A DNA stretch of 64,000 bases from Sorangium cellulosum. Lineage in GTDB: Bacteria; Myxococcota_A; Polyangia; Polyangiales; Polyangiaceae. Positions 1 to 64,000 of this stretch are shown here, piece by piece. The stretch is from assembly GCF_004135735.1 (NCBI RefSeq), contig NZ_CP012670.1, forward strand, positions 7,146,501-7,210,500. The letters are read 5' to 3'. The stretch's first letter is position 1; every line of letters starts with the position of its first letter. The notes beneath the pieces were generated by a model, which ran no database searches, had not been told where the DNA came from, and saw only the letters and a program-made list of their open reading frames with translations. Made by a program: the position numbers and the translations under genes.

Positions 1-453
1 CACGGCCTCCTGGACGAACGCCTTGAGCGAGACCTCGCCGAACGCCTGCAGCGTCGCGCTCCCGAACCCCCCCATGAACCCCTTCACGCCGGCCACCCCG
101 ATGTCATCGACCAGGATCAGGTGATCGCCGTCGAGCACCTCGACGCCCGCGTCGCCCAGGATCTTCGCGAGATCGGCGCTCACGCCGCGGTCGAGGTCGT
201 GGTTGCCGAACACCGCCGCGCACGGCACCGTCAGGCCGGAGAGCGCGTCGGCCAGCACCTTCGCCTCGTCCGGCTGGCCGCGATCGGTGAGATCGCCGCA
301 GAGCAGCAGCAGCTCGGCCTCCGCGTTCACGGCCTTCACGAGCTCGCGCATCTTGCCGCCGTGCTCGGGCCGGCAATGCAGGTCCGAGGCCGCCGCCACG
401 CGCCGCCTCGCGGGGCCTGCGCCGCCGTTCCCGGATCCGGATCCGGAGCTCAT
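1..453 (-). CDS. Metallophosphoesterase (3' end cut by window edge)
   Basis: Calcineurin-like phosphoesterase; only the N-terminal 151 residues are in the window and the C-terminus lies beyond base 1. After a short Gly/Ser-rich leader the frame reads ASDLHCR (family motif D-x-H), then LLLCGDLTDRG (GDxxDRG-like) and FGNHDLDRG (GNHD), the three N-terminal metal-binding blocks of the superfamily. The family hydrolyses phosphomono- or diesters with a dinuclear metal centre; the substrate cannot be told from this fragment. The ATG at 453 overlaps the stop of the upstream nucleotidyltransferase-like gene (ATGA), so the two are translationally coupled. No signal peptide is seen, so it is probably cytoplasmic. 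Family assignment is firm, function is not. Confidence 0.85.
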   Translation of the reverse strand, partial: MSSGSGSGNGGAGPARRRVAAASDLHCRPEHGGKMRELVKAVNAEAELLLLCGDLTDRGQPDEAKVLADALSGLTVPCAAVFGNHDLDRGVSADLAKILGDAGVEVLDGDHLILVDDIGVAGVKGFMGGFGSATLQAFGEVSLKAFVQEAV

Positions 454-1520
454 GACCTCGGCTTGCGGGCGCGCGCCGCCTCGCTCTCCGCCCCGGGGCG
501 CTCCGCGCCGCCCGCGCCCCCGCCGCCGGCGGCCTCGCCCTTGCCGAGGAGCTGCCGCGCCCGCGCGGGCTGCCGGCGCTTCCGGCCGAGCGCCGCCCGC
601 GCCCCACCGGGCCCGGCCTGCGGCGCGCCCGACGGCGGGGCGAGCCCGAGCTTGTCGTAATCGTGGGTGTACTGGTGCCTGCTGATCAGGCTTCCCCGGC
701 AGACCCTGAGCGGCGCGTCGCCGGCCCGCGCCTGCTCCATCGTGCGCCGGCAGAGCTCCTCCACGAGCCACTCGGGCACCCGGCTCCGCGCGCCGGGATA
801 GACGAAGCGGTACAGCGTGAGGTGCGCGAACAGGACCTCCCAGTGCGGCCCGAAGCGATCGAGCAGCCGCTCCCAGTCCATCTCGTCGCCGCACGCGTAG
901 ATGAGGTGGTTCACGTCGGCGCCGTCGTACCGCTCCCGCTCGTCCACGAACGCCTTCGTGAAGATGATCTCCTCGGCCGGCGCGAGCAGGCAGGAGTGAC
1001 CCAGGATCGTGGCGGGGCGCGCGTGCGCGAACCAGTCGCCGTCCACCACGGCCAGGCCGTTGCTCGACGAGAAGATGAGATCGATGAAGCTCTCGCCGGC
1101 GTACGCCTTGCCGATCCAGCGCGGGTCGAGCAGCTCCGTCGCGAACCCCGCCCGCTCGAGCACCCTGAACGCCGCCGGCACGTCCCGCTGATCCAGCATC
1201 AGGTCGAGATCCTTCGTGTCCCGGAAAATGCCGGTGTACGAGAAGAAGGCGTACGCCCCCGCCACCATGAACGGCACACCGGCGGCGATGAGCGACTCCA
1301 GCGCCCTCTCCCTCACCTCGAGCTCGCCCGCGGGGGCGAAGGGGCCCTCGACGCCCTCCCGGGCCGGGGGCGAGAGCGCGACGTGGCCTTCGGCGCTCGT
1401 CGCCCGAGCCGGGACCACGCGCTCTGCGTCGGTCGTGGCAGGAACACCGCTGCGGACCATCGTTCTCTGCGTAATGAACAGGACGGGCGATGGCGACCCC
1501 TCCCCCTCACGCTCCCGCAC
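450..1520 (-). CDS. Nucleotidyltransferase-like protein
   Basis: About 356 residues if the first start (1520) is used; an ATG at 1460 is an equally good start and would drop a 20-residue leader. A central block, GAYAFFSYTGIFRDTKDLDL around residues 88-107, resembles the G-x-A/S ... D-x-D nucleotide-binding core of MNT/AbiEii-type nucleotidyltransferases; the acidic pair is Asp104/Asp106. The last 60 residues are Ala/Gly/Arg-rich low complexity and probably disordered. The stop overlaps the start of the downstream metallophosphoesterase. In other genomes such nucleotidyltransferases modify RNA, proteins or small molecules; no toxin or antitoxin partner is visible here. The substrate is unknown. 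Confidence 0.7.
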   Translation of the reverse strand: MREREGEGSPSPVLFITQRTMVRSGVPATTDAERVVPARATSAEGHVALSPPAREGVEGPFAPAGELEVRERALESLIAAGVPFMVAGAYAFFSYTGIFRDTKDLDLMLDQRDVPAAFRVLERAGFATELLDPRWIGKAYAGESFIDLIFSSSNGLAVVDGDWFAHARPATILGHSCLLAPAEEIIFTKAFVDERERYDGADVNHLIYACGDEMDWERLLDRFGPHWEVLFAHLTLYRFVYPGARSRVPEWLVEELCRRTMEQARAGDAPLRVCRGSLISRHQYTHDYDKLGLAPPSGAPQAGPGGARAALGRKRRQPARARQLLGKGEAAGGGGAGGAERPGAESEAARARKPRS

Positions 1521-1597
1521 GAGGTGCGCGAGGCGGCGAGGTGAACGGGCTCGTCCTCGCTGGCCATTGCAAGGGGAGGCGGGTCTGGCTCAAGCTC

Positions 1598-1636
1598 GCC
1601 TGCCTGGCTCGCTCGGCACGCGCCGAGCAGGCAGGC
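1598..1636. repeat. Inverted repeat in the leader of the aldehyde dehydrogenase gene
   Basis: Left arm 1598-1617 and right arm 1622-1636 pair over GCCTGCCTG and CTCGGC, with a 5-nt bulge (1607-1611) and a 4-nt loop. It sits between two divergent genes, about 45 bp before the GTG start at 1680. It could be an operator or a leader hairpin. There is no T-tract, so it is not a typical terminator. Confidence 0.4.
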
Positions 1637-1679
1637 GACGGGGGCGCGGCCCCCCGCTCTTCGAGGAGGAGGCACATCC

Positions 1680-3086
1680 GTGGACACCGTCATCGCGACG
1701 ATCAATCCGGCTACGGGAGAGACGCTCGAGGCGTTCGAGCCCCTCTCGTCGGCGGCGCTGGAGAAGAAGGTGGCGCGCGCGCACGCCGCGTTCCGCGGCT
1801 TCCGACGGACCCCGATCGCCGAGCGAGCCCAGAAGCTCCGCCGGGCGGCCGAGATCCTGGAGGCCGAGAAGGAGCAGCTCGGGCGCCTGATGACGCTCGA
1901 GATGGGAAAGACCATCGGCTCGGCGATCGCGGAGGCCCAGAAGTGCGCGGTGGCGTGCCGCTACTACGCCGACAACGCCGAGCGCCTGCTCGCCCCCGAG
2001 GAGGTCGCGACCGACGCCGGCAAGAGCTACGTGGCGTTCCAGCCGCTCGGCCCGGTGCTCGCCGTCATGCCGTGGAACTTCCCGTTCTGGCAGGTGTTCC
2101 GCTTCGCGGCGCCGGCCCTCGTCGCCGGCAACGTGGGCCTGCTCAAGCACGCCTCGAACGTCCCCCGCTGCGCGCTCGCGATCGAGGACATCCTCCGCCG
2201 GGCCGGCTTCCCCGAGGGGGTCTTCCAGGCGCTGCTCGTCGGGGCGAGCGCCGTGCCGCGCCTCCTCGCCGACCCGCGCATCGCGGCCGCGACGCTCACG
2301 GGCAGCGAGGGCGCGGGGCGCAGCGTCGGCGCCGAGGCGGGCAAGCACCTCAAGAAGGTGGTGCTCGAGCTCGGCGGCAGCGATCCGTTCATCGTCCTGC
2401 CGAGCGCCGATCTCAACGCGGCCGTCGGGACCGCGATCCGGGCGCGCATCATCAACAACGGCCAGTCGTGCATCGCGGCGAAGCGCTTCATCGTGCACGA
2501 GGCGGTCGCGCCGGAGTTCGAGCAGCGCTTCGTGGCCGCCATGCGGCGCCTGCGGGTCGGCGATCCGATGGATCCCTCGGTCGACGTCGGGCCGCTCGCC
2601 ACGCCCAGGGTCGCCGCGGAGCTCGAGGAGCAGGTGCGGGCGTCGGTCGCCGCGGGCGCGCTCCTCCTGACCGGCGGCAAGCGGCTGAAGGGGCCGGGCA
2701 ACTACTTCCCGCCGACCGTGCTCACCGACGTCCCGAGCCCCTCGCCCGCCGCCGACGAGGAGCTCTTCGGCCCGGTCGCCGCGGTCTTCCGCGTCACCGA
2801 CATCGACGAGGCCATCCATAGGGCGAACGCCACCCGCTTCGGCCTCGGGGCGAGCGCCTGGACCCGCGACGCGGGGGAGCGAGAGCGCCTCATCGAGGAG
2901 ATCGAGGCGGGCCAGGTGTTCATCAACGGGATGGTCGTGTCCGACCCGCGGCTTCCGTTCGGCGGGGTCAAGATGTCCGGCTTCGGCCGCGAGCTCTCGT
3001 CCTACGGCCTGCGCGAGTTCGTGAACGTCAAGACCGTCTGGATCGCGAAGGACGAGCGGCCGCGCGGCGTGCCCGCGACCGAGTGA
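1680..3086 (+). CDS. NAD(P)-dependent succinate-semialdehyde-type aldehyde dehydrogenase
   Basis: 468 residues, the usual length for the aldehyde dehydrogenase superfamily. Visible landmarks are MPWNFPFW (residues 130-137, cofactor/substrate channel), LELGGSDPFIV with the general base Glu230, and NNGQSCIAAKRF with the catalytic Cys264. The C-terminal oligomerisation motif GGVKMSGFGRE is intact. The GQSCxAxKR pattern and overall sequence are closest to the short GabD/Sad class that oxidises succinic semialdehyde to succinate (GABA or 4-hydroxybutyrate degradation), but other semialdehydes are possible. The start is a GTG at 1680 preceded by GAGGAGG. It is transcribed alone, divergent from the nucleotidyltransferase pair. 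The family call is firm, the substrate is inferred. Confidence 0.88.
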   Translation: MDTVIATINPATGETLEAFEPLSSAALEKKVARAHAAFRGFRRTPIAERAQKLRRAAEILEAEKEQLGRLMTLEMGKTIGSAIAEAQKCAVACRYYADNAERLLAPEEVATDAGKSYVAFQPLGPVLAVMPWNFPFWQVFRFAAPALVAGNVGLLKHASNVPRCALAIEDILRRAGFPEGVFQALLVGASAVPRLLADPRIAAATLTGSEGAGRSVGAEAGKHLKKVVLELGGSDPFIVLPSADLNAAVGTAIRARIINNGQSCIAAKRFIVHEAVAPEFEQRFVAAMRRLRVGDPMDPSVDVGPLATPRVAAELEEQVRASVAAGALLLTGGKRLKGPGNYFPPTVLTDVPSPSPAADEELFGPVAAVFRVTDIDEAIHRANATRFGLGASAWTRDAGERERLIEEIEAGQVFINGMVVSDPRLPFGGVKMSGFGRELSSYGLREFVNVKTVWIAKDERPRGVPATE

Positions 3087-3225
3087 TCCCTCCGCGAGCA
3101 ACCCCTCCGCGAGCGACGCCACGGTTGCCAGCCCCTGACGGATGGCCCTGCACGCCCGCGCGCCAGCCCGGCGAGGCGGACGCCGAGGGGCGCCGACGGA
3201 CGCCCGTGGAGGCGAACGGGCACGA

Positions 3226-3405
3226 GGAGCGGCGAACGGGCGCAGCCGGATGCAGGGAGCGGCGAACGGGCGCAGCCGGATGCAGGGAGCGGCGAACGGG
3301 CGCAGCCGGATGCAAGGAGCGGCGAACGGGCGCAGCCGGATGCAGGGAGCGGCGAACGGGCGCAGCCGGATGCAAGGAGCGGCGAACGGGCGCAGCCGGA
3401 TGCAG
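3226..3405. repeat. Six perfect head-to-tail copies of a 30-bp unit
   Basis: Unit GGAGCGGCGAACGGGCGCAG followed by CCGGATGCAG, six copies from 3226 to 3405. The only variation is the last base of copies 3 and 5 (A instead of G). Degenerate copies flank the array on both sides (roughly 3190-3225 and 3406-3435). Because the period is a multiple of three and holds no stop, several frames stay open across it, but no frame has a convincing start or conserved domain. There are no spacers, so it is a minisatellite, not CRISPR. Confidence 0.9.
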
Positions 3406-3509
3406 GGAGCGGCGAGCGGACGCCGTCGGACGCCAGCGGAGCATGGTGAACGCCGCCCGACGCCCCGGCGGAACATGGGGCGGCACGACGTGCAGCCCGT
3501 TGCGTCTTC

Positions 3510-3908
3510 GTGGACATCGACCTACCGTCATGGGCTGTGTCGGACGATCCGGCCGTGGCCGCTCTGCTGAGCGAGTACCCTCCTGCAGCGCAGCAGCTTA
3601 CGCTGCGCGTGCGCAAGCTGCTCCTCCGGATGATTCCCGACGTGACCGAGCACGTCTATCCGGGCTGGCGGATCATCAGCTTCCGGATGGGCGACCGGAA
3701 CGAACACCAGATCTGCTGGCTCGCCCCGCAGCGCTTCGGCGTGAACCTCGGCTTCGAGCACGGCGAGAAGCTGCCCGATCCGAACGGCCTGCTCACTGGC
3801 GCCGCCAAGCAGGCCAGGAACGTTCATATCCGCTCCGCAAAGGACGTGGACGTCCCGAAGCTCGCCGCGCTGGTCACCGCCGCCATCGAGCTCCACCGGG
3901 GCGGCTGA
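3510..3908 (+). CDS. DUF1801 domain protein
   Basis: 132 residues starting at a GTG (3510). The pattern of an N-terminal helical pair followed by TEHVYPGWRIISF and a pair of strands (NEHQICWLAPQRFGVNLGF) and then a helix with KxxRNVHIRS matches DUF1801, small alpha/beta proteins related to the YdhG/frataxin-like fold. The biochemical role of the family is not established. The gene stands alone between the tandem repeat and the convergent regulator gene ending at 3964. Confidence 0.75.
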   Translation: MDIDLPSWAVSDDPAVAALLSEYPPAAQQLTLRVRKLLLRMIPDVTEHVYPGWRIISFRMGDRNEHQICWLAPQRFGVNLGFEHGEKLPDPNGLLTGAAKQARNVHIRSAKDVDVPKLAALVTAAIELHRGG

Positions 3909-3963
3909 TCCCGCAGGCGCCTGGTGGAGGCGCCGGGGCCGCTTTTCGCGCCGCCCGTGCCGT

Positions 3964-6390
3964 TCAGGATCGCCGGTAGACGAGCTGGCCACCCGTCTTC
4001 CCGAGCGCGTACGAGAACCCGAGCTCCAGCGTGGACCGGATGACGATGTCCCCGAGATCGAGCCCCTGCTCCACCATCAGCCGCGCCGCCTCGGGCGCGA
4101 TGCCGACGAGCACCACCTCGCTCCCGAGCAGCCCCGCGGCGCGCGCCGCCTGCACGAGGTGGCTCGCCGCGCTCGCGTCGACGACCGCCATGCCGGTCAC
4201 GTCGATGATCACCACGCGCGCCTGGTGCTCGGTGATCTCCCGCAGCATGGAGTCGATGAAGCGGCCGGACCGCTGCGCGTCCAGCGCCCCGACGATCGGC
4301 ATCACGAGGACGCCGCGCGCGACGGGCACCACCGGGCTGGACAGCTCGGCGATCGTGTCGAGCAGCGCCTCCTTCCGGCGGCTCAGGGCCTCGAGCTCCC
4401 GCGTCCGCTCCTTGATCCGCGAGAGCAGCCGCGCGTTCTCGAGCACGACGGCGGCCACGGAGGCCACGCGCTCGAGCAGCGCCAGGTCGCCCGGCGAGCA
4501 CGCGGCGGGCTGCGCGCTGCTCAGGACGAGCGCCCCGAGGACCGCGTCCCGGGAGATCAGCGGCACCACGGCCATCGTGCGCGCCCCGCAGAAGCGGGCC
4601 TCGGCGACGTCGCCGAGGCGCTCGACCTCGCTCGACGTCGTGTCGACCACGAGCGAGCAGCACGAGCGCAGCACCCGGCCCAGGAGCGAGTCCTCCGAGA
4701 CGGGCGCGCGCTCGTCGTCGACGAGGCTCTCGCGCTCGGCCATGCCGATCACGAGGAGCTCGAGCCCGCGCCCGCGGTCCGCCGCGTCCGGCTTGCGGTT
4801 CGCGATCCTGCGCGCGGCGCTCAAGGCGAGGTGGTCCGAGAGGGCGGTCGAGAACGGCGTGCGCTCGACGGTGACGAGGTCGACGCCCGTGTCGAGGAAG
4901 CGCGACGCCGGCAGCTCCGCGAGGGCCGCCTCCTCGCCGCGCGTGGCCATGTCGTGGAGGATCTGCACGCCGCGGTACCCCATGTCGTACTCGCGCTGCA
5001 CGACCGCGGCGTGGATCACGCCGTCCTGGAGCATGGCGACCGTGGACGTGATGAGATCGAAGGCGATGAGCTTGAGGTCCCCCGCCCTCCCGAGCGCCCT
5101 CGACGCCTGGGCGAAGCTCGGACCGTTCTCGCTGCACACCCCGAAGGCGCCGGCGAGCTCCGGCCTGCCCCGCAGCGTGGCGAGGGCGAGCTCGAGCCCG
5201 CGCTCCGCGTCGAAGTGGTTCTCCGACGGCGCGTCGACGTGGATCGCCGAGCCAGCGAGGGCCTCGCGGAAGCCCTCGAGGCGCCCCCGGGCGTTCGAGA
5301 CGGCGGCGGAGGCCGCCTGGGTGGCGACCACGCCCCCCTGCGGCAGCAGCCGCAGCATCATCTCGCCCGCGAGCCGCCCGGCGGCCCGGTTGTCGGTCCC
5401 GATGTACAGCGAGGCCTGGCTGCCCTCGACGGGCGGCGAGTCGATCGCGATCACCGGGATCCCCGCGGCCACCGCGCGCTGGATGTACGGCTCGAGCGCC
5501 GCCGCGTCGATGGGCGCGATGGCGATGCCGTCCACGCGGCGGCGGATCCCCTCCTCGAAGTACGCTTCCTGGGCCGCGGGGCCCGTGGCCATCCCGCTCC
5601 TGAACGTCACCCCGACGCGCAGATCGCGCCCCGCGGCCAGCGCGCCGTCGCGCACGTTGTTCCAGTACGCCGTCAGCGGCCTGCGCGGGGCCTTGTAGAC
5701 GCGCAGCGTCCGCCGGGCGTCCGCCCCGTCTCCGCCCTCCCCGTCCTCCAGGATGGCCAGGTCGATCGCGCTCCACCGCGGGCCCGTCTGGACGCTCCTG
5801 ATCCCGTCCGCGACCGTCTCGATGAGCTCGAGCAGATCGACCGACTCGGCGACGGCGCTCAAGACGTCCTCGAGCAGGCGCAGCTCCTGGGCGAGCTGCG
5901 CCTTCTCGTCGAACAGGCTGCGCCGCTCGAGCACGGCGCGCGCGCTCTCCACGATGGGGTCGAGCGGCGCGCGGTCGGCGTCCGAGGGCGGCGCTCCCGC
6001 CGGCAGCTCCAGCGCGAGGTACGCGCCCGGCGCCCCGAAGAGGCGCACCGGCAGGATCAGCACGCTGGCGCCCTCGGGCGGCCAGCCCGGCGACGCCGCC
6101 GCGCCGGGCAGGTGCGCCCGGTACCACGCCGCCGCCGGGACGACGCGCGGGCCGAGCGCCGCCTCGGGCGCCGCGGCGGGCCCGTACGGCGCCGACGCGC
6201 TGAGCTCCCCGCCGTCCGACGGGATGTGCAGCCGCCCCGGGACGATGCCGTCGAGCCCCACCGCCGCCCTGTACACGAGGCGCCGCCGCGCACACACGAG
6301 GAGGCTCCCACGCTCCGCGCCGGGGAGGCAGGCGACCGCGCGCTGCACGAGGTGATGGAGCGTTGCGAAGACATCCAGCCCGGTGTTCAT
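3964..6390 (-). CDS. Cytoplasmic GAF / periplasmic-binding-protein-like / GAF / STAS sensor regulator
   Basis: 808 residues with no signal peptide or membrane segment. Four modules can be read. Residues about 10-160 look like a GAF domain followed by a coiled coil. About 235-525 is a type-1 sugar-binding fold (AYWNNVRDGA, RVDGIAIAPIDA, GIPVIAIDSPP, IGTDNRAAGRLAGE, FDLITSTVAML). About 540-660 is a second GAF domain. About 690-800 is a STAS domain of the RsbR type (VVIIDVTGMAVVDASAASHL, then EVVLVGIAPEAARLMVEQGL). STAS proteins of this type scaffold stressosomes or act as anti-sigma antagonists. The sugar-binding module inside a soluble protein implies direct sensing of an intracellular sugar or related ligand. 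Single gene; no sigma factor or anti-sigma kinase adjoins. Domain order is read from sequence, signalling output is inferred. Confidence 0.82.
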   Translation of the reverse strand: MNTGLDVFATLHHLVQRAVACLPGAERGSLLVCARRRLVYRAAVGLDGIVPGRLHIPSDGGELSASAPYGPAAAPEAALGPRVVPAAAWYRAHLPGAAASPGWPPEGASVLILPVRLFGAPGAYLALELPAGAPPSDADRAPLDPIVESARAVLERRSLFDEKAQLAQELRLLEDVLSAVAESVDLLELIETVADGIRSVQTGPRWSAIDLAILEDGEGGDGADARRTLRVYKAPRRPLTAYWNNVRDGALAAGRDLRVGVTFRSGMATGPAAQEAYFEEGIRRRVDGIAIAPIDAAALEPYIQRAVAAGIPVIAIDSPPVEGSQASLYIGTDNRAAGRLAGEMMLRLLPQGGVVATQAASAAVSNARGRLEGFREALAGSAIHVDAPSENHFDAERGLELALATLRGRPELAGAFGVCSENGPSFAQASRALGRAGDLKLIAFDLITSTVAMLQDGVIHAAVVQREYDMGYRGVQILHDMATRGEEAALAELPASRFLDTGVDLVTVERTPFSTALSDHLALSAARRIANRKPDAADRGRGLELLVIGMAERESLVDDERAPVSEDSLLGRVLRSCCSLVVDTTSSEVERLGDVAEARFCGARTMAVVPLISRDAVLGALVLSSAQPAACSPGDLALLERVASVAAVVLENARLLSRIKERTRELEALSRRKEALLDTIAELSSPVVPVARGVLVMPIVGALDAQRSGRFIDSMLREITEHQARVVIIDVTGMAVVDASAASHLVQAARAAGLLGSEVVLVGIAPEAARLMVEQGLDLGDIVIRSTLELGFSYALGKTGGQLVYRRS

Positions 6391-6595
6391 GCGGATCCGT
6401 TCGACCCGTCCTCGAGGCGCCGCCGCAGGACAGAGGGGCCCTAGCAGGCGCGACGGAGCTCATCCTTGTCAAGCGGAGACGATCCGAAGCGGGGGGCCTC
6501 GTCCGCGGATCGAGCGCGGCGCGCGCAGGGTTGAACCGCGTCGCTCGCCCGTGCTACCCGCCTGATCCCGACCCCTTCGAGGAGCTCACGCCCGC

Positions 6596-7573
6596 ATGAA
6601 GCTCGCCTCTCTCCGCGGCCCCGGCCGAGACGGCACGCTCGTCGTGGTCCGCCGCGACGGCGCGGCGTACGCGCCGGCCGGCGCCGCCTTCCCCACGCTC
6701 CAGGCCGCGCTCGACGACTGGGAGCGCGCCGAGCCCGCGCTCCGCCGCCTCGCCGACGCGCTCGACCGCGGCGCCGCGCCGGCGTCGCCGCTCGTCCCGG
6801 AGCAGCTCGCCGCCCCGCTGCCCCGCGCCTACGAGTGGATCGACGGCTCGGCATACCTCCACCACATCGCCCTCGTGCGCAGGGCGCGCGGCGCCGAGCC
6901 GCCCGAGACGCTCACGACCGATCCGCTGGTGTACCAGGGCGGCTCCGGCGTCCTCCTCGGGCCGACCGACGACATCGTCCTGCGCGACGGGGCGTGGGGC
7001 CTCGACTTCGAGGCGGAGGTCTGCGTCGTCCTCGGCGACACGCCGCAGGGCACGACGCGGGACGAGGCGCACCGGCACATCCGCCTCGTCCTCCTGGCCA
7101 ACGACGTGACGCTGCGCAACCTCGTGCCCGCCGAGCTCGCCAAGGGGTTCGGGTTCTTCTGCTCGAAGCCGGCCACGGCGTTCTCGCCGTTCGCGATCAC
7201 GCCGGACGAGCTCGGCGACGCGTTCCGCGACGGGCGCGTCCACCTGCGGCTCCGCTCCACCTACAACGGCGCCCTCGTCGGCGATCCCGAGGCCGGTCCC
7301 GAGATGCACTTCTCGTTCTTCGACCTCATCGCGCACATCACGAGGACCCGCAGCTTCACCGCGGGTACCCTCCTCGGGAGCGGCACCGTCTCGAACCAGG
7401 ACCCGGCGCGGGGCGTGTCCTGCCTCGCCGAGAGGCGCATGCTCGAGATCCTCGCGCACGGCGCCGCCACGACCCCGTTCATGAAGCCAGGAGACACGAT
7501 CATGATCGAAATGCTGGATCCGTCGGGCAGGAGCCTCTTCGGGCGCATCGCGCAGCGGGTGGTGGCCGGATGA
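6596..7573 (+). CDS. fahA: Fumarylacetoacetate hydrolase family protein (last step of tyrosine degradation)
   Basis: 325 residues. GLDFEAEVCVVLG (135-147) supplies the metal-binding Glu139/Glu141, and LLANDVTLR carries the metal-binding Asp170. Further blocks FGFFCSKPATAFSPF and LLGSGTVSN are typical of the family. It should hydrolyse 4-fumarylacetoacetate to fumarate and acetoacetate. It is the first gene of a four-gene run; its stop overlaps the ATG of the maleylacetoacetate isomerase gene (ATGA). The context (isomerase, HPPD, homogentisate dioxygenase) makes the fumarylacetoacetase assignment much stronger than the family match alone. The start is ATG 6596 after CGAGGAG. Confidence 0.92.
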   Translation: MKLASLRGPGRDGTLVVVRRDGAAYAPAGAAFPTLQAALDDWERAEPALRRLADALDRGAAPASPLVPEQLAAPLPRAYEWIDGSAYLHHIALVRRARGAEPPETLTTDPLVYQGGSGVLLGPTDDIVLRDGAWGLDFEAEVCVVLGDTPQGTTRDEAHRHIRLVLLANDVTLRNLVPAELAKGFGFFCSKPATAFSPFAITPDELGDAFRDGRVHLRLRSTYNGALVGDPEAGPEMHFSFFDLIAHITRTRSFTAGTLLGSGTVSNQDPARGVSCLAERRMLEILAHGAATTPFMKPGDTIMIEMLDPSGRSLFGRIAQRVVAG

Positions 7574-8247
7574 GCGCGCCGGAGCCGCGGCCCGCGCTGA
7601 CGCTGTACAACTACTGGCGCAGCTCGTGCAGCTGGCGCGCGCGCATCGCCCTCGCCCACAAGGGCGTCGCGTACGCGTACCAGCCGGTGAACCTGCTGCG
7701 GGACGGCGGCGAGCAGCTCCGCGACGACTACCGGGCCAAGAACCCCATGGCGCAGGTGCCCACGCTCGAGTTCGAGCAGGGCGGCGCCGTCCGGCGCGTG
7801 TCCCAGTCGATGGCGATCATCGAGCTGCTCGAGGACTGGTTCCCCGCGCCGCCGCTCCTGCCGGCCGATCCGTACCTGCGCGCCAAGGCGCGGCAGCTCG
7901 CGGAGACGATCAACGCCGGCACGCAGCCGCTGCAGAACACCGGCGTGCTCCGGCACGTGAGGGACGAGCTCGGCCGCGACGAGATGGCCTGGGCCCGGCG
8001 CTTCGTCGCGGCCGGCCTCGCCGCGTTCCAGGCGACGGCGAGCGAGCTCGCCGGGAAATTCTGCGTGGGGGACCAGGTCACGGTGGCGGACGTGCTCCTC
8101 GTGCCCCAGCTTTACAACGCGCGCCGGCTCGCGGTGGACCTCGCGCCGCTCTCGCTGCTCACGCGGATCGAGGCGGCGTGCATGGCGCTGCCGGCCTTCC
8201 AGACCACGCACCCGGACCGCCAGATGGACGCGGTCGCGGGCGCCTAG
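7570..8247 (+). CDS. maiA: Maleylacetoacetate isomerase (zeta-class GST)
   Basis: 225 residues. The N-terminal thioredoxin fold contains YWRSSCSWRARIAL, with the SSC motif (18-20) that defines zeta-class glutathione transferases, and NPMAQVPTLE with the cis-Pro that binds glutathione. The C-terminal helical domain includes INAGTQPLQN, characteristic of maleylacetoacetate isomerases. The enzyme converts 4-maleylacetoacetate to 4-fumarylacetoacetate, feeding the hydrolase encoded just upstream. The ATG at 7570 overlaps the upstream stop by one base pair step (ATGA), so translation is coupled. Confidence 0.95.
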   Translation: MSAPEPRPALTLYNYWRSSCSWRARIALAHKGVAYAYQPVNLLRDGGEQLRDDYRAKNPMAQVPTLEFEQGGAVRRVSQSMAIIELLEDWFPAPPLLPADPYLRAKARQLAETINAGTQPLQNTGVLRHVRDELGRDEMAWARRFVAAGLAAFQATASELAGKFCVGDQVTVADVLLVPQLYNARRLAVDLAPLSLLTRIEAACMALPAFQTTHPDRQMDAVAGA

Positions 8248-8305
8248 CACCGCGTCGCCCAGCGTCGGCCCTGGCGCTTCGCGAGGGGGAGAATCGAGCC
8301 ACCGA

Positions 8306-8356
8306 GGCACAGAGGACGCAGCGCGAGGACGAGGAACCTCTCGTGTCCTCCGTGCC
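8306..8356. repeat. Imperfect inverted repeat between maiA and hppD
   Basis: GGCACAGAGGAC (8306-8317) faces GTCCTCCGTGCC (8345-8356), 11 of 12 pairing. The surrounding CCACCGAGGCACAGAGGAC text resembles dispersed repeats found in many GC-rich genomes. It lies in the only sizeable gap (198 bp) inside the tyrosine operon, so it could process or attenuate the transcript. No T-tract follows. Confidence 0.4.
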
Positions 8357-8445
8357 GCCGCGGTTCCTCCTCCCATGAGACCAGGTCGGCGACCTGGTGC
8401 TTGCTTGGCTTCCCGCATTGACCCCGCACGTGACGGAGGATCCCG

Positions 8446-9600
8446 ATGGCCAAGAAGGTGGAATCGATCGGCATCAAGAGGGTGGAGGCGCTGCACTATT
8501 ACGTGCGCGACCTGGAGCGGAGCCGCAGGTTCTACACGGAGAAGCTCGACTTCCAGGAGATCGCCGCGAGCTCGCCGGAGCTGACGGCCGCGGCGGCGCA
8601 GCGATCGGCCGTCTTCCAGGCCGGCGCGTGCACGATCGTGTGCTCGCAGCCGATCGGCGAGGGCGGGCGGGCGTGGCGTTACCTGCGCAAGCACCCCGAC
8701 GGCGTGGGCACGATCGTCTTCGAGGTCGAGGACATAGGCCGCGCCTTCCGGCTGCTGGACGGCCGCGGGGGCACGCCGATCGACGAGATCCACCGGGTGA
8801 CGGAGGGGGGCGGCACCTTCGCCTCGTTCTCGATCACGACGCCGTTCGGCGACACCACCTTCCGCTTCGTGGAGCGGCGCGGCTACCCGTCGCTGTTCCC
8901 CGGCTGCGTGGCGCACGGCGCGCCGCGCGGGGGCGAGAACCGGCTCCGGATCACCGGGTTCGATCACATCACCTCGAACTTCCAGACCATGGCGCCCGCC
9001 CTGCTCTGGATGGAGCACGTGCTCGGGCTCGAGCCGTTCTGGAAGATCGAATTTCACACGAACGACGTCGCGAGGGGCGCGGATCACGGCTCGGGCCTGC
9101 GGTCCGCCGTGATGTGGGACCCGGCCTCGGGCGTGAAGTTCGCGAACAACGAGCCCTACCGGCCCTACTTCAAGACCTCGCAGATCAACGTCTTCAACGA
9201 GGAGCACCGCGGCGACGGCGTGCAGCACGTGGCGCTCGCCGTGGACGACCTCATCGCGGCCGTGCGCGGGATGCGGGCGCGGGGCGTGGAGTTCATGCCG
9301 ACCCCGGCCGCCTACTACGAGCTCCTGCCCGAGCGCCTGCGGCAGCTCGGCGTCGGGTCGATCGACGAGGACGTCGCGGCGCTGCGCGATCTCGAGATCC
9401 TCGTGGACGGCGACGGGGCGAGGTCCTACCTGCTCCAGATCTTCCTCAAGGAGTCGGCGGGCACGCACCGCGATCCCGGCGCCGGGCCGTTCTTCTTCGA
9501 GCTCATCCAGCGCAAGGGGGATCGGGGCTTCGGCGCCGGCAATTTCCGGGCGCTCTTCGAGAGCATCGAGCGGCAGCAGAAGGCGGAGGGCCAGGGCTGA
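8446..9600 (+). CDS. hppD: 4-hydroxyphenylpyruvate dioxygenase
   Basis: 384 residues, two tandem VOC-fold halves. The Fe(II) ligands of the family are present: His174 in GFDHITSNF, His261 in GVQHVALAVDD, and Glu352 in PFFFELIQRKGD. The C-terminal helix GFGAGNFRALFESIE that gates the active site is intact. It converts 4-hydroxyphenylpyruvate to homogentisate with O2. Its TGA overlaps the ATG of the homogentisate dioxygenase gene. The start is ATG 8446 with GGAGGATCCCG upstream. Confidence 0.97.
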   Translation: MAKKVESIGIKRVEALHYYVRDLERSRRFYTEKLDFQEIAASSPELTAAAAQRSAVFQAGACTIVCSQPIGEGGRAWRYLRKHPDGVGTIVFEVEDIGRAFRLLDGRGGTPIDEIHRVTEGGGTFASFSITTPFGDTTFRFVERRGYPSLFPGCVAHGAPRGGENRLRITGFDHITSNFQTMAPALLWMEHVLGLEPFWKIEFHTNDVARGADHGSGLRSAVMWDPASGVKFANNEPYRPYFKTSQINVFNEEHRGDGVQHVALAVDDLIAAVRGMRARGVEFMPTPAAYYELLPERLRQLGVGSIDEDVAALRDLEILVDGDGARSYLLQIFLKESAGTHRDPGAGPFFFELIQRKGDRGFGAGNFRALFESIERQQKAEGQG

Positions 9601-10760
9601 TGCTCGACCGCGTCGCCGTCGGGAGCATCCCGCCCAAGCACCACATCGCGCACCGGGGCGCGGCGGGGGAGCTCCGCTACGAGGAGTGCCTGACGCGCGG
9701 GGGCTTCGACGGCCCGTACACCATCGCCTACCACGAGCGCAGGCCGCACGAGCACCGCGTCGCCGAGATCGCGCACGGCTTCGCGCTGCCGGTCGCCGCG
9801 CCGCCGCGGCCGCTCGCGAAGCGGCACTACCGGTCGCAGGATCTGCCGCGGCGGGGCGGGCCCGCGATCGACTGCCGCGTGCCGCTCCTCTTCAACGACG
9901 ACGTGGTGATCGGGCTCGCCCAGCCGGACGCCGCCGATCCGGTGTACTTCGCGGACGCCGACGCCGACGAGCTCTTCTTCATCTTCCAGGGGGGCGGCGT
10001 CCTGCGCACGATGCTCGGCGATCTCCGCTTCGAGCAGGACGACTACGTCGTCATCCCGCGCGGCCTGTTCCACCGCTTCCTCCCCGACCCCGCGCCGCAG
10101 CGGTGGCTCTCGATCGAGGCCGCGGACCTCCACCTGCCGCGCAAGTGGCGCAACGAGGTCGGCCAGCTACGGATGGACGCGCCCTACTCGCACCGCGACT
10201 TCCGGCGGCCCACGTTCGTCGGCCCGCTCGACGAGGGCCTCCGCGCGCTCGTGGTGAAGCGCGGCGGCGCCTTCCACGGCTTCACGTGCGCGCGCACGCC
10301 GCTCGACGTCATCGGCTGGGACGGGGCGGTGTACCCGTTCGTGTTCCCGATCCTGCGCTTCCAGGCGCGCGTCGGGCTCGTGCACCTGCCGCCGGACTGG
10401 CACGGGACGTTCGCGGCGCGGGGCGCCCTGATCTGCAGCTTCGTGCCGCGCCCGCTCGACTTCCACCCGGAGGCGATCCCCTGCCCCTACCCCCACGCGT
10501 CCGTCGACTGCGACGAGCTCCTGTTCTACTGCCGCGGCAACTTCACCTCGCGCCGCGGCGTCGGCCCCGGCAGCATCTCGCACCATCCGGCGGGCATCCC
10601 GCACGGGCCGCACCCCGGCGCGTACGAGGCGAGCCTCGGCGCCCGCGAGACGTCCGAGCTCGCCGTCATGCTCGACACGACGCGCCCGCTCACGCCCACC
10701 CCGTCCGCGCTCGCGGTGGAGGACCCGGGCTACCAGGACAGCTTCATCGCCGCCCCCTGA
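9600..10760 (+). CDS. hmgA: Homogentisate 1,2-dioxygenase
   Basis: 386 residues in the cupin-type ring-cleavage family. The C-terminal block YPHASVDCDELLFYCRGNF provides the His and Glu iron ligands, and HPAGIPHGPHPG provides the distal His. The protein is shorter than the proteobacterial/eukaryotic enzyme (about 430-445 residues) and belongs to the shorter bacterial branch. It opens homogentisate to maleylacetoacetate, completing HPP to homogentisate to maleylacetoacetate to fumarylacetoacetate to fumarate plus acetoacetate within one transcription unit. The ATG at 9600 shares its A with the upstream TGA. Confidence 0.95.
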   Translation: MLDRVAVGSIPPKHHIAHRGAAGELRYEECLTRGGFDGPYTIAYHERRPHEHRVAEIAHGFALPVAAPPRPLAKRHYRSQDLPRRGGPAIDCRVPLLFNDDVVIGLAQPDAADPVYFADADADELFFIFQGGGVLRTMLGDLRFEQDDYVVIPRGLFHRFLPDPAPQRWLSIEAADLHLPRKWRNEVGQLRMDAPYSHRDFRRPTFVGPLDEGLRALVVKRGGAFHGFTCARTPLDVIGWDGAVYPFVFPILRFQARVGLVHLPPDWHGTFAARGALICSFVPRPLDFHPEAIPCPYPHASVDCDELLFYCRGNFTSRRGVGPGSISHHPAGIPHGPHPGAYEASLGARETSELAVMLDTTRPLTPTPSALAVEDPGYQDSFIAAP

Positions 10761-10770
10761 GCTGCCCGGG

Positions 10771-11877
10771 CTACTTCCTGGGCGTCTTCCCGAGCCGCTC
10801 GAGCAGCGCGCGCACGAGCAGCGGCCACGCGACCGTGGCGTCCGCGTACACCTCGGCGAAGCGGCCGCCCTCGTGCGGGGGCTTGAACTTCCCCCAGCTC
10901 ACGCCCTCGGAGTAGGTGCAGCCGGAGAGGCCGCCCCAGTGCACGGGCTCGGGGCAGATGCGGACGCCGTACTGGAAGCGCGGGTGCTCGACCTCGATGC
11001 CGAGGCGGTCGCCGACGATGTCGTAGAACGGCGCGACCTGCTGCGCCCAGTTGCGCGGGACGCCGCCGCCGATGGTGAAGATGCCGAGGCGCTTCTTCTT
11101 GCGGACCAGGCGGGCGTAGCTGAGCAGGTCGAGGAAGGGGTTGTACGACGGCGGCACGGCCTCGCGCCACACGTCGAAGCCCGGCTCGCCGCCGTGCTGC
11201 GCCTTCACCTTGCGCAGCATCCACGTCGCGACGTCCAGGCCCATCTCGCTGTCGGTGAACGCCGGCACGTAGACGGGGACGTCGTGGAGGTAGGCGCTCC
11301 GGAGCACGCCGGGCGAGTCCCCCATCTCGGCCAGGGCCTTGCCGAGCTGGCGGCAGATGATCTCGCTCGACCACGGCGTGGTCGGGTCCAGCTTGTCGAG
11401 CTCGTCGCGGACGAAGACCTCGATGGCGTTGAGGTTCTTCTCCATCTCGAGCGTGTCGTAGACGCGGTTGTACCCCTTCTCGAAGTACGTCTCGTCGGAG
11501 ATGGTCGGGTTCGCCTTGTAGTGGGTCAGGCCGACCGCCTCGCTGAGCCCGTGCGCCATGAGCGCGCCGGTGCTGACGATGCAGTCGATCATGCCTGCCT
11601 CGATCATCCGGACGATGACGACGCCCATCTTGGCGACCGTCATCGCGCCGGAGAAGGTCGCGACGACGAGGCAGTCGTCGTCGCGCACCATCGCCTCGAG
11701 CACGTCGCACGCCTCGCCGAGCGCGCGGCCGCTGAACGCGGTCTTGCTCATGGCGCGGATCAGGTCGTCGAACGAGTCGATCTTCAGCGGGTCGAGCGCC
11801 TCGAGCGGGACGAGCTTGTCTTCAACGCCGTCGCTGAGGTTGCGGTGCGAGGAACGCGGAGCCTTCGGGGAGGACAT
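10771..11877 (-). CDS. Deoxyhypusine synthase family protein
   Basis: 368 residues. The family signature is clear: TFSGAMTVAKMG, DCIVSTGALMAHGLSEA, an NAD-site stretch FTIGGGVPRNW, and EGVSWGKF containing the Lys330 that forms the covalent aminobutyl intermediate in the eukaryotic enzyme. Bacteria have no eIF5A; characterised bacterial homologues make homospermidine or modify other amines, so the product here is probably a polyamine, but this is inference. The ATG at 11877 was chosen because conservation begins there; an upstream in-frame extension to 11982 is non-conserved and would overlap the neighbouring gene. Convergent with hmgA, only 10 bp apart. Confidence 0.85.
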   Translation of the reverse strand: MSSPKAPRSSHRNLSDGVEDKLVPLEALDPLKIDSFDDLIRAMSKTAFSGRALGEACDVLEAMVRDDDCLVVATFSGAMTVAKMGVVIVRMIEAGMIDCIVSTGALMAHGLSEAVGLTHYKANPTISDETYFEKGYNRVYDTLEMEKNLNAIEVFVRDELDKLDPTTPWSSEIICRQLGKALAEMGDSPGVLRSAYLHDVPVYVPAFTDSEMGLDVATWMLRKVKAQHGGEPGFDVWREAVPPSYNPFLDLLSYARLVRKKKRLGIFTIGGGVPRNWAQQVAPFYDIVGDRLGIEVEHPRFQYGVRICPEPVHWGGLSGCTYSEGVSWGKFKPPHEGGRFAEVYADATVAWPLLVRALLERLGKTPRK

Positions 11878-11957
11878 GGCGCGCGAACATATAGCCGCGC
11901 AAGGGGGAGGCCGTCGAGCCCGAAGGCCCCGGCTTCCGCCTCTTCCGTGAGGCGATC

Positions 11958-14900
11958 TCAAGGGCGGAGGGACAGCGAGCACGCGAGCCGGCGCAGCGGG
12001 CCGCCGCGCCGTCCGTCGTCGTCGCCGATGTCGTGAGCTCCGCCCTCGGCGCGCCGCGCGGCGAGGTCGGCGCGCACGAACGCGAGCGGGCCCGGCCCCC
12101 GCGCTGCGCCCGGCGGCAGCGCGCCCCGCGCTGCGGGATCGAGCAGCGCGGTGATCCCCGTCACGCAGGCGTCGGCGCCTGACACACGGACGTCATAGAC
12201 GGCCTCGCGCGCGGGCGCGGCGCGGCCGTCGACGATCACGACGGCGCTCGCGCGGCCCACCAGGAAGCGCGTCCCGCGCGGCCGCGCGCCGCACGCCGGC
12301 AGGCGCGTGAGCGTCCGGCGGAGGCTCGGGGCGACCTCCCAGCCGTCGAGGGGCAAGCGCGGCGGGGGCGCTGCGGTCACGCCTCGCGCGCCCTGCGCGG
12401 GCGGCGGGATCGGCACGGTGCGGCCGAGCGCGAGATCGCCGAGGTCGAGCAGCAGCGGGACGCCGGCGGCCGTCGGCGGCCCGAGCGCGCGCGCGCCGCG
12501 GCTCGCGAGCGAGGCGATGGGCCGCGGGGCCTCGCCGGAGGACCAGACGAGGAGCGAGGTGCCGCGGAGCCACGCGATCGGTCCGTCGGGCGCCTCGCTG
12601 AAGGCGACCTCGGCCTCGGGCAGCAGCGCCTCTGGCACCTCCGCGATCTCGGCGCCGCGGCCAGGCCGCGCCCGGATCAGCAGGTCGCGGCCGGCGGCGC
12701 GCACCCCGAAGAGGGTCCGATCGCCGGACGCCGCGAACCTCGCGAGGGTCGCGTCCAGCCCGACGCCGTGGGGCGCGGGGCCGGTCCACGATCGAACCCG
12801 GCCCTGGTGCTCCCCGGGATCGAACCACCGCAGCGTCCACGTCCCCCGGGTCGTCCGGGCGATCGGACCCCGCTGGCCGGCGCCGGGCGCGGCGGCGCCG
12901 GGCGCGCGCACCTCGAGCGCGGCGACGGGGGAGAGCATGCCCCGGCGCGTGTCGCTCACGAGGGCGGAGACGGGCCGCTGGCCCGTCGAGCCGGGCCGCG
13001 CGTCCCCGGCGACGATCGCGAGCCGCTCCTGCGCGTCGCGCGGCGGCGGCACCCCCGGCCGGGCGCTCGGCCCCGGCAGCGTCGTGCAGACGAGCGCGCG
13101 CTCCGGGAGCTCGGGCGGCGGCGCGCCGTGGGGCAGCAGCAGCGTCCCGGCCTGCGACGCCGGCGCGGGGGAGCGCGTGTCCGGCGCGGGGGGCGCCCCC
13201 GGCGCAGGGAGCGCCCCCGGCGTGGATCCCGCCGGTCCCCAGCCGACGCGGAGGTGCCCGTCGATCTTGAGGCCGACCTCGTTCACCGCCAGCGCGCCCG
13301 GCGCCTCGAGCAGGTCACCGAGCGCCGCGATCGCCTCCGTCACGCGGGCCGGGGTCTCGATCGGGAGCCACGAGCGGCCGGCGTCGGTCGACGCGAGCAC
13401 CTGCGCGTGCCCGACGGCGACGCCGTGGCCGGCGTGGATCACGGCGCGCGCGGCGCCGTCCAGGCGAGCCCGCGAGGCCTCCCCGCCCGGCGGCGCGACG
13501 ACGGCGGTGAGCGCGCCGTCCTGATCGGCCACCACGAACGACAGGGCGCCGTCGAGCCCCTCCTCGATGGGGCTGATCACGTGGAGATCGCCCCCCTCGC
13601 GGCGCAGCCCGCCGAGCGGGATCAGCGGCTCCTCCCTGCCGCGCGCGTCGATCACCGCGACGTGCACCCCGCGAGCGGCGCGCGCCGCGGTGGGGTCGCC
13701 GCCGCCCGCGCCGGGCGCGTCGCCCGCGACAGGCCCGGCGCCGTCGCGCTGGGCACCGTCGCGCGGGGTGCCGTCACGGGGGGCGCGGTCGCTGTCCCAG
13801 AGGCCGCGCACGATCGCGATCCGGCCGTCGGCGAGCGGGCCCGCGCCGCGCCAGTGGATGTCGGCGCCCGCGCGGACGGGGATCCATCGCCCGCTCGGCT
13901 GGCGCACGCACGCGCTGCCCTCCTCGTCCGCGCCGCACGGCGCGAGCAGCATCGCACCGCCGCTCGGGGACACGCGGAGCGCTGCCTCGCCGCTCCGCAG
14001 CACGACCGGCGGCGCGCCGCCGAGGCGGCCCCCGGCCAGCTCGATCCTGCGCACGCCGAACGGGTCGTGCGGCCGGTCCGACGCCTCGTCGCCGAGCGCG
14101 CAGGCGATCCACGCCGCGCGCCCGGCGCGGCCGACGCCGCAGGCGCCGACCCCGCTCCCGCGGCCGAAGACGACGAGGTCGCGCGGCGCGCCGGAGGCGA
14201 TGTCCACGCGGGCGAGGAGGCCGTGGCTCGCCGCGATCGCGGCGCCCGCCCCCGCGGCGGCGCCGCCCGAGATCGCGACCTCGAGCGGAGCGCGCCCGGT
14301 CTCGTGGATCCAGCGGAGCAGCGGCGCGCCCTCGGCGGGGTCGGGCGCGCTGCTTCCGGGCGCGAGCCGCGCCTCGGCGACGAGGACGACCGCCTCGCGC
14401 TCCCCCGCTGGCGCGCCCGCGCCGTGCCCCGCTGGCGCGCCCGCGCCATGCAGGAGCGCGCGCAGCTCGCCGCCGCGCAGGCGCAGGTCGGAGACGTGGA
14501 GCGGGGCGGCAGGGTCGGCCACCGGATCCTCGTGGCGGACCGGCGCCGCCCGGTCGCTTCGGCCCTCGGCCTCCGCGCGGCCCGTGGCGCGCCGCGCCGG
14601 GGTGACGGGGCGCCAGGAGGCCCCGCCGTCGGCGGTGACCGCGAGCCCCGCTGCCTCGAAGAGCCCGGCCCCTTGCTGCAGGTCGCGGAACGCGACCGCG
14701 CGGAGCGGCAGCGCGGGCAGGCCCGGCAGGGTGCGCGGCTGCCCCGTGTCGACGTCGAGGAAGCTCGGGAGCTCGGCGGACGCGTCCCAGACCGCGACGA
14801 CGGAGGGCCCGCCGCCGATGCGCAGGAGCTCGGTCCCGGAGCGGGCGAGGAGCACGGGCGCGCCGAGCGGATCGTCGAAGCGATAGACGCCGCGGGTCCC

Positions 14901-15287
14901 GCGCCCGACGACGCGCGCGCCCGCGACGGTGGGCACGAGCGCGAGCTCGAGCAGGGGCTCGGGGCAGGGCGCGGTCTCCGGCCGGACCGCGCCGTCGCTC
15001 GCGACGAGGACGCGCCGGCCGCCGACGAGCGCGAGGGTGCCGCCGGGGACGTCGGGGCCGATCGCGGTCGCGCCGCTCGCGTCGACCCAGCGGGCGGGGG
15101 CGACGGCCGCGGCGGTCGTGGGCGGCCCGGCGTCCGGCGCGGGCGCGCGGCGCTCGGCCGGCGCCGTCCGGGTCGGCGCGCCGCCGCAGCGGGCGAGCGT
15201 GAGCGCGGCGAGGAGCGCGGCGGCGCGCTGCGCGGTCCGGGGGCGCGCTGCGAGGCGGGGGCCCCCCGCCGCTCTGGGCTGCGACAT
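11958..15287 (-). CDS. Very large secreted lipoprotein with Asp-box (sialidase/photosynthesis-factor-like) repeats
   Basis: 1109 residues. Signal peptide AALLAALTLARC with lipobox Cys34, then an Ala/Pro-rich linker. The body is a series of beta-strand repeats with at least two Asp-box motifs (TADGGASWRPV and STDAGRSWLPI, pattern S/T-x-D-x-G-x-x-W), suggesting one or two beta-propellers on the cell surface. The composition is extremely rich in Ala, Gly and Pro. No catalytic residues of sialidases are recognised, so an enzymatic role should not be assumed. ATG 15287 was chosen as the start that places the signal peptide correctly; an open frame continues upstream to 15428. The gene lies downstream of the DUF72 gene on the same strand. 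Confidence 0.8.
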   Translation of the reverse strand: MSQPRAAGGPRLAARPRTAQRAAALLAALTLARCGGAPTRTAPAERRAPAPDAGPPTTAAAVAPARWVDASGATAIGPDVPGGTLALVGGRRVLVASDGAVRPETAPCPEPLLELALVPTVAGARVVGRGTRGVYRFDDPLGAPVLLARSGTELLRIGGGPSVVAVWDASAELPSFLDVDTGQPRTLPGLPALPLRAVAFRDLQQGAGLFEAAGLAVTADGGASWRPVTPARRATGRAEAEGRSDRAAPVRHEDPVADPAAPLHVSDLRLRGGELRALLHGAGAPAGHGAGAPAGEREAVVLVAEARLAPGSSAPDPAEGAPLLRWIHETGRAPLEVAISGGAAAGAGAAIAASHGLLARVDIASGAPRDLVVFGRGSGVGACGVGRAGRAAWIACALGDEASDRPHDPFGVRRIELAGGRLGGAPPVVLRSGEAALRVSPSGGAMLLAPCGADEEGSACVRQPSGRWIPVRAGADIHWRGAGPLADGRIAIVRGLWDSDRAPRDGTPRDGAQRDGAGPVAGDAPGAGGGDPTAARAARGVHVAVIDARGREEPLIPLGGLRREGGDLHVISPIEEGLDGALSFVVADQDGALTAVVAPPGGEASRARLDGAARAVIHAGHGVAVGHAQVLASTDAGRSWLPIETPARVTEAIAALGDLLEAPGALAVNEVGLKIDGHLRVGWGPAGSTPGALPAPGAPPAPDTRSPAPASQAGTLLLPHGAPPPELPERALVCTTLPGPSARPGVPPPRDAQERLAIVAGDARPGSTGQRPVSALVSDTRRGMLSPVAALEVRAPGAAAPGAGQRGPIARTTRGTWTLRWFDPGEHQGRVRSWTGPAPHGVGLDATLARFAASGDRTLFGVRAAGRDLLIRARPGRGAEIAEVPEALLPEAEVAFSEAPDGPIAWLRGTSLLVWSSGEAPRPIASLASRGARALGPPTAAGVPLLLDLGDLALGRTVPIPPPAQGARGVTAAPPPRLPLDGWEVAPSLRRTLTRLPACGARPRGTRFLVGRASAVVIVDGRAAPAREAVYDVRVSGADACVTGITALLDPAARGALPPGAARGPGPLAFVRADLAARRAEGGAHDIGDDDGRRGGPLRRLACSLSLRP

Positions 15288-16515
15288 CGCGCCGGAGACT
15301 ACCGCGGATCCGCGGCGGCGGCGGCGCCGGGCGGCGCGCCGCGCCGTGGAGACGCCGGATCGACCGTGGGCTGCCTCGCGGGATCCCAGGGAGGTCCGCG
15401 GACGCCGAGCGCCGCAGGAGCGGGGCACCTGCGGGGCGTCCGTGAAGGGATGAGGCTGCCGGCGCCGGGGCGGCCTCGTCCGCCGCGCGGGCGGCCTTGC
15501 GGGCGGCGACCAGCGCCATGAGCCCTTTCGCGCCGAGCACGGCGTGATCGGACACGCAGTTGTTGAAGATCACGTGAACCTGCTCTGCCTCGTGGGAGAG
15601 TCGCTCGACGGTCGCGGCCCAGGGATCGAGCTCCGCGGGATCGTAGAGATACCTGAACTTCTCGTGGACGCTCACCGAGGCGTCCCAGGTCTCGCCGCGC
15701 CGGCCGTGGAAGCGCACCACGGCGAGGCGAGGATCGGCGACGAGGGGGGCTGGAGGCATGCTGTTCGCCTTGCCCTGGGGCTCATCGACGATCACGTAGA
15801 AGGCGCCGAGATCGCGCAGAAAGGCGATGACCCGCTCGATCCGGCCGGGGGTCCCCCACGAGGCGTGCCGGAGCTCGACGGCGAACGGAAACCCGTCCAT
15901 GCGCGCGCGGCAGTCCTCGATGGCCCTCACGTGGCCGCGCGTGGCCGTGAACCACGGGGGGAACTGGAAGAGCACGTACCCGAGCCGGCGCGCCTCGCGG
16001 ATCGGCGCGATGGCCCGCCGGAAGCGGTCCCAGAGCGCGTCTGTGGCCTCGGCGGGCAGATCGGGCGGGTAGAGGCGCTGCTTGTCGAGGAGCGCTGCGG
16101 GCAGGGCGCGCTGGAGGTCTGCGGGGAGGCGAGCGGGCTCCACCGGGTGATGGGTGAGCGGCGCGAACGCCTTGAGGTTGATCACGAAATCGGGCGCTGT
16201 CCGCTGGACCCACTGCTCGGCGACGGCGGGGCTCGGGAGGGCGTAATAGCTCGAGTTGACCTCGACCACCGGGAACTGGGAGGCGTAGAACTTGAGCCGT
16301 TGCTCCGGGGTGGCCACGCCCTTCGGATAGAAGCGGCGGCTCTTGATCAAGGTGGGATCGGTCCACCCGGCGGTCCCGGCGAGGATGCGATCCAGGCGGG
16401 CGGGCACGGGGGCGCACGCCGCGAGCGCGGAGGCGCGCAGGAGCCGATCCTCGATGGGATTCGGGGGTTCCTCTGGAAGCGACCGCGGGGGGTCGCGCAG
16501 GGGGGCTTGATGCAT
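13774..16515 (-). CDS. DUF72 protein with no stop after its domain (frame stays open over the next gene)
   Basis: Residues about 40-335 (roughly 16400-15490) are a full DUF72 TIM-barrel domain: GTAGWTDP, FYPKGVATPEQRLKFYAS, FPVVEVNSSYYALP, VLFQFPPWF, RMDGFPFAVELRHASW, VHVIFNNCVSDHA. DUF72 proteins are usually 240-320 residues; their function is unknown. Here the frame has no stop until 13774, running 1.5 kb over the lipoprotein gene in another frame as Arg/Pro-rich low-complexity sequence. The true product almost certainly ends near 15300-15450; a one-base shift would reach a TAG near 15302, just before the lipoprotein start. Either the 3' end carries a frameshift or sequencing error, or the overlong tail is real. 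Only the N-terminal third is trustworthy. Confidence 0.7.
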   Translation of the reverse strand: MHQAPLRDPPRSLPEEPPNPIEDRLLRASALAACAPVPARLDRILAGTAGWTDPTLIKSRRFYPKGVATPEQRLKFYASQFPVVEVNSSYYALPSPAVAEQWVQRTAPDFVINLKAFAPLTHHPVEPARLPADLQRALPAALLDKQRLYPPDLPAEATDALWDRFRRAIAPIREARRLGYVLFQFPPWFTATRGHVRAIEDCRARMDGFPFAVELRHASWGTPGRIERVIAFLRDLGAFYVIVDEPQGKANSMPPAPLVADPRLAVVRFHGRRGETWDASVSVHEKFRYLYDPAELDPWAATVERLSHEAEQVHVIFNNCVSDHAVLGAKGLMALVAARKAARAADEAAPAPAASSLHGRPAGAPLLRRSASADLPGIPRGSPRSIRRLHGAARRPAPPPPRIRGSLRRDVAAQSGGGPPPRSAPPDRAARRRAPRRAHARPLRRRADPDGAGRAPRARAGRRAAHDRRGRRPRPLGRRERRDRDRPRRPRRHPRARRRPARPRRERRRGPAGDRALPRAPARARARAHRRGRARRRARDPRRLSLRRSARRARAPRPLRDRAPAHRRRALRRRGLGRVRRAPELPRRRHGAAAHPAGPARAAAPRGRVPRPAARGRALRGSGARGHRRRRGLLAPRHPGAARHGPRGGRGPKRPGGAGPPRGSGGRPCRPAPRLRPAPARRRAARAPAWRGRASGARRGRASGGARGGRPRRRGAARARKQRARPRRGRAAAPLDPRDRARSARGRDLGRRRRGGGRRDRGEPRPPRPRGHRLRRAARPRRLRPRERGRRLRRRPRRARGVDRLRARRRGVGPAARPVRRAQDRAGRGPPRRRAAGRAAERRGSAPRVPERRCDAARAVRRGRGGQRVRAPAERAMDPRPRGRRHPLARRGPARRRPDRDRARPLGQRPRPP

Positions 16516-17098
16516 GATGGACCCATCCTAAGGCCGCCCCCCCACAGCGGAAGCGCGTGAGGCGCCGCTGCCGCCTTCAATGCCTCCTGTCCGCCGCGTC
16601 CAGCTTCGCGGAATCGCGCCTTGGGACGTGGTGAACGCGTGAGGAACGATGAGGCGGCCGCGTGGAGCCGGCGGCCAGGCTCGGGGCGGCGTCGCCCGCG
16701 GGCTCCTGCGCTCGTGGTCCACTGGCGAGTCGCAGCCCATTGCGATGAGCAACCGAACCTTCTCACACCTTGACGGTGCATTGCGCTGGCTCCCCCCGTC
16801 TTCTCACCTGCCGTGCAGCTCCTGCAGGATCAGCCACACGCGCGGCGCTGGACCGACCGAGGCAGCTTGTCGGGGCGGGGCAGCGGGCGGGCATGGGACC
16901 GCTCGTCGCCCGTTGGCCTGCAATGGACTGTCCACAGCCGATCGCCCTGACGACGTGCTCTTCCGTCGTCCTGTGGCAGCTCGCTGTGGCATCTCGACGC
17001 GATCCTGGAAAACCCAGATTGTTCATGCGCCACCTCGACGCCTGCGCTATACTGGAGATGCAGGGGCTCGGTGCATTCCTGCGCGACAGAGGTGAGAG
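16516..17098. other. Intergenic, 583 bp
   Basis: No coding frame with convincing start, codon pattern or domain. It contains the upstream regions of two divergent genes. A TATACT hexamer at 17047-17052 is a possible -10 element for the downstream small Cys-rich gene, but no matching -35 is seen at normal spacing. Confidence 0.5.
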
Positions 17099-17506
17099 AT
17101 GTATTCAGCGAACCGCCGCAGGAATATCGAGCGTGAAGAGCGTATGGCCCGCCGCGGGCAGCGGGAGCGAGCGGCCGGCAAGCTCCTTCAAAAGATTCCG
17201 GATCTCGAGAGCTTGAGCCTGGAAATCCGTGAGACCCGGCCCAACGCGTCCACGAACGACACGCAGTACATCCGTCGTGTTGTCGTCGAGCACGCGCATG
17301 CGCTGTTCGAGATGCCGTGCTCGTACTCGTCCTGCGACAACGGCGGCTACGACGCGACGCAGGAGATCCTGAGCGCCCTCGCCGCGCGCTCGATGCGCTT
17401 CGAGGGCGAATGCGTTTGCCGGGGGAGCTGCGGCGGCGAGTTCTGCTCCAGGATCCTCCGGTATGTCGCCACGGCCACGTACCGGCCGCGCTCCGACGTA
17501 TCGTAG
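17099..17506 (+). CDS. Small Cys-rich protein of unknown function
   Basis: 135 residues; I do not recognise a named family. A basic N-terminus is followed by a C-terminal half with six cysteines in a compact pattern: Cys74 and Cys79 (EMPCSYSSCD), Cys105 and Cys107 (GECVCRG), Cys111 and Cys116 (CGGEFCSR). This looks like a small zinc- or disulfide-stabilised domain. The helices DATQEILSALAARS and the ending SRILRYVATATYR look like regular secondary structure rather than chance. No signal peptide, so metal binding in the cytoplasm is more likely than disulfides (inference). ATG 17099 follows a good Shine-Dalgarno (AGAGGTGAG); base use is less GC-rich than in flanking spacers. Confidence 0.65.
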   Translation: MYSANRRRNIEREERMARRGQRERAAGKLLQKIPDLESLSLEIRETRPNASTNDTQYIRRVVVEHAHALFEMPCSYSSCDNGGYDATQEILSALAARSMRFEGECVCRGSCGGEFCSRILRYVATATYRPRSDVS

Positions 17507-18020
17507 GGCGGCGTCACCTCCGCGAGACGAGCGCTGCCCGGCGCCCCGCTGCGGCTCGCCTCGCCCGGCGGGCCGGGCGGCGTCTCCGACGCTCGCCAGA
17601 CGGTCTTCCGGCAACCCTTCGAGCCGCCCGGGGGCCTCCCCCGCTCGCGACGAGCGCGAAGACGAGCGCGAAACCGAGAGGACGGCGCGGTGGGCGCGAA
17701 CCTCCGGGAAGGCCGATGTGAATCGTGCTCGACAGGTCAGGCTCCTCCTCGACATGTCAGGCTCCTCTCGGTCATCACGCGCATCACGCGCATCACGCGC
17801 GTGGACGTTCGCGTCCAGCGGATCGAGAGGGGTGCGTCGAGGAGCCGATGCGCTGCCCTGACGCGGCGGACGGATCCCGGCGTCACGGGACGAACACCGT
17901 CTCTCGGGCCGGGCAGCTCGGCAGGCCCTACCGCGCTCCCGCGCGAGCAGCGCGGGACCAGGACAACATGCTACCAGCCCGGCCGGGGCGCCGCGGCGCC
18001 CGGGCTCGGCGCCGAGCGGC
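17507..18020. other. Intergenic, 514 bp, with short repeats
   Basis: No supported gene. Three tandem copies of CATCACGCG occupy 17773-17799, and CAGGCTCCTC occurs twice between about 17736 and 17768. Open frames here are GC-driven chance frames without starts or domains. Confidence 0.5.
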
Positions 18021-18200
18021 TCACTCGATGGGCGGCTGAGGCCCGGGGACGATCCCCGCGATGTCCGGATCCTCTCCTGGCGCAGCGTTGGAGCCGGGGC
18101 CCTTCTCCCTGCGGCGTGCGAGGCGGTTCGCGTCTTTTTCGCGCTGCTTCTCCTGCCGCGCGCGTTCCTTCTGCCGCTTCAACGCTCCCTGCTTTTGCAT
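18021..18200 (-). CDS. 59-residue highly charged small protein
   Basis: ATG 18200 to TGA 18021, preceded by a good ribosome site (AGAGGTCCGC then ATG). The N-terminal half is a very basic, Lys/Arg/Gln-rich helix (MQKQGALKRQKERARQEKQR at the start). The C-terminal half turns acidic then Pro-rich, GEDPDIAGIVPGPQPP. The sharp switch from a helix to a conserved-looking GEDPDIAGIVPGPQP tail is not what a random GC-rich frame gives. It lies 119 bp downstream of the RRM gene on the same strand, beyond that gene's terminator. A nucleic-acid-binding or ribosome-associated role would fit the charge but is only a guess. No family name is known to me. Confidence 0.65.
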   Translation of the reverse strand: MQKQGALKRQKERARQEKQREKDANRLARRREKGPGSNAAPGEDPDIAGIVPGPQPPIE

Positions 18201-18267
18201 GCGGACCTCTGGCCTTTCAGCGCCCTCCGGCGCGTTTCAAAGACAGGTGCGGCGGCGCTCGGCCGCC

Positions 18268-18308
18268 GAAAAAGACAAGGCGCGGCGGCGCACACACGCC
18301 GCCGCGCC
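18268..18308 (-). terminator. Rho-independent terminator of the RRM gene
   Basis: A perfect 12-bp stem (18297-18308 with 18279-18290) around a 6-nt loop (18291-18296) starts 11 bp after the RRM stop. On the minus strand it is followed by TTGTCTTTTTC (18268-18278), a T-rich run. It separates the RRM gene from the 59-residue gene, so expression of the latter needs readthrough or its own promoter. Confidence 0.75.
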
Positions 18309-18318
18309 GCGCGCGCGA

Positions 18319-18699
18319 TCAGTACCGCTCGCGCCCGCCGCGGCCGCCGCGGCCACCACCGCCGCCACCGCCGAAGCCGCGACCACCGCCGCCGCCGCCG
18401 AAGCCACCACCGCCGCCGAAGCCGCCGCCGCCGCCGCCGAAGCTGCGCGCCGGACGCTCCTGCGCCTCGTTCACCTTGAGCGGGCGGCCGTCGAGGAGGG
18501 CCCCGTTGAGCTGCGAGATGGCGCTGTTCGCGGCCTGGGCAGAGCCCATCGTGACGAACGCGAAGCCGCGCGGCTGCCCCGTCTCGCGATCGGTCGGCAT
18601 CGCGATCTCACGGACCTCGCCGGCTGCGGCGAACGCGGCCTCGAGGGTCTCCCGGCTGGTGCTGAACGAAAGGTTTCCTACGTAGAGACGATTTCCCAT
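18319..18699 (-). CDS. Glycine-rich RRM RNA-binding protein
   Basis: 126 residues. One RRM (about 3-80) with RNP2 LYVGNL (5-10) and RNP1 RGFAFVTM (44-51), followed by a Gly-rich tail with FGGGG and RGG-like repeats ending GGRGGRERY. This is the layout of cyanobacterial Rbp and plant glycine-rich RNA-binding proteins, usually cold- or stress-induced RNA chaperones; myxobacteria carry several. ATG 18699 follows GCAGGATGAC. The gene ends in a strong terminator. RNA binding is well supported, targets are unknown. Confidence 0.93.
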   Translation of the reverse strand: MGNRLYVGNLSFSTSRETLEAAFAAAGEVREIAMPTDRETGQPRGFAFVTMGSAQAANSAISQLNGALLDGRPLKVNEAQERPARSFGGGGGGFGGGGGFGGGGGGRGFGGGGGGGRGGRGGRERY

Positions 18700-19171
18700 G
18701 TCATCCTGCTTTTTTCACGGCTTTCTGGTGCGCCAGGGGCGCTCTCGGCCTGCCATCCGACGAAGCCGTGACGGATCGAACGGAGACGTGCCGCACGGAA
18801 CTCCCGCGCGGTCACACGGTGCGTCGTCCAGTCATCCGAGCGAGCTGAAGCCTCCCCCACGTAAGGAGGGAGGAGGGAAAGCGTCGTGTCGAGGGCCAGG
18901 GACGTTCGTGAGAGAGAGCATCCTAGCCCGACGCGTCGTCCTCCGCAAGCGAGCCGTTCCGCCTTCGTCAGCCATGCCGGATCTCCCGGGGATCAGCGCG
19001 ACGGTGTCCAGGCTGGCGCTGTGGCGCCGGACGCGGTCGTCTGTCTCGTGCTGTCTCGTGCACGCCCTCGTACACGCCGGAGAGATCACCGCGAATGACC
19101 TCGGTCGCCTGCTCGGGTATGCTCGCGTCCTGATATCGCGATCGCCGAGCGAATCGACCGAGGAGAGCACC
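18700..19171. other. Intergenic, 472 bp between divergent genes
   Basis: Upstream regions of the RRM gene (minus) and of the frameshifted lipoprotein gene (plus). A 5-bp stem-like CTCCCCCACGTAAGGAGGGAG occurs near 18852. CTGTCTCGTG is duplicated in tandem at about 19040-19060. No coding frame is supported. Confidence 0.45.
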
Positions 19172-19820
19172 TTGCTTCACGCGAAAGGGTGGCCCGTCGT
19201 CCCGGTGTGGTGGCTCGTCGTCCCGCTGGCAACGTCGAGTTGCGCGTCCGGCGCGCCTGCGCCATCGAGCGCGCCGACGGAGCGCACGACCGCCGTGATC
19301 GTGGTGCCCCAGACGCCGCCTGTCGCTCCGAAAGACCCGCTCGACGAGGGCTCGCTGCCAGAGGTCGAGATCCGGGGCCGCGAGATCCTCCTGGACGGCA
19401 AGCGCGTCGGAGACGCGAGGAACATCGTCGAGCTCGGCCGGCTGACCAAGCGCGACGAGCTGTTCGAGCCGCTCCGGGCGCGCCGTGCCGACGCGGACCA
19501 GCGCGGTGCGCCGATGCAGCGCGAGATCGCCGTCGTGGCGGACGATGCGGCCGCGTGGATCGTCGTCGAGAGCGTGATGCGCACGGCGGCCTTCGCCGGC
19601 TACTATCGTGCGCTTCGTCATCGGCAGGGACGGGAAGGTCACCGCGGCCGACGCGATCGACGTGCCGGGCGGCTCGCCGCCGTCCCCCGCGAGCGCGCCC
19701 ATGCCGGATCGCGCGGTCGTGAGCTGCGTGCTGCGCGAGTTCAAGAAGCTCACGTCTCCGACGCCCGAAGGCGGTAACATCACGGTGGTGTATCCTGTGA
19801 TGTTCTCGCCTGGGTCGTGA
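19172..19820 (+). pseudogene. Lipoprotein of the TonB-like/AgmX C-terminal type, broken by a frameshift
   Basis: The 5' part starts at a TTG (19172) after AGGAG and encodes a signal peptide with lipobox SSC, a Pro-rich linker, then VEIRGREILLDGKRVGDARN and a domain ending RTAAFAGYY near 19607. The 3' part continues in another frame from 19608: RFVIGRDGKVTAADAIDVPG ... VVSCVLREFKKLTSPTP ... GNITVVYPVMF, ending at TGA 19820. This VVSCVxxxFxxLxFPxPxxGxxxVxYPxxF ending is the typical C-terminus of myxobacterial TonB-like/AgmX lipoproteins. The two halves fit one gene with a single-base indel near 19600. Whether that is biological or a sequencing error cannot be decided here. Confidence 0.7.
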
Positions 19821-20009
19821 TCTCGACGAAGCAGCGCCGCGCCCTTCGTGAGGCCCCCGAGCCCGGCAGGTCCTCATCCTGACAACCATGCCCGAGTCGG
19901 GCCGACCACCGCGCTGGCGCGGTCGCTCGTGCATCTCCCGCGCGCGTCATCCTCCCGCGCGTCATCCTCCCGCTTCGCGCGCGCGTCATCCTGGGCTAGA
20001 AGGTCCACC

Positions 20010-20606
20010 ATGCTTACGCTCTTTCACGCTCCGCAGTCGCGCTCCTCGCGTATCGTGTGGCTCCTCGAGGAGCTCGGCGCGAAATACGATATCGTCTACA
20101 CGAGCATCCCGCGGATGGACGGCTCGGGCGCCGCCGATCCCGCGAACCCGCATCCGGACAGGAAGGTGCCCGCGCTCCAGCACGACGGGGCGCTCGTCAC
20201 CGAGTCGATCGCGATCATGCTGTACCTCACCGACCTTTACCCCGAGGCGGGCCTCGCGCCGCGCGTCGGCGATCCCCGGCGCGGCGCGTACCTGACCTGG
20301 CTCGCGTGGTACGCCGGCGTCGTCGAGCCGGTCGTCACGCTCGAGTTCGCGAAGGTCACCGACAACCCGGCGCTCGTGCACACCTTCCGCGGCCTCGCCG
20401 AGGTCCACGCGCGCGTCGCCTCCGCGCTCGCGGAGAGCGACTACATCCTCGGGGGCGAGTTCACCGCGGCCGATATCCTCTTCACGAGCCTGGGACAGTG
20501 GTTCCGCCCCGGGCTGCCGGAGGGCCAGCGCATCGACGACTACCTCGCCCGATGCGCCGCGCGCCCCGCCGCCGCGCGCGCGATGGCCAAGGACAGGCCC
20601 GGCTGA
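20010..20606 (+). CDS. Glutathione S-transferase family protein
   Basis: 198 residues. The N-terminal thioredoxin-like domain reads LTLFHAPQSRSSRIVWLLEE (catalytic Ser likely in the SRSSR stretch), with KVPALQHDGALVTESIAIML (cis-Pro and the ES motif that binds the glutathione gamma-glutamyl group). The C-terminal helical domain includes GGEFTAADILF, the N-capping box of GSTs. The substrate is unknown. ATG 20010 was chosen because the fold begins immediately; upstream frames are low complexity. The 3' end faces the thioredoxin gene. Confidence 0.9.
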   Translation: MLTLFHAPQSRSSRIVWLLEELGAKYDIVYTSIPRMDGSGAADPANPHPDRKVPALQHDGALVTESIAIMLYLTDLYPEAGLAPRVGDPRRGAYLTWLAWYAGVVEPVVTLEFAKVTDNPALVHTFRGLAEVHARVASALAESDYILGGEFTAADILFTSLGQWFRPGLPEGQRIDDYLARCAARPAAARAMAKDRPG

Positions 20607-20624
20607 GCGCGCGCCGCGCGGCCG

Positions 20625-21032
20625 TCAGGCCCCTCCGCCCGCCTGGCCCTCCTCGGCGGCCTGCCTCGCCTCCTCCTCGGCCTCGGCGATCTTCGTCCGC
20701 ACCTCGTTCATGTCGAGCGCGCGCACCTTCTCGATCACCTGATCGAGCGCCGAGGCGGGCAGCGAGCCCGCCTCGGCGAAGAGGAGGACCTTCTCGCGGA
20801 AGATGAAGAGCGTCGGGATGGAGCGGATATTGAAGGCCTGGGCCAGATCCCGCTGCTCGTCGGTGTTGATCTTCCCGAACACGATGTCCGTGTGCTTCTC
20901 GGAGGCCTTCTCGAAGACGGGCCCGAAGGTACGGCAGGGGCCGCACCAGGGCGCCCACCAGTCGATGAGGACGATGTCGTTCGACTCGACCGTCTGCTCG
21001 AAGTTCTCCGCGCTGAGCTGTGTGGTACTCAT
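20625..21032 (-). CDS. Thioredoxin
   Basis: 135 residues. Active site WCGPC (29-33) and cis-Pro73 in RSIPTLFIF. The core is a standard thioredoxin of about 108 residues, followed by an acidic helical tail (EAEEEARQAAEEG). Cytoplasmic disulfide reductant for enzymes such as ribonucleotide reductase or peroxiredoxins. The tail is unusual for a housekeeping TrxA. ATG 21032; monocistronic, convergent with the GST gene (18 bp gap). Confidence 0.93.
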   Translation of the reverse strand: MSTTQLSAENFEQTVESNDIVLIDWWAPWCGPCRTFGPVFEKASEKHTDIVFGKINTDEQRDLAQAFNIRSIPTLFIFREKVLLFAEAGSLPASALDQVIEKVRALDMNEVRTKIAEAEEEARQAAEEGQAGGGA

Positions 21033-21159
21033 CGGCGGAGCATAGCGTCGACCCCCGCGCGTGTCCGCCGGGACGCCCGGCTGCGCGTGGAAGATGCGCC
21101 GCGGCTCGGGCAGGCGGCCTCGGCGGGAGGCGGCCTCGGCGGGAGGCGCTCGCCTCGCG

Positions 21160-22059
21160 CTATTCGCGCTGCTGCAGGGCGGCCGCCGCGGCGTCCGCCC
21201 GCGGCCCCGGCGCGACGGCGGCGGCGCCGTCCGCCGTGGGGGCGGCGCGGCTCGCCAGCCAGAGCCACAGGACGAGCGCGCCGAGGGCGATGCGGTACCA
21301 GCCGAACGGCGCGAGGCCGTAGCGCTTGAGGTAGCGCAGGAAGACCGCGATCACGAGCAGGGCGACCGCGAACGAGACCGCGAGGCCGACGGCCAGAGCC
21401 GTGGGGCCGCCGGGCGCGTCGAGCAGCGCGCTGCCGTTCTTGGCGAGGTCGAAGACGGTCGCGGCGCCGAGCGTCGGGATGGCGAGGAGGAACGAGAACT
21501 CGGCGGCCGCGGCGGTGCTGAGGCCGGAGAGCTGGCCGCCGACGATGGTGGTCATCGAGCGCGACGCGCCGGGCCAGAGCGCGAAGCACTGCGCGAGGCC
21601 GATCGCGGCGGCGCGGCGCGGCGTGATGTCCTCGAGGCGGGGGTCGCCGGGATCCTGCCGCCGGCTCCGGACGGCCTCGACGGCGATCATCAGGACGCCG
21701 CCGGCGATGAGCGCGACCGCGACCGGCCCCGGGCCGAACAGGTGCGCCTTGATGGCCTTGTGGAAGAGCAGGCCGACCACGGCGGCGGGGAAGAAGCCGA
21801 TCACGACGGCGAGCGCGAGGCGGAGGCTCTCCGGATCGCGCCGGAGCGCGCCGCGCAGCGTGTCGGCGAGGCGCGCGCGGAAATAGACGACCACGGCGAG
21901 CACCGCGCCGAGCTGGATGACGATATCGAGCGTCTTCGCCGCCTCGCTCTCGTGGCCGAGCCACGCGCCGAGCAGGATGAGGTGACCGGTGGAGGAGACG
22001 GGGAGGAACTCGGTCAGCCCCTCGAGGATCCCGAGCAGGACGGCATCGAACCAGAACAT
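21160..22059 (-). CDS. uppP: Undecaprenyl-diphosphate phosphatase
   Basis: 299 residues, membrane protein with about eight hydrophobic segments. The two catalytic signatures are present: EGLTEFLPVSSTGHLIL near the N-terminus and LWPGASRSMTTIVGG in the middle. It recycles undecaprenyl diphosphate to the monophosphate for peptidoglycan and O-antigen synthesis and gives bacitracin tolerance when overproduced (BacA). Length and topology are normal. Downstream, a 16-bp sequence is tandemly duplicated at 21114-21145. Confidence 0.95.
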   Translation of the reverse strand: MFWFDAVLLGILEGLTEFLPVSSTGHLILLGAWLGHESEAAKTLDIVIQLGAVLAVVVYFRARLADTLRGALRRDPESLRLALAVVIGFFPAAVVGLLFHKAIKAHLFGPGPVAVALIAGGVLMIAVEAVRSRRQDPGDPRLEDITPRRAAAIGLAQCFALWPGASRSMTTIVGGQLSGLSTAAAAEFSFLLAIPTLGAATVFDLAKNGSALLDAPGGPTALAVGLAVSFAVALLVIAVFLRYLKRYGLAPFGWYRIALGALVLWLWLASRAAPTADGAAAVAPGPRADAAAAALQQRE

Positions 22060-22390
22060 TGCGCCGAGTCTACCCGCACGCGGGGCGCGGCGGATCGAGA
22101 GCGCGCGGCGAGGTCGCTGCGGCCGCGCGGCGGCGCTGTGGAGGTGCCGCGAGCTACCGCACGGACCAACGACAGCGGAGGGGGTCGTCGCTCACCGACA
22201 GGGTCGGGCATCCACCTTCGGGCTTGACATCCCCAGAATCCCCTGGAGATTCCTCTACCGCCATCCCCCCGAGGCCCGGCCTGGGTCTCGCTTGCCAAAC
22301 CGTTCTGACCGTCCTCATCCCCATCCCCTCGTGTTACCCCCTGTCGCCCGGCCCGGATCAACCTTGCCGAGGAGGCTGTCGACCCCGAGG

Positions 22391-22470
22391 AAGATCACGC
22401 GCTCGAACCTGGGCACGATCAAGCGGACGACACTGGATCTTGCGCCGCTGACGGTGATCATCGGGAAAGA
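22391..22470 (+). pseudogene. Remnant of an AAA ATPase N-terminus
   Basis: In one plus-strand frame this stretch reads ITRSNLGTIKRTTLDLAPLT then VIIGK, which matches the start of RecF/SMC-like AAA ATPases (usually ...LDLAPLTVIIGxNGSGKS). The similarity stops within the P-loop, and the frame ends 35 bases later. It looks like a truncated 5' gene fragment in the 452-bp spacer upstream of the cupin gene. It has no start codon of its own. Confidence 0.4.
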
Positions 22471-22511
22471 ATTTACAATCACCGGCGCGCGCGAGGGCCC
22501 ATGATGCGCGC

Positions 22512-22907
22512 ATGACCCGACACGACAGCCACGCTTTTCATCTCTCCGACACCTACGTGCAGCTCCTCGACGGCGGCGCCGCGACGCCGATCCCTGTGGA
22601 CGCCGAGTTCTGGGCGAAGATCGGCGAGCGCGAGGAGCTGCACGCCGGCCGCATGGTGGGCCTCTTTCAGATGAACGAGAGCCCCGATCACCGCGAGGTC
22701 CACCCCCGCGGCGACGAGCTCCTGATCCTCCTCTCCGGCGCGGTCGACGTCGTGCTGGAAGACGAGCGCGGCGAGCGCGTGATCGAGCTGCGCGATCAGG
22801 GCGCGTGCGTCGTCCCGCGCGGCGTCTGGCACGGGCAGATCGTGCGCGCGCCGAGCGTGATGATCTTCATCACGCCCGGCGAGGGCACCCAGCACCGCGC
22901 GTGCTGA
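22512..22907 (+). CDS. Cupin domain protein
   Basis: 131 residues. The central block SPDHREVHPRGDELLILLSG (cupin motif 1: H ... H-x-x-x-D/E-E) and GACVVPRGVWHGQIV (motif 2, G-x-x-x-x-P-x-G-x-x-H) mark a single metal-binding cupin barrel. Typical roles are small-molecule binding, isomerisation or dioxygenation; none can be chosen. ATG 22512. Convergent with the VOC gene downstream. Confidence 0.85.
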   Translation: MTRHDSHAFHLSDTYVQLLDGGAATPIPVDAEFWAKIGEREELHAGRMVGLFQMNESPDHREVHPRGDELLILLSGAVDVVLEDERGERVIELRDQGACVVPRGVWHGQIVRAPSVMIFITPGEGTQHRAC

Positions 22908-22968
22908 TCCCACGCGACGACCGGCAGCGGGCTCCCGCCGCTGCCCGTGGCGACGTGGCCGCGAAGGG

Positions 22969-23454
22969 CTACGAGCGGTAGGCCTGCTCGAGCGCCGCGA
23001 TGTCCAGCTTGACCATCTTCAGGAGCGCGTCCGTCACCCTCTTCGCGCGGGCCGGATCGCGGTCGCGCATCATCTCGTCGAGCGCGGCGGGCACGATCTG
23101 CCACCGCAGGCCGAAGCGATCGATGAGCCAGCCGCAGGCCTGCGGCCGGCCGCCCCCCTCGAGGAGCGCGTCCCAGTAGCGGTCCAGCTCCGCCTGGTCA
23201 TCGCAGACCACGACCATGGAGACGGCGTCGTTGAACGCGTGGTGGGGCCCGGCGCTGATCGCCTGGAAGCGCTGCCCGAGGAGCGTGAAATCCACGACCC
23301 TCACGGATCCCGGCGGCCCGCCGGGCGACTCGCTCCGGAGCTCGGTGACGTGGTCGACCCGCGAGCTCGGGAAGATCGAGGCGTAAAACCTCGCCGCCTC
23401 CTCGGCCTCCTTGGCGTACCAGAGATGCGGGAAAACTTTCGCGTTGCTCTTCAT
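22969..23454 (-). CDS. VOC family protein (PhnB/3-demethylubiquinone methyltransferase-like fold)
   Basis: 161 residues. HLWYAKEAEEAARFYASIFP, the central VVDFTLLGQRFQAIS and WQIVPAALDEMM are characteristic of the PhnB-like subgroup of the vicinal oxygen chelate superfamily. Despite the historic 3-demethylubiquinone methyltransferase label, catalysis is unproven for this subgroup. ATG 23454 begins the conserved region; the frame stays open further upstream but is non-conserved. Stand-alone gene. Confidence 0.88.
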   Translation of the reverse strand: MKSNAKVFPHLWYAKEAEEAARFYASIFPSSRVDHVTELRSESPGGPPGSVRVVDFTLLGQRFQAISAGPHHAFNDAVSMVVVCDDQAELDRYWDALLEGGGRPQACGWLIDRFGLRWQIVPAALDEMMRDRDPARAKRVTDALLKMVKLDIAALEQAYRS

Positions 23455-24170
23455 GGTCCTGTCGTTCCTCCTCGGAGGCTTGGACTGCCGGCCAGGCCCG
23501 AGCTCATCGGTCCCGGGAATTTTTTTCGACGGTCCCGCAGGATCTGTGGACGCATGACACCCCGGGGCGGAGGACCCGCTCGGCTCACCGGCGCGGGCGC
23601 GTCGTGCTGCCGCAGAGACGCCGGGCGAGCGCCTTCCTGGGGTACGCTGCAGCACATCCGCCCGTGATGCCGCGATGGCGGTCCGGTCCGCGTTCCGCCT
23701 CGAGGACCACGCGCGCTTGCGCAAGTCTTCGCACAAGTTGAGCAGCTCCTCGCACAACGGAGCGCCACAAGCGCACGGCGAGGCGCATCGCGGGACCGTC
23801 GCGTGGTGCCGATCCATCGCCTGACGAACGGCGCGCGCGGGCGGTGAAGGCTGCCGCCCGCTGCGCCCGAGGACTGGCCCGAGGGTTGCTCTCCTCTGCG
23901 ACACCCGGCCTTGACCGGGCACGCAGCAACGAGCTTGCCTTCACCGAGGTCGAAGCGCGCGTTCGCGCTGGAACAGGTCACCACGCTGCGCTTCGCCCGC
24001 GGCGGCGATCCCGAGCTCGCGCGCGATCCGCTGGCCAGCGGATCGCGAGGCGATCGGGGCGACCCTCGATGGAGGCGAGACACGTCTCGTGGGGCTCGAT
24101 CCCGCAGCGCTGTTCATCACCAACACAGGGCATGACCCGCTCATAGCCAACCAGATCAGGGAGACATCAC
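23455..24170. other. Intergenic, 716 bp, accessory spacer
   Basis: No supported gene. It holds one copy (23559-23600) of a direct repeat whose partner lies at 25357-25398 on the far side of the protease gene. GATCCGCTGGCCAGCGGATC at about 24026-24045 is a perfect 20-bp palindrome upstream of the protease gene. Confidence 0.5.
23559..23600. repeat. Direct repeat copy A flanking the protease gene
   Basis: 42 bp identical at 41 positions to 25357-25398 (starting ACCCCGGGGCGGAGGACCCG). Weaker similarity continues about 30 bp further on the right. Same orientation, 1798 bp apart. Confidence 0.8.
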
Positions 24171-25172
24171 ATGAAATCGACTCACGCCTTCGCAACCGCC
24201 TTCTCTTTCTCCGTGCTCGCCACGAGCGGCTGCGCGATGGATATGGATACCGAGACCCCGGCCGGCTGGAGCGAGCCGGAGGACGGGGGCGCCGACGAGG
24301 TGGACGAGGCGCCGCAGCCTCTCACCAGCTCGCCCGCGACCACCGCGGAGCCGTGGATCGTGAACCTGACGTTCACCGGCATCGGGTCCCGCTGCACGGC
24401 GTCCGTCCTCACCGCGCACTGGCTGCTCACCGCCGCGCACTGCGTCGACAGCCTTTCCCGGGGCGCGCTCACGACGGTCAGCGTCAGCACCCGCAACGCC
24501 GCCGGCTCGGTCGTGAACGTCTACACCGGCAATGCGCGCACGTACCAGCACACGTTTTATGATTCCGGGCTCACGCCGGACGTCGACAACGACATCGCCA
24601 TCGTCCGGCTCACGGGCGCGGCCGGCGTCAACCTCAGCGTCACCGGCACGGCCAGGCTCTTTGGCTACACGTCGCCCTGGACGTCGACCTCGACCAGCGA
24701 CCGCGAGTTCTCGATCATCGGCTATGGCCTGTCGGACCCGGGCTGCGGCGGCTCCGACAGCACGAAGCGCATCGCCACCGGGTTCGTCATGGACAGGGAA
24801 TCGTTCGGTGTGCTCAGCATCAAGTCGTCCTACGGGACAAGGCACACCTGCGGCGGAGACTCGGGTGCGCCCTGGCTCCTCACCCGGAACGGCGTGCGCA
24901 TGGCCGTGGCCGTCCACTCGGGCCGCTACTACGACGCGCCCTCGTTCTCGATGAAGCAGCAGGCCGCGCTCATCCCGCCCAAGCGGACCTGGATGTACGA
25001 GACCTCGAAGGGAACGGGCCTCATGCTGGATTGCGGCACCGTGTGCACCGAGCGCGTGTACAACCCCGAGCCGCCCCCTGGCCCCGCGTGCCCCTCGGGA
25101 CAGCACTGCTGCGAGCCCGGCGGCGGCACGACCTGCAACCGGTGCTTGCCGAACTCGGTCGCGTGCCCGTGA
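24171..25172 (+). CDS. Secreted trypsin-like serine protease lipoprotein
   Basis: 333 residues. Signal peptide with lipobox LATSGC (Cys21), then an acidic linker. Chymotrypsin-fold domain with the full triad: His90 (LLTAAHC), Asp141 (DNDIAIVRL) and Ser231 (HTCGGDSGAPW). Cys75/Cys91 and the pair before GGDSG are placed for the usual disulfides. The last 50 residues form a Cys-rich tail (CGTVC, CPSGQHCCEPGGGTTCNRC), a small disulfide module often found on myxobacterial secreted proteins. A mature activating N-terminus of the IVGG type is not present; PWIVNL at about 61-66 replaces it, so activation may differ. Probably a cell-surface or secreted predatory protease. Confidence 0.92.
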   Translation: MKSTHAFATAFSFSVLATSGCAMDMDTETPAGWSEPEDGGADEVDEAPQPLTSSPATTAEPWIVNLTFTGIGSRCTASVLTAHWLLTAAHCVDSLSRGALTTVSVSTRNAAGSVVNVYTGNARTYQHTFYDSGLTPDVDNDIAIVRLTGAAGVNLSVTGTARLFGYTSPWTSTSTSDREFSIIGYGLSDPGCGGSDSTKRIATGFVMDRESFGVLSIKSSYGTRHTCGGDSGAPWLLTRNGVRMAVAVHSGRYYDAPSFSMKQQAALIPPKRTWMYETSKGTGLMLDCGTVCTERVYNPEPPPGPACPSGQHCCEPGGGTTCNRCLPNSVACP

Positions 25173-25903
25173 GGGCGCCTGGACCGTGCCGCTCAGGCTT
25201 CAGGCACAGGGAGCCAGGTCGAGCCAGCGGATGACGAGCGGCTGCAACCTGCACCTCTGGCTTTGTCGAGCAGATCCGCGCCGAGCTCGGTCGGCTCGAG
25301 CTCGGCTGGTCGCGACGTATCCAGCTCGTCACCTTCCCTTCGACCAGCGTGTCGTGACCCCGGGGCGGAGGACCCGCTCGGCTCACCGGCACGGGCGCAT
25401 TGGGCCGCCGCGGAGGCGCCGGGCGGACGGCGCGCTCACCGAGGAGGGACGCGCACCGCGAGGCCAGCGCCCGGCGCGCGCAGGGCGGCGCCAGGAGCGG
25501 CGCGCAGGCTGCCCCGACCGCGCCGCCGGCCACGGAGGCGGTCACGCAGGCGGGAGCCGACGGCGGCGGCCCGGGGGCGCCCGCCTGAGGCGCGCCGGCG
25601 GCCCTCCACGCTGGCGGCGCCGCGGAGCGGGAGTAGAGCCTGCACATGGCCCCTGCTGAGGAACCCGACCGGGAAAACAGGGATGATCCTCCCTCGTTTC
25701 CATGGCGCCTCCGTTTCCGAGATTGCATCGGATGACGGCGCGATGCATGACGCGATATAGAGCGCGCTCCCCGGGAGGGAGGCCAGGGCTGCAACCGTTC
25801 GTCCGATTCGCATAGCCTGCACGACCGGGTGGTATCCCTCGCACGGCTGTTCACGCGTCGGCAACATCAAGATGCTCGGTCACATCGCGGAGCGCGACGC
25901 CGT
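25173..25903. other. Intergenic, 731 bp
   Basis: No supported gene. The frames on both strands lack starts with ribosome sites, domains or regular codon pattern. It contains the second copy of the direct repeat (25357-25398). The last 250 bp, next to the epimerase gene, are visibly less GC-rich. Confidence 0.5.
25357..25398. repeat. Direct repeat copy B flanking the protease gene
   Basis: Partner of 23559-23600 with a single mismatch over 42 bp, same orientation. It is followed by a weaker match (GCCGCGGAGGCGCCGGGCG here, GCCGCAGAGACGCCGGGCG in copy A). Confidence 0.8.
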
Positions 25904-26800
25904 TCACGACGTGTAGATGCCGGTTTCGAGATCCTCGAGGAGGCCCGGTGACTGCGGCTCCCACGCGAGTCGCGCCCGCGTGAGCGCGTTGGACGCGGGG
26001 TTGTCGATCGCCGTGAAGGGCGCGAACGGGCCGAAGTGCGCGCCGGCCTGCTCGGGCGGGAGCGACACCGTTGGTACGCCGAGTCCGCGGCCGATCTTCT
26101 CCGCGATCTCTCGGAACGGAATGCCCTCGTCACCGACGGCGTGGTAGCGCGTACCGGAAGTTCCCTTCTCCAACGCGAGCCGGAAGAGGCGCGCCGCGTC
26201 GAGCCGGTGCACCGCCGACCATCGGTTGTCTCCCGCGCCGATGTAGGCCGATTTGCCGTGCTGTCGCGCCGCCTGCACGAACATCGCGACGAAGCCGCGT
26301 GTATCGCCGGCGCCATGCACCGACGGCGAAGGACGCACGACGCACGCGCGAACGCCACGCTGGGCGAAGGCGAGGACCGCGTTCTCCGACGGCACGCGGA
26401 AGCTCGCGGCCGACGCCGGATCGCCCGCGTCGTCCTCGGCACCGATGCGGCCCGGCGCGAGGACCATCACGCCGCTGGTGCCGACGAAGGGCTTGTTTGT
26501 CCCTTCGAGTGCGCTGCCGATGGCGTCGATGGCGCGGCGATCCGAGACCATCGACTCGGCGAGGTCACCCGCCGCCCAGTCGTGTGCGAGATGGATGACG
26601 CCGTCGCTCGATCTCACGCCGGCCGCGAGCGCGGCCGCGTCGTTGAGGTCGCCTCCAAACGCCTCCGCTCCCTGCCGCGCCAGCGCCGCCGCCGACGCGT
26701 CGCTTCGCGCCAAGCCGACGACGTGATGCCCTGCGCGGAGCAGCTCCGCGACGACGGCCGAGCCGATGAAGCCAGTTGCGCCTGTGACGAACACACGCAT
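25904..26800 (-). CDS. NAD(P)-dependent SDR/epimerase-type oxidoreductase
   Basis: 298 residues. Extended SDR with an N-terminal Rossmann motif GATGFIG (7-13) and GLARSDASAAALARQGAEAF (NADP-type basic residue after strand 2). GDLNDAAALAAGVRSSDGVI follows the typical D-L pattern, and MVLAPGR replaces the usual YxxxK-containing segment. A classical Tyr-x-x-x-Lys is not evident, so the catalytic mechanism is uncertain. Similar proteins are annotated as NAD-dependent epimerase/dehydratase. ATG 26800 follows GAGGTCCTTC. Divergent from an AraC regulator gene 114 bp away, a layout in which the regulator usually controls the oxidoreductase. Confidence 0.85.
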   Translation of the reverse strand: MRVFVTGATGFIGSAVVAELLRAGHHVVGLARSDASAAALARQGAEAFGGDLNDAAALAAGVRSSDGVIHLAHDWAAGDLAESMVSDRRAIDAIGSALEGTNKPFVGTSGVMVLAPGRIGAEDDAGDPASAASFRVPSENAVLAFAQRGVRACVVRPSPSVHGAGDTRGFVAMFVQAARQHGKSAYIGAGDNRWSAVHRLDAARLFRLALEKGTSGTRYHAVGDEGIPFREIAEKIGRGLGVPTVSLPPEQAGAHFGPFAPFTAIDNPASNALTRARLAWEPQSPGLLEDLETGIYTS

Positions 26801-26914
26801 GAAGGACCTCCTTGTCGTCCCCGCGCGACAGCGCCGGGCGTGATGGAGACCGTAGGTCGATCCTGCCGAACGAACCACGATGCGAAGTCCGCATTTTCTG
26901 CTAAAACGTCCCCA
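26801..26914. promoter_or_regulatory. Divergent promoter region between the SDR and AraC genes
   Basis: 114-bp gap holding both promoters. The right half (GCATTTTCTGCTAAAACG) is AT-rich relative to the surroundings and is the likely core promoter and AraC-binding area. No exact repeat pair is visible. Confidence 0.4.
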
Positions 26915-27841
26915 ATGGACCCGCTGTCCGATGTGCTCTCGCTGCTGAGACCTCTGAGCCAGGTGTCTGGAGGTCTCGACGCGGGCGGCGCGTGGGCGAT
27001 TCGATACGGGCGTTACGAGGGCATCAAGTGCTACGCGGTGCTCGCGGGCTCCTGCTGGCTACGCGTCCAGGGCGTTCGAAGGCCGGTGCGAATGGACGCG
27101 GGCGATTGCTTCTTGCTGCCGAGAGGCTGCTCGTTCGTCTTGGCCAGCACGCTCTCGGTGCGGCCCGTGCCGGCCGACGAGGTCTGGGCGAACGCGCGCC
27201 ACGGCGACGTCCTCCGGTGCGGCTGCGGGAGCGAGCTCTTCCTCGTGGGGAGCCACTTCGACCTGGGTCGAGAGCACGGGGCGATGCTGCTCGGCGCCTT
27301 GCCGCCCGTCATCCGCGTTCGCGAAGCCGCTGCACGAGACGTGCTTGCGTGGTCGATCCAGCGGATGCGCCAAGAGCTCGGGGAGCGCCGACCGGGCAGT
27401 GCGCTGATGGTGCAGCACCTCGGCAACATGATCCTCGTTCAAGCGCTGCGGCAGTATCTCGTGGACGAGAATGCCGGCGGCGCCAACTGGCTGCGCGCGC
27501 TCGGCGACACGCAGATCGGCGCGGCGATCACGGCCATGCACGAGGCGCCGGAGCGGGCGTGGACGCTGCCTCAGCTCGCGAAGATCGCGTCGATGTCGCG
27601 CTCGGTCTTCGCGCTCCGCTTCCACGAGAAGGTCGGCGTGACGCCGCGGGCGTATCTCACGCGGTGGCGCATGCTGCTCGCCGCCGAGCGACTCACGACC
27701 TCGCGCGACGTGATCGCGACGGTCGCCAGCTCGCTCGGGTACGAGTCCGAGAGCGCGTTCAGCCTCGCGTTCAAGAAGGTGCTGGGCTCGTCGCCGCGAA
27801 GGTATGCGCTCCGCCGCCGTGCATCACGCGCGACGGAGTGA
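26915..27841 (+). CDS. AraC family transcriptional regulator (cupin_6 type)
   Basis: 308 residues. The N-terminal half is a cupin-like sensor with WAIRYGRYEGIKCYAVLAGS and MDAGDCFLLPRGC. The C-terminal half has the two HTH motifs of AraC/XylS: LPQLAKIASMSRSVFALRFH and VIATVASSLGYESESAFSLA, ending FKKVLGSSPRRY. This architecture is common for regulators of adjacent oxidoreductase genes. Divergent from the SDR gene. ATG 26915 is the first Met before conserved sequence. Confidence 0.93.
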   Translation: MDPLSDVLSLLRPLSQVSGGLDAGGAWAIRYGRYEGIKCYAVLAGSCWLRVQGVRRPVRMDAGDCFLLPRGCSFVLASTLSVRPVPADEVWANARHGDVLRCGCGSELFLVGSHFDLGREHGAMLLGALPPVIRVREAAARDVLAWSIQRMRQELGERRPGSALMVQHLGNMILVQALRQYLVDENAGGANWLRALGDTQIGAAITAMHEAPERAWTLPQLAKIASMSRSVFALRFHEKVGVTPRAYLTRWRMLLAAERLTTSRDVIATVASSLGYESESAFSLAFKKVLGSSPRRYALRRRASRATE

Positions 27842-27921
27842 TGATGGCAGGTAACCGCCCGGGCGCTCGCGCTCCCCCGGATGCCTTCGATCTGCCGCTG
27901 CCCCCCCGGGGGGGCCTCGGC

Positions 27922-28020
27922 TCACGCGTCGGTCGTCGGCGACTTACCCCAGGCGTCGGGCAGCAGCTCGTCCAGGCGCGACAGCGGCCAGCCGAGCCGG
28001 GCGGCTTCGCTGACCGTCGC
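27922..28020 (-). mobile_element. Possible IS66-family transposase C-terminal remnant
   Basis: One minus-strand frame ends WPLSRLDELLPDAWGKSP, resembling the extreme C-terminus of IS66 TnpC proteins (typically ...RLDELLPW...). Sequence upstream in the frame is not recognisable as transposase, so at most a fragment remains. Low confidence. Confidence 0.25.
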
Positions 28021-28159
28021 GGCGGAAGCGAACGCTCCCGAAGGCGTCTGGCTGGGCCATGCTGGGCCCGGCAGGGAATGTGACTCGGCCGAACAGCAAC
28101 CGGAGACCATTGAAAGCACTGCTCTTCCCGTCGCGCATCCCTCGGCACCAGCGACGTTG

Positions 28160-28271
28160 CCCAAGCTCGTCCCGGGTTCGTCGCGGGGGGGGGGCCGGAG
28201 CGCAGGCGGGCCCCAAAAGGAGCCCGCCGGAGCGCAGGCCCCGTGATCGACGACCCCGGGACGAGCTTGGG
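28160..28271. repeat. 112-bp element bounded by perfect 17-bp inverted repeats
   Basis: CCCAAGCTCGTCCCGGG at 28160-28176 and its exact reverse complement at 28255-28271; pairing continues inward for about 7 more bases with one mismatch. Inside, a direct repeat CCGGAGCGCAGG occurs twice and GGCGGGC/GCCCGCC form an inner hairpin with AAAA near the loop. It could be a MITE-like element or a structured RNA. Confidence 0.7.
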
Positions 28272-28810
28272 GGACGACGTACTAGCTCCGCCAACGTCTG
28301 GTCGTTCTTCTTCCAGCAGCGTGATCAGCGCCTCTGAGCCCTACGCGCTCGAGTTGCCTGCGAACCCTGGTCGAATGCGACCGCTCCTCCGAGCGCGTCG
28401 TCCTCAAGTGCCCCTTCGCCTTGCCTTCCGTGCACGCGTCGACGCCCGCCGATTGCCTCATACTGATACTATTCCGGCCAGCGACCGCAAACTCTCACGT
28501 GTCCGCCGTCGGCTCACCCGAAACACCTGAGTTTCGTGGGCCCATATAAACAATTGACCTACGATCGCGCCCGGTGGAAGCGACGTGCCTGCGGCGCGGA
28601 AGTCGACGAATTTGCCGTATAAAATGAGGGGATCTGTCAGGTACGGACCCATGCGGCAGGCAGCAGCATCAGCGATGCGACCGTCCCTCCCGACCAGGCT
28701 CAGCTTGTACCAAGCCCGGCTCACACCCGTCGTCGCCTCAGCTCCTGCCAACCGCCCGTGCAACAGGCCCCGGGCTCACTGCCACAGGGTGTGTGGCGTG
28801 ACACGAGGTG

Positions 28811-31225
28811 TCAATGGATCGCCATCAGCGCGTGCAATCGCGGCTCGGGGCTCTCGATGCCGGGTGGCCCCGTTACCTCGATCTCCGCCCAGTCCACCTT
28901 GCCGGTGAAGCGGTTGTCCCCTGCGAGGTCCTCGCACAAGGGGCCGCCAGTCTTGTTGCCGACCATCAGGAAGGCGTCCACGTTGAAGATGACCGGATTG
29001 GTCCTGGGGATGAAGCCCTCGCCGAGCTGGACGTCGCGCTCCCCGTCGTTTCGGAAGAGCTTCACCGTGCCGCCCTCGCCCGCCACTTCGCCGCCCTGGT
29101 AGTTGAACTCCATGCGGACCTGGTACGTGCCCGACGGCAGCAGCGAAGTCACGTCCTCCGGGTTATCCGCACGGACGTAGAAGACCTCGAGCCCCAGGTA
29201 GTTGTAGACGTATGTGAGAATTCCATTCTTGGCATAGAGGCCAAAGCCGCCGAAATCGTTGCCGCGGGCGAGGATCACGCCGTGCGCTGGCCCGGGCAGA
29301 TCGGCTGGCACCGTGATCTCTGCGGTGATCTTGAAAGAACGGTTGAAGTTGTCGATCACGACCGAGTCGGCCACGAAGCTACCGTCGACGTACCTCTGGC
29401 TGCGGACGTCCTCCTCCTGGCCGGACGGCCCCGAGGGCAGGCGCTCTATCTTTCGGTCGTCGAGGGGGAAGACGTTGTAACGGGCCGCCTCGATCTGAAA
29501 AAGGTTCTTCAGCTCCTCTAGCTTGTCCGGGTTCTCTGCGGCGAGGTCCTTTGCCTGGGTCCAGTCCTGTTTCGGCAAGTCCTCCGACTTCTCGGCATAG
29601 GTGAAGTAGAGCTCCCACGTATCCTCCGAGAAGTCCGGCAACTCGTCCTCCAATTGCCAGGGCTTCGAGTGGAGGGCGACGGCGGTCCAGCCTTCATGGT
29701 AGATGCCACGATTGCCGAACATCTCGAAGTACTGGGTCCTGTGGCGCTCGGTCGCGTTTGCGTCATTGAACGTGTAGAAGAAGCTCACGCCCTCGATGGG
29801 CTTCTGCAGCACGCCGTCGACGCTCAACGGCTCCGGCAGCCCGATCGCCTCGAGGACCGTCGGGAGCACATCGGTCACGTAAGTGAACTGGTGTCTCAGC
29901 CCACGCGCCTCGATGCCCTTGGGCCAATGGACGATCATGCCGTTGCGCGTGCCGCCGAAGTGGCTGGCGACTTGCTTGGTCCACTGATACGGCGTGCACA
30001 TGGCCTGGGCCCAGCCGATGGCATAGTGATTGTATGCCTTCTTGGTGCCGAATTCCTCGATGTGATCATTGATCAGCTTTATCTGTTCCTCCTCCCCCAT
30101 CACGATGCCGTTGAAGCCGATCATCTCGTTGAAGGTGCCGAGAAACGTGCCTTCGGCGGAGGCGCCGTTGTCGCCGAGGATGTAGATGATGAGCGTGTTC
30201 TCGAGGAGCTTGCGGTCCTTGAGCGTCTGGATCACCCTGCCGATCTGGTAGTCGGTATGTTCGAGGAAGCCGGCGTAAATTTCCATCTCGCGCTTCAGGG
30301 AATCCACGACGTCGGGATCCATCGCTTCCCAGGCTGGAACACCTTCGTTGGGAGACGTCAGCTGCGCGACCACCGGGATGACGCCTATGTCTTTTTGGCG
30401 GTTGAACGTGGCTTCGCGCAGGGCGTCCCAGCCGGCGTCGAATTGCCCTCTGTACTTGTTACTCCACTCTTCCGGGACCTGGTGGGGTGCGTGGGTCGCG
30501 CCGGGGGCGAAGTACATGAAGAAGGGCTTGTCCGGCGCGAGGGACCTCTGCGTCTCAATCCACCTGATAGCCTGATCGGCCAGATCCGTGGTCAGGTGAT
30601 AGTTCCCGCGCTCCGGCATTTCGATGTGGGTCGTTCCATCGTAGAGGGTAGGGTAATACTGGTTGGTTTCGCCGCCCACGAAGCCATAGAACTTCTCGAA
30701 CCCCATGTAGGTGGGCCAGTGGTCGAAGGGCCCCGTGGTGCCAGTCTCCCAGGCGGGCACCTCGTGGCACTTACCGAACTGGGCCGTCGAGTAGCCGTTG
30801 TACCTGAGTATCTTGGCGATCGAGGCGGCGCTGTTGGGGATCATCGAGGTGGCGCCGGGCGCCGAGGTGGCCATCTCGGTGATGCAACCCATGCCGACGG
30901 AGTGGGGGTTGCGGCCAGTCAGCAAGGCGGCGCGCGTCGGACTGCACAGGGCTGTCGTATGGAAGCGGGTGAACTTGAGGCCCGCCTCGGCGAGCTCCGT
31001 GGCTGTCGGAGTATTGATGGGTCCCCCGAAGGTGCTCGAGGCGCCGAAGCCCACATCATCGATAAGGATGATGAGCACGTTGGGGGCGCCCTCGGGCGGG
31101 CGAATCGGTAAGATGGGAGGGAATTCAGGACGCGGATCCGCGGCGTTGTACTTCGTCGGGCCGACATAGGGACGGTCGGGGATCGGCAGGATGTCGCGCT
31201 TGGGAAGGTCTCGATCTAGCGGCAT
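28811..31225 (-). CDS. Arylsulfatase (type I, formylglycine-dependent)
   Basis: 804 residues. The sulfatase signature LCSPTRAALLTGRN contains Cys94, the residue oxidised to formylglycine; the metal site Asp56/Asp57 sits in LIILIDDVGFGAS, and YILGDNGASAEGTFLG gives the C-terminal metal ligands. A C-terminal beta-sandwich-like region follows (about 640-800). No signal peptide is seen, so it may act in the cytoplasm, as large Pseudomonas-type alkyl/aryl sulfatases do. It hydrolyses sulfate esters for sulfur scavenging or polymer degradation. Base composition is clearly less GC-rich than neighbours, with many A/T third positions, suggesting lateral acquisition. ATG 31225 is preceded by GAGGAGTCATCA. 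No activating FGE gene is in the window. Confidence 0.93.
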   Translation of the reverse strand: MPLDRDLPKRDILPIPDRPYVGPTKYNAADPRPEFPPILPIRPPEGAPNVLIILIDDVGFGASSTFGGPINTPTATELAEAGLKFTRFHTTALCSPTRAALLTGRNPHSVGMGCITEMATSAPGATSMIPNSAASIAKILRYNGYSTAQFGKCHEVPAWETGTTGPFDHWPTYMGFEKFYGFVGGETNQYYPTLYDGTTHIEMPERGNYHLTTDLADQAIRWIETQRSLAPDKPFFMYFAPGATHAPHQVPEEWSNKYRGQFDAGWDALREATFNRQKDIGVIPVVAQLTSPNEGVPAWEAMDPDVVDSLKREMEIYAGFLEHTDYQIGRVIQTLKDRKLLENTLIIYILGDNGASAEGTFLGTFNEMIGFNGIVMGEEEQIKLINDHIEEFGTKKAYNHYAIGWAQAMCTPYQWTKQVASHFGGTRNGMIVHWPKGIEARGLRHQFTYVTDVLPTVLEAIGLPEPLSVDGVLQKPIEGVSFFYTFNDANATERHRTQYFEMFGNRGIYHEGWTAVALHSKPWQLEDELPDFSEDTWELYFTYAEKSEDLPKQDWTQAKDLAAENPDKLEELKNLFQIEAARYNVFPLDDRKIERLPSGPSGQEEDVRSQRYVDGSFVADSVVIDNFNRSFKITAEITVPADLPGPAHGVILARGNDFGGFGLYAKNGILTYVYNYLGLEVFYVRADNPEDVTSLLPSGTYQVRMEFNYQGGEVAGEGGTVKLFRNDGERDVQLGEGFIPRTNPVIFNVDAFLMVGNKTGGPLCEDLAGDNRFTGKVDWAEIEVTGPPGIESPEPRLHALMAIH

Positions 31226-31870
31226 TGATGACTCCTCATCGTGGCTGCATCCAAGTATCGTGGGCCCCCCATGGGCGCCAAAGGGACGCCCAAGAGAGAC
31301 GAATGCCTGCACGTATATCAAGATAAACTTCGGGCTCTACACCTCGCTTGGCAGTGTGGTGATATTCGGCGGCTGACCCCCGCATCACGCCTTCGCGAGC
31401 CGCGCACGCGGATGCTGAGGTTTTTTTCATCCAATCATCAGCATGGTTCTCCGTGCAGTGACTCGCGAAGACGCTGCGGAGGCGGGTGTGCCCCGCCCCG
31501 TCGGTGTTTTGCAAGACTGCGGCTTCGAGCTCCATCGCCCCGTCTCGCGACTGGTTCAGCCCTGCTTCCGTGGTCAGCCGTCGTGAACGACGCGGCGACC
31601 CTGACGAATTCGATGACGGAGCGATCTTCCACCATAGCTTCAGGCGAGGATGCAACAGCGACGAGCTCGTCCGCACGCTTGAAGGCATGGAGGCCCCGCC
31701 TGATCGCAAAAGGACCGTTCTGTCAAAGAGCTCGTACAATCGGACTGCGCGAGCCAGGAACGGCTCCGAGAATCTTGACGTTGCGGAACGCGTTTGCATG
31801 TCCTATCCGCGTGGTAGACGCCGCGAGCCGCAGGCTCGGCTGCAGACGCCGCCCTGGGGCGTCGCCCAGC
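31226..31870. other. Intergenic, 645 bp, low-GC spacer
   Basis: No supported gene, but unusually AT-rich for this window (for example GGTTTTTTTCATCC near 31419). It contains repeat copy A (31610-31681). The plus and minus frames crossing the repeat lack starts with ribosome sites. Confidence 0.5.
31610..31681. repeat. 72-bp direct repeat copy A (downstream of the EGF-like lipoprotein gene)
   Basis: Aligns without gaps to 33095-33166, 63 of 72 bases identical (begins TCGATGACGGAGCGA, ends GCTTG). Same orientation, 1485 bp apart, bracketing the lipoprotein gene at 31871-32836. Confidence 0.8.
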
Positions 31871-32836
31871 TCAGGGGCAGCTGCCGGCGAAGCTCAGGAA
31901 GCTCTGTACGCAGGCGTCCGCCTGAGCTTGGCTGGCGAGCGGCATGGCGGTGACGGTGTTGGCCATCGACGTGTATCCGCACTGGTCGGGCTGCGGGCCG
32001 AGCTGGGGGTTGTTGACAGCGAAATTGACCCAGGGGCCCTCGGGGCCACTGTCACTCTTCAGATAGTAGTAGATGCTGCCGGGCCCCATGGAACCCGAGT
32101 AGTTGATGCACCGGACGGGGGGGGCAGGGGGACCCCACCCGGGCATGCCATCACACGGGCACGCCGGCGCCGTGGGCTGGCAGGTGCCGCTCTCGCAGGT
32201 GAAGCCCGCCCCGCACGAGCCGCAGTCGAGCGTCCCGCCGCAACCATCGGCGATCGAGCCGCAGGTCGCTCCCTGACCGGCGCAGGTGGTGGCGACGCAG
32301 GCGGGCGTCTCGCAGTTCGTCCCCGTCCAGCCGGGCGCGCACGTGCAGGTGTAACCGCTCTCGATCGCGGCGCAGGCGCCGCCGTTCTGGCAGGGGGCCG
32401 AGGCGCAGGGGTCGGTGCAGGTGCCGTTCTGGCACTGCAGGCCGTCGCAGCACGGGAGGGTGGCGTCGCACGGCGCCCCCACCGGCAGGCAGCCCTGGCC
32501 GTTGCAGGTCGGGTCGTAGAGCGGCGAGCTCGGGTCGGTGCTGGTGATGTAGTCGCCGTCGTGGGCGCTGTGCGCGTTGATGCACGCCTGGTCGCCGAGA
32601 CGAAGGATCGTGTACGGCTTCGTCGCGGAGCCGGTGTGGTGGCAGATCTGGACCGTGCCGCTGGGATCGAAATAGGTGCACTGCTCGGGGGTGAGCGCGT
32701 CATGGGCCCCGCCCGCCTCGCTGCTTTCGTCGCCGTCGGCCGCGGAGGGCCCGGCGCTGGAGCAGCCCGCGAGCAGCAGGGTAGAGAGCGCCGGGATCGT
32801 CAGAGAGTGGAGAAGTGAGCCCGCGAGATACCGCAT
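31871..32836 (-). CDS. Secreted lipoprotein with EGF-like and Cys-rich modules
   Basis: 321 residues. Signal peptide with lipobox LAGC (Cys25). A CHHTGSATKPYTILRLGDQA segment resembles a small domain common in secreted myxobacterial proteins. It is followed by CCDGLQCQNGTC, a canonical EGF-like domain (CQNGGACAAIESGYTCTCAP then GWTGTNCE) and two more Cys-rich repeats (CGGTLDCGSCGAGFTCESGT). The C-terminal about 80 residues have no recognisable domain. Likely a surface adhesion or binding protein; no enzyme motif. ATG 32836. The gene is flanked by the 72-bp direct repeats. Confidence 0.85.
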   Translation of the reverse strand: MRYLAGSLLHSLTIPALSTLLLAGCSSAGPSAADGDESSEAGGAHDALTPEQCTYFDPSGTVQICHHTGSATKPYTILRLGDQACINAHSAHDGDYITSTDPSSPLYDPTCNGQGCLPVGAPCDATLPCCDGLQCQNGTCTDPCASAPCQNGGACAAIESGYTCTCAPGWTGTNCETPACVATTCAGQGATCGSIADGCGGTLDCGSCGAGFTCESGTCQPTAPACPCDGMPGWGPPAPPVRCINYSGSMGPGSIYYYLKSDSGPEGPWVNFAVNNPQLGPQPDQCGYTSMANTVTAMPLASQAQADACVQSFLSFAGSCP

Positions 32837-33094
32837 GAGAGGTCATCCTTTCAATGTCGTTCTTGCGCCGGCCGGAGAAGGGTCAGGTCGTCCTGTTCAT
32901 GCTTGAGGCCAGCGTCGAATCGGCGCTTTCGGAGGTGATGTTGACGCAGAGCCCTGCATGTCATTCGGCGCGTGAGCGCCGACGGTTCCCGTGGCCCAGG
33001 TCCGGTCGCGTGCCGCCGCCTGCTGCTGCCTGAACGCCTCACCTGCGGAGGGCACGACGCACCGCCGTGACCGACCGCGGCGCCCCTGCCGGGA

Positions 33095-33166
33095 TCGATG
33101 ACGGAGCGACAATCCACCATAGGCTCAGGTGGGGATGCAACAGCGAAGAGCTCGTCCGCGCGCTTG
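33095..33166. repeat. 72-bp direct repeat copy B (upstream of the EGF-like lipoprotein gene)
   Basis: Partner of 31610-31681 (63/72 identical, no gaps). It lies in the 522-bp spacer between the lipoprotein and AraC genes, immediately before the 21-bp-spaced direct repeats at 33170-33206. The rest of that spacer (32837-33358) shows no gene. Confidence 0.8.
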
Positions 33167-33169
33167 TCT

Positions 33170-33206
33170 TGCCGTTCGTGGACAGTTCACTGCCGTTTCT
33201 GGACAG
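33170..33206. promoter_or_regulatory. Two 16-bp direct repeats spaced 21 bp (operator-like, or IS end)
   Basis: TGCCGTTCGTGGACAG (33170-33185) and TGCCGTTTCTGGACAG (33191-33206), 14 of 16 identical, centre distance 21 bp. That is two helical turns, the classic spacing of AraC-type half-sites. The lipoprotein gene starts about 330 bp downstream on the minus strand and an AraC gene ends 150 bp away. Repeated terminal motifs of IS21-like elements are an alternative reading. Confidence 0.45.
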
Positions 33207-33358
33207 GCGACATCGTTCGCGCACGCGATCGATAGCGAACTGTGCGTTACATCGAGGTCGACCCCGGCTGCCGGTACGCCATGGTGAGCTGCGGGCGGTT
33301 GGTCCGGGGTGGCGTTGTCGCCGGAGTTGTTGCTCGCGGGTGCCAGCGCTCGCGACGT

Positions 33359-34462
33359 TCAGGGCCGGCGTCGCGGCCGGAGGCGCGGCAGGCCTGCGGC
33401 CGCGCGCCCCGCGGACAGCGTCTCGGAGGGGCTCTCGCCGAACCGGCGCTTGTACTCGACGCTGAACCGTCCCGGGTTGCCGAGCCCGAGCGCGGCCACG
33501 ACGCCCGCGACCGACGTGCCGGCCGAGGGCTCGGCCAGCTGGCGGCGCGCGAGCTCGAACCGGCGCCGCCGCAGGAAATCCATCGGTGGCATTCCCCGGC
33601 TCGCCACGAAGGCTGCTCGCAGGGACCGCTCCGGCACGCCCGCCGCGGCGACGATGTCGGCCAGCGTGATGGGCGCCGCAGCGTGCGCGGCCATGTATTC
33701 TTCAGCCTTGCGGACGCACGCCGGGGCCACGCGCGGCTGCGGTGCATCGAGGATCTCCGATAGGCTGTGCCGGGTGTGTACCAGGAGGCTCGTGAAGAGA
33801 GCACCACGCAGCCCGACAAGCAGCATCGGCGAGGCCCATGACTGCTCGATCTGGCGGCGGAAGAGCTGCGCGACCTCGTATACCGTGCGGCCCGGTCCGT
33901 CCTCGATGTCGAGCGCCGTACCGAACCGGATCGGGCCGCGCAGCGCAGCGCCCGTGAGCGTGGTGAAGTGGGCGTCGAGCGCTCCGCGGTCGATCACGAG
34001 GGTCCGCCCGTGAAACTCCCCGCCGACATCGAGCGAGCAGGATCGCCCTGGTGAAAACAGCGCGCCCCGCCGGCCCGGCACGACGCGGAAGGGCTCGCCC
34101 GCGTGATCGCCGGCGCTCTCGCCGCCGGCCGAGAGAGACAGGATGTATTGCTCCCCGACGGCCGGCACGAAGGCCCGCCCTCCGCCGGGCCAGTCGCCCG
34201 CCACGACACGGATTGTGCCGAAGGAGGCGACCTCCATCGCACAGCCGAAGGATGTGCCGCGCTTGGGCTCGAGGGTCGCGTCCACGTAAACGCGGCGGAA
34301 GGCCTCCCGAGCCTCGCCGACGTCGCCGGTGCACACAAGCTGAGCCCGCGCAATCCCCGCCCCCGGCGCCTGCACGGCGCGCGAGGGCCCTTCACCCCTA
34401 TGGCTTGTCTGGACAGCGCGAGGCGCACGACCCGGCATTGGAGGAGAAGGGAGCACAAACAT
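33359..34462 (-). CDS. AraC family transcriptional regulator (AraC-binding-like N-terminal domain)
   Basis: About 367 residues from ATG 34462; an ATG at 34438 is an alternative and the frame is open up to 34573. The N-terminal domain (about 25-215) matches the AraC-binding-like sensor family (GEAREAFRRVYVDATLEPKR, AVGEQYILSLSAGG, VVPGRRGALFSPG). The C-terminal HTHs are LADIVAAAGVPERSLRAAFV and SVAGVVAALGLGNPGRFSVE, ending YKRRFGESPSETL. The family responds to small organic ligands. No clear Shine-Dalgarno precedes either start, so a leaderless transcript is possible. Confidence 0.88.
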   Translation of the reverse strand: MFVLPSPPMPGRAPRAVQTSHRGEGPSRAVQAPGAGIARAQLVCTGDVGEAREAFRRVYVDATLEPKRGTSFGCAMEVASFGTIRVVAGDWPGGGRAFVPAVGEQYILSLSAGGESAGDHAGEPFRVVPGRRGALFSPGRSCSLDVGGEFHGRTLVIDRGALDAHFTTLTGAALRGPIRFGTALDIEDGPGRTVYEVAQLFRRQIEQSWASPMLLVGLRGALFTSLLVHTRHSLSEILDAPQPRVAPACVRKAEEYMAAHAAAPITLADIVAAAGVPERSLRAAFVASRGMPPMDFLRRRRFELARRQLAEPSAGTSVAGVVAALGLGNPGRFSVEYKRRFGESPSETLSAGRAAAGLPRLRPRRRP

Positions 34463-34736
34463 CGGATAGTGTAAATTTTTTGTGAACCAGCCAGGCAGAC
34501 TTCCGGTACGAGATCGAGACCCAGGCGCGTGGGTCGCGACGACACCGCTTGAACGTCGCCAGCCGTTGAGCAACGGGCCCGATTGATGTCGAGTTATCCG
34601 CTGTCATGGCTGTCATCATCCATGTTGCCCTGAGAGGCCGCAGGCGCTCCTCCGGAATGCCCTCGACTGCCTCCGGGCTGAACCACAACAGCTCTTCGGC
34701 GATGACGGCCTCTCCTTCCTCTCGGCCGAGCACGCC

Positions 34737-34967
34737 GTGCAGAACACCGTGATGGCCTCCATCGTCGAGCACATCGCGCAGGCGGGCCTGAAGCCCGAGA
34801 TCGACGCGCTCGCCGGGCCCGAGCTCCTCGAGCAGATCGGCAACGTCCTGCCGCGCTACGACGCCATGGTGCGAGACAAGCTGCAGAAGGAGGCCGTCGC
34901 GACGTCGAACCTCGCCGACGACAGGCAGGATCGGCTCAACAAGACGGCCGACGATCCGATGGGTTGA
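34737..34967 (+). pseudogene. C-terminal gene remnant or small hypothetical protein
   Basis: The frame is open from 34587 (after a TGA) to TGA 34967, with coding-like composition over about 34640-34967 (LRAEPQQLFGDDGLSFLSAE, then helices such as VRDKLQKEAVATSN). The first possible start is the GTG at 34737, inside what looks like one continuous helical domain and without a ribosome site. This suggests the 3' end of a gene whose 5' part has been lost. I do not recognise the family. Confidence 0.4.
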
Positions 34968-34985
34968 AGCCCGCCGCCCCCGGCC

Positions 34986-36011
34986 TCACTTCCGGTACTG
35001 CGCGAGCGGCAGGCCGGCGTCCGCGGTGCCGTCCGCCACGAACCCGGCCATGATCCGGGCGCCTTTCTCCTGGAAATGGGTGCCGTCGACCGTGCCGTCG
35101 GCCCTGACCAGGAAGAACTCCGTGCCCGCCGCCACGCATCCGATCGTGCGCAGGTAGGCCAGGGTCATCTCGTTGAGATCGATGACGGCCACATCGAGCT
35201 CGTCGCCGAGCTCCCGCATCGCCTTTGCATGGGCGCTCAGGCCGTTGCCGAACTCGTGGCTGTCGCCGGTGCAGGAGCGCCGCGGGGGCGGCGTGACCAG
35301 CACCGGCGTGGCCTCGTGCTCCTGCGCCCCCTCGATGTACTGCCGGAGATACGATTTGAAGTCCGTCGCCGGGTCCAGATAGTAGGGGATCGTCTGGCCG
35401 TCGAGCTCGTAAGTCGCGTTCCGGTTGCTGTCGTTGGTGCCGAACTGCACGAGCAGGTAGTCGCCGGGCTGGATGTCGTCGAGCACGTCGTCGAGGCGCC
35501 CTTCGTCGATGAAGCGGCGCGCGGTCCGGCCGCCGATGGCCCGGTTCTCGACGTGCACCCGCGAATCAAAGAACTCCCCCAGAAACTGCCCCCAGCCCGC
35601 CTGGTGGATCGCGCTGTTCCTGTAGGTCTGGACCGTCGAGTCGCCGGCGATGTACACCGACACGTCGGGCAGCGCGGCGTCCCCGCCGCCGCCTCCATCA
35701 CCGGCCCCCTCCCCGCCGCTGCCCGCGCTGCCGCCGCCGCTGGCCTCGCCGCCGCCCCCCTCTCCGGTGCCCGTCGATCCCGTGGCCTCACCGCCGCTCC
35801 CTGCGGTCGTGCTGCTGCTCGCGCCGCCCGCGCCGCCTGTGCCGTCGCCGCTGCTGGCAGCGCTCTCAGCCGGTGAGCCGCCGCCCTGGCCTGCGCCGGC
35901 CTCGCCGGCCGGGCTGTCCTCGCCGCCGCATCCGGCCATGAGCGCCACCAAGAGCAGCGCGCAGAAAGAAGCGGATGCTCGTCCAGAGAAAGGGAAGGTA
36001 GCTCGGTGCAT
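34986..36011 (-). CDS. SGNH/GDSL esterase lipoprotein (rhamnogalacturonan acetylesterase type)
   Basis: 341 residues. Signal peptide with lipobox LMAGC (Cys28), then an exceptionally long Gly/Ser linker (about 31-111). SGNH domain: block I IAGDSTVQTY with catalytic Ser125, block II ENRAIGGRTARRF (Gly), block III VQFGTNDSN (Asn), block V VDGTHFQEKGA (Asp and His). It is closest in pattern to rhamnogalacturonan acetylesterases, which deacetylate pectin side chains. Extracellular, membrane-anchored. ATG 36011 is preceded by GGAGGGGAGAG. It fits the polysaccharide-degrading theme of the GH5/XylF genes further on. Confidence 0.9.
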   Translation of the reverse strand: MHRATFPFSGRASASFCALLLVALMAGCGGEDSPAGEAGAGQGGGSPAESAASSGDGTGGAGGASSSTTAGSGGEATGSTGTGEGGGGEASGGGSAGSGGEGAGDGGGGGDAALPDVSVYIAGDSTVQTYRNSAIHQAGWGQFLGEFFDSRVHVENRAIGGRTARRFIDEGRLDDVLDDIQPGDYLLVQFGTNDSNRNATYELDGQTIPYYLDPATDFKSYLRQYIEGAQEHEATPVLVTPPPRRSCTGDSHEFGNGLSAHAKAMRELGDELDVAVIDLNEMTLAYLRTIGCVAAGTEFFLVRADGTVDGTHFQEKGARIMAGFVADGTADAGLPLAQYRK

Positions 36012-36194
36012 GGATTCTCTCCCCTCCGCGACCTCGAGGCGTTGCGCCACGGAGTGGTTCGATGCGATCACGCCGCCGCGCGCGGGGGTCAAGCCCTGGG
36101 CCCCTCTGACGCGCTGCTACGCGCCCCGGTTCATGGGAGATGGGCCGAGCCTAGAGGGAGGAAGGGTCCGATGGCGTCCCTCGGAACGGCGGTA

Positions 36195-36344
36195 GGCCCG
36201 CGGCGAGGGGGTTCTCCGCGCGGGGTGGGGACGGGCCGTGTCCGAGCCCAGGAGATCTGTCTCCTCCGGCTCTGCCGAGGAGACAGATCTCAGGCGAGCT
36301 CGGCGGGGCCCCACCCCGCGCGGAGATCCACCTCGCCGCGGGCC
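36195..36344. repeat. 150-bp long palindromic element, copy 1
   Basis: Outer arms 36195-36230 and 36309-36344 (36 bp, two mismatches; arm begins GGCCCGCGGCGAGG). The inner stem is 36252-36266 with 36277-36291, a perfect 15 bp (GAGATCTGTCTCCTC), with a 10-nt loop. On the minus strand its spacers match those of the element at 42830-42992 (CCCCGCCGAGCTCGCCT and GGGCTCGGACACGGCCCGT). It lies between the SGNH and ferritin-like genes; the rest of the 435-bp spacer has no gene. Confidence 0.92.
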
Positions 36345-36446
36345 GGGCAGCCCGGCACAACCTCTCTCCCCTCCCTTCCCTCCCCTTCCCTTCTCCCTTC
36401 CCCGCGCCCGCGCCCGCGCCCGCGCCCGCAGCCCCCGCCGCCCGCC

Positions 36447-37205
36447 TCAGCTCGCCGGCATCCCCATCGACCTGCCGTCGCCGTGCGCCCTGGCCAGCAC
36501 CGACGCCTTGACCCAGGCCCGCACCAGGCTGAGGTGCCGCGCCTCCGCCGCGCGCGCCTCCTGGAACTGCGCCACGATCTGCGCATCCCCCAGGCCCTGC
36601 ACGAGCTCGATGAGCACATCCCAGGCGTCGTTGTCCGTCAGCTCCGCGACCAGCATCGCCTCCAGCGCGTCCGCCAGGTTCGTCCTCGGATCCGTCACGA
36701 CCTGGATCAGCCCGCACGACGCCACCCCGTGCACGTCCGCCAGCGGCGTCTCGGCCGTCGGATCCGCGCCCAGCCGCCGGATCATCGTGGCCACCAGGAG
36801 GAAATGCGCCGCCTCGTCCTGGTAGATCCGCTCGACCTCCTCGCGCGTCGGCCCGCCCTCGAACGACCCGAGCGCGTCCAGCTTCGCGAGCACCCCCTTC
36901 CACAGCCGACTCCCCGCCCGCTCGAACGCGAGCCGCTCCCCCAGCTTGTCGAGCAGCACGAGCGGCGCCTCGCCCTTCAGCGCCTGCACCGCCGCCTTCA
37001 CCGCGCCCTTGAGCGTGCCCGGCGGAGGCATCGTCCCGACCCGCTCGTCCCGGCGCGCGTAGTGCGCGAGCAGGTTGGCGATCGCCGACTCGTCGCCCGC
37101 GCTGCTCGGCGGCATGACCGTCGCCCCCGCGACCACCTCCTTCGCGTCGATCGGCGACATGTCCATCCCGGTCCGGTTCATCCCCGCGGTCGTCTCGGTC
37201 TTCAT
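36447..37205 (-). CDS. Ferritin-like domain protein (second of a pair)
   Basis: 252 residues. A four-helix pattern with iron-type motifs: EEVERIYQDEAAHFLLV (E ... ExxH) around residue 126 and EARAAEARHLSLV (ExxxxEARH) near 228. The family contains diiron carboxylate proteins of varied function (oxidases, iron storage, stress protection). A hydrophobic helix DVHGVASCGLIQVV links the halves. The ATG at 37205 overlaps the stop of the upstream ferritin-like gene (ATGA), so the two are made together and may form one complex. The specific role is unknown. Confidence 0.78.
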   Translation of the reverse strand: MKTETTAGMNRTGMDMSPIDAKEVVAGATVMPPSSAGDESAIANLLAHYARRDERVGTMPPPGTLKGAVKAAVQALKGEAPLVLLDKLGERLAFERAGSRLWKGVLAKLDALGSFEGGPTREEVERIYQDEAAHFLLVATMIRRLGADPTAETPLADVHGVASCGLIQVVTDPRTNLADALEAMLVAELTDNDAWDVLIELVQGLGDAQIVAQFQEARAAEARHLSLVRAWVKASVLARAHGDGRSMGMPAS

Positions 37206-38425
37206 GCTGACCTCACCTGACGCGCCCTCGCGCCGTTGCCGTTCGCCTGGTTGCCGCTCCCCGCCCGGACGGCGAGCTCCGTCCCGGGGACCCACACGTA
37301 CCCCGCCGCCACCATCTCCGACGGCGACCCGCTCCGGTTCAGCCGCTCGCGGTAGGCCAGCGTCTCCGGCGACTCCGGCACCAGCCTCGGATCGACGAGG
37401 CTCATCCCGAGCGCGCGCAGGTGCGCCTCGCCCCGCAGCACGCGGCGCACGAACTCCCGCTGGCTCGCGAAGTCGACGGGATCGGGCAGCTCCGCCGGCA
37501 GGACCTCCGCCGGATCCCGCCGCTCGATCCGCTCGAACAGCCCGCGCACGTGGTGCAGGTGCCCGAGCTCGTAATCGACGAACCGCTCCCAGATGGCCCT
37601 GATCCGGGGGTTCGACTCGGACTTCGCGCAGCTGTGATACGTGTAGACCTCGTTCGCCTCGTGCAGGAGCCACTTCTCGAGCCAGCTCTCGTCAGGATCG
37701 ATGATCGACTCGTACTGCGTGACGTGCTGCTCCTCGATGGAGGCGATCTCGGCGTAGAGCTGCCGCGCCATGGGATCGGCGAAGGTCGGCCCCACGGTCA
37801 TGTAGTAGTCGTGCGTCTGGTGCTCGGCCGCCATGATCGTGAGCGCGTGGAGCTTGCTGAGCGGCGCCGCCGTCCGCCGATCGTACGGGGCCCGCAGGTC
37901 GTCGTCGGGGTGGCGGTGCTCGACGCTCGTGGGCCTGCCGGGGCAGATGTCCGTGTAACACTGAAGGATGTTGTTCGCGTCCTTGCCGTGCACCCGGTCC
38001 ATGAGCGCCGCGTAGCGGTAGAGGTGATCGAAGTCCTCGAGCATCCCGAACCGGTAGACCTGGGCCAGGTACTCGTCGGGCTCGCGCTGCGCGACCGCGG
38101 CGGTGACCTCGATGGCCACCTGCTCGAACCCGATGGTCGTCTCGAGCACCGACAGATCGCCCGGCAGGAGCCAGTCCACCATCGTCTGCTGGTGCTGCTC
38201 GACCCGGCGGACGCGCGCGAGCTCCTGCTGGAGCGGCCCGTTCATCCGGGCGCAGGCGTGCGAGAACCGCAGCGACTCCGACTCGATGCCGTTCATCAAG
38301 ATGATCCGGACGCGCGTGAACGCGTCATCGTTCAGCTTGCTCGATGGGGTGCCGACCAGCTCTCGCCAGTCGAACTGCTGCTCGTCGAGCGGGGTGCCCC
38401 GCTCCCTCAACAAATCGAGTGCCAC
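37202..38425 (-). CDS. Ferritin-like domain protein (first of a pair)
   Basis: 407 residues from the GTG at 38425, which follows GGAGGTCAAG; in-frame sequence further upstream is Arg/Pro-rich and not credible. Repeated helical motifs with Glu/His pairs are visible: GFEQVAIEVTAAVAQREPDE, FGMLEDFDHLYRYA (ExxDH), IASIEEQHVTQYESI (EExH) and DYELGHLHHVRGLF (ExxHxH), which suggests one or two diiron four-helix bundles. LHALTIMAAEHQTHDYYM adds another ExxxH. No signal peptide. Coupled to the downstream paralogous-fold gene by a 4-bp ATGA overlap. Confidence 0.78.
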   Translation of the reverse strand: MALDLLRERGTPLDEQQFDWRELVGTPSSKLNDDAFTRVRIILMNGIESESLRFSHACARMNGPLQQELARVRRVEQHQQTMVDWLLPGDLSVLETTIGFEQVAIEVTAAVAQREPDEYLAQVYRFGMLEDFDHLYRYAALMDRVHGKDANNILQCYTDICPGRPTSVEHRHPDDDLRAPYDRRTAAPLSKLHALTIMAAEHQTHDYYMTVGPTFADPMARQLYAEIASIEEQHVTQYESIIDPDESWLEKWLLHEANEVYTYHSCAKSESNPRIRAIWERFVDYELGHLHHVRGLFERIERRDPAEVLPAELPDPVDFASQREFVRRVLRGEAHLRALGMSLVDPRLVPESPETLAYRERLNRSGSPSEMVAAGYVWVPGTELAVRAGSGNQANGNGARARQVRSA

Positions 38426-39005
38426 CTTGACCTCCCGTGTTCGATGGTTTGCCGGCTGCAAGAGTCGCTCCACCGGGGGCGCGCGCGGCGCGGGCGGGCG
38501 GCGGCTCGCGGCGTCGAGGCAATTGGCCACATCTGTCGCAAGTTGCCCGGGACGCCGGTCGCGGGCGCACACGACGGCACGCGGGCGCGGCGCGCGGTGA
38601 CGAGGGGCGAGATCGCCGCGGGTGACGGGCTCTTCGATTCGAGGGCAGCGGGCCGTCGCGCTGGCTCTCTCCGAATTTCCTCGAGGCGCTGCGCAGTTCG
38701 TCCGCTGCGCTGGCGACCTCGGCAACAACGATTCGTTCACGGCGCACCCTCGACGTCCAGAGCGACAGAGATCGGCGTTCGAGCAAGCCGAACGGAACTC
38801 CAGATCTCGATGTCGAATCTCCGAGAGACCGTGTTGCGCGATTGACGCAAACAAACTCGGTCGTGTAGATCTCGTCTCCGGGAGCCGCTGGCGCCGGGGG
38901 GCGCCGGGACGGCACGTCGGAAAACACGCACGCGCGCCCGCGCGAACCGGCCGTGAAAGAGCGGCCCGGAGCGAGAGCGCGTGATCGTCGCAGGAGGCAG
39001 CCACC
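38426..39005. other. Intergenic, 580 bp, divergent promoter region
   Basis: Upstream region of the ferritin-like operon (minus) and of the receiver gene (plus). The first 200 bp are Arg/Ala-coding-like GC noise; 38640-38880 is less GC-rich and probably holds the promoters. No gene is supported. Confidence 0.45.
38842..38871 (+). promoter_or_regulatory. Candidate sigma-70-type promoter for the receiver gene
   Basis: TTGACG (38842-38847), an 18-bp spacer and TAGATC (38866-38871), about 135 bp before the GTG start at 39006. The -35 is good, the -10 is weak. Confidence 0.3.
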
Positions 39006-39671
39006 GTGTCAGCGACCGTAAGAGCTCATCGCACCTCCGCGCCCCGCAAGCACGCCCTGAGCTCATCTCCCCGGCGCAAGTACCGCATCCTCGTCATCGA
39101 CGACGACGAGGGGGCCCTGAGCAGCATCTCGACGGCGCGCATCACGGACATCGACGTCGTGACATGTATGTCGGCGGAGCACGCGCTCAAGCTGCTCGAA
39201 GCGGCGCAGTTTCATCTCGTCTGCTGCAGCCACACGACGCCTGGAATGAAGGGGGATCAGCTCCTCCGGCTGGTGTCGAGCATGCCCGTTTACACGAGCT
39301 GCCTGTTGATCACCGAGGTGGACGATTACACGCCGGCGAGGGACGGCGGCCACTACCACGTCATGTTCAAGCCGCTCGACGAGGGCCGCCTCACGGCCAC
39401 CGTGCTCCACCTGGCGCGCCTGACCGAGATGAAGCGCTCTGTCCACTCGATGACGGGCACCTTCGCGCCGCCGGATCCCGCGGCCTCCGGCGGAGAGCTC
39501 ATGTCCTGCGACTGGTCCGACGCCGCGCCGGACTCGTCCTATCCGCCGAGATCCACGAGGCTCGAGCCCTGCAAGGCGCCCGCGGCCGCGTCGCCCGAGC
39601 CGCAGCAGGAGCCGGAGTCGACGAGGGCCGCCGCCCAGGCGCTCCGCCCCGTGAGCAAGTGCCGCAGGTGA
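39006..39671 (+). CDS. Degenerate receiver-domain protein lacking the phosphoacceptor Asp
   Basis: 221 residues, GTG start after GGAGGCAGCCACC. Residues 25-145 follow the receiver fold: acidic patch IDDDEGA (31-37), and the switch Lys in MFKPLDEGRL. However, where a phosphorylated Asp is expected (usually LLDxxMPGMDG) the sequence is VCCSHTTPGMKG, with Ser75 in its place. The C-terminal 75 residues are Pro/Ala/Ser-rich and carry no output domain. It is thus a pseudo-receiver that might work by protein binding rather than phosphorylation. No kinase gene adjoins. Confidence 0.8.
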   Translation: MSATVRAHRTSAPRKHALSSSPRRKYRILVIDDDEGALSSISTARITDIDVVTCMSAEHALKLLEAAQFHLVCCSHTTPGMKGDQLLRLVSSMPVYTSCLLITEVDDYTPARDGGHYHVMFKPLDEGRLTATVLHLARLTEMKRSVHSMTGTFAPPDPAASGGELMSCDWSDAAPDSSYPPRSTRLEPCKAPAAASPEPQQEPESTRAAAQALRPVSKCRR

Positions 39672-39740
39672 GCCCGTCGGCGGGGCTTCCATCACGACAG
39701 GGCGCACGGCCCGGGGCGGGCGCCTGCGCCCGGGGCGGGC

Positions 39741-39830
39741 CGAGGCGCGCGCCCCCCGGCAGAGGGCGGGGACGAGGCGCGCGCCCTCCGGCGGAGGGCC
39801 GCGACGAGGCGCGCGCCCCGCGCCGCGGCT
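39741..39830. repeat. Three imperfect 31-32-bp tandem repeats
   Basis: Units begin CGAGGCGCGCGCCC at 39741, 39773 and 39804, followed by CCGGC and GAGGGC variants. They lie between the receiver and VOC genes; no coding role is evident. Confidence 0.6.
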
Positions 39831-39863
39831 CATGGGCCACGGGGAGACGGGGCCGCGCGCGGC

Positions 39864-40358
39864 TCAGGCGCCGCCTTTGCCCTGCTCCTCCCACCACCTC
39901 GCCAAGCGCGTTTGCATCTCGTCCATCGGGACGTCCTCGATGAACGTCGAGAGGATCCACTGGTGACCGAACGGGTCCTCGATCCTGCCCGCGCGCTGGC
40001 CATAGAACTGGTCGGCGATCGGATAGATGATCCGGGCGCCCGCCTCGAGCGCGCGCGCCGCGACCGCGTCGGCGTCCTCGACATGCAGCGTGAGCACGAC
40101 GGGGGTGCCGCCGAGCGCACGGGGGCCGCGCGTGTTCCATTCGGGGGCTTCCTCCGCGAGGGTGAAGCGCGCGTCGCCGATCACGAGCTCGGCGTGGACG
40201 ATGTTGCCGCCGAGCTTCGGATCCGCGAGGCGCATCTTCTCGGTCGCGCCGAACGCCCTTTTGTAGAACGCGATGGCGCCCGGCGCGTCGGCGACGACGA
40301 GGTGCGGCGCGAGGGTGGGAGACGGGGGAGGCGAAACGGGTTCGGGTCGATGGGTCAT
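39864..40358 (-). CDS. VOC family protein (PhnB-like glyoxalase fold)
   Basis: 164 residues. LVVADAPGAIAFYKRAFGAT, HAELVIGDARFTLAEE and DQFYGQRAGRIEDPFGHQW are hallmarks of the PhnB-like VOC proteins. The metal-ligand positions His/Glu of true glyoxalase I are only partly matched, so glyoxalase activity is not implied. ATG 40358. It ends 54 bp before the AraC gene on the same side, the pair being arranged back to front on the minus strand (AraC upstream at 40413-41234), a frequent AraC/VOC pairing. Confidence 0.9.
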   Translation of the reverse strand: MTHRPEPVSPPPSPTLAPHLVVADAPGAIAFYKRAFGATEKMRLADPKLGGNIVHAELVIGDARFTLAEEAPEWNTRGPRALGGTPVVLTLHVEDADAVAARALEAGARIIYPIADQFYGQRAGRIEDPFGHQWILSTFIEDVPMDEMQTRLARWWEEQGKGGA

Positions 40359-40412
40359 GCGCTCAGCATGGGCGAGCGGGCGCCGCGGGTATTGTAAAAA
40401 CGTGACGGCGGC

Positions 40413-41234
40413 TCAGCCCGGGAGCGGGACGTGGTTGCGCACGCGGCGGGCCGCGAGGTACTCGGCCGGGGTCAGGCCCGCGAAGGCGCGGAAGTCGTGG
40501 ATGAAGTGCGCCTGGTCGTAGTAGCCGCACGCGGCCGCGACCCCGGCCCACGAGACGCGCTCGCCCCGCTCGACGGCCGAGAGCACCTGCTGGAAGCGCT
40601 GCACGCGGCAGTAGCGCTTCGGCGTGAGGCCGACCTGCTCGGCGAAGGTGCGGATGAACCGCTTCGGGCTCATCCCGAGCTGCCCGATCACGTCGGCCAC
40701 CGTGCGCGCGCGCGCCGGGTCGGCGAACGCCGCGAGCGCGAAATCGACCGCGGGGTCGCGCGCGAGCGGGCGGACGAGCCGCGCGGCGAGCGCGGCCTCG
40801 AGCGCGCGGAGCATGGCCTCGGGGGTCCTCGCCTCGAGGACGCGCTCGCGCACGAGCCCGGCGTCGCGACCCCAGATCGCGTCGAGCGGCACGTGGGCGC
40901 CGCCGAGCGCCTCGACGTCCGGGCCGACGAACGGGAAGGCGCCGCCCGGGGCGAACCGGACCCCGACGATCAGGCGCTGCTCGGCCGTGTCGATCGCGAA
41001 GTGCTCGGCGTGGGCGCCGCAGATCGCGATGCCGCCGCTCAGGCGATGGCAGCGGGCGCCGTCCCGGCCCTCGTACCAGCGCAGCTCGTCCTCGGCGAGG
41101 TTGATGAGGAGGCTGAGCGCGCCGGTGGGGAGCACCCGTTCGAGCTGGTCCGGCAGCTCGGGGGCCGCGTGGTACCAGAGCAGGTCGACGAAGCGGCCGA
41201 GAGGGGGAGGCGGCTTGTACGTGACGAAGTGCAT
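40413..41234 (-). CDS. AraC family transcriptional regulator (DUF6597 type)
   Basis: 273 residues. The N-terminal region (YKPPPPLGRFVDLLWYHAA, VLPTGALSLLINLAEDE, IVGVRFAPGGAFPF) is the DUF6597 domain found in many stand-alone AraC regulators. The HTH half has VADVIGQLGMSPKRFIRTFA and VSWAGVAAACGYYDQAHFIH, closing FAGLTPAEYLA. ATG 41234. Its nearest co-directional gene is the VOC protein downstream, a likely target (inference). Confidence 0.93.
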   Translation of the reverse strand: MHFVTYKPPPPLGRFVDLLWYHAAPELPDQLERVLPTGALSLLINLAEDELRWYEGRDGARCHRLSGGIAICGAHAEHFAIDTAEQRLIVGVRFAPGGAFPFVGPDVEALGGAHVPLDAIWGRDAGLVRERVLEARTPEAMLRALEAALAARLVRPLARDPAVDFALAAFADPARARTVADVIGQLGMSPKRFIRTFAEQVGLTPKRYCRVQRFQQVLSAVERGERVSWAGVAAACGYYDQAHFIHDFRAFAGLTPAEYLAARRVRNHVPLPG

Positions 41235-41517
41235 GACGGCGGCCCGGGAGCGGCAGTTTGCCACGAGCGGAGGGCGCGCGACATGGCGCGGTGAGACCGC
41301 CCCGGGCGCGCGCGACCGCCGCGCGACCGCCGGCCGCCGGGACGAGCGCGATGGGATTGAACGATCGCCCCTCGTCCGGGCACTCCGCTCCCAGGAAGAG
41401 AGGTCCGCTCCGCCGGCCGCGGCCCGGGGGCGCGCGCTCGCCTGCGCCCTGGCGCGGGGGCGCGCCGCCCTGCGCCCCGGCGCAGAGCACGGCCGGAAAG
41501 GCAACAGGTTCGACGTC

Positions 41518-42768
41518 ATGCGCAGCATCGCCCTCCTCGCTCTGCTCGGTGTCCACGCGCTCGCCGGGTGCTCCTCCGGGGACACCGGCGCTCCGGGGCC
41601 CGACAGCGCCGACCAAGAGCTCGCGCCGCCGTCGCCCGGCACGGGTGTCCAGTACCGCATGGCCTCGACCGTGGCGCCGGGGCAGGAGATCGAGCGGTGC
41701 ATGCTGGTCGTCGCGCCCCCCGAGGGGCTCTACGTGCGCGCCGACGAGGTCCGGTTCTCGCCGGGGAGCCATCATGTCGTGCTTTACAAGACCGATTACC
41801 CGGAGATCCCGACCGAGACGAGCGAGGGGATCCCGGTGGACGCGACCGAGATCCACGACTGCAACAACGGCGCGACGGCCGCCTGGGATATCACCGGCGT
41901 GGTGGCCGGCTCGCAGTCGTACGAGGGCGACTCGTTCCTCGGCGAGCTCCCGGACGGGGTGGCCCTCCGGGTGGAGCCGGGCGCCGTGCTCGTCATGAAC
42001 ACCCATTATCTGAACACGACGCCGGATCCGCTCGAGACCGACGCGCGCGTGAACCTCTACACGATCCCGCCGGAGCAGGTGGAGCAGGAGGCGGGCATGC
42101 TGTTCCACTACAACCCGTTCATCCGGGTGCCCGCGAACGGGGCGGCGTCGGCGCGGATGCGGTGCCGCGTCGACGAGGACGTCTCGCTCGTGCGGGTCCA
42201 GTCCCACATGCACCGGCGCGGGGTGGGCTTCGCGGCCCATCGCGTGCGCGAAGACGGCGCCATGGAGGAGATCTACGCCAACGAGGCGTGGGAGCAGGTG
42301 CCCGCGAAGGTGTTCGCGTCTCCGCTCGAGGTGAAGGCGGGCGAGGCGCTCGATTTCCGGTGCGATTACGTGAACCCGGAGTCGCGCGAGGTCGCGCAGG
42401 GCCTGACCACGCGGGACGAGATGTGCATGCTCATCGGTCCTTATTTCCCGCGCCGCCCCGGGCTCGACAACTGCAACGGCGAGGGGAGCGTCCCCGCCGA
42501 GACGTGGATCGGGACCGGCGCGGCGACGTGCGCGGAGACGCTCGCGTGCGTCTCGGCGGCCGAGAGCGACGCGGACGTCTTCGGCTGCGTGGTGGATAGC
42601 TGCGCGGGGGCGGCGGAGGAGGTCTCGGGGTTCCTGCGCTGCCAGATGACCGGGGGCCACGGGGCGTGCGACGAGGCGTGCGCGGAGGGCGGGGACGGGT
42701 GCGCGGCGTGCATGGCGGAGGCGTGCGGGGAGGAGGTCGCTGCTTGCGAGGCCGCGCGCTGCGAGTGA
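41518..42768 (+). CDS. Secreted lipoprotein related to copper type II ascorbate-dependent monooxygenases
   Basis: 416 residues. Signal peptide with lipobox LAGC (Cys18). The core follows the PHM/DBM two-domain copper monooxygenase fold: SPGSHHVVLY (HH, first copper), VMNTHYLN (His), VQSHMHRRG (HxH, second copper) and DEMCMLIGPYFP (axial Met). In eukaryotes this family hydroxylates peptides or dopamine; bacterial members are uncharacterised. The last about 90 residues form a Cys-rich tail (CAETLACV, FGCVVDSC, CQMTGGHGACDEAC, CAACMAEAC), unusual for the family. Stand-alone gene; ATG 41518. Confidence 0.85.
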   Translation: MRSIALLALLGVHALAGCSSGDTGAPGPDSADQELAPPSPGTGVQYRMASTVAPGQEIERCMLVVAPPEGLYVRADEVRFSPGSHHVVLYKTDYPEIPTETSEGIPVDATEIHDCNNGATAAWDITGVVAGSQSYEGDSFLGELPDGVALRVEPGAVLVMNTHYLNTTPDPLETDARVNLYTIPPEQVEQEAGMLFHYNPFIRVPANGAASARMRCRVDEDVSLVRVQSHMHRRGVGFAAHRVREDGAMEEIYANEAWEQVPAKVFASPLEVKAGEALDFRCDYVNPESREVAQGLTTRDEMCMLIGPYFPRRPGLDNCNGEGSVPAETWIGTGAATCAETLACVSAAESDADVFGCVVDSCAGAAEEVSGFLRCQMTGGHGACDEACAEGGDGCAACMAEACGEEVAACEAARCE

Positions 42769-43144
42769 GGGGCGCCTGGGGGGTGTGGCCGGGGGCGCCT
42801 CGGTGGGGGAAGGTCTTGCCGAGCTGTCCGGCCCCCGGCGAGGGGGTTCGTGGGGCGGCGCGGGGGCCCCACCGAACTCGCCTGGGACGTTCTTTCACCG
42901 GCGTGCGGGGCACGCCGGTGAAAGAACGTCAATTGAGGCTCAGACATCGGTCCGTCCCCCGCGCCGCCCCACGAACCCCCTCGCCGGGGGCCTACCGTGG
43001 TTCCACGAGGATCATCGAGCCCGAATCGTCGCTCGGACAGCGGCCATCGCGCGGCCAGGGCGCCGCGGGCGCGGGACGCGGCCTCCCGGCCGGCGGCGCT
43101 CGCCTGCTGGACGCGCTGGAGGGCGATCTCTAGGATGCGGGCTC
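42769..43144. other. Intergenic, 376 bp, upstream of the defence island
   Basis: Largely occupied by palindromic element copy 2. The remaining about 150 bp before the NACHT gene is GC-rich with AGGATGCGGG as a possible ribosome site. Confidence 0.5.
42830..42992. repeat. 163-bp long palindromic element, copy 2
   Basis: Outer arms 42830-42866 and 42956-42992 are perfect 37-bp reverse complements (beginning GGCCCCCGGCGAGGGGGTTC). An inner stem, 42886-42906 with 42910-42930, is a perfect 21 bp closing a 3-nt GGG loop. Spacers CCCCACCGAACTCGCCTGG (42867-42885) and TTGAGGCTCAGACATCGG onward (42933-42955) match those of copy 1 at 36195-36344, read on the opposite strand. There is no T-run, so it is not a standard terminator. 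It ends about 150 bp before the NACHT gene. Confidence 0.95.
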
Positions 43145-45577
43145 GTGACGGCGGCCGTGCGACAGGTGAAAGTCAGGACTGGGCGAGGCAAGGCAGGCAA
43201 GGCCGCCCGGGCCAAGGTCATGCCCGTGGGAGGACGCGCCGCGGCGGAATCACTGGCGGCGCTGCTCGACGGGATCCTCGCCGCGGCGCCGGAGAGCCCG
43301 CAGGCGATCGGAGCGCTGCCCGAGGTCGTCCGGAGGAACCGGCGCGAACGGGCGAAGCGGCGGCTGCTCGATGCGCTCGCGGCGCGGGGGCCCTACCCGG
43401 TGCCGGAGGTGCTGCGGGCGGAGCTGCGCACGCTCGTGGGGCGATGGGCGCAAAAGGGGTTCGAAGATGCCTTTCCCGAGGCGGATGTCTTCGAGATCCG
43501 GTGCGCGGAGGAGCGCGCCGTGCTCGATGCCGCGGCGAGAGGCGATGAGGAGGCGCGCTTCGCGGCCGCGGAGCGGGTCTACCGGCGTCAGGTCGAGGCG
43601 CGGTACGGACAGATCGAGATCCGGGGGCTCCAGCTGAGCGCGAGGGTGCGGCAGGATCTCGAGATCGCTTATGTGCCGTTGCACGTCGAAGAGCCATCCG
43701 AAGAGCTGCGCTCGGCGACGCCCAGGAGAGCGGCCGGCAAGAGGCCAAAGGGCGAAGCGACGACCGTCGACGCCAGGGCAGCGAGCGCCATGCTGCGGGC
43801 GCTGGAGCGGCCGCGGGTGCTCGCGACGGACGCGCTCGTGAACCATCCACGGCTCCTGATCGTCGGCGAGCCAGGCAGCGGCAAATCGACGCTCCTCGCA
43901 TACCTGGCCACGCGCGCTGCTCGCGGCGAGCTGACCATCTCGACACCACGACGCGAGCCGGCTTCGATCCCCTTTCTCGTGCCCGTGCGAGCGCTCCAGG
44001 AAGCCGCAGCGAGCCCGGAGGAGATCGCTCGCACCGCCGGCGCTGAAGCCTGGTTCGTGGAAGCGGCGCTCCAGCGTGGTCGAGCGCTGCTCCTCTTCGA
44101 TGGCCTGGATGAAGCACGGACGCAGGTGGCCGGGAAGGTCATCCCGGCCCTCACCGCGACGCTCGACGCGTACCCGGGGACCTCGGCGATCGTCACGACC
44201 AGGCCAGCCGCCGCGCCTGGCAAAGGCGAGATCACGCCCAGGGGCTTTGCGCGTGCGCGCCTCCTGCCGATGACACGCGACGAGGTCGGCGTCTTCATCG
44301 ACCGATGGTGTCTGGCCGCCGAGCTGAGCCTCAACAAGCCACCCGGGCAGGCCGAGATCGACGCGCGCGCCGCCGCAGACGACCTGAAAGAGCGGGTGCG
44401 AGCGAGCCGGGCGATCGAGAAGCTCGCGCAGACTCCCCTCCTCTGCTCCGTCATCTGCGTCGTCCACCGCTTCCTCGGGCAGCGGATCCCGGAGCGACGG
44501 GTTGCCCTGTACGAGGCGATCACCAACGTGCTGCTCTACGAGTGGGATCGGGCCAAGTTCGCGGAGGGCGCGGCGATCGGAAAGCTCGATGCCCACGCGA
44601 AGCGCGCCCTGCTCGCGCGGCTCGCGCTCTCGATGCACAGGGCGCGCGTGGTGGAGCTGCCCGCCGAGGAGGTCGTGAAGCGGCTCGCGGCGCACCTGCC
44701 GGACCTCGGCCGCCCGGAGGAGGAGGCGGCAGCCATTGTGGCGGAAATCCGAGATCGCAACGGCGTGCTCGTGGAGCGGGCGCCGGGCGCGTTCGCGTTC
44801 TCACACCTCACGTTCCAGGAGTACCTCGCGGCGATGGAGCTCGTCAATGCGCACGCGTACGATGAGCTGCTGCGCAAGCACAAGGACAAGTGGTGGCACG
44901 AGCTCATCGTCCTTTCAGCGGGTTTTCCAGGGGCGCACGCGGCTCGAATCATCCGCGGGCTGCTCGACAAGGACGGCGAGGGAGTGGCTGAAGGGACGAT
45001 GCTCGCGGCGCAATGTGCAGAGACGGCCATCGAGGTCAGGCAGCAGCTACGGAGAGAGCTCGAGAAGCGCGTGACACGGCTGGTACCGCCGGCGAGCCCG
45101 ACCGAGTTTCAGACGCTTTACCACCTCGGCGAAGTGGCTGGACCGGTGCTTCTTCGATCGCTCGACAAGGCGAACACGGAAGGGAAGGCGTCTATCATCA
45201 TGTTGCTGGCTCACATTCAATATGAGCCAGCGACCAGGTCAATCCTGAGATTTCTAAAAGACCCTAGCCGGACCGAGCGCCCGTTCGCCAGCTTCGCCAA
45301 GATGCACAACAGGTCTCGCACTCTTGCCGAGTGCGCCGTCTTCTTCATGATCAGCATCATCGAAGTCTCGGAGGCAGCACTTTCCGTATTCTTCGACGCC
45401 ATTCCCTCGGCCGATCCGAGCGCCATTCGACACCTGCGAGAATTCATAGATATTGCGGTGAGCCCGCAGGAGCGTGACAAGCTTAGCAAGCTCATCGCGC
45501 GCGCCGAGGCCGCACACGCGAAGGATTCTTCCGCTTTCGCCTCCGGCTGGCCCAGACACGCCGCACGTTCTGGTTGA
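43145..45577 (+). CDS. NACHT-domain STAND NTPase, probable defence protein
   Basis: About 810 residues from GTG 43145 (ATG 43220 is an alternative). The N-terminal about 230 residues are helical and end in IEIRGLQLSARVRQDLEIAY, the linker typical of bacterial NACHT proteins. NACHT domain: Walker A GEPGSGKST (about 241-249), Walker B LLLFDGLDE (about 315-323), FSHLTFQEYLAAMEL of the winged-helix part near residue 555. The C-terminal 200 residues are alpha-helical repeats. Bacterial NACHT proteins include anti-phage sensors that trigger host shutdown; an obvious N-terminal nuclease or TIR effector is not seen, so the effector mode is unknown. The last 86 bp overlap the end of the convergent HNH gene. 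Slightly lower GC toward the 3' end. Confidence 0.88.
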   Translation: MTAAVRQVKVRTGRGKAGKAARAKVMPVGGRAAAESLAALLDGILAAAPESPQAIGALPEVVRRNRRERAKRRLLDALAARGPYPVPEVLRAELRTLVGRWAQKGFEDAFPEADVFEIRCAEERAVLDAAARGDEEARFAAAERVYRRQVEARYGQIEIRGLQLSARVRQDLEIAYVPLHVEEPSEELRSATPRRAAGKRPKGEATTVDARAASAMLRALERPRVLATDALVNHPRLLIVGEPGSGKSTLLAYLATRAARGELTISTPRREPASIPFLVPVRALQEAAASPEEIARTAGAEAWFVEAALQRGRALLLFDGLDEARTQVAGKVIPALTATLDAYPGTSAIVTTRPAAAPGKGEITPRGFARARLLPMTRDEVGVFIDRWCLAAELSLNKPPGQAEIDARAAADDLKERVRASRAIEKLAQTPLLCSVICVVHRFLGQRIPERRVALYEAITNVLLYEWDRAKFAEGAAIGKLDAHAKRALLARLALSMHRARVVELPAEEVVKRLAAHLPDLGRPEEEAAAIVAEIRDRNGVLVERAPGAFAFSHLTFQEYLAAMELVNAHAYDELLRKHKDKWWHELIVLSAGFPGAHAARIIRGLLDKDGEGVAEGTMLAAQCAETAIEVRQQLRRELEKRVTRLVPPASPTEFQTLYHLGEVAGPVLLRSLDKANTEGKASIIMLLAHIQYEPATRSILRFLKDPSRTERPFASFAKMHNRSRTLAECAVFFMISIIEVSEAALSVFFDAIPSADPSAIRHLREFIDIAVSPQERDKLSKLIARAEAAHAKDSSAFASGWPRHAARSG

Positions 45578-46301
45578 TCGCCTCCGAGAACATCGCGGGC
45601 GGCGCGATCAGGAGATCCTCGACCCGCATATCGATGCCCCGCGCATCGAGGGACGCCATCAGGCGGCGCACGAAGACGAGATGGATCTCGATCGCCCTCC
45701 CTCGATGGTAACTGAGCCAGTGGCGGTTCAGGTCGAGATCCTCGACCGTGCGCTTCGCCTGGTCGTCTCCCTTGCGGCCGTCCATCGTGCCGTCCTCCGC
45801 GAACACGAAGCGGCTGCCCGGCCTGCCCTCGTCGGGCCGAACATACCCGCCGTTCGGCCACCTGTCGTGCTTGGCGCCGTTGCACCCCATGCACACCAGG
45901 AAGTAGTTCTTCCAGTCGTAAGCCTGCGCGGGGAAGCGCGCCTTGGGTCGGAAGTGCTCGACCTGGCCCGGCGGCTTGGCCTTGCCCTTCTTCCCGGCAT
46001 GCGTCGAGCTGACGGGCGACTGGCAGTAGGCGCAGAAGCCATGCGACATCCCGGCGATCGCCTGCCGGACGCGCGCGTCGGTCCGCCACACCGGCGGCAG
46101 ATCCGGGCTGCCCTTCGCGTCGAGCGGCAACACCTCCGGCGCGTAGCGCGCAAACCCCTTCTTCCGCTTCGCCCCTTGCTCGGCGAGCTTCTCGAACGCC
46201 CTCGCCCTCGCCCAGAACGCCGCCGCATCCGGGAACGCCGCGTCGACGAGCTCCTGCCAGTCAGCGGGGGGCTTTACGCCTCTTCGACGGAGCCGGATCA
46301 C
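45492..46301 (-). CDS. PtuB-like HNH endonuclease (Septu type)
   Basis: 269 residues. The HNH/zinc core is complete: FCAYCQ (Cys90, Cys93), VEHFRPK (His116), then NYFLVCMGCNGAKHDRWP (Cys137, Cys140, Asn141, Lys144). This CxxC...HxRPK...CxxCNxxK pattern is that of the PtuB/TIGR02646 HNH proteins of Septu systems and of some retron modules. It overlaps the end of the upstream ATPase gene by 41 bp and starts at a GTG after GGGAGGGGGG, so the two are one operon in the ptuA-ptuB order. Predicted to cleave nucleic acid when the ATPase senses infection. Its last 86 bp overlap the NACHT gene on the other strand. Confidence 0.85.
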   Translation of the reverse strand: MIRLRRRGVKPPADWQELVDAAFPDAAAFWARARAFEKLAEQGAKRKKGFARYAPEVLPLDAKGSPDLPPVWRTDARVRQAIAGMSHGFCAYCQSPVSSTHAGKKGKAKPPGQVEHFRPKARFPAQAYDWKNYFLVCMGCNGAKHDRWPNGGYVRPDEGRPGSRFVFAEDGTMDGRKGDDQAKRTVEDLDLNRHWLSYHRGRAIEIHLVFVRRLMASLDARGIDMRVEDLLIAPPAMFSEAINQNVRRVWASRRRKRKNPSRVRPRRAR

Positions 46302-47676
46302 GCCGCCCCCCTCCCTTCCCGGAAAGCGCTGAATCCAGCCGCCTGAGCAACGCGATCTGCGTCCGCGCGATCTCCGACAGGAGCGGCCCCCTCGCCTCCC
46401 GCTCCTCCTCCCGCGCCAGCACGCCCTGCAGCTCGTCCAGCAGCTTCAGCAAGGTCTGCCGGTCGCGCGCCGTCGCCGTCCCCTCCTCCACCTTCCGCCG
46501 GAGCTCGGCCGCGCTCCGCTCCAGCGCCTCGTACGTCGGCGAGAGGCGCGACGGCACATCGAAGACCGCATCATCGACCATCACGGAGTCCACCTCCGCG
46601 CCGTCGAGCCGCTCCAGGTCCCCCTTCGTCAACGGCCGCACCGTCGTCCCCTCGCCCGGCTCCTCGTCCAGCACGAGGATCCGGATCACCCGCTCCCTGT
46701 CGTCAATCGCGGCCTGCACCACCGCGGGCGAGTGCGTGGTCAGCACGAAGCGCGTGCCAGGGAACAGGCCCGTGAGCTGGTCGATGATCCGACGCTGCCA
46801 GCGCGGGTGGAGGTTCAGGTCGACCTCGTCGATGACCACGAGCGCCTCACCGCCGAGGGGATCGTCGAGCACGGAGAAGATCTGCGCGTAACGGATCGCG
46901 AGATCGAGGACCACGGAGAGCATCGCGCGGTACCCGTCGGAGAGCTCCGAGATCGAGAGCGTGACGCCCGATCGACGGAACGCCGCCACCCTGCGCCCGT
47001 CCTGTTCGACGATCTCCACGCCCTCGATGCGCCTGTCGAGCCCCACGAGCCAGTCCCGGAGCCGCGCCCAGACCGCGCGCGCCGCGGGATCGTACTCGCC
47101 CCGCTCTTCCAGCAACGCCGCATAGGCCGAGAGATCGCGGAAGAGGTACTCGTCGAAGTCGATCAGCGTGCGCGTGGCCGGACGGCGCAGCGCGTCCTCG
47201 AGGTGAGCGGGCAGCGCCCGGGCCAGCGCCTGCTCCCACTCCGGTCCGAGGAGCGCGGGGCCCGTGGCCCTTGGCGGCCTGGCCGGCGGACGGAGCGCGC
47301 GATACTGGCCATATGCGAAGACATGATGCCCGCGCGGGAGCCGCTCGCGCTCGGAGCGCCCGGCCCCATCGGTCCAGCGCGCGATCGGCTCGGGGCCAGC
47401 CCCGTAGAGCGCGATCGACCCGGCCGACCCGCCGTGCCGCAGCGGGAAGCGGCCGAGCCCCTCGCCGTCGCCGGGCGCGAGCGATGCAATCGCCTCGGCG
47501 ATGCTCGTCTTGCCGGAGCCGTTCTGCCCGATGATCACCGTGACCTGCGCCCCGAGCGGCACCTCGCCTCGCGCGAAGCAGCGCACGTTCTCGAGGACCA
47601 GCCGGGAAACACCGAGGTCTCCGGCCCCCGGCGCGGGCACGGCCGGCGACTTGCTCTGCTTGCGGCGCGTCGTCAC
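46261..47676 (-). CDS. PtuA-like AAA ATPase (Septu type)
   Basis: About 471 residues from GTG 47676; the frame is open to 47754. Walker A GQNGSGKTS (50-58), an ABC-like signature LSISELSDGYRAML, Walker B ALVVIDEVDLNLHPRW near 280, and the H-loop FVLTTHSPAVVQA: a RecF/OLD-like ATPase (AAA_21 group) without a TOPRIM domain. A C-terminal helical region (ALERSAAELRRKVEEGTATA) follows. Together with the overlapping HNH gene this is the two-gene Septu layout. In Septu the ATPase complex controls the nuclease. No reverse transcriptase or ncRNA-like retron parts are seen next to it. Confidence 0.85.
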   Translation of the reverse strand: MTTRRKQSKSPAVPAPGAGDLGVSRLVLENVRCFARGEVPLGAQVTVIIGQNGSGKTSIAEAIASLAPGDGEGLGRFPLRHGGSAGSIALYGAGPEPIARWTDGAGRSERERLPRGHHVFAYGQYRALRPPARPPRATGPALLGPEWEQALARALPAHLEDALRRPATRTLIDFDEYLFRDLSAYAALLEERGEYDPAARAVWARLRDWLVGLDRRIEGVEIVEQDGRRVAAFRRSGVTLSISELSDGYRAMLSVVLDLAIRYAQIFSVLDDPLGGEALVVIDEVDLNLHPRWQRRIIDQLTGLFPGTRFVLTTHSPAVVQAAIDDRERVIRILVLDEEPGEGTTVRPLTKGDLERLDGAEVDSVMVDDAVFDVPSRLSPTYEALERSAAELRRKVEEGTATARDRQTLLKLLDELQGVLAREEEREARGPLLSEIARTQIALLRRLDSALSGKGGGRRDPAPSKRRKAPR

Positions 47677-47808
47677 GCACCGACGATAACCCAAAGCATC
47701 GCGAAGGGCGCCCGTGTCGCGCGACTTCAATAAGCCGGCGAGGCTGCCGGTCACTCACCTGATCGAACGCTTGTCGAGCATGTAATGCAGCGATGGCCCG
47801 CCGCTGCC

Positions 47809-48924
47809 TCAATAAGGCGGCAACATCCTCCGGAATCCGTGCTTCAGCGCCAGCACCAGAAAGACCAGGTTGCGCACGGGCAGCGCCGGCCAGAACAGCG
47901 GGAGCGGCCCCTCGGACCGGGCAGAGCGCTCCCCCGCCGCGGCGCCGTCCCCCTCGCCATCGAGCTCCCGCGCGAGCCGCGCCCCCAGCCGCCGCATCCA
48001 CGCGACGGAGACAGGCACGTCCACGATGCCGTTCAGCCACGTCTCCGGGATGGCGCGCGCCCCGAGCGTCGCCCCCGCGAGGCCCCCGACGATCGCCCCC
48101 GTGCTGTCCGCGTCGCCCCCGAGCAGGATGACGTCCTCGACCGCGCGCCGGAAATCGCCCGGGTGCGCCAGCCAGCAGAACAGGGTCGCCGGGACGGTGT
48201 CCACGATGAAGCCGCTCACCCCGCGCTCGAGGCCGATCGCCCGCGCGTAGTCCTCTGCTGACGCGCCCCGGCCGAGCAGCTCCGCCGCGCGGTCGAGCCG
48301 GCGGCGGAGCTCCCCGTCCGAGACGCGCTCGCGGAGCGCCGCGAGCAGCTCGGCCGGGCGCACCTGCCCGGGCGCGCGCACCGCGGCGTACGCGGCGGCC
48401 AGCGCGACCAGCCGCGCCCCCTCCTCGGCGCGCGGATCGGTGTGCGTGAGGCGCGTGGACGCGCGCACCATCGGCTCGATGCGCGAGGGCGTGAGGGCGA
48501 GGCTCGCTCCCAGGATCGGCGCGCGCATCGCGGCGCCGTTGCCGGCCGAGAAGACACCGCTCCGCTCCGGGGAGAAGCCGAGCCAGAGCTTCACGATGGC
48601 CCGCAACGTGGCGTAGCCGACGCCCGCAGGCAGCGCGGCCAGCCAGCCGCGGAGCCGCCACCCGAGCGAGCGCGCGAACCGCGCCGGATCCCCCCGCGCG
48701 GCCAGCAGGGCCTGCGCGGTCATGCAGGCGTGCTCGGCGTCGTCGCTGATCATCCCGCGGCCGAGGACGAACCGGTGCTCGAGGGGCGACCCGCCGAAGA
48801 GCCGCGCGGCGCGGCGCGGCGACAGGCCCTCGCGGGGCAGGCCGAGCGCGTCGCCGACCGCCGTGCCGAGCAGGACGCCGATGAGCCGGTCCTCGCGATC
48901 GCTATGCGTCATTGCCATGGACAT
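47809..48924 (-). CDS. ADP-ribosylglycohydrolase (DraG family)
   Basis: 371 residues. Dinuclear-metal motifs of the family are present: GTAVGDALGLPREG near the N-terminus, GMISDDAEHACM (normally SDDT), FSAGNGAAMRAP, THTDPRAEEGA, and LGGDADSTGAIVGGL in the C-terminal half. It removes ADP-ribose from arginine, DNA bases or other acceptors. It lies 132 bp upstream of the PtuA-like gene on the same strand and so may be co-transcribed with the Septu-like pair, either as a housekeeping neighbour or as an immunity/regulatory partner. The start is ATG 48924; Met3 and Met5 are close alternatives. Confidence 0.9.
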   Translation of the reverse strand: MSMAMTHSDREDRLIGVLLGTAVGDALGLPREGLSPRRAARLFGGSPLEHRFVLGRGMISDDAEHACMTAQALLAARGDPARFARSLGWRLRGWLAALPAGVGYATLRAIVKLWLGFSPERSGVFSAGNGAAMRAPILGASLALTPSRIEPMVRASTRLTHTDPRAEEGARLVALAAAYAAVRAPGQVRPAELLAALRERVSDGELRRRLDRAAELLGRGASAEDYARAIGLERGVSGFIVDTVPATLFCWLAHPGDFRRAVEDVILLGGDADSTGAIVGGLAGATLGARAIPETWLNGIVDVPVSVAWMRRLGARLARELDGEGDGAAAGERSARSEGPLPLFWPALPVRNLVFLVLALKHGFRRMLPPY

Positions 48925-49618
48925 GCGAGCGCGCCATTCACGCTTCGTGCCCGGGAATCACCGCAACCGGATCACCGCGAAATGCCGCGGTGAGAGACCG
49001 CGGCGCGCCCCCGGAGCCTGTCAGGATGTCCGGCGCCGCCCGCGCCGGCCGACATCGTGTCAGCCGCGCGAGCGCGCGCGGGCCGCGCTCGAGGTCGAGG
49101 CGGCACGAGGGCCGCGCCCCGCTGTTGGCTATTGACCATGAACCGATGAAGTGCTCTGCTCGCGCCCCCATTTCCGACATGGATCCGCTCGCCGACGCGG
49201 CGGTCGATCTCGGCCAGCTCGCCCTCCCATCGCCCGGGCGCCTCGATACGCCTCCTGCGCCGGGTCCTGTCAGCCCCCCCCCCCCGCAGCGCCCCTGTCG
49301 CGCCGGCGCGCGTCGACGCGCGTCGACGCGCGCGCCCAGCCCGCCAGCGAGCACCACGAGCGGACATTTGTATCCGCGCGACAACCGGAGGAACTCCGGG
49401 CGTCGCCGCCGCGTGCTCGCGGGTCGGCGCACGAGGCGTCCTGGGCAATCCGAGTCTGGCGGCGGGAGTGACCCCATGGCAGAAGGGGGCGCTGGGTCCT
49501 CAGGCGTGTTGAGCATCGCACGCGGCAGCCCGCGTCGCCGCGGACCGGCCGCAAGCTCGAGGAAGCGGAGCGAGGTCGCGGCTCGGAAACGGTACGGCAA
49601 CGAATCAAGGGAACGATC
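48925..49618. other. Intergenic, 694 bp, divergent region
   Basis: Separates the ADP-ribosylglycohydrolase (minus) from the GH5 gene (plus). It contains an 11-C run (49275-49285) and a short CGCGCGTCGACG tandem/palindromic stretch around 49308-49332. No coding frame is supported. Confidence 0.5.
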
Positions 49619-51280
49619 ATGAAGAAGACCTTATTGCTCGCGCTGAGCGTGCTCTCGCTGGCCGCGTGCTCCTCGGAATCCACCCATCCTTCGAACCCCG
49701 GCGCGGGCGGCGGCAACGGTGAGGGGGGCAGCGGCGAGGGCGGCAGCGAGGAGACCGGCGGCGGCGGGGACGGAACCGGTGGCGGCGGCGAGGGGGGCAG
49801 CGGCGGCGAGGGCGGCGGCGGCGAGGGCGGCGGCCCGGTCGCGGAGCTCGACTGCGAGAACGACCCCGAAAAGTGCTACGTCCGCGTCGACGGGACTAAG
49901 CTCGTGCTCGACGGGGAGCCGTACAAGTACATGGGCACGAACTTCTGGTCGGCACCTTACATCGCGCAGGATCGCCTGAGCTCCGAGCTCGACATCCTCC
50001 AGGCGCATGGCGTGCTGAACCTCCGGATCATGGCGCTGAGCGAGGGCGACATCCCCGCGTCGCAGCAGAACGACGCGCTGTACGGCCCGCAGCGGATCTT
50101 CCCGGCGTCGTCGAACGAGCCGTGCGCCGATCCGGAGCTCGAGGAGTTCGCGGACCACCTGAAGACGGTGCTCGACGAGATCCACGGCCGCGGGATGAAG
50201 GCGGTGATGACCCTGAACGACTTCTGGCACTGGTCCGGCGGGATGCCCCAGTACATGAAGTGGGCGCACGAGGAGGCCGAGACCTCGTGCGGAGAGGACT
50301 TCAGCGCGTACCAGGTCGGCCTGACCCACCCCGAGACGGGGGACGCGCTGCTCGAGGACGGCCACCACGTGCCGTTCCAGGGCTCCATCCGGTTCGAGGA
50401 GGGCACCGGCGACGACTGCCAGGCCGTGGCCAAGGGCGAGTGGGCGATCCCCCACCCGGACACGCTCCCGCCGGACACGAACCCCTGGCCCGACCAGATG
50501 GACCTCTCGACCCTGTTCTTCTGCAACAAGAAGGCCCAGGAGTTCTACTTCAGCCGGGCCAAGGTCGTGATCGAGAAGCTCAAGGACCACCCGGGGATCA
50601 TGGCGTGGCAGCTCGGGAACGAGCCGCGCTCCTTCAAGGGCTGGGGCCCGCTCTTCAAGCTCTGGGTCGAGCGGAACGCGAAGTTCATCAAGGACATCGA
50701 CCCGAACCACCTCGTCTCCATCGGCTCGGAGGGCGACCTGTCCTACAACTGGGGCGACTACGCCAACAGCGATTTCCGGGACTTCCACGACGTGCCCGGC
50801 ATCGATTACCTCACCTTCCACATCTGGCCGGAGAACTGGCAGTGGTACGACCCGTCGCTGCCGGCGGACAGCACCGACGAGAGGTCGCTCCAGGCGGCCA
50901 TCGCCAAGAGCGACGAGTACATCGCGCTGCAGCTCGAGCACGCCGCGGCGCTGAACAAGCCGATCGTCGTCGAGGAGTTCGGGCTCGCGCGCGACGACAA
51001 GTCCGAGCCGGTCGCGTCGCCCGTCACGAAGCGAAACGAGTACTACACCTCGGTCTTCGAGGCCGTCGTCGACAACCCCGAGCTCGCCGGCGTCAACTTC
51101 TGGGCCTGGGCCGGGATCGGGCGGCCGTCGGACGACGCGAACGACCACTGGCTCCTCGGGGAGGAGTACATCGGCGATCCGCCCCACGAGCTCCAGGGGT
51201 GGTACTCGGTGTACGACGACGACACGGAAACGCTGAATGTCATCATGAGCTACGCCGACCAGATCACTACGATCGAATAA
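49619..51280 (+). CDS. GH5-type glycoside hydrolase lipoprotein (mannanase-like)
   Basis: 553 residues. Signal peptide with lipobox LAAC (Cys17), a long Gly/Ser/Glu linker (25-73), then a TIM barrel of the GH5 mannanase group. GTNFWSAPYI opens the barrel; MAWQLGNEPRS carries the acid/base Glu335, and PIVVEEFGLARDD carries the nucleophile Glu453. TLNDFWHWSGGMPQYMKW and TFHIWPENWQWYD supply substrate-binding aromatics. Predicted to cut beta-1,4-mannan or a related hemicellulose outside the cell. ATG 49619; the XylF-like gene follows 47 bp downstream and may be co-transcribed. Confidence 0.92.
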   Translation: MKKTLLLALSVLSLAACSSESTHPSNPGAGGGNGEGGSGEGGSEETGGGGDGTGGGGEGGSGGEGGGGEGGGPVAELDCENDPEKCYVRVDGTKLVLDGEPYKYMGTNFWSAPYIAQDRLSSELDILQAHGVLNLRIMALSEGDIPASQQNDALYGPQRIFPASSNEPCADPELEEFADHLKTVLDEIHGRGMKAVMTLNDFWHWSGGMPQYMKWAHEEAETSCGEDFSAYQVGLTHPETGDALLEDGHHVPFQGSIRFEEGTGDDCQAVAKGEWAIPHPDTLPPDTNPWPDQMDLSTLFFCNKKAQEFYFSRAKVVIEKLKDHPGIMAWQLGNEPRSFKGWGPLFKLWVERNAKFIKDIDPNHLVSIGSEGDLSYNWGDYANSDFRDFHDVPGIDYLTFHIWPENWQWYDPSLPADSTDERSLQAAIAKSDEYIALQLEHAAALNKPIVVEEFGLARDDKSEPVASPVTKRNEYYTSVFEAVVDNPELAGVNFWAWAGIGRPSDDANDHWLLGEEYIGDPPHELQGWYSVYDDDTETLNVIMSYADQITTIE

Positions 51281-51327
51281 CCGCCGGCGCCCCATAGCAA
51301 CCCCATTCAACTGACGCGGAGGTCACC

Positions 51328-52434
51328 TTGATTCGTCGTTCTACGTTCCTCATGGCAATGCTCTCGCTCGCGTTCTCGGCCGGCTGCTCGAAGCCGTCCG
51401 AGGGCGAGCCGGGCGCGGGCAAGACGGGAGAGAGTGCCGCGAAGACCGCGGACACCAAGGGTGCAAACAAGAAGATCCGGATCGGCTTCTCGATGGACAC
51501 CCTCAAGGAGGAGCGGTGGCAGCGCGACCGCGACCTCTTCAAGGCGAAGGCCGAGTCGCTCGGGGCCGAGGTCCTCGTGCAGTCGGCGAACGGCGACGAC
51601 GCCCTGCAGAACTCGCAGGCCGAGAACCTGCTCACGCAGGGCGTCGACGTCCTCGTGGTCGTGCCCCACAACGCGAAGACGACCGCCACCATCGTGGCGT
51701 CGGCGCACAAGCAGAAGGTGCCCGTCCTCGCCTACGACCGGCTGATCCTCGACTCCGACGTGGACCTCTACGTGTCCTTCGACAACGTGCGCGTGGGCGA
51801 GCTCCAGGCCGAGTACCTGGTCAAGAACCACCCGAAGGGCAACTACATCCTCATCGGCGGCTCCCCGACCGACAACAACGCGAAGCTCTTCCGCGAGGGG
51901 CAGATGAACGTCCTGAAGCCGCTCATCGACAAGGGCGACGTCAAGGTCGTGGCCGACCAGTGGGCCAAGGACTGGCAGCCGGTCGAGGCGCTGAAGATCA
52001 CGGAGAACGCGCTCACGAAGAACAAGAACGACGTCACCGCCGTCGTCGCCTCGAACGACGGGCTCGCGGGCGCGACCGTCCAGGCGCTCGGCGAGCAGAA
52101 GCTCGCCGGCAAGGTCGGCGTCTCGGGTCAGGACGCCGAGCTCGCCGCCTGCCAGCGCATCGCGGCCGGCACCCAGAGCATGACCGTCTACAAGCCGCTC
52201 AAGGCGCTCGCCGAGAAGGCCGCCGAGCTCGCCGTCAAGCTGGCGAAGAAGGAGGACCTCGGCGAGAAGACGCAGACGGTCAACAACGGGAAGAAGGATG
52301 TCCCGAGCGTGCTCATCGCGCCGATCGCCGTGGATAAGACGAACCTCGCCTCGACGGTGATCGCCGACGGGTTCCACAAGGTCGAGGACGTCTACAAGGA
52401 CGTCCCCAAGGACCAGTGGCCGGCGGCCAAGTAG
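51328..52434 (+). CDS. xylF: D-xylose-type ABC transporter substrate-binding lipoprotein
   Basis: 368 residues. The TTG start at 51328 is set by GCGGAGG upstream and gives a signal peptide with lipobox SAGC (Cys20), so the protein is membrane-anchored rather than periplasmic and soluble. It strongly resembles XylF along its length: FSMDTLKEERWQRDRDLF, EVLVQSANGDDALQNSQAEN, VLAYDRLILDSDVDLYVSFD, YILIGGSPTDNNAKLFREGQ, VAISGQD-like VGVSGQDAELAA, and TQSMTVYKPLKALAEKAAEL. Binds xylose or a similar pentose. No xylG/xylH permease genes are adjacent, so it works with a transporter encoded elsewhere or as a sensor. Confidence 0.92.
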   Translation: MIRRSTFLMAMLSLAFSAGCSKPSEGEPGAGKTGESAAKTADTKGANKKIRIGFSMDTLKEERWQRDRDLFKAKAESLGAEVLVQSANGDDALQNSQAENLLTQGVDVLVVVPHNAKTTATIVASAHKQKVPVLAYDRLILDSDVDLYVSFDNVRVGELQAEYLVKNHPKGNYILIGGSPTDNNAKLFREGQMNVLKPLIDKGDVKVVADQWAKDWQPVEALKITENALTKNKNDVTAVVASNDGLAGATVQALGEQKLAGKVGVSGQDAELAACQRIAAGTQSMTVYKPLKALAEKAAELAVKLAKKEDLGEKTQTVNNGKKDVPSVLIAPIAVDKTNLASTVIADGFHKVEDVYKDVPKDQWPAAK

Positions 52435-52736
52435 CCGCGGGACGAAGACCGCGTCACACCTGCGAGCGATCTCGCCACCGCGGGGTCGCTCGCCGCGCTC
52501 CGCGCCGTCCCCGACGCGGCTCCTGACACCCGATCTCCCTCCGGCATACCGCGCCTCGCCCGAGGCGGACTCGATCCGCTCGAACAACGCCGGATCGCAG
52601 CGACTACATGAGGAATCGGGATCTGCTCGTGAACACGCAGCATCCCTAAATCCGGCGCTTCCTGGATGGCCCGGATCCGCGCCGCCGTCATGCTGGCCGT
52701 GCGCTCGCTCCGCCGATCGTGGCGCAAGGAGATCCG
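52435..52736. other. Intergenic, 302 bp
   Basis: No gene. GCGAGCGA (52462-52469) and TCGCTCGC (52486-52493) could form an 8-bp stem after the xylF-like gene but lack a T-run. Confidence 0.4.
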
Positions 52737-54743
52737 ATGTCTTCACTGAAGCGACGACTGCTCTTGCAATACGGCCTGACCGCGACGGGCGGGCTCCTCC
52801 TGTTCCGTCGCGAGGGGCTCGCGCGGGTGCCCGTGGGTCGATGTGACTTCCCCGCCCCGTCGTTCCCGACGCTCGATCCCGGGTGCATCCCGAAGTACAC
52901 GGAGCCGCTGTTGATCCCCCCCGTCATGCCCAGGGCGAGGGGGCGCCTCATCCACGACGACTTCATCGACTACTACGAGATCGCCGTCCGTCAGATCAGG
53001 CAGCAGATCTTGCCGGCGGACTTTCCCCGGACGACGGTGTGGGCGTACGGCTCCGCCCAGCACCCGGGGACGTTCTCGTATCCCGGGTTCACCATCGACG
53101 CCACGTGGAGGAAGCCGGTGCGCGTGAGGTGGATCAACGACCTCACCGATCGCCGGACGGGGAAGTTCCTCCCGCACCTGTTCACCGTCGACCCGACGCT
53201 CCACTGGGCCAACCCGCCCGGCGGGGAGGAGGGCCGCGACGACGCGCCCAAGTTCAGGGGCCCTTGCCCGCCGGATCCTTACAACGGCCCCGTGCCCATC
53301 GTGACCCACCTCCACGGGGCGGCCCCGGTGGAGCAGGAGAGCGACGGCTTCCCGGAAGCGTGGTTCCTGCCGAACGCGCGCAACATCCCGGACGGCTTCG
53401 CGACGACCGGGACCTTCTACGATTACTTCCAGAAGACATCACGCCTCGGGCCCCTGTGGAGGCCGGGGTCGGCCGTGTTCCAGTACATGAACCGCCAGCG
53501 GCCGACGACGCTCTGGTACCACGATCACTGCCTCGGTATCACCCGGCTCAACGTCTACGCCGGGCTCGCCGGCTTCTACCTGATCAGCGGCGGTCCCCAC
53601 GATCTGCCGAGGGGGGTGCTGCCTGGACCGCGCCCGGGGCCGCTCGACCGCCCCGGAGCCGAGGTGTTCGATATCCCGCTCGTGATCCAGGATCGCTCGT
53701 TCAACAACGACGGCTCGCTCTTCTACCCGGACAGCCGGGGGCTTCCGGCCGCGCTCGCCAGGGAGGTTTACACGCCGAACGGCCCCATCGCGCCGTACTG
53801 GGTTCCCGAGTTCTTCGGGAACACGATGGTGGTCAACGGCAAGACGTGGCCTTACCTCGACGTCCAGAAGCGCCGCTACCGGTTCCGCATCCTGAACGGC
53901 AGCAACACGAGGCTCCTGGTCCTGAGGCTGAGCAACGAGCTCCCGATTTGGGTGATCGGCTCCGACGAAGGCTTCCTCCCCAGGCCCGTGCAGGTCAATG
54001 AGCTCTTCGTCGGGCCGGCCGAGCGCTGGGACGTCATCATCGATTTCAGCGGCGTCCCCGCCGGCACCGAGATCCTCCTCCTCAACGTCGGACCGGAGGT
54101 CCCCGCCGGCATGCCTGGCATGCCGTCCGTGGCCGACCCGGACACGACGGGCCAGGTCATGCAGTTCCGCGTGAAGGAGGCGACGAGCACGGACACGAGC
54201 ACGCCCCCTGAGCTGCTCACGCTGCCGGATTTCGATCCGCTCGGCGACGAGGACGCGGCACGGCGCGTGTCGCTGAACGAGGAGATGCTGGAGGGAGTGG
54301 GCCCGATCCGGGCGCTCCTCGGCGTCGTCCGTGGGGAAGACACGCCGGTACGGCTCCACTGGGACGATCGCATCACGGAGAGGCCGGACCCGGGCTCGAT
54401 CGAGCTCTGGGAGCTCTTCAACTTCACCGCGGACGACCACCCGATCCACCTCCACAACGCGCAGTTCCAGGTCGTCAACCGCCAGGTGCTCGACCAGTCC
54501 GCGCCGCCCATCGATCCGTTCCCCGGGGAGGAGGGCTTCAAGGACACGGTCGGCGCGCTCGCTGGTCAGATCACGCGCATCAAGGCGAAGTTCCCCAGCC
54601 CCGGGCTGTTCGTGTGGCATTGCCACATCCTCGAGCACGAAGATCACGAGATGATGCGGCCTCTGCTCATCGGGCCGAAACCCCGCGATCTCCCGTTCCA
54701 CGAATCCGAGCATCGAGATCCGCGGGGTCACTCGAGGGAGTGA
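52737..54743 (+). CDS. Multicopper oxidase (bilirubin oxidase/CotA-like)
   Basis: 668 residues from ATG 52737, set by AAGGAG upstream. The N-terminus SLKRRLLLQYGLTATGGLLL resembles a Tat signal, fitting export of a folded copper enzyme. All copper sites are visible: VTHLHGA, LWYHDHCLG, DDHPIHLHNAQF and WHCHILEHEDHEMMR (trinuclear His plus type-1 Cys, His and axial Met). The insertion-rich layout with long loops matches the CotA/bilirubin-oxidase/phenoxazinone-synthase branch. It oxidises phenolics, bilirubin-like compounds or metal ions with O2. Stand-alone, downstream of the sugar genes. Confidence 0.93.
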   Translation: MSSLKRRLLLQYGLTATGGLLLFRREGLARVPVGRCDFPAPSFPTLDPGCIPKYTEPLLIPPVMPRARGRLIHDDFIDYYEIAVRQIRQQILPADFPRTTVWAYGSAQHPGTFSYPGFTIDATWRKPVRVRWINDLTDRRTGKFLPHLFTVDPTLHWANPPGGEEGRDDAPKFRGPCPPDPYNGPVPIVTHLHGAAPVEQESDGFPEAWFLPNARNIPDGFATTGTFYDYFQKTSRLGPLWRPGSAVFQYMNRQRPTTLWYHDHCLGITRLNVYAGLAGFYLISGGPHDLPRGVLPGPRPGPLDRPGAEVFDIPLVIQDRSFNNDGSLFYPDSRGLPAALAREVYTPNGPIAPYWVPEFFGNTMVVNGKTWPYLDVQKRRYRFRILNGSNTRLLVLRLSNELPIWVIGSDEGFLPRPVQVNELFVGPAERWDVIIDFSGVPAGTEILLLNVGPEVPAGMPGMPSVADPDTTGQVMQFRVKEATSTDTSTPPELLTLPDFDPLGDEDAARRVSLNEEMLEGVGPIRALLGVVRGEDTPVRLHWDDRITERPDPGSIELWELFNFTADDHPIHLHNAQFQVVNRQVLDQSAPPIDPFPGEEGFKDTVGALAGQITRIKAKFPSPGLFVWHCHILEHEDHEMMRPLLIGPKPRDLPFHESEHRDPRGHSRE

Positions 54744-55081
54744 GCGCCCGCGTCGTCGACCGCGGCGGGCTCGACACGGAAAACAGCGCCTGAGCGCCGC
54801 GCCCTGCGTGCGACCAGAGGACCTCCGGGCCGATACCGCACCACCTCCCGGATCCCTTCTCTCCCCGCGGGCGCGGCGCACGCCTCGCGCGCAAGGCGCA
54901 CGTTCTGCGAGCGCGCCGCGCCGGCCAGCCCGCCGAGCTCGCCGCCCCGCGCGGCGCGACGCCAGGATCCCGGGACGCTGCGCGGCGGGCGGGCCCATCG
55001 GGCACGCGGCCTGCTTCTTGCTGGGCTCATGGCCACGTCAGCACGTCACCCAGCCCCCTTGTTTTCGCGCCCGAGGACACC
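54744..55081. other. Intergenic, 338 bp
   Basis: GC-rich spacer with no coding frame or clear motif; it presumably holds the promoter of the kinase operon starting at 55082. Confidence 0.4.
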
Positions 55082-56197
55082 ATGAGCACCCAGACGGTCC
55101 TGCCCGAGCCCGATCCTTCACGCCACATCCGTCAGCTCGTCGAGGCGATCATGCCGGATGCCCGGGTGGTGGAGATCACCCCCCTGGGGCCGGACGGCAG
55201 CTCGAGCCACGACCTCACCGAGAAGGCCGCCGGGTACGGCGTCGCGCGCCGGATCACGGTGGCGGGGCCGGACGGCTCGACGCAGAGGCTGGTCTTCCAC
55301 ACGTCGACGGCGAACGAGTTCGGACACGAGCGACGCGCGGATCGCGCGGCGGACATGCTGCTCGCCTTCGACACCTTCGGCTCGATCCCGTCGCACGTCC
55401 GCGCGGTGGACGTCGGCTCGCTGACCCGCGACCATCGCTTCCTGTCGCTGCGGGACGCGGGCGAGTTCTACCTCCTGACCACGTACGCCGAGGGGCACGT
55501 CTACGCGACGGATCTGCGCCGGATCGCGCGGGAGCGCCGCGCGCTCCCGGACGATCTCCCGCGCTGCGAGGCGCTCGCCCGCTACCTCATCGCGCTCCAC
55601 GGGGCGCCCGGCGCGCAGCCGGGCACCTACCGCCGCGCGGTGCGCGATCTCGTCGGCCACGGCGAGGGCATCTTCGGCATCATCGACGGCTACCCGGACG
55701 ACGTGCCCGGCGCGCCGCCGGAGCGGCTCCAGGCCATCGAGCGGCGCTGCGTCGCGTGGCGGTGGAAGCTCCGCGGCCGGGACAGGCGGCTCGCGCGCAC
55801 GCACGGCGATTTCCACCCGTTCAACATCGTCTTCGACGAGGGATCCGACCTCACCCTGCTCGACACGAGCCGGGGCTCGCAGGGCGATCCCGCGGATGAC
55901 GTCACCTGCCTCGCCATCAACTACATCTTCTTCGCGCTGGACGCGCCCGGCGCGTGGCAGGCGGGCTTCCGCGCGCTGTGGCGGCGGTTCTGGCAGGTGT
56001 ACCTCGGGTGGAGCGGCGCCGCGGGCCTGCTCGAGGCGGCGGCGCCGTTCCTCGCGTGGCGCGCGCTCGTGCTGGCCAACCCGCGCTGGTACCCCGCGGT
56101 CACGCAGCGCGCGCGGGGCGCGCTGCTCACGCTCGTGGAGCGCGCCCTCGACGCCGAGCGCTTCGATCCGGACGACGCCGAGAGGGTCTTCGCGTGA
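55082..56197 (+). CDS. Aminoglycoside-phosphotransferase-like kinase
   Basis: 371 residues. APH/ChoK-type kinase core: Brenner-like catalytic loop THGDFHPFNIVF (Asp near 242, Asn near 247) and metal motif LLDTSRGSQGDPADDV. The nucleotide-binding N-lobe is less conserved, with RLVFHTSTANEFGHER holding the likely Lys/His replacement. Related proteins phosphorylate aminoglycosides, choline, homoserine or hexoses. Its stop overlaps the GTG of the APS-kinase-like gene (GTGA). The close coupling to a small P-loop kinase and to a sensor kinase argues against simple antibiotic resistance. Confidence 0.82.
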   Translation: MSTQTVLPEPDPSRHIRQLVEAIMPDARVVEITPLGPDGSSSHDLTEKAAGYGVARRITVAGPDGSTQRLVFHTSTANEFGHERRADRAADMLLAFDTFGSIPSHVRAVDVGSLTRDHRFLSLRDAGEFYLLTTYAEGHVYATDLRRIARERRALPDDLPRCEALARYLIALHGAPGAQPGTYRRAVRDLVGHGEGIFGIIDGYPDDVPGAPPERLQAIERRCVAWRWKLRGRDRRLARTHGDFHPFNIVFDEGSDLTLLDTSRGSQGDPADDVTCLAINYIFFALDAPGAWQAGFRALWRRFWQVYLGWSGAAGLLEAAAPFLAWRALVLANPRWYPAVTQRARGALLTLVERALDAERFDPDDAERVFA

Positions 56198-56727
56198 GCG
56201 GCGGGGTCGTCTGGATCACGGGGCTGCCGTCGTCGGGTAAATCCACCCTCGCCGGCCGGGCGCTCCGCGCGCTCCGCGGCGAGGGCCTCGCGAGCTGCCT
56301 CCTCGACGGCGACGAGGTCCGGGACGCGCTCGTCCCGCGGCCCGGCTACGACGCGGCGGGCCGCGACGGCTTCTACGAGACGCTCGCGCGCCTGTCGGCG
56401 CTGCTCGCGCGCCAGGGGCTCGTCGTGGTCGTGCCGGCGACGGCGCACCGGCGCGCCTACCGCGAGCGAGCGCGCGCGCTCGCGCCGCGGCTCGTCGAGG
56501 TGTTCGTGGACGTGCCCCCCCCGATCTGCCGCGAGCGCGACGCGAAGGGCCTTTATCGGGCCGCCGGGGCCGGCGAGCTCGGCGGCCTCCCCGGCGCGGG
56601 CCTCGATTACGAGGCGCCGCGCGCGCCGGAGATCGTCGCGCGCGGCGGCGAGGACGACGAGGCGCCGCGGGCGATCGTCGCGGCCGCGAGGTCCTGGTCC
56701 GCGTCCGGGGAAGGGGCCCCGTGGTAG
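56194..56727 (+). CDS. Adenylylsulfate (APS) kinase-like protein
   Basis: 177 residues. P-loop GLPSSGKST (10-18) and LLDGDEVRDALVPRPGYDAA match the APS-kinase family (DGDxxR). RQGLVVVVPATAHRRAYRER and VEVFVDVPPPICRERDAKGL follow the CysC pattern (family: ...VFV.TPLEVCxxRDxKGLY). It would phosphorylate APS to PAPS, or an analogue, but no sulfurylase or sulfotransferase is nearby, so the substrate is uncertain. GTG start overlapping the upstream stop; its own stop overlaps the sensor-kinase start. Confidence 0.85.
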   Translation: MSGGVVWITGLPSSGKSTLAGRALRALRGEGLASCLLDGDEVRDALVPRPGYDAAGRDGFYETLARLSALLARQGLVVVVPATAHRRAYRERARALAPRLVEVFVDVPPPICRERDAKGLYRAAGAGELGGLPGAGLDYEAPRAPEIVARGGEDDEAPRAIVAAARSWSASGEGAPW

Positions 56728-58337
56728 GCTCCGCCGCCGTGCCCGGCCGCGAGAGCCTCTTCGAGGAGATCAAGCGCTACGTCCGCTTCGGCGAGGACGA
56801 CGCGCGCTGCCTCGCCGCCTTCCGCGCCCACGCGGAGCCCCACTTTCCCCGCATCGCGGCCGAGTTCTACGATCGCATCCGCGAGCACGAGGACGCCCAC
56901 CGGGTCTTCACCGGCGAGGAGCAGGTGGAGCGGCTCAAGCGCTCGCTCGTCCGCTGGATGGCGCGGCTCCTCACGGGGCCCCACGACGAGGCGTACTTCG
57001 AGGAGACCGCCAAGATCGGGCGGATCCACGTGCGGGTCGGCCTGCCTCAGCGGTACATGTTCACGGCGATGGCGCTCATCCGCCTCGCGCTCGACGAGAT
57101 CGCCCAGGGCGCGCTCGGCGCGCGGGCGGCCGAGGTCCGGGCCGCGGTGAACAAGGTCCTCGACCTGGAGCTCGCCATCATGCTGGAGACGTACCGGGAC
57201 GCCTTCCTCGCGCGCGCGCAGCGCGCCGAGCGCCTGGACCGGGAGGAGGTCGGCCGCACGCTCGCGCGCACGGAGCACCGCTACAAGAACGCCGTCGAGC
57301 TGGCCCGCATCCTCATCGTGGGCCTCGACGCGCACGCGATCGTGCGGCTCTTCAACCGGGAAGCCGAGCGGATCACCGGGCTCGGGCGGGAGGAGGTCGT
57401 CGGGATGCCGTTCGTCGAGACGCTCCTCCCCGAGGAGGTCCGCGGCGATCACGGCGCCCTCGTGAAGGACATCGCCGCGGGCCGCCGCGCCGGCGCGGAC
57501 CTCCTGGAGAGCAGCCTCCGCACGCGGGCCGGCAAGATCCGCGACGTGCGCTGGCAGCTCGCGTATGCCCCTTCCGAGGTCGACGACGGGGTCGTCCTGT
57601 TCGCGATCGGGCAGGACACCACCGACGAGAACGCGCTCGCCGCGCGCGTGCGGCAGAGCGAGAAGCTCGCCGCGGTGGGGACGCTCGCCGCCGGGCTCGC
57701 GCACGAGATCCGCAACCCGCTCAACGGCGCGCAGCTCCACCTGACCTTCCTGGAGCGGGGCCTCGCGCGCGCCGGCATGGCGGATCCGGACACCCAGGAC
57801 GCGATCCGGGTCGTCCACGACGAGATCCGCCGCCTGTCCGCGCTGGTGAGCGAGTTCCTGGACTTCGCGCGGCCGAAGCCGCTGGTCCTCACGCAGGCCT
57901 CGCTGCTCCCGCTCTGCGAGCGGGCGGCGCGGCTCGCCCGGTCGGACGGCGCCGGCGCGCACGTCGAGGTGGAGCTCGACCTGCCCTCGGCCGACATCGT
58001 GCTCGACCTCGATCCCGCGAAGATCGGGCAGGTCCTCCTGAACCTCCTCCGCAACGCGATCGAGGCGCTGGAGGCGGCCGGCGGCGGCGCCGTGATCCTG
58101 CGCGCGCGGCGGCGGCCGCGCCACGCCGTCATCGAGGTCGAGGACAACGGGCCCGGGCTCGCGAGCCCGGACGCGCCGATCTTCGACCCGTTCTTCTCGA
58201 CCAAGCCGAACGGCACCGGGCTCGGCCTCGCGATCGCGCACCGCATCGTCACCGACCACGAGGGCGCCATCGAGTTCGAGAGTCGTCCGGGCAGGACGCT
58301 CTTCCGGGTGACGCTCCCCATCCGCCTCTCCGGATGA
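56721..58337 (+). CDS. Globin-coupled sensor histidine kinase with PAS domain
   Basis: 538 residues, soluble. Residues about 12-185 form a globin-coupled sensor domain with the likely proximal His103 (IGRIHVRVGLPQRY). A PAS domain follows (about 205-320; GLDAHAIVRLFNREAERITG). Then a HisKA with LAHEIRNPL (His328) and an HATPase with NLLRNAIEALEAA, DNGPGLAS and GTGLGLAIAHR. Such proteins sense O2, CO or NO through heme and control an autokinase. GTG 56721 overlaps the upstream stop; its own stop overlaps the receiver gene (ATGA), giving a cognate pair. Confidence 0.93.
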   Translation: MVGSAAVPGRESLFEEIKRYVRFGEDDARCLAAFRAHAEPHFPRIAAEFYDRIREHEDAHRVFTGEEQVERLKRSLVRWMARLLTGPHDEAYFEETAKIGRIHVRVGLPQRYMFTAMALIRLALDEIAQGALGARAAEVRAAVNKVLDLELAIMLETYRDAFLARAQRAERLDREEVGRTLARTEHRYKNAVELARILIVGLDAHAIVRLFNREAERITGLGREEVVGMPFVETLLPEEVRGDHGALVKDIAAGRRAGADLLESSLRTRAGKIRDVRWQLAYAPSEVDDGVVLFAIGQDTTDENALAARVRQSEKLAAVGTLAAGLAHEIRNPLNGAQLHLTFLERGLARAGMADPDTQDAIRVVHDEIRRLSALVSEFLDFARPKPLVLTQASLLPLCERAARLARSDGAGAHVEVELDLPSADIVLDLDPAKIGQVLLNLLRNAIEALEAAGGGAVILRARRRPRHAVIEVEDNGPGLASPDAPIFDPFFSTKPNGTGLGLAIAHRIVTDHEGAIEFESRPGRTLFRVTLPIRLSG

Positions 58338-58837
58338 GCCTCCTCGCCCGCATCGACCAGGCTGGAGCTGCGTCTGGCACGCAAATTGGTAGCTGTCCTT
58401 GCGTGGAACCCCGCGTCGAGGACCCGCTGATTCTCCTGGTCGACGATGACGTCCGGACCGCCCGCGTGCTGGTGCGCCTGCTCGAGGACGACGGCTTCCG
58501 GGTGGAGCTCGCCACCGACGGTGCCCTAGGCATCGCGCGGCTCACGCGGCGCCCGCTGCCCGACATCCTGGTCACGGACTTCCGGATGCCCCACGCCGAC
58601 GGCATCGCGGTCGCGCGCTTCGCGAGGTCGCTCCGGCCGGGGCTCCCGCTCTTCGTGCTCACCAGCTATCCCGAGATCGTGGCGCGGCTCGGGCACGAGT
58701 TCGAGCCCCGGGCGGTGGTGCACGAAAAGCCGGTCGACTACGCCGCCCTGAGCAGGGATCTCCGCGCGAGCGCGGCCGCGATGCGCACCGCCGAGCCGCC
58801 GAGCCTCCCCCGCCCCTGCCCCGGCCCGAGCCAGTGA
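58334..58837 (+). CDS. Single-domain response regulator
   Basis: 167 residues. Receiver domain with LLVDDDVRTA, phosphoacceptor Asp82 (ILVTDFRMPHADG), Thr/Ser switch LTSYPE and Lys in HEKPVDY. No output domain; the last 20 residues are Pro-rich. Start ATG overlaps the globin-kinase stop, so it is its probable partner. A Cys-rich leader (GSCPCVE) before the domain is unusual. Likely relays O2 information to another regulator. Confidence 0.92.
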   Translation: MSLLARIDQAGAASGTQIGSCPCVEPRVEDPLILLVDDDVRTARVLVRLLEDDGFRVELATDGALGIARLTRRPLPDILVTDFRMPHADGIAVARFARSLRPGLPLFVLTSYPEIVARLGHEFEPRAVVHEKPVDYAALSRDLRASAAAMRTAEPPSLPRPCPGPSQ

Positions 58838-59009
58838 GCCCCCGGCGCGCGGCGCCGCCCCCGGCGAACGACTTGCGCTCGCGTGCAACCGCTGCGGCGG
58901 GCCGCCCCCGCCCCGCGGGCGGTCCACCCCGGAGCGGGCCGCGCCGCGCGCCGCCCGGGGAGCGCGCCGGGCGAGCGCGCCTGGCGCGGGGCGTGCACCG
59001 GGTCGGGGC

Positions 59010-59438
59010 ATGACCCTCAGCCGTTTCGAGCATGGAGCCGTGAGCGCGGAGCTCACCGAGACCGCAATCGATGTCGCGCGCCGGATGCGTGAGTTCCGCG
59101 TCGGGTGCGTCGTCGTCACCGAGGGCGCGCGCGCCATCGGCATCCTCACCGATCGGGATCTCGTGCTGCGGGTCCTCGCGGAGGGGCGCTCGCCCGCGGA
59201 GACCCTGGTCTCCGAGATCGTCACGTACGATCCGACCACGCTCCAGCAGACCGACAGCATCGAGACGGCGCTCCGCATCATGCGCGAGCGCGGCATCCGC
59301 CGGCTGCCGATCGTCCGTCACGACGGCAAGGTGACCGGCATCGTCACGGCCGACGATCTCATGGTGCTGCTCACCGCGGAGCTCTCCGACCTGGGCGCCG
59401 GCATCCGCGAGAACGTCGAGGCGACCGAGACCCGCTGA
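59010..59438 (+). CDS. Tandem CBS-domain protein
   Basis: 142 residues, two CBS motifs. The first ends VGCVVVTEGARAIGILTDRD, the second reads GIRRLPIVRHDGKVTGIVTA followed by DDLMVLL. CBS pairs bind adenosine nucleotides and work as energy sensors. No other domain. It lies between the globin kinase/receiver pair and the NtrC-type regulator, same strand, with 172-162 bp gaps, so part of this signalling cluster by position. Confidence 0.9.
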   Translation: MTLSRFEHGAVSAELTETAIDVARRMREFRVGCVVVTEGARAIGILTDRDLVLRVLAEGRSPAETLVSEIVTYDPTTLQQTDSIETALRIMRERGIRRLPIVRHDGKVTGIVTADDLMVLLTAELSDLGAGIRENVEATETR

Positions 59439-60995
<1,557 letters not shown>

Positions 60996-61088
60996 CGGCA
61001 GCGATCGGCGCCCCCGCCGTCACGCCGGCCGGCGCGCTGGCCGTGCCGAAGCCGACACGACACGCCGGCGGCGCCCGCGCGGGGCGCA

Positions 61089-61724
61089 TCACGCGTTGAG
61101 AAAAGGATTTCGGTCGCGCTCCTCACCGATGGTGGTGGAGGGGCCGTGTCCGGTGACGACCCGGGTCGACGGGTCGAGCGTGAGCAGCTTGCGGCGTATG
61201 GATGAAAAGATCGCCTTCGAGTCGCCTCCCCACAGATCGGTCCTGCCGATGCCGCGCCGGAACAGCGTATCCCCCGTGAACGCGACGGCGCCCGCCTTCG
61301 ACTCGATCAGGAACGACACGCTGCCGGGCGTGTGCCCCGGCGTGTGGAGCACGTGGAGATCCAGGCCGCCGGCCTTCACGATCGCGCCGTCGCTCAGGTC
61401 GCCGTCGACCTCGCACGTCTCCGGCGTCGCCACGCCGAGGAACGCCGCCTGGATGGGGAGCATGTCGTAGAGGAACCGATCGGCCTCGTGAATGCGCGCC
61501 GCGGCGCCCGACCATCGCTGCAGCGGCGCCGTGGCGCCGACGTGATCGATGTGCGTGTGCGTGTGAACGATGGCCGCGACCTGCGCCCCGGCCCGCTCGA
61601 GGCGGGCGCGGATCTCGTCGAAGTCGCCCCCGGGGTCGATGACGATCGCGCCCTTGCCGACCGGGTCGACGAGGATCGAACAGTTGCACCCCAGCGGCCC
61701 TGTGGGAAATGTCTCGATCTGCAC
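61089..61724 (-). CDS. MBL-fold hydrolase (glyoxalase II-like)
   Basis: 211 residues from GTG 61724. Zinc motif HTHIDH (56-61, HxHxDH), later LHTPGHTPGSVSFL and TGHGPSTTIG giving the remaining ligands. Short glyoxalase-II/YcbL-type proteins hydrolyse thioesters such as S-lactoylglutathione; the C-terminal substrate domain of GloB is absent, so it is the YcbL-like class. Monocistronic, convergent with the sigma-54 regulator gene. Confidence 0.9.
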   Translation of the reverse strand: MQIETFPTGPLGCNCSILVDPVGKGAIVIDPGGDFDEIRARLERAGAQVAAIVHTHTHIDHVGATAPLQRWSGAAARIHEADRFLYDMLPIQAAFLGVATPETCEVDGDLSDGAIVKAGGLDLHVLHTPGHTPGSVSFLIESKAGAVAFTGDTLFRRGIGRTDLWGGDSKAIFSSIRRKLLTLDPSTRVVTGHGPSTTIGEERDRNPFLNA

Positions 61725-61909
61725 GGGGCGAGCTTGTAGCACGCCGCGCGTCGGGCCCCACGCGCGGCCTCGCCGCGACGCCGGCGGCCGGGGAGGCGAG
61801 CCCGGCGCGGCGGCCCGGCGCGGCGGCCCGGCGCGGCGGCCCGGCGGCGGGCGATCGCCCGGGCGCGGAGGTCTCCCGCCGCGCGCCGGGCGTCGCGCCC
61901 CCCGGCCCG

Positions 61910-63160
61910 CTATTTCGGCGCGCTCACGATGCTGCCGACCCGCCCGAGGCTGTTGGTCCAGTAGACGCGCTCCGCGTCGACGGCGATGCCGAGGGGCGAC
62001 CGCTCGCCCGCGGCGAAGGCCCCGGTGACGCCGTTCGGCCACGCCCTCATGACGTCCGTCGAGGTCGGGTCGGCCCAGTAGATGCCGGTCCGGTCGGCGG
62101 CGATGCCCCTCGGATTGCCCAGCCCGCGGGCGACGACCGTGGCCTCGCCCCCAGCCTTGGGCGCGCGGACCACGGTGCCCGTCCTGCTGGTCGTCCAGTA
62201 CACGTGGGTGGCGTCGACGGCGATCTCGCGCACCTCGCCCTGATCGGTCGCCAGCGTGGTGGGCGGGGTGTCGCCCCGCGCGTCCTTCGGCGCGGCCATC
62301 ACGCGGCCGCCGCTGTCGCGGAGGGTCCAGTAGACATGGGTCGCGTCGACGGTGAGGGCGTGGGGCGTCCCGCCGGTGGGGATCGCGACGAACGGGCCAT
62401 TGCCGCGCGAGCTCTTCCGCGTGCGGACGAGGGAGGCGCTCTCGCGGTTGACCCAGTAAACGAACTCCTCGTCCACCGCCACGCTGAAGGGATCGGACTG
62501 CGCCGCGGCGACGACGACCGGATCCTCGCCGCCGCCCACCGGCGCGCGCACCACCTGGCCGTTGTCCTCGCCGCTCACGCCCTGGTTGACCCAGAAGACG
62601 TGCGTCCCGTCGGACGCGATGCCCGCCGGGTTGACCTGGCCGGTGGCGAGCGGGATCGTGGTGTCGCCGTCGCGCGACCACTGCATGACGGAGCCCTCGA
62701 CCCCCCCGTTGGTCCAGAACACATTGCCGCCGGCCGCGGCGATGTACAGCGGCTCGTGCTGGTCGGTGGCGTGGACGGTGACGGCGACGCAGGCGCCGGC
62801 CCGGCAGGTGCCCTCGCACTCGACCGGGCAGGTGCCGCAGTGCAGGGCATCGCCGGTCACGTCGACCTCACACCCGTTCTCCGCATCGCCGTCACAATCG
62901 ACGTAGGTCTCCCCGCAGGTCGGCGGCTCCACGACCCCGGTCCCCGCGCCGCCCCCGCCCGCGTCGCCCCCGCCCTCGCCCGTCGCGCCGCCCCCGCCCG
63001 TCGCGCCGCTGCCCGCTCCGCCCGTGGAAGACGACGTCGCGCTCCCCTGCCCCGAGGAGCCGGAGACGAAGAGGCTCGACGCCTCGGGAGCGGAGCAGGC
63101 GACTACGGCGAGCCCGATGGGCAGCGCGAGGAGAACGGCGTGACGCATTGTGCTCTGCAT
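61910..63160 (-). CDS. Secreted beta-propeller lipoprotein
   Basis: 416 residues from ATG 63160, the Met preceded by GGAGGTTTCC; Met at 63172 lies upstream in frame. Signal peptide with lipobox VVAC (Cys22), a Gly/Ser linker, then CGETYVDCDGDAENGCEVDV and CGTCPVECEGTCRAGAC (short Cys motif common in myxobacterial secreted proteins). The rest is six or so repeats of a roughly 45-residue blade, each with a VYWT or VFW motif (VAVDEEFVYWVNRE, VDATHVYWTLRD, VDATHVYWTTSR). Probably a binding protein, not an enzyme. Confidence 0.85.
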   Translation of the reverse strand: MQSTMRHAVLLALPIGLAVVACSAPEASSLFVSGSSGQGSATSSSTGGAGSGATGGGGATGEGGGDAGGGGAGTGVVEPPTCGETYVDCDGDAENGCEVDVTGDALHCGTCPVECEGTCRAGACVAVTVHATDQHEPLYIAAAGGNVFWTNGGVEGSVMQWSRDGDTTIPLATGQVNPAGIASDGTHVFWVNQGVSGEDNGQVVRAPVGGGEDPVVVAAAQSDPFSVAVDEEFVYWVNRESASLVRTRKSSRGNGPFVAIPTGGTPHALTVDATHVYWTLRDSGGRVMAAPKDARGDTPPTTLATDQGEVREIAVDATHVYWTTSRTGTVVRAPKAGGEATVVARGLGNPRGIAADRTGIYWADPTSTDVMRAWPNGVTGAFAAGERSPLGIAVDAERVYWTNSLGRVGSIVSAPK

Positions 63161-63658
63161 GGAAACCTCCACCCATACAGGCTACACGAGCCGATCGGGA
63201 AAACGCATCTGCGAATTCGGTGTGTCGTCTCCTGTCGTGCGCCGACGCTTGGTGTGCCCGCGCGCGTCGGCGCCCATGTGGGGTGAGCCCCCAAAGGGCC
63301 GCACCACCTCGCGGCTCAGCGCTCTTGCGTCGAATTCTCGTCTCTCACGAGAAACGGAGATCCTGGAGTGACACTCCCCTCTCCCGGCGCGCTCACGATC
63401 CGCGCTCGCCGCAGGGCGTCGGGGTTTGGTGGTATGGCGCTTGACCGAGAGGGGCGCTACCCTCGGGCGCCGGGTGTCAGCGCGTACGATGCCAGCGAGG
63501 GTGGACCTGCCGTTCCGCCGCGGAGCGCCTTGCGGGCGCGGCGCACCGATGCGCGCGCGGCGCCGGGGTGGGGGCGCGCGGGCGGGAGGCGCCCCCGCAT
63601 GAGCGGGTCCGTGTACATCGCGGGGGGCAGGGCGAGCTCCGCGGCGCAGGAGCGGGCC
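63161..63658. other. Intergenic, about 498 bp, divergent region
   Basis: Promoter region of the lipoprotein (minus) and Ser/Thr kinase (plus) genes. A perfect 7-bp stem, TTCTCGT/ACGAGAA with a 5-nt loop, lies at 63335-63353. If the kinase starts at its upstream ATG (63599) the gap shortens by 60 bp. Confidence 0.45.
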
Positions 63659-64000
63659 ATGGCGCTCATCGGCCGCACGCTCGTGAACCGCTACCGCATC
63701 GAGGAGCTCGTCGCGATGGGCGGCATCGCCGCCGTCTTCCGCGCCACGAAGCTCGCGACCGGCGAGGACGTGGCCGTCAAGGTGCTCCACCCCGACGCCG
63801 AGGAGCTGCCGGAGCTCATCGAGCGCTTCGAGCGCGAGGCCATCGCCGGCCGCCACATCTACCACCCGAACGTCGCGGCGGTGTACGAGACCAACCAGCT
63901 CGACGACGGCTCGTGGTTCATGGTGATGGAGTTCATCCGCGGCATCACGCTGCGCAAGCTCATCGACCAGGGCCCCATCCCGCCGCTGCGCGCGACGAAC
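63659..64000 (+). CDS. Serine/threonine protein kinase (cut by window edge)
   Basis: First 114 residues of a Hanks-type kinase. The N-lobe reads IGRTLVNRYRIEELVAMGGI (Gly-rich loop, with AAVFRAT), VAVKVLH (invariant Lys), FEREAIAGRHIYHPNVAAVY (alpha-C Glu) and the hinge MVMEFIRGITLRKLI. ATG 63659 has a good ribosome site (AGGAG 6 bp before); an in-frame ATG at 63599 would add 20 residues. Myxobacterial kinases of this type often have C-terminal sensor or TPR domains, beyond this window. Confidence 0.9.
   Translation, partial: MALIGRTLVNRYRIEELVAMGGIAAVFRATKLATGEDVAVKVLHPDAEELPELIERFEREAIAGRHIYHPNVAAVYETNQLDDGSWFMVMEFIRGITLRKLIDQGPIPPLRATN

Follow-up and report, generated by a model that had tools for sequence, protein, structure and literature searches.

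Two palindromes with a shared scaffold and unlike stems

Two long palindromes lie in opposite orientation within a 64,000-nt stretch of the Sorangium cellulosum genome (the window; positions 7,146,501-7,210,500 of the genome called G000 here). They share a scaffold and differ in the parts that pair with themselves, which raises the question of how arms that change so fast stay matched. An earlier sequence-only reading of the window proposed selection on the fold of an RNA or a single-stranded DNA, or else a mobile element with a variable hairpin. The evidence below indicates that the arms most likely remain complementary through DNA copying from one arm to the other, and not because an RNA needs its shape.

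Among the 65 inverted-repeat pairs found in the window (distance up to 200 nt), the two hairpins rank first (copy 2, arms of 46 nt with 93% complementarity) and second (copy 1, 44 nt, 89%), and the 21-nt inner arms of copy 2 are 100% complementary. The proposed homology of the copies is borne out, with copy 1 on the plus and copy 2 on the minus strand, and their inner hairpins differ in both sequence and length as described at the outset. The shared parts, originally given as the ends of the outer arms and the two spacers, are confirmed but had been drawn too narrowly: a CGGTA foot and a tail of ~20 nt are also common to both copies (Table 1). Between the tail of copy 1 and the neighboring stop codon, positions 36395-36435 hold a pyrimidine-rich stretch and CGCCCG repeats.

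Table 1. Parts of the palindromic element in the window
Feature	Positions	Strand	Basis
Copy 1, full shared unit	36190-36364	+	
Copy 1, CGGTA foot (GTAG with the next base)	36190-36194	+	
Copy 1, outer 5' arm, 36 nt	36195-36230	+	
Copy 1, conserved 5' spacer ACGGGCCGTGTCCGAG, core strand 1	36231-36246	+	
Copy 1, inner hairpin, 5' side	36251-36266	+	
Copy 1, inner hairpin, 3' side	36277-36291	+	
Copy 1, conserved 3' spacer GGCGAGCTCGGCGGGG, core strand 2	36293-36308	+	
Copy 1, outer 3' arm	36309-36344	+	
Copy 1, conserved tail; 82 nt to stop codon 36447 of a minus-strand gene	36345-36364	+	own gene finder
Copy 2, full shared unit	42810-42997	-	
Copy 2, CGGTA foot	42993-42997	-	
Copy 2, outer 5' arm, 37 nt	42956-42992	-	
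Copy 2, conserved 5' spacer ACGGACCGATGTCTGAG	42939-42955	-	
Copy 2, inner hairpin, 5' side, 21 nt	42910-42930	-	
Copy 2, inner hairpin, 3' side, 21 nt	42886-42906	-	
Copy 2, conserved 3' spacer GGCGAGTTCGGTGGGG	42867-42882	-	
Copy 2, outer 3' arm	42830-42866	-	
Copy 2, tail; 41 nt to stop codon 42768 of a plus-strand gene	42810-42829	-	own gene finder
Probable remnant of a third copy: outer end of 3' arm and tail	17889-17929	+	by eye

A dispersed family within and beyond the genus

Both window hairpins belong to a dispersed family of palindromic elements of ~150 bases. A search of G000 (11.26 Mb, a single contig) with a 150-nt query returned 17 full or nearly full copies, the two window copies among them. 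Given this number and a best non-self E value of 3.7e-38 in the 11.26-Mb genome, the likeness of the window hairpins is not a matter of chance. A covariance model built from the 17 copies (R1) added divergent ones, and the host genome holds, roughly, at least 20-25 copies; because 150 candidates were scored per genome, the copy counts are lower bounds. From among the matches listed, 93 oriented ones were taken, and 86 of these carried the core pattern described below. The analyses use 85 core-bearing copies from six genomes of the genus, L121 being left out as a partial tandem copy.

The family occurs in all six of these genomes (G000-G005) and in 0 of 53 other genomes at a blastn E value of 1e-6 or lower. 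A second model (R2, from 52 copies) was run with strict filters against 108 genomes of the taxonomic family, of which 10 matched, namely the six of the genus and four from other genera, and 98 gave no match. The seven loci in the four outside genomes keep the core, with TGTYYGAG and CGAGTTC on one strand in 7 of 7, and their arms look different by eye. A tree of the copies shows partial clustering by genome; window copy 2 groups, with weak support, with L096, L097, and L098, which have longer inner hairpins, and with the G003 copies L127 and L137. Exact matches to the 5' spacer in contigs of Mycolicibacterium and Acidobacteria, from a sequence set that may omit records of the source or of a very near genome, had no comparable nested hairpin around them and were taken as chance. 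The literature searched, which covered few subscription journals, held no description of the family.

The sequence-only reading had staked its case on further copies and on covariation. Both were found: beyond the copies in G000 and elsewhere in the genus, an RNAalifold analysis of the 17 G000 copies gave 64 pairs, 30 of them with a two-sided change that kept the pairing. Its view that the element is repeated, with a scaffold that stays constant while self-paired parts are exchanged, is supported.

Anatomy of the element and its conserved core

Each copy is a nested palindrome in which a long outer arm (~35-42 bp) leads into an asymmetric internal loop of conserved sequence, TGTYYGAG...CGAGTTC, and then into an inner hairpin of ~15-29 bp that varies. 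From its 5' end, the unit consists of (C/G)GTA, the outer arm, GGG(A)YGGGCYG(W)TGTYYGAG, the inner hairpin, CGAGTTCRGC, the outer arm again, and the tail. TGTYYGAG plus CGAG is present in 81 of 85 copies, a figure that is partly by construction because the rows were chosen with a looser core pattern, and GTAG lies within 22 nt around the foot in 60 of the 85. Terminal inverted repeats, a feature of MITEs, are present. For the TGAG/CGAG of the loop, a sheared-GA or k-turn arrangement is noted as a candidate reading.

We read the tail as part of the element rather than as a prior target site, though not firmly. The idea of a pre-existing target hairpin was set aside, as many CCGRGCTGCCCGGC matches were seen by eye to accompany copies or remnants. 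This pattern has 28 matches in the genome versus 8 for a control pattern, and CCGGGCTGCCCGG is found at two short, element-less sites in G000.

Some related structures were observed in passing. In L121 (~2061-2192) and L019 (~1501-1552), the 5' arm and spacer are partly repeated in tandem, as if from hairpin slippage. The window also contains a long nested hairpin at 28152-28279 with a weak R1 match (26.8 bits) and the inner text CCGGAGCGCAGGCGGGCC. By eye it resembles L093:8041, L099:4788, and L120, the inner part being common and the outer arms different, and together these are perhaps a second nested-palindrome family. A repeated palindrome of ~130 bp is found beside the main family (L090:3733-3860, and near copies in L095, L098, L125, L132, L151, and L157); in L211, an orthologous site, its place is taken by a hairpin that looks similar. 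Another repeated stretch, up to ~290 bp long, lies close to copies of the element in L089, L097, L105, L107, L109, and L147.

Wobble pairs are concentrated near the loops

Wobbles were counted in the 85 copies from local alignments, which can clip mismatched ends, and recounted without clipping (84 copies for the outer arm; L116 was skipped). In the local alignments, outer positions 9-36 contain 2274 pairs (2247 Watson-Crick, 4 G.T, 7 A.C, 16 other), outer 37-44 contain 107 with no wobble or mismatch, and inner 11-30 contain 869 (6 G.T, 2 A.C, 2 other). The unclipped recount gave 2174 pairs at outer 9-34 (2128 Watson-Crick, 9 G.T, 10 A.C, 27 other) and 509 at inner 11-16 (498 Watson-Crick, 4 G.T, 1 A.C, 6 other). 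Distal G.T pairs thus amount overall to 10 of 3250 locally and 13 of 2683 unclipped, or 0.3-0.5%, with 98-99% Watson-Crick pairs, and they show no strand preference (10 G.T versus 9 A.C locally, 13 versus 11 unclipped). As a control, 14 of 143 pairs (9.8%) are G.U in six tRNAs from the same DNA, a small set based on RNAfold structures.

Near the loops, outer positions 1-8 contain 15 G.T, 0 A.C, and 4 other mismatches among 680 pairs, and inner positions 1-10 contain 52, 2, and 10 among 845, with G.T at 42 of the 420 pairs of inner 6-10. The G.T excess over the distal parts has a Fisher p of 1e-15 for inner 6-10 and of 4e-7 for outer 1-8. These wobbles are strongly polar, with 67 G.T versus 2 A.C locally and 70 versus 2 unclipped, where other mismatches number 29 instead of 14. 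A cruder, position-blind count gave 58 G.T versus 4 A.C in the inner and 27 versus 11 in the outer arms, and the polarity is weaker under plain ungapped pairing of the 62 distinct loop-near inner stems, with G.T in 38 and A.C in 6. In RNAfold structures, the basal pairs of the inner stem (positions 18-21) also contain wobbles, 13 in 250 pairs, as do the pairs of foot and tail (14 of 212 at outer 37-46, against 8 of 2294 at outer 9-36), so that to call the wobbles exclusively loop-near is a simplification.

Comparison of orthologous sites, whose flanks are ~80-95% identical, shows where the element changes. In 17 site pairs, the core strands are 91 and 94% identical and the outermost arm 89%, outer positions 1-8 are 77% identical and outer 9-20 only 53%, and the loop-near inner stem is 54% identical and the remaining inner stem 77% (gaps allowed). 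When only base pairs formed in both copies are taken, so that broken pairs are excluded, 18 orthologous pairs have 137 base pairs changed on both sides, 33 changed on one side, and 793 unchanged. The orthologous pairs include some that the tree does not place as sisters and that may reflect independent insertion; the seven whose members also stand close together there (L139/L158, L138/L169, L131/L145, L160/L166, L156/L164, L125/L154, and L103/L149) have 44 two-sided versus 14 one-sided changes. By eye, changes in arm length are matched in both arms in L148, L150, L152, and L154. In 43 of 69 copies, the reverse complement of the inner-loop triplet is found in some other member of the family (crude null 15.4, p 0.016), which lends weak support to loop inversion; GCA, the commonest inner loop, is never seen inverted.

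DNA copying between arms as the probable source of compensatory change

Selection on an RNA stem should leave G.U pairs throughout, and the very few found in the distal arms point instead to DNA copying. Copying one arm from the other removes wobbles and yields two-sided changes and indels in one step, which fits the pattern in the arms. We favor, with moderate confidence, a reading in which the element is a dispersed, non-coding, REP/MITE-like palindrome whose arms are matched by template switching and which spreads in trans. A newly made strand would fold back, the 8-10 bp nearest the loop of either hairpin would pair, and the folded strand would then copy the rest of the arm from itself, spreading changes to the partner arm. 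It would mainly be this loop-near priming zone that is left uncorrected and keeps its wobbles.

Template switching does not explain the loop-near polarity or the conserved core. Generic fold-back copying is expected on both strands alike, and some further cause must lie behind the 67:2 polarity; the presence of non-wobble mismatches near the loops also counts against such copying. The one-sided polarity and the conserved core together suggest that a folded single strand is used by a specific factor. The strand bearing TGTYYGAG...CGAGTTC would be the one that folds when the element is in use, and its core in folded form would be read by this putative factor. To this extent, the earlier proposal of selection on an RNA or single-stranded DNA fold stands, since use of a folded single strand is likely in the conserved internal loop and in the pairs next to the loops, and only there. 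For the remaining arms, that covariation shows such selection is not supported: distal wobbles are nearly absent, and G.T there is about as frequent as A.C.

The alternative that survives best, although we regard it as unlikely, is a structured RNA (a 3'-UTR, antisense, or regulatory RNA) whose pairing is under selection and whose internal loop is a functional motif. Strong covariation, an internal loop conserved across genera, G.T polarity near the loops, and siting beside stop codons would all be accommodated by such an RNA, but the near absence of distal G.U (10/3250 and 13/2683 versus 14/143 in the tRNAs) and its lack of polarity would not. In 71 of 82 copies, the strand that tolerates wobbles runs antisense to the gene on the tail side and so is not the 3'-UTR of that gene; in the 41 convergent cases it would be the 3'-UTR of the foot-side gene. 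In addition, the window contains no Rfam 15 family at gathering score, and an Rfam search of five loci at E values up to 5 gave only microRNA hairpins, below gathering score.

Rather less probable is that the core is an active device, with the core-bearing strand folding and an element-specific factor driving self-primed DNA synthesis, begun at the loop-near stem, by which copies keep rewriting their own arms. If this were true, arms could be hypervariable yet matched, and the element would represent a new, sequence-independent way of hairpin upkeep.

Most copies in the genus lie just past gene ends

Genes were called with a home-made codon-score gene finder trained on the genus, not taken from annotation. 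Among the 85 copies, the tail-side neighbor is antisense to the element in 71, sense in 11, and uncalled in 3. A median of 27 nt separates the tail end from the stop codon of the 71 antisense neighbors, and in 57 of these the stop lies within -25 to +60 nt of the tail; foot-side neighbors are further off (median 167 nt when sense and 259 nt when antisense). Both neighbors were called in 80 copies: 41 are flanked by convergent genes, and 28 follow the upstream member of a codirectional pair. The orientation bias is also seen in codirectional pairs alone (28 versus 6, p 0.0002). Location downstream of coding regions, a feature of REPs, is therefore found within the genus. Outside it, the siting rule fails: the foot side lies 14-20 nt past a stop codon in three of seven loci, and in the other four the neighboring stop, called with the genus-trained finder, is unclear or further away.

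Under the template-switching account, copies would be spread by a putative enzyme acting in trans and would settle immediately downstream of genes, where a hairpin would be fairly harmless. There they may also act on transcript ends.

Gain, loss, and decay at orthologous sites

At the L160 site, G001, G004, and G005 have the element, G000 and G002 have only a short site, and G003 carries a different palindrome of GTCGTG type (by eye). At the L145 site, G001, G003, and G004 have the element, G000 and G005 are short, and G002 has another hairpin (by eye). Four orthologous sites are short and have no long palindrome. In L198 and L295 (G003), long palindromes of GTCGTG/CACGAC repeats stand where relatives have the element or its remnant.

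For nine G000 copies, 40 matching gene ends were examined in the other five genomes; some stops were extrapolated, and the 76-77% matches to the L096 gene may be paralogues. None of the 40 had the core pattern in the same orientation within 330 nt. Near the L082 gene, G005 has an element ~195 nt away in the other orientation and G003 has a piece resembling an inner hairpin. About six gene ends hold collapsed remnants by eye (L084 in G004 and G005, L092 in G001 and G003, and L093 in G004 and G005), and 19 gene ends for L090, L091, L095, and L096 show no trace within the 160 nt inspected. The pattern of presence and absence, together with the collapsed remnants, indicates that copies come and go and that some decay by internal deletion. 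Orthologous flanks are too diverged for a target-site duplication to be read.

These data also bear on a more doubtful possibility, that the element is a bidirectional terminator or mRNA-end protector that each species renews with any palindrome at hand. The placement of 41 of 80 copies between convergent genes and of 28 after an upstream codirectional gene would suit this role, as would the different long palindromes that take the place of the element at two orthologous sites (by eye) and in G003 at a third. However, there is no clear U-tract (T makes up 22% of the 15 nt past the foot, in the direction of the tail-side gene, and 11% past the tail), the four short sites have no long palindrome, and the conserved core is left unexplained. 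It is very improbable that the element is a single-strand recombinase site like an integron attC, with gene and element moving as a cassette, for although copies lie just past a stop codon, have one folded strand that is antisense to the gene and a variable but self-paired sequence, and in some site pairs share only the stop-side gene, the attC end boxes RYYYAAC and GTTRRRY occur in 0 of 93 copies, the copies are mostly far apart (bar one pair ~165 nt apart), and distance by itself would lead one to expect the nearer gene to be shared.

Conserved RNA folds are usually proved by covariation; in this large natural family, if arm copying by template switching is the correct reading, abundant compensatory change seems to be made at the level of DNA. 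The diagnostics are simple: in the varying parts G.U is almost absent and strand polarity is lacking, and the wobbles lie mainly near the loops. The family would allow the template-switch account of compensatory mutation to be tested in a bacterium, would warn against taking such alignments for RNA genes, and would point to a putative mobiliser or core-binding factor.

Comparison with known systems

Integron attC sites adjoin a stop codon; the present elements differ from them in having no attC end boxes and in being mostly far apart. The folded bottom strand and the little conservation of sequence are points of likeness, as far as attC sites are characterized in the portion of PMC2727003 used here.

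The nearest known kinds are the GTAG-tagged REPs and YPAL/RU-2. The element shares tag, siting, and palindromy with REPs and departs from them in size and transposase. It works like a REP/MITE-type repeat, which is a resemblance only, membership not being established. A RAYT/IS200 mobiliser was considered and rejected: in a search that covered Y1 transposases only, PF01797 exceeded the Pfam cut-off in 0 of the 6 genus genomes, with two weak ORFs (~21 bits) in G001 and G004.

In the part of PMC3733652 drawn on here, GTAG-tagged, RAYT-associated REPs are 20-40 bp long with stems of 6-13 bp. Like them, the element has GTAG at one foot of a palindrome, many copies, and positions downstream of ORFs, between convergent or codirectional genes. 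Unlike them, it is ~150 bp long and nested, with an outer arm of ~36 bp and a conserved internal loop, and the RAYT of REPs has no counterpart here among Y1 transposases over the cut-off (PMC3733652, same part).

YPAL/RU-2 of Yersinia, at ~168 bp, is similar in size, palindromy, intergenic copies, the occurrence of empty and filled sites, and a possible effect on upstream transcripts (PMC2229807, in the sections consulted). Target duplications are reported for YPAL, whereas none is readable here, and the same sections of PMC2229807 do not describe arm renewal or a conserved internal loop.

Template switching in hairpins is presented in the relevant passages of PMC8794818 as a source of perfect stems, compensatory changes, and loop inversion. 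The palindromes described here resemble those cases in having several compensatory changes at once, perfect stems, and, with weak support, loop inversion. The cases in these passages are RNA genes (rRNA and microRNA), whereas the present family consists of dispersed intergenic DNA with arms of ~36 bp (PMC8794818).
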